11,310 nucleotides of DNA from Deltaproteobacteria bacterium RIFOXYA12_FULL_61_11 (lineage in GTDB: Bacteria; Bdellovibrionota_F; JAHFAK01; YA12-FULL-61-11): NCBI GenBank assembly GCA_001799195.1, contig MGSU01000238.1:1-11310 (forward strand), given 5' to 3'. Every line of letters starts with the position of its first letter. The first letter of the stretch is position 1. A model generated the notes under the pieces. It was not told the DNA's origin and ran no database searches. It was given only the letters and a program-made list of their open reading frames with translations. The translations under genes and the position numbers were made by a program. Positions 1-11,310 of the stretch are shown here, one piece after another.

Positions 1-3000
1 AACAGTAATTACATATGTTCCTATTTCTATTCCAGTAACAGCATTAAATTTACCTCCATTCGACCACCTGTATTTATATGGATCTGTTCCACCTATTGCA
101 TTTACAACAATTTCCCCATCACTTCCACCGAAACATTTCACATTTGAAATACTGTCAATGCTAATTGTTAATGGTTCTGGTTGAGTTAAAATAACCTCTT
201 GTGATTCGGTACAACCATTTTCATCAGAAACATAAACCATATAGCTAACATTCGGTTCAAGATTCGTAACAGCAGCTGTTGTTGATGTGTCAGCATCAGT
301 CCAAACATATGTATAATGTGGCTCTGAAGAATATGGGGTTCCGCCTGACACAAAAACTTCAGCAGTTCCATCATTTGCTCCATTACATGTGATATTGGAA
401 GGTGAAACTGATATAGAAATTTGAGATGGTTCAGGTAAAATTGTAACCGTTGCTGTTCCTTCGCAACCAATACTATCAATTACATCAACTGTATAAATTC
501 CTGGAATTAATCCAGTAATACTTTGCGAAATATTTCCATTCGACCACAAGTAAGAAACTGGAGGAATAGCAGCTGGTACATTTGCAATAATAGACCCGGT
601 TTCTTTGAAGCATTGAATTTGCGTTGTATTTGGATATACATTTAAGTTTCCAACTGTTTGAATTTCAATTTCAAATTGGTTAACACAACTATTAGCATCA
701 GTAATAACAATAGAATAATCTCCAAAAGGAAGACCTGATAAAGTATCGGTATCGGCAACTCCTGTTGACCATAACCAATTATATGGTGCTGTTCCGCCAG
801 TTATAGAAATCACATAGATTTCTCCATTGTCGAATCCGCAAGTTGTTGCTTTAGTTTCCCAATCCAATACGATTTGTGTTGGTTCTTGTACCTCAACAGT
901 ATCAAGGAATGTACAACCGTTTGCATCGGTAATGGTTACTTTATAGAATCCGGCAACCAAACTGTCTACTGTAGCAGTTGTAGCTCCGTATGCCCAAGCA
1001 TATGCGTATGGAGACGTTCCGCCTGAAACAGTTAACGCAATCTCGCCATCGTAACCTTCGTAACACGAAACCGAACTAACCAATGCCGTATCAACAACAA
1101 GTGGTCCTGATGGCTCTGTTATGGTAATTGTTTGAGTTGCAGCTGTACAGCCTTTACTATCGGTTATGGTTGCAACATAAGTTCCTGCTGAAATATTCAA
1201 CAAATTATATGTTATTTCCCCCGAAGCCCATAAGTAGGTATATGGTGCTGTTCCGCCTTCAACATCTAGAGCAATGCTTCCATCAGTTGAACCATAACAC
1301 ATTGCAGCATTTATAATAATTGATGCTTGTAGTGAATCTGGTTGAACAATTGTTACATCTAACGAATCAACACAACCATTTCCATCGGTAACCGTTACTG
1401 AATGAACCCCCGCAGCCAATCCGCTTGCAGTAGTGTTATTTGATCCATTCTCCCATAAATATGAGTATGGATTAACTCCTCCAGCCGCAAATACGGTTGC
1501 TGAAGCATCAGCTACTCCATAGCAGCTAACCATAGAACTTGAGGTTTGAACCAAAGTTGGATAGCCATCATTATCAACAGTTACAATTAATGTTCTGCTA
1601 CATCCAAGTGTGTCAGTAACAGTAACCACATAATTCGCAGCTGCTAAATTTGAAATGGTCGCAGTATTGCCTCCATTTGACCATGCATAAGTGTATGGGC
1701 TAGTTCCTCCTACTGGAATCACTGTAGCCGAACCATTATTAGATCCGCAAGAAGCATCAATATTTGTTGACGACAAGTTAATCGCCATAAGTGGCTCAGT
1801 AATATCAATAGATATAGTATCCATGCAATTAAATGAGTCAAACACAGTAACAGAATATCTACCTTCTTGTAAGCCAGATATATCTTCAGTTGTTTGTCCG
1901 TAATTCCAATAGTATGTGTAACCAGGTGTTCCACCGAAGGCTTCTAAATCAATCTGAGCATCAGAACCTCCATTACAACTAACATTAATTGCCGTAATCG
2001 ATAAATCAACAGCCGAATCCGGTTCGGAAACAATCACATTATCAGATACTTGACAGCCATTTCCGTCAGTTACTGTAACGTAGTATGTACCTGGGAATAA
2101 ACTAAAAATATCAGAAGATGTTCCGATTTGGACTCCTAAACTATTTTCCCAATTGTACGAGTAAGCAACTTTACCTCCAGTAGCTACTAAATACGCAGCT
2201 CCAGCCTTATCACCTTTACATCTAATATCTTTAGCAACAATAGTAATTGTTAAACTGTCTGGTTCTATAATAGATACTGCACTTGTTGCCGTACAACCAT
2301 TATCGTCAGTAACAACTACATCGTATGTTCCGGCAGTTGCACTAAACAATGTATCAGTTATTTGAGCAAGAACATCATTCCATAAATATGTATATGGAGC
2401 CGTTCCACCTAAAGCACTAACTGTAGCAGAACCTGTTGAACCTCCAGCACAAAGCACTTCTGTAGAATTTGTGAAAATATTCAAATTTGAAGGCTCGCTT
2501 ATAGAATACGTTAATGTTGTATCGCATCCATTCAAATCTTGAATTAATACAGAATAATTACCATCTGTTAATCCTACAATCGTATCATTGTTATTTCCAT
2601 TTGTCCAATTGTAAGTATATCCACCATTTTCGCCACTAACAACAACTCCGATTGAACCGTCGGCAAAATTGTTACAACTTACATCTGTAATTGTTTCTGT
2701 TACAACAAACGGAGACAGCGGTTGTCCAACTATTGCATTTGCATTTGCAGTACAACCATTATCATCGGTAACAACAACTGAGTATGTACCAGCTAATAGA
2801 GTAGAAATGTTTTGTATTATAGCACCATTATCCCATGCAAAACTGTAAGGTAATGTTCCACCAACAACACTTAAATATACTCTACCAGAAGGTTCTCCGT
2901 AGCATTCAGCATCGATTGCAGTTGCTGTAGCAATAAAGTCGTTTGGCTCATTAATAGTTACAGATTCAACCGCTTCACAACCACTACCATCAGTAACAGT

Positions 3001-6000
3001 TACCGAATAATCACCTCCACTTAAATTCACCGCAGAGTCCAATAAAGAAACAATTGTGCCGAATTCATCTTGCCATTCATAGGTATAGGTTCCAGCCGGT
3101 GTACTGAGCAAAGTAATTATAACACTTGCTGAACCGTCTAAACTACCAAAACAAGTTACATTTTCCGAAGCAGAGATTGAAATTTGATGAGCATCGCTAT
3201 TAGAAATCGAAATAGTTTTAACTGTGAAACAAGCATTTGCATCAGTAACTGTTACAAAGTAGTTTCCTGCAAATTGAGCAGTAATGCTATCGGTTGTACT
3301 TATTCCGCCTGTCCAAGCATATGTGTAAGGAGAAGTTCCTCCTGCTACATCAATATAAGCGGCTCCATCAGCACTTCCACAAGCTGTATTAATGATTGTA
3401 TCTATTGCTATGATAATCGCCGAATCTGGTTGGTTAACAACAATGCTTGCATAAGCTTCGCAATTCAACGAATCGGTTACAGTAACCGAATATGTACCTG
3501 CAATAATGTTTGAAATATCTTCATTCAAATTTCCATTACTCCATTCAAAGTCAAATGGAGAAGTTCCTCCGCTAACAGTAATCTCAACTGCCCCAGTACT
3601 TCCACCATTACAAAGCACATCTGTGCTATTAATTGAAGCAACCGATAATCCTGATAAAGGCTCAGAAATTGTTATCGTTTCAGAGTATTCACATAAATGG
3701 CTATCATAAACGGTTACATCATAAGCTCCCGCAACAAGACCATTTACCGATTGAGATGTTGCTCCATTACTCCATGAATAAGAATATGATGGAGTTCCTC
3801 CTGAAGGAAGCATGCTTATACTCCCTGTTGCCATTCCAAAACACTTGACATCAACCAATGTATGAGTTGCTGTAACAACAGTAGCCGGTTCTGAAATAAC
3901 TTCGTTTACAACAAACGTACATAAACTATCATCTGTAATTGTTAATTCATAAGTACCAGCAAGAACGCTGTTCAAATCTTGAGTTAATGCTCCATTATCC
4001 CAATTGTAAATATATGGTGATATTCCACCCGTAACTCCATATACATCTATACTACCAGTTGCGTCTCCATTACAAAGAACATCTGTTACGTTGGTTTGTG
4101 CACTGATTGCCAGAGGTTGAGTTATTATTGCTGAAGTATAAGCAAAATATCCATTTGCATCTTCAACTGTTACTTGATAAGTACCAGCAATAACATTTGT
4201 TATGTCTTGAGTAACATATCCTCCAGTCCATGAATATGTATATGGAGAAACACCACCCGAAACAGTTAAATCAATATCTCCTGTTGCCAAACCATTACAT
4301 CTAACATTAACAACTGAAGTAGATAATGTTATTGAACTAGGTTCAGAAATTAATATTGAAGCTATTTCAGTACAACCATTTGCATCAGTAACGGTAACAT
4401 AATGCGTTCCATCGCATAAACCTGAAGAGTTTACAGTCGTTTGTCCGTTTGTCCATAAATAAGTGTATGGAGCTGTTCCGTCAGTAACTGTAACTGTCGC
4501 AGTTCCATCGCATATTCCAGCTCCGGTTGCATCGGTATATGTAGTAATTGAAGCCGAAAGAACAACAGGTTCATTTACAACTATTGATGTTGTTTCAGTA
4601 CAAGAATTAGCATCTGTAACAAGTACAGAATATGTTCCTGCAGGAATGCTTGATAAATCTTGTGTTGTATAAGTTCCAGCATTCCAATTATAGATGTAAG
4701 GTGTGGTTCCTCCTATTACGGTTAGATTAACCGCTCCAGTAGCATTTCCATTGCAATCGACATCGGTTGCGGTATATGTAAGAGACAAAACAGCAGGTTC
4801 TAAAATAACTACTGATGCTGTGGCACTACAACTATTATCATCGGTTAAGTTAAGGCTGTATGTTCCGCCAGATAATCCTGATTGATCTTCTGCAGCGGGA
4901 ACTAAACCGGAACCAGTTGCTGTTGACCATAGATAAGTGTATGGGCTAGCACCTCCCGTTACAGTAATGGTAATTGCTCCATTATCGTTTCCATTACAAT
5001 CAACATTTGTAGAACTATTAACTGTAATTGTTGGAGCTCCAGCATCGCTGATATCAACAGACATTGTTTCAATACATCCGTTTGCATCAGTTACTTGAAC
5101 ATCGTAAGTTCCTGATGTTACTCCAGTGATTGTGCTGTCGGTTGTTGTGTTTTCCCAGAAATATGTATATGGATCAACACCACCAAGAGCATGAATTGTT
5201 GCAGAACCATTATTATTATTACATGTAGAATTTACAATAGTGGTATCTAATACGATAGCTGTCGGTTCTGTTATTGTTTCCGAAAAAGTAAACTGACAAG
5301 AATTGGCATCAGTAACCGTAATATTGTATGTACCAGCTAACTGAGCCGTCAAATTTGGTGAAATAATAGAATTTGTTCCGGTATATTGATAAGATCCTGT
5401 ACCACCTACTGCAAGAACGCTAATTTGTCCAGTTGAAGCTCCATTACACAATACATCGGTTACTGTGGCAGTTGCTGTCAATTCGGTAGGTTCTGAAACT
5501 GTAACGCTTGTATTGGTTGTACAAGAATGCGAGTCAGTAACTGTAACACTGTATGTTGCAGGTAAAACATTCGTTAAATCTTGTGTAGTTTGACTACCTC
5601 CCCATAAATAGGTATATGGTGCTGTTCCTCCTGATACTAATAAATCTACCGTTGGAACAATATCGCCATAACAAGCAACAGAAATAGGGTTGATACTCGC
5701 TAATAAATTAGCAGCAGGTTGTAAAACAGAAATATTTGATAAAACACTTTGACAAGCATTTCCGTCAGTTACCGTTAAATAATATGAGCCTGCATATAAG
5801 CCAGTAATATCAGCAATATTGTTTGTATAAGCTGTTGGACCAGTCCATGAATATGACAACAAACCTGTTCCGCCTATAACTGTAATATCGATTGCTCCAG
5901 TATTTCCGCCACGACAAGCAACATCGGTTACTAAAGTATCAATTGTTATTGCATTAGGTTCAGTAATTACAATACCGCTAAGATTATCTTGGCATCCATT

Positions 6001-9000
6001 ATCATCGGTTACCGTAACAGCATATGTATTAGGACCTACATTCGTTAAATCTTGACCAGTAAAGCCTGAACTCCAACTATAAATATATGGGCTTGTTCCG
6101 CCAATTACTGTAATGTTTACATTTGCATCGTTTGCACCAAAACAACTAACATTATTTGAAGTAGTTAAACTTGCTTGCAATTCACTAGGTTCAGTAATCA
6201 CAACCGAAATAATAGCTGTACATAAATTAGCATCGGTTACGGTTAACGAATAGGTTCCTTCGATTAATCCGCTTTGATTCGCTTGAGCAGGAATTAATCC
6301 TGAACCATCAAGAGTCGACCATAAATAAGAATATGGTGTTGTTCCGCCTGAAACGATAACATTATTAATAATTCCATCGTTTCCGCCAAAGCAACTAACA
6401 TTCGTTTTTGTATTCGTAATATTTAGTGCGTTTGGTTGAGTAATTGTTGCTGATAATATTGATTCGCAAGAATTAGCATCCAAAACTGTTACTGTGTAAG
6501 TATTTGGTGACAAATTTGTAATTGTTGCTGTTACTTGACCAGTCGCCCATGTATAAGTATATGGAGTTGTTCCTCCAGAAACACTAACTGCTATTTCTCC
6601 ATCTGCAGCTGCATTGCAAGAAATATCAGTATCCAAAATACCTGTAACTAAAGGTGTTGGTTCTGAAATCACCACCATTGCTGTATCGCTACAAGCACCT
6701 TTGTTAATCGTAATTGTATATGTTCCGCCTGATAAACCTGAGGCAGTTGGAGCTGTTCCGCCTGAAGGCGACCAAGTGTAAGTTGTTGCTCCAACAGGCC
6801 CGCCTGAATATGCTGCAATCGCACTACCATTGGCGTCTCCATTACAAGACACATCATTATGAGAAGATATTGAAGCTACTAATTCAGTAGGCTGTGTAAT
6901 TGTGAATGGAAGTACCAATTCGCAAGAATTTGCATCAAAAATTGTTACAAAATAACTATTTGCCAATAAATTAGATTCTGAAATTGCAGTTCCAGCAGAA
7001 GAAGACCATGCATATGTATAGCCTGGAGTTCCTCCAGAAGGTGCATTCACAGTTGCTTCACCATCGTTATCTCCAAAACAAGTTGCATTTGTAACTGTAA
7101 CAAATGATGAAATAGCTGTTGGTGCTGTAACTATTGCAGATGTATTAACGGAAATACCATTAGCATCAACAACTGTAACTGTATAAGTTCCTGCTGTTAA
7201 ACCAGAAGTCGTAGTGTGAGAAAGTCCTGTAGTATCGGTAACGCTATCACCACTCGACCAAGTAACATCATACGGAGAAACCCCACCTGATATGGTTACA
7301 GTTGCGGTTCCTTCGCTAGAAGCATTACACAAAGGAGGTGTTGTTGTTGTTGAAATAGATAAAGAACTTGGTTCATTTACAGTTACTGTTGCTGTTGTGG
7401 TACAACTGTTAGCATCGGTTAATGTAACAACATAAGTTCCATCACATAAATTTATTGCAGTAACCCCTGTTTGAGAACCTGTAGAAGCAGGCCAAGCATA
7501 AGTGTAAGGTGTTACTCCTCCACTTGCAACAGATACTGTTGCATCTCCATCACAAACGCCAAAAGCACTTGCATCGTTCGCTGTTGCTGAAGCAAATAAA
7601 GCGGTTGGTTGATTAATTGTAACCGAACCGGTTGCTTGACATCCTTCGGCATCGGTTACAGTTACTCCGTAAGGACTACCCACAACTGATAAATTTAAGG
7701 CAGTGACCGAAGATGATCCACTTGACCAAACATATCCGTATGGAGTTGTTCCTCCTGAAACAGCAACAGAAGCCGTTCCAGATGTACCTCCGTTACATAA
7801 AACGTCTGTTCCGGTTGCCGTTGCAACTAATTCGGCAGGCTCTGTAATAACTGCTGTTGCAGTTGTTGTACAACCTTCGGCATCAGTTACGGTTACGATT
7901 GAATTTCCGTCAGAGAGATTGCTTACACTTGCTGTTGTATTTCCAAGTGGCCAAGCATAAGTATATACTGGACCGGCAAATGGTGTTCCTCCGGAAACGG
8001 ATACGGTTGCAGTTCCATCGCTTCCATTATAACAACTTACATTCTGACTTGATGTGATTGAAGCAGTCAAAACTGTTGGTTCGGTTACAAGTATGCTACC
8101 AGAAGCTGTACAAAGTCCATCGTTGATTGTTACGAAATATGTTCCATTTTCTAAATCAGAGTAAGTAGAATTTGGAGAAACTGTGGTTTCAGTATATCCA
8201 GCAGGACTCCAAACAAATGTATATGTTCCAGTACCTCCAGCTCCTGTTGCTGTGATAGAACCATCGGTTCCATTAAAACAGCTTACATGATTGTTAACCA
8301 CCAAACTTACGGTTGGAGCACCTGAAGCCGTAACAGTTGCCGTAGCTGTTGCCGTACAATTGTTATCATCGGTTGCTGTAACAGTGTAAGAACCAACAGC
8401 CAATGCCGTAATGGTTGCAGTACCATCTCCAGCAGGAGTTCCTGCCCAATCGTAATCGAAAGAGCCAACTCCCCCAGAAACAACAGATACAGTTGCTGTT
8501 CCATCGGAACCTCCACATAAAGCCAACGTACTATCCGTAGTTAAAATAATTTGAGCAGGTTCTGATATTGTTTCAAAATAATAAGCTTCACAACCATTAT
8601 CATCAGTAACTGTTACATTATAAGTCCCTTCTGATAATCCTGATGCAGTGGCAGTTGTTTGGAAAGAAACATCGTCCCAGTCGTAATCATAAGGAGGGAT
8701 TCCTCCAGAAGGCGTAACAGTTGCTTCACCATCTGCTCCATTGTAACAAGTTGCATCAATTGCACTTGTTGTTGCAGTAACTACAGAAGGTTCGATAACT
8801 TCTGCGACTGTAGTAGAAGCTAATGGAGCCATACAACCATTGTTATAGGTTGACCAGCCACCATCGTATGAAAAACTTACAGCATCTCCATCATCTTTTT
8901 CTGGAAGATAAAATGGGTAGTATGTTACAGTATCTGCACCACAAGAGCCACCAAATGAAATTATCAAATCTCTTCCATTTAATGGATCAACATCAGTATT

Positions 9001-11310
9001 CCCAAAATGTCCTATGGTATTTCCTGCACATTGGAATACAACATATACGTTGTGATCTAAGGTTGTAAAATCAACCGCAGAAATATCCAAGTCTGTACTT
9101 GTAATAACAAGAACTTCTGCACCAGCAGGAATGCTCCCTGCAATAGGTTCAATTAAAGCTCCGCCTCCTGTAATCGTTGCATTTGTATTTGCCACAAAAG
9201 TAGGGTCGGTACACACACCTTGCCATGAGTTTGAAGGCCAATCAATAACTAAGGTAGAAGTATTAACTGCACTTGAACCAACATTAAAAGTTACCATTTC
9301 TTGCAAACCTTCTTGTGTTCCTCCACAGGAATTAACTAAAATATCGGTAATTTCGAAACATGAAGTAATAGGAGGTGCGACTAATAAAGCCGTACAATTA
9401 TTTACATCGGTTACTGTTACGGTATATGTTCCAGCAGATAGCCCTGAAATTGTATTTGTACTTGAAGCTGAAGCATAAGTATCAGCCCCTGGAGTCCATT
9501 CGTAATCGTAAGGAGCGGTTCCTCCGTTTACACTTACCGTTGCTGTTCCATTGTTATCACCATTGCAATCTAAGGTAGAACCACTAGTTGCAATAACCAT
9601 TTCGTTTGGCTGTGTAATTAATATGGTAGTTGTAGCTGTACAAGAATTATCATCAGTTATTGTAACCGACGCTATTCCAGAAGGTAAAGTCGTTGCTGTA
9701 GCTATAGTTTGTCCATTCGACCATAAATAATCAATTGTTCCTGTTCCGCCAGAAGGTGTTGCGGTTGCACTTCCGTTTGAATAGCCATAACAAGTTGCAT
9801 TTGAAACTAATGTAGCTGTTACAGTTGGTCCAGAAAGACTTCCAACAGAGAAAGGCTTAGATAAGAAGCATGCATTTCCATCAGAAACCGTAACGGTATA
9901 AGAATTTGCAGCCAAATTACTTTCTGTAGCTGTTGTATTTGCTGAAGAAGACCAAGCGTACGAATAAACACCATTTCCTCCTGATACTCCAGAAACAGTT
10001 GCAGAACCATTCGTAGCTCCACAAGTTGCACTTGACGGAGTAACTGTAAATGCGATTGCATTAGGTTGGGTAATAGAAATTCCTAAATTGGTATATGTAC
10101 ATGAATTACCATCGGTTATGGTAAGATTATAAGTTCCTGCTGTTAATACTATTTGACTTGATGCTCCAGCAACAATTCCTGAACCGCCAACAGTTGACCA
10201 TTGGTATGTGTATGAGCCTGTACCACCAGAAACAGACGATGTTGAAATGGCACCGTCATTATCGCCATTACAAGAAACATCGGTATCAGTAACTGTTGCT
10301 GTAATTGCATTTGGTTCGTCCACAACAATGCCACTCAAAACAACTTGACAACTATTTGCATCGGAAACCGACACAGAATACGTTCCGCCATCTAAATTGG
10401 AATATGTAGCGGTTCCGTCTCCAGTAAAACCATTTGGAGCCCAATTGTAAGATATAGCTCCAGTTCCGCCACTTGCTGTAACGGTAGCTTCTCCATCGTT
10501 GGCTCCATTACATGTAACATCGGTTGCCACAGCACTAGCTGATAAAACAGTAGCTGGTTGATTAATTGTAAAGGAAACAGCACTGCTAGTACAGCCCAAA
10601 TTATCGGTAATGGTTACTGAATATGAGCCAGCCGCCAAGCTTGAAATGTCTTGAGTAGTTGCTCCATTAGACCATAAATAACTAGAATATGTTCCCGAGC
10701 CACCACTTGGAGTTAAATTAATAGCACCTGTTGAGTTTCCGCGACAAAGCACATGAGTTAAAACGGCAGTTCCTGAAATTGCCGTCCCATCGTCAACGGT
10801 ATATGTTGCTGTTGCATTACATGCTCCAATATTATCGGTTACCGTAATATTATATGTGCCAGCCGATAAACCAGAATAAGTTGCTGTTCCATCTCCAGTA
10901 AATCCATTTGGAGCCCAATTGTAAGTATAAGGAGCTGTTCCGCCTGTTCCTAATACCTGAACAGAACCATTGCTTCCATTATAACAAATTGCATCGTTTA
11001 AATCGACAAGTGAAATGCTAACTCCGGTAACGGTGAATGACAAGCTATTTCCCAATACTGTATTTGAACAAGCATCAGTAACATCATCAACAAGGTTTAA
11101 GGAATACGATCCACCCTGTGTTAGTGCAGTATTTAGTGTAATTGTATATGATTGGTCATTTGTTGTTCCATTTACTCCAACGACATTTGTTATAGTGTAT
11201 GTATTTGCCCCTTGAGTAACCGTAAAATCGGCAATACCAACAGAAGACGCTAACACAACCTCGTTGAAATCAAACGTTATTGTATTTTCTCCGCAAGCAG
11301 GAGCACTTGT
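1..11310 (-). CDS. Giant SprB-repeat cell-surface protein (internal fragment, open at both ends)
   Basis: This is a 3,770-codon internal piece of a single gene; every in-frame codon was read and none is a stop, and no frame change was found. The protein has an Ig-like domain (fragment residues 1-96), SprB-like repeats U1-U7 (97-647), a lamin-tail-like insert (648-841) and repeats U8-U45 (842-3770). It is rich in Thr, Ser, Val, Gly, Asp and Asn and has only 17 Lys and about 9 Arg, as expected of an acidic, extracellular beta-sandwich filament. In the family, such proteins are exported through the Sec and type IX secretion systems and act as adhesins; SprB itself moves along the cell surface during gliding. 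The family assignment is firm. A gliding or adhesion role is inference, because many non-gliding Bacteroidota carry SprB-repeat proteins and the diagnostic ends (signal peptide, C-terminal type IX sorting domain) are outside the window. Start, ribosome binding site and regulation cannot be judged. Confidence 0.95.
4114..4566 (-). other. Variant two-repeat module U26-U27 with rearranged cysteines
   Basis: U26 (fragment residues about 2249-2324) reads TDATGAGICDGTATV, so canonical Cys1 is Gly and the new cysteine sits four residues later (residue 2267); a second new cysteine lies in GLCDGTHY (2299), and Cys2 is kept in DANGC (2313). U27 (about 2325-2399) keeps Cys1 in NVRCNG (2338) and has DANGYFAYTSAII, with Tyr where Cys2 should be. 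The layout and the 25-residue gap between Cys2 of the first and Cys1 of the second unit match U13-U14 exactly. U14 and U27 also share the T-S-A-I strand after the missing cysteine. Confidence 0.8.
7120..7605 (-). other. Variant two-repeat module U13-U14 with rearranged cysteines
   Basis: U13 (fragment residues about 1236-1314) replaces canonical Cys1 by Ala in NDASAFGVCDGDATV and places a cysteine four residues later (residue 1253); it gains another in NLCDGTY (1289) and keeps canonical Cys2 in DANSC (1303). U14 (about 1315-1397) keeps Cys1 in PPLCNA (1328) but has DANGISVNTSAIV where Cys2 should be. The pair therefore has four cysteines, like two normal units, but distributed three plus one. 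The likely pairing is CDG with LCDG inside U13 and Cys2 of U13 with Cys1 of U14 (25 residues apart). The cysteine positions are read directly; the pairing is inference. Confidence 0.8.
8788..9369 (-). other. Non-repeat, cysteine-rich insert domain, probably lamin-tail-like
   Basis: Fragment residues 648-841 interrupt the repeat array between U7 and U8. Landmarks in order are CFEITDILVNSCGG, EMVTFNVGSSAVNTSTL, DWPSNSWQGVC, then EPIAGSIPAGAEVLVITS, VYVVFQCAGNTIGHFGN, RDLIISFGGSCGADTVTYY and GGWSTYNNGCMAPL, leading through VIEP into U8. The order 'EI..ILV' strand, 'E.V.F.VG...VN.S.L' strand, a 'W' region, 'IPAGAEVLVI' and 'VYVVF' is the layout of lamin-tail-type domains (E-I strand, I-E-L-x-N strand, later 'l.pG.yvvi' strand). 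Domains with this 'ILV..CG' and 'E.V.F.VG' beginning are, as I recall, found in large Bacteroidota surface proteins. Six cysteines are present (TSC, NSC, GVC, FQC, GSC, NGC), an even number compatible with three disulphides. Its function is unknown; carbohydrate or DNA binding has been suggested for extracellular lamin-tail domains, but nothing here decides it. Confidence 0.6.
10399..10446 (-). repeat. Segment of U3 repeated from U1 (copy 2)
   Basis: This segment encodes the same 16 residues as 10873-10920, two repeat units away. U2, which lies between them, has the ordinary short loop (LWSNGATTQDISSL), so the shared form skips a unit, as expected if a two-unit block was duplicated or a patch was copied by gene conversion. 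Confidence 0.85.
10873..10920 (-). repeat. Segment of U1 repeated in U3 (copy 1)
   Basis: This segment encodes NWAPNGFTGDGTATYS, identical at all 16 residues to 10399-10446 in U3. Forty-two of 48 bases match, and all six differences are at synonymous codon positions. The loop between the core Trp and the G-T-Y strand is four residues longer than in ordinary units. Confidence 0.85.
11023..11310 (-). other. Ig-like (SbsA-type) domain at the N-terminal side of the repeat array, partial
   Basis: Fragment residues 1-96 do not follow the SprB repeat scheme. They begin with APACGENTITFDFNEVV, pass through alternating hydrophobic strands (ADFTVTQGANTYTITNVVGV, then SYTITLNTAL) and end with SYSLNLVDDVTDACSNTVLG before SFTVTG leads into U1. 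The layout of an opening F-x-E-x-V strand, a middle 'FTVT' strand, a 'YTITL..AL..GGSYSLNL' strand pair and a closing 'DDVTDACSNTVLG' strand resembles SbsA-type bacterial Ig-like domains, whose last strand usually reads like 'V.D.AGN.L'. Two cysteines are visible, near residue 6 and in TDACSN, and could form a disulphide. The true N-terminal edge of the domain may lie beyond the window. The assignment rests on pattern resemblance only; another Ig-like or cadherin-like fold would look similar. Confidence 0.5.

Follow-up and report, generated by a model that had tools for sequence, protein, structure and literature searches.

The window, by which we mean the whole stretch of 11,310 nucleotides that was analysed, is open on the minus strand, and its positions 1 to 11310 lie inside a single 4,427-aa reading frame. 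As judged from its sequence, the encoded protein is a T9SS type B adhesin built of SprB repeats, which form very long surface filaments in gliding and predatory Bacteroidota. SprB repeats were found all along the frame, with units U11-U16 scoring 137.2 bits against PF13573 (Pfam gathering cut-off 28), and the C-terminus carries a type B sorting domain (TIGR04131, 59.1 bits against a cut-off of 35; CHU_C, 87.2 bits against 27). A PorP/SprF gene adjoins the adhesin gene downstream (L031:324-1235; TIGR03519, 274 bits; PF11751, 260 bits), and the two make an adhesin/carrier pair. The PF13573 repeats, the type B T9SS sorting domain and the neighbouring PorP/SprF gene are common to this locus and the Flavobacterium SprB gliding adhesin system. 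The systems differ in the carrier: the SprF gliding carrier has a twin-cysteine C-terminal tail (PMC12635249), whereas the 303-aa PorP/SprF protein here has no cysteine in its whole sequence and hence no such tail of the kind seen in SprF on the GldK track. The features are as follows, with Ca and Cb denoting the CDG and LCDG cysteines.

1..11310 of the window, minus strand: part of the 4,427-aa adhesin frame (genome G000, contig C48:1310-14593), which comprises signal peptide, Big_5 domain, SprB array and type B sorting domain
181..8790, minus strand: continuous SprB array U8-U44 (U45 is truncated by the window edge and U46 lies beyond the window)
7375..7608, minus strand: U13, Cys1 absent, CDG and LCDG cysteines, Cys2 kept; terminal unit of a predicted 6-unit rod
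7564..7566, minus strand: vacant Cys1 place of U13 (Ala), from the unit alignment
7552..7554, minus strand: Ca of U13, predicted partner Cb at 7444-7446
7444..7446, minus strand: Cb of U13
7402..7404, minus strand: Cys2 of U13, predicted partner Cys1 of U12 (7795-7797)
7126..7371, minus strand: U14, Cys2 absent, Cys1 kept; opening unit of a predicted 13-unit rod
7327..7329, minus strand: Cys1 of U14, predicted partner Cys2 of U15 (6922-6924)
7153..7155, minus strand: vacant Cys2 place of U14 (Ile)
4345..4566, minus strand: U26, Cys1 absent, CDG and LCDG cysteines, Cys2 kept; terminal unit of the predicted 13-unit rod
4522..4524, minus strand: vacant Cys1 place of U26 (Gly), from the unit alignment
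4510..4512, minus strand: Ca of U26, predicted partner Cb at 4414-4416
4414..4416, minus strand: Cb of U26
4372..4374, minus strand: Cys2 of U26, predicted partner Cys1 of U25 (4753-4755)
4120..4341, minus strand: U27, Cys2 absent, Cys1 kept; opening unit of a predicted 20-unit rod
4297..4299, minus strand: Cys1 of U27, predicted partner Cys2 of U28 (3919-3921)
4147..4149, minus strand: vacant Cys2 place of U27 (Tyr)

Translation, cysteine list and unit alignment agree on 44 complete repeats in the window and one truncated at its edge; 40 of the 44 have exactly two cysteines, Cys1 and Cys2, in matching positions of the alignment. These counts bear out the first-pass annotation, which had also singled out U13, U14, U26 and U27 as the exceptions: the first unit of each pair lacks Cys1 and has the CDG and LCDG cysteines, the second lacks Cys2, and the total stays at four in U13 plus U14 and in U26 plus U27. 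A spacing of 25 residues from Cys2 to the next Cys1, which had been read as a mark of the odd pairs, is indeed present in them, but it is ordinary in the array, where 25 and 26 residues each occur in 17 of the 39 measured junctions (range 25-28), and we dropped it as a special feature. A 13-unit period arising by segmental duplication was likewise rejected, identity at lag 13 (35.5%) being like that at other lags. U13 and U26 are 51% identical (rank 4 of 946 pairs) and U14 and U27 46% (rank 24), while U15 and U28 rank only 592 of 946, so that a common ancestor of the odd pairs, if there was one, would cover only those two units. The signature DAS/T-x-A-G-[VI]-CDG was seen again in two other stretches, L058 and L111.

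The paired losses extend well beyond this protein. Across about 140 stretches from Bacteroidota (2,512 repeats, 2,210 unique junctions), Cys2(n+1) is missing in 27 of the 50 junctions that lack Cys1(n) and in 3 of the 2,160 others ([[27,23],[3,2157]], odds ratio 844, p 3e-45). Taken one at a time, three sets each show the association: own plus family genomes, order genomes plus named contigs, and genomes from the phylum's other families. When unit order was shuffled within arrays 20,000 times, loss coincidences averaged 2.2 and reached at most 8, against 12 observed in an independent set, which places the compensated losses noted at first pass beyond chance. Among the 23 Cys1-less junctions that retain Cys2(n+1), 21 have gained a cysteine in the linker that leads into unit n+1; of the other two, one reads as an ambiguous X at Cys1 (L143) and one has a shifted Cys1 (L206). 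Neither of the other possible partnerships behaves in this way, since co-loss of Cys1 and Cys2 in one unit (odds ratio 1.2; 3 seen, 2.5 expected) and of Cys2(n) with Cys1(n+1) (odds ratio 2.4, p 0.1) were both not significant in the survey.

Array ends and coevolution point the same way. Deviating first units have only Cys1 in 18 cases and only Cys2 in 5, and deviating last units have only Cys2 in 25 and only Cys1 in 2 (p 3e-7); the five Cys2-only first units run opposite to what stapling of Cys1(n) to Cys2(n+1) would predict. A scan of all cysteine column pairs returned exactly three that look like bonds, two of them intra-unit (19-51 and 56-70) and one, 15(n)-65(n+1), between units. The last is the top inter-unit direct coupling (z 16.2, third of 10,296), whereas same-unit 15-65 reaches z 1.3. 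Couplings between non-cysteine columns (25-57, 27-59, 30-61, 31-63, 13-73 and 12-74, with 16-3 and 14-63 between units) place Cys1 and Cys2 at opposite ends of the sandwich, bottom and top respectively. In a coarse model built from such couplings, with cysteine columns left out, Cys1 and Cys2 of the same unit are 34-36 Å apart and Cys2(n) and Cys1(n+1) 50 Å, and Cys1(n) and Cys2(n+1) come to 17 Å, a loose figure rather than a bonding distance. AF2 models of U11-U16 (pLDDT 94.5) and U25-U28 (pLDDT 96.3) locate Cys1 to the A-B loop, and Cys2 to where strand G begins. The co-loss pattern, the array-end pattern and the coevolution topology are all results of computation.

Because the junctions, the array ends and the geometry fit together, we assign the ordinary bond to Cys1(n)-Cys2(n+1) and, with a probability of roughly 0.87, favor a scheme in which ordinary repeats are stapled to one another and not internally, U13/U14 and U26/U27 being unstapled. 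In this scheme, Cys1 lies in the A-B loop, at the C-terminal end of unit n, and Cys2 in the F-G turn, at the N-terminal end of the following unit; a disulphide between them would staple every unit to its successor. Two junctions of the array, U13/U14 and U26/U27, would be without a staple, Cys1(n) and Cys2(n+1) both being gone. At the end left unstapled, the CDG-LCDG bond of U13 and U26 would be a separate one, linking the E-F turn with the A-B loop. Two unstapled joints would then divide U8-U46 into stapled rods of 6, 13 and 20 units. We infer that the predicted disulphides actually form, and the unstapled joints may let a filament that is otherwise stiff flex or yield locally.

The first-pass annotation had proposed instead an internal Cys1-Cys2 bond in ordinary units and, in each odd pair, a new CDG-LCDG bond in the first unit together with a staple from its Cys2 to Cys1 of the next. 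We consider this unlikely, even though interior junctions alone barely discriminate: with swapping it leaves 5 orphan cysteines among 1,969 interior units against 2 for Cys1(n)-Cys2(n+1), and its CDG-LCDG pairing is borne out. What decides for the staple is the array ends, where the 18 Cys1-only first units and 25 Cys2-only last units would be orphans under internal bonding; the rarity of the simplest loss, that of both cysteines of one unit, which is seen in three lone units among the PKD domains of one protein (L114) and never inside arrays; and the geometry, which separates the proposed partners by about 35 and 50 Å. The supporting argument, that U12 and U15 would otherwise be left with orphans, had not considered Cys1(n)-Cys2(n+1), which leaves none either.

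Slightly less probable still is that the cysteines are unbonded, whether binding metal or reduced, and that the co-losses reflect block copying of double units. The odd pairs of the window, being more alike than most pairs, may share an ancestor, and the return of their signature elsewhere would fit copying as well. Against this, the 50 Cys1-less junctions are spread over 46 sequence clusters and 28 proteins, compensation also occurs by the separate route of the linker cysteine, and the invariable co-occurrence of Ca and Cb (172 of 172) is what a disulphide would predict. Disulphides form outside the cytoplasm, and the adhesin has export signals, namely its signal peptide and sorting domain. 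A bond from Cys2(n) to Cys1(n+1) across the linker would have the shortest sequence spacing (25-28 residues), but is very improbable, as it leaves 104 orphans in the same interior units, lacks significant co-loss and is contradicted by array ends that deviate in the opposite sense.

Ca and Cb also give the strongest coupling in the family and lie about 10 Å apart in the cysteine-blind coarse model, in keeping with the intra-unit pair suggested at first pass. The first-pass reading would have CDG-type units seldom followed by ordinary two-cysteine repeats. The survey speaks against this: CDG units generally retain Cys1 (173 of 199 keep both Cys1 and Cys2), and so 163 of 172 precede a Cys2-keeping unit without Cys1 loss. 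The CDG-LCDG pair is predicted to be an optional intra-unit bond, mostly additional to the staple.

In the literature searched, mostly outside subscription journals, no description of SprB bond connectivity, junction types or disulphides was found. A search among plasmids returned distant relatives only. Grappling hook protein A (GhpA) of Aureispira sp. CCB-QB1 forms a heptameric hook. Its cryo-EM structures (9FLW, 9FLP, 9FLS and others) gave the best fold match (Foldseek E 9e-16; profile match E 1e-35), a distant one at about 20% identity and with other Ig-like families (VIA Z 12.1 over 428 residues, rmsd 9.8), and each of its domains has a cysteine ahead of strand B and another at the F-G turn, like Cys1 and Cys2. 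Stiffening of long tandem-domain stalks is a theme shared with adhesins whose extender domains are braced by calcium clamps (PMC5380327) or whose domains contain intra-domain ester bonds (PMC12679949); calcium or an intra-domain bond serves there, whereas an inter-domain disulphide is proposed here.

If SprB repeats are disulphide-stapled, the filament would be a chain with covalent bracing, sequence alone would suffice to locate its open joints, and its stiffness may be legible from the gene. Filament mechanics could then be tested through single-cysteine changes, and domain boundaries and junction types could be set in thousands of unannotated arrays. It is conceivable, though we would rate it somewhat below even odds, that SprB-type adhesins across Bacteroidota carry a readable mechanical code in their cysteines, each junction being stapled, open, or self-capped through a linker cysteine, and that selection positions the open joints (two arrays of other families, for instance, have one after every third unit) and so fixes the sites of bending or yielding in the filament.

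Of 28 lone units flanked by other domains, 16 keep both cysteines, and with stapling these would need partners in the adjoining Ig-like domains. Apparent exceptions in L043, where a Cys1-only unit seemed to be followed by a Cys2-only unit, proved to be single units with an inserted domain.

On the minus strand, the whole window translates as a single open frame. It belongs to a gene on contig C48 that encodes a 4,427-aa adhesin. The protein is built from SprB repeat units (U1-U46) and has a sorting domain of type B (matches to TIGR04131 and CHU_C), arranged as follows:

Adhesin domain order: signal peptide, Big_5 domain, U1-U7, 190-aa insert, U8-U46, type B sorting domain
8806-9375 (-): insert between U7 and U8, ~190 aa, six cysteines

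The insert matched no Pfam or NCBIfam family. The genome (3.9 Mb) encodes ~20 large SprB-array proteins. One protein, on contig C17, has SprB units whose loop following strand C carries an extra domain of ~105 aa, an arrangement that recurs at several places along the chain.

Unit alignment and a cysteine list bore out the counts of the first-pass annotation exactly: 44 complete units, 40 carrying only Cys1 and Cys2 (model columns 15 and 65). Writing 1 for Cys1, 2 for Cys2, ab for the CDG and LCDG cysteines (Ca and Cb, columns 19 and 51) and - for a loss, U13 and U26 are of type '-ab2', and U14 and U27 of type '1-'. Each odd pair has thus lost Cys1 from its first unit (n) and Cys2 from its second (n+1). 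The annotation took ordinary units to bond Cys1 to Cys2 internally, since U12 and U15 would otherwise hold orphan cysteines, and the odd pairs to be joined from Cys2 of U13 to Cys1 of U14. It overlooked the alternative of a Cys1(n)-Cys2(n+1) disulphide, here called a staple. Were this the ordinary bond, each odd pair would represent one absent bond with both ends removed; Cys1 of U12 would still pair with Cys2 of U13, and Cys1 of U14 with Cys2 of U15. As stapling leaves no orphan in the neighbours, the argument for within-unit bonding does not hold.

Copying of a double unit is a possible origin of the two pairs, judging from unit likeness. U13/U26 rank 4 and U14/U27 rank 24 of 946 unit pairs, above most pairs, and the neighbours U15/U28 rank low (592 of 946). 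With cysteine columns excluded, each of the two double units has the other as its 9th-ranked match out of 1,832. Unit identity comparison revealed no 13-unit period in the array.

Cysteine losses were compared across junctions between neighbouring units, which were detected with a profile derived from the units of the window. Three sets were covered: the window's genome plus two others of its family (40 stretches, 891 profile matches), other genomes of the order with named genome contigs (61 stretches, 1,314 matches), and other families of the phylum (40 stretches, 574 matches). Loss of Cys1(n) tracked loss of Cys2(n+1) in every set (OR 464, 636 and infinite, respectively) and was not tied to loss of Cys2(n) in any. 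Pooling 2,210 unique junctions gave [[27,23],[3,2157]] (OR 844, p 3e-45), with Cys2(n+1) absent in just 3 of 2,160 Cys1-bearing junctions. Pooled losses of Cys2(n) and Cys1(n+1) were not associated (OR 2.4, p 0.1), nor were those of Cys1 and Cys2 within one unit (OR 1.2, p 0.74). The 50 Cys1-less junctions form 46 sequence clusters in 28 proteins, and are therefore not copies of one event. When unit order was shuffled inside arrays, the independent set gave 12 observed coincidences vs a shuffled mean of 2.2 (maximum 8); the margin was smaller in the own-plus-family set (7 observed vs mean 2.3, maximum 8).

The exceptions, Cys1-less junctions that keep Cys2(n+1) (23/50), are compensated. In 21 of the 23, a new linker cysteine lies just before unit n+1 (as in NNVPCT, SGSCT and NASCT), adjoining the sandwich end that holds Cys2(n+1); the remaining two have an X at the Cys1 place (L143) or a Cys1 shifted by alignment (L206). 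Under stapling, the first unit of an array would have no predecessor for its Cys2, and the last no successor for its Cys1. Deviating first units are indeed mostly '1-' (18, vs 5 '-2') and deviating last units '-2' (25, vs 2 '1-'; first vs last, p 3e-7), biases that within-unit bonding does not predict at either end. Three lone units among PKD domains in one stretch (L114) lack Cys1 and Cys2, leaving only the Ca-Cb pair. Lone units elsewhere vary, with 16 of 28 retaining both cysteines, mostly beside other cysteine-bearing domains. Those in L127, L136, L191 and elsewhere adjoin PKD or other Ig-like domains with cysteines at Cys1-like and Cys2-like places, which suggests that staples can also join domains of different families.

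Across 1,832 adjacent unit pairs, direct coupling analysis ranked Cys1(n)-Cys2(n+1) third of 10,296 column pairs, the strongest of all inter-unit pairs, behind the Ca19-Cb51 pair of the first unit and then that of the second; coupling of Cys1 to Cys2 within one unit had z 1.3. Inter-unit couplings 16(n)-3(n+1) and 14(n)-63(n+1) lie beside the proposed bond. Couplings of other columns describe a standard sandwich, with strands B and F parallel (25-57, 27-59, 30-61), the F-G turn meeting the B-C loop (31-63, 33-62) and the end of strand A beside that of G (13-73, 12-74). These non-cysteine couplings therefore put Cys1 at the sandwich end nearest the following unit and Cys2 at the opposite end, next to the preceding unit. 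In a rough, coarse model built from them with no cysteine column, median CA distances were 34-36 Å for Cys1-Cys2 within one unit, 17 Å for Cys1(n)-Cys2(n+1), 50 Å for Cys2(n)-Cys1(n+1) and 10 Å for Ca-Cb; the model thus speaks against both bonds of the first-pass annotation other than Ca-Cb. AF2 models were confident (pLDDT 94.5 for U11-U16, 96.3 for U25-U28). For U25 they predict strands A (residues 5-11), B (21-28), F (54-61) and G (67-74); Cys1, residue 15, falls in the A-B loop, and Cys2, residue 66, at the F-G turn.

Ca and Cb occur together in 172 units; 2 units have Cb without Ca, and no unit has Ca without Cb. Cys1 and Cys2 are both kept in 173 of 199 units with CDG-LCDG cysteines, and 163 of 172 such units with a known successor have Cys1 and are followed by a unit keeping Cys2. 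The sequences thus argue for a common optional bond inside the unit, which would connect the A-B loop with the E-F turn. The pair is commoner in Cys1-less units (20/96 vs 179/2,416, p 4e-5), an enrichment that comes chiefly from the lineage to which the window belongs. Columns 56 and 70, on strands F and G, hold a third optional pair (YCVTV ... SCVTI in L065, L144 and others), which is complete in 20 units; 70 never occurs alone.

In the papers that our searches on SprB disulphides, cysteines and structure turned up, the cysteine connectivity is not described, nor is it mentioned with the contact-based family model published in 2021 (PMC8078820). The nearest solved relative, grappling hook protein A (GhpA) of Aureispira sp. 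CCB-QB1, may already show such inter-unit disulphides. In the T9SS gliding machine, a disulphide between SprF and GldK bears load (PMC12635249), so disulphides under force fit the SprB setting. Whereas Flavobacterium johnsoniae SprF is attached to GldK through a twin-cysteine tail (PMC12635249), the PorP/SprF carrier encoded directly after the adhesin gene (L031:324-1235, outside the window) has no cysteine, hence no such tail, and this attachment route is therefore not expected for the adhesin.

The cysteine pattern would divide this array into three stapled rods, 6, 13 and 20 units long. In other arrays, between one and three joints are open (without a staple) or self-capped (with a linker cysteine). 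We infer that the filament would be stiffened by staples and could bend or yield at open joints. Two arrays from other families of the phylum (L199, L217) show a strictly repeated '-2 1- 12' pattern, readable as repeated stapled triplets with open joints between them.
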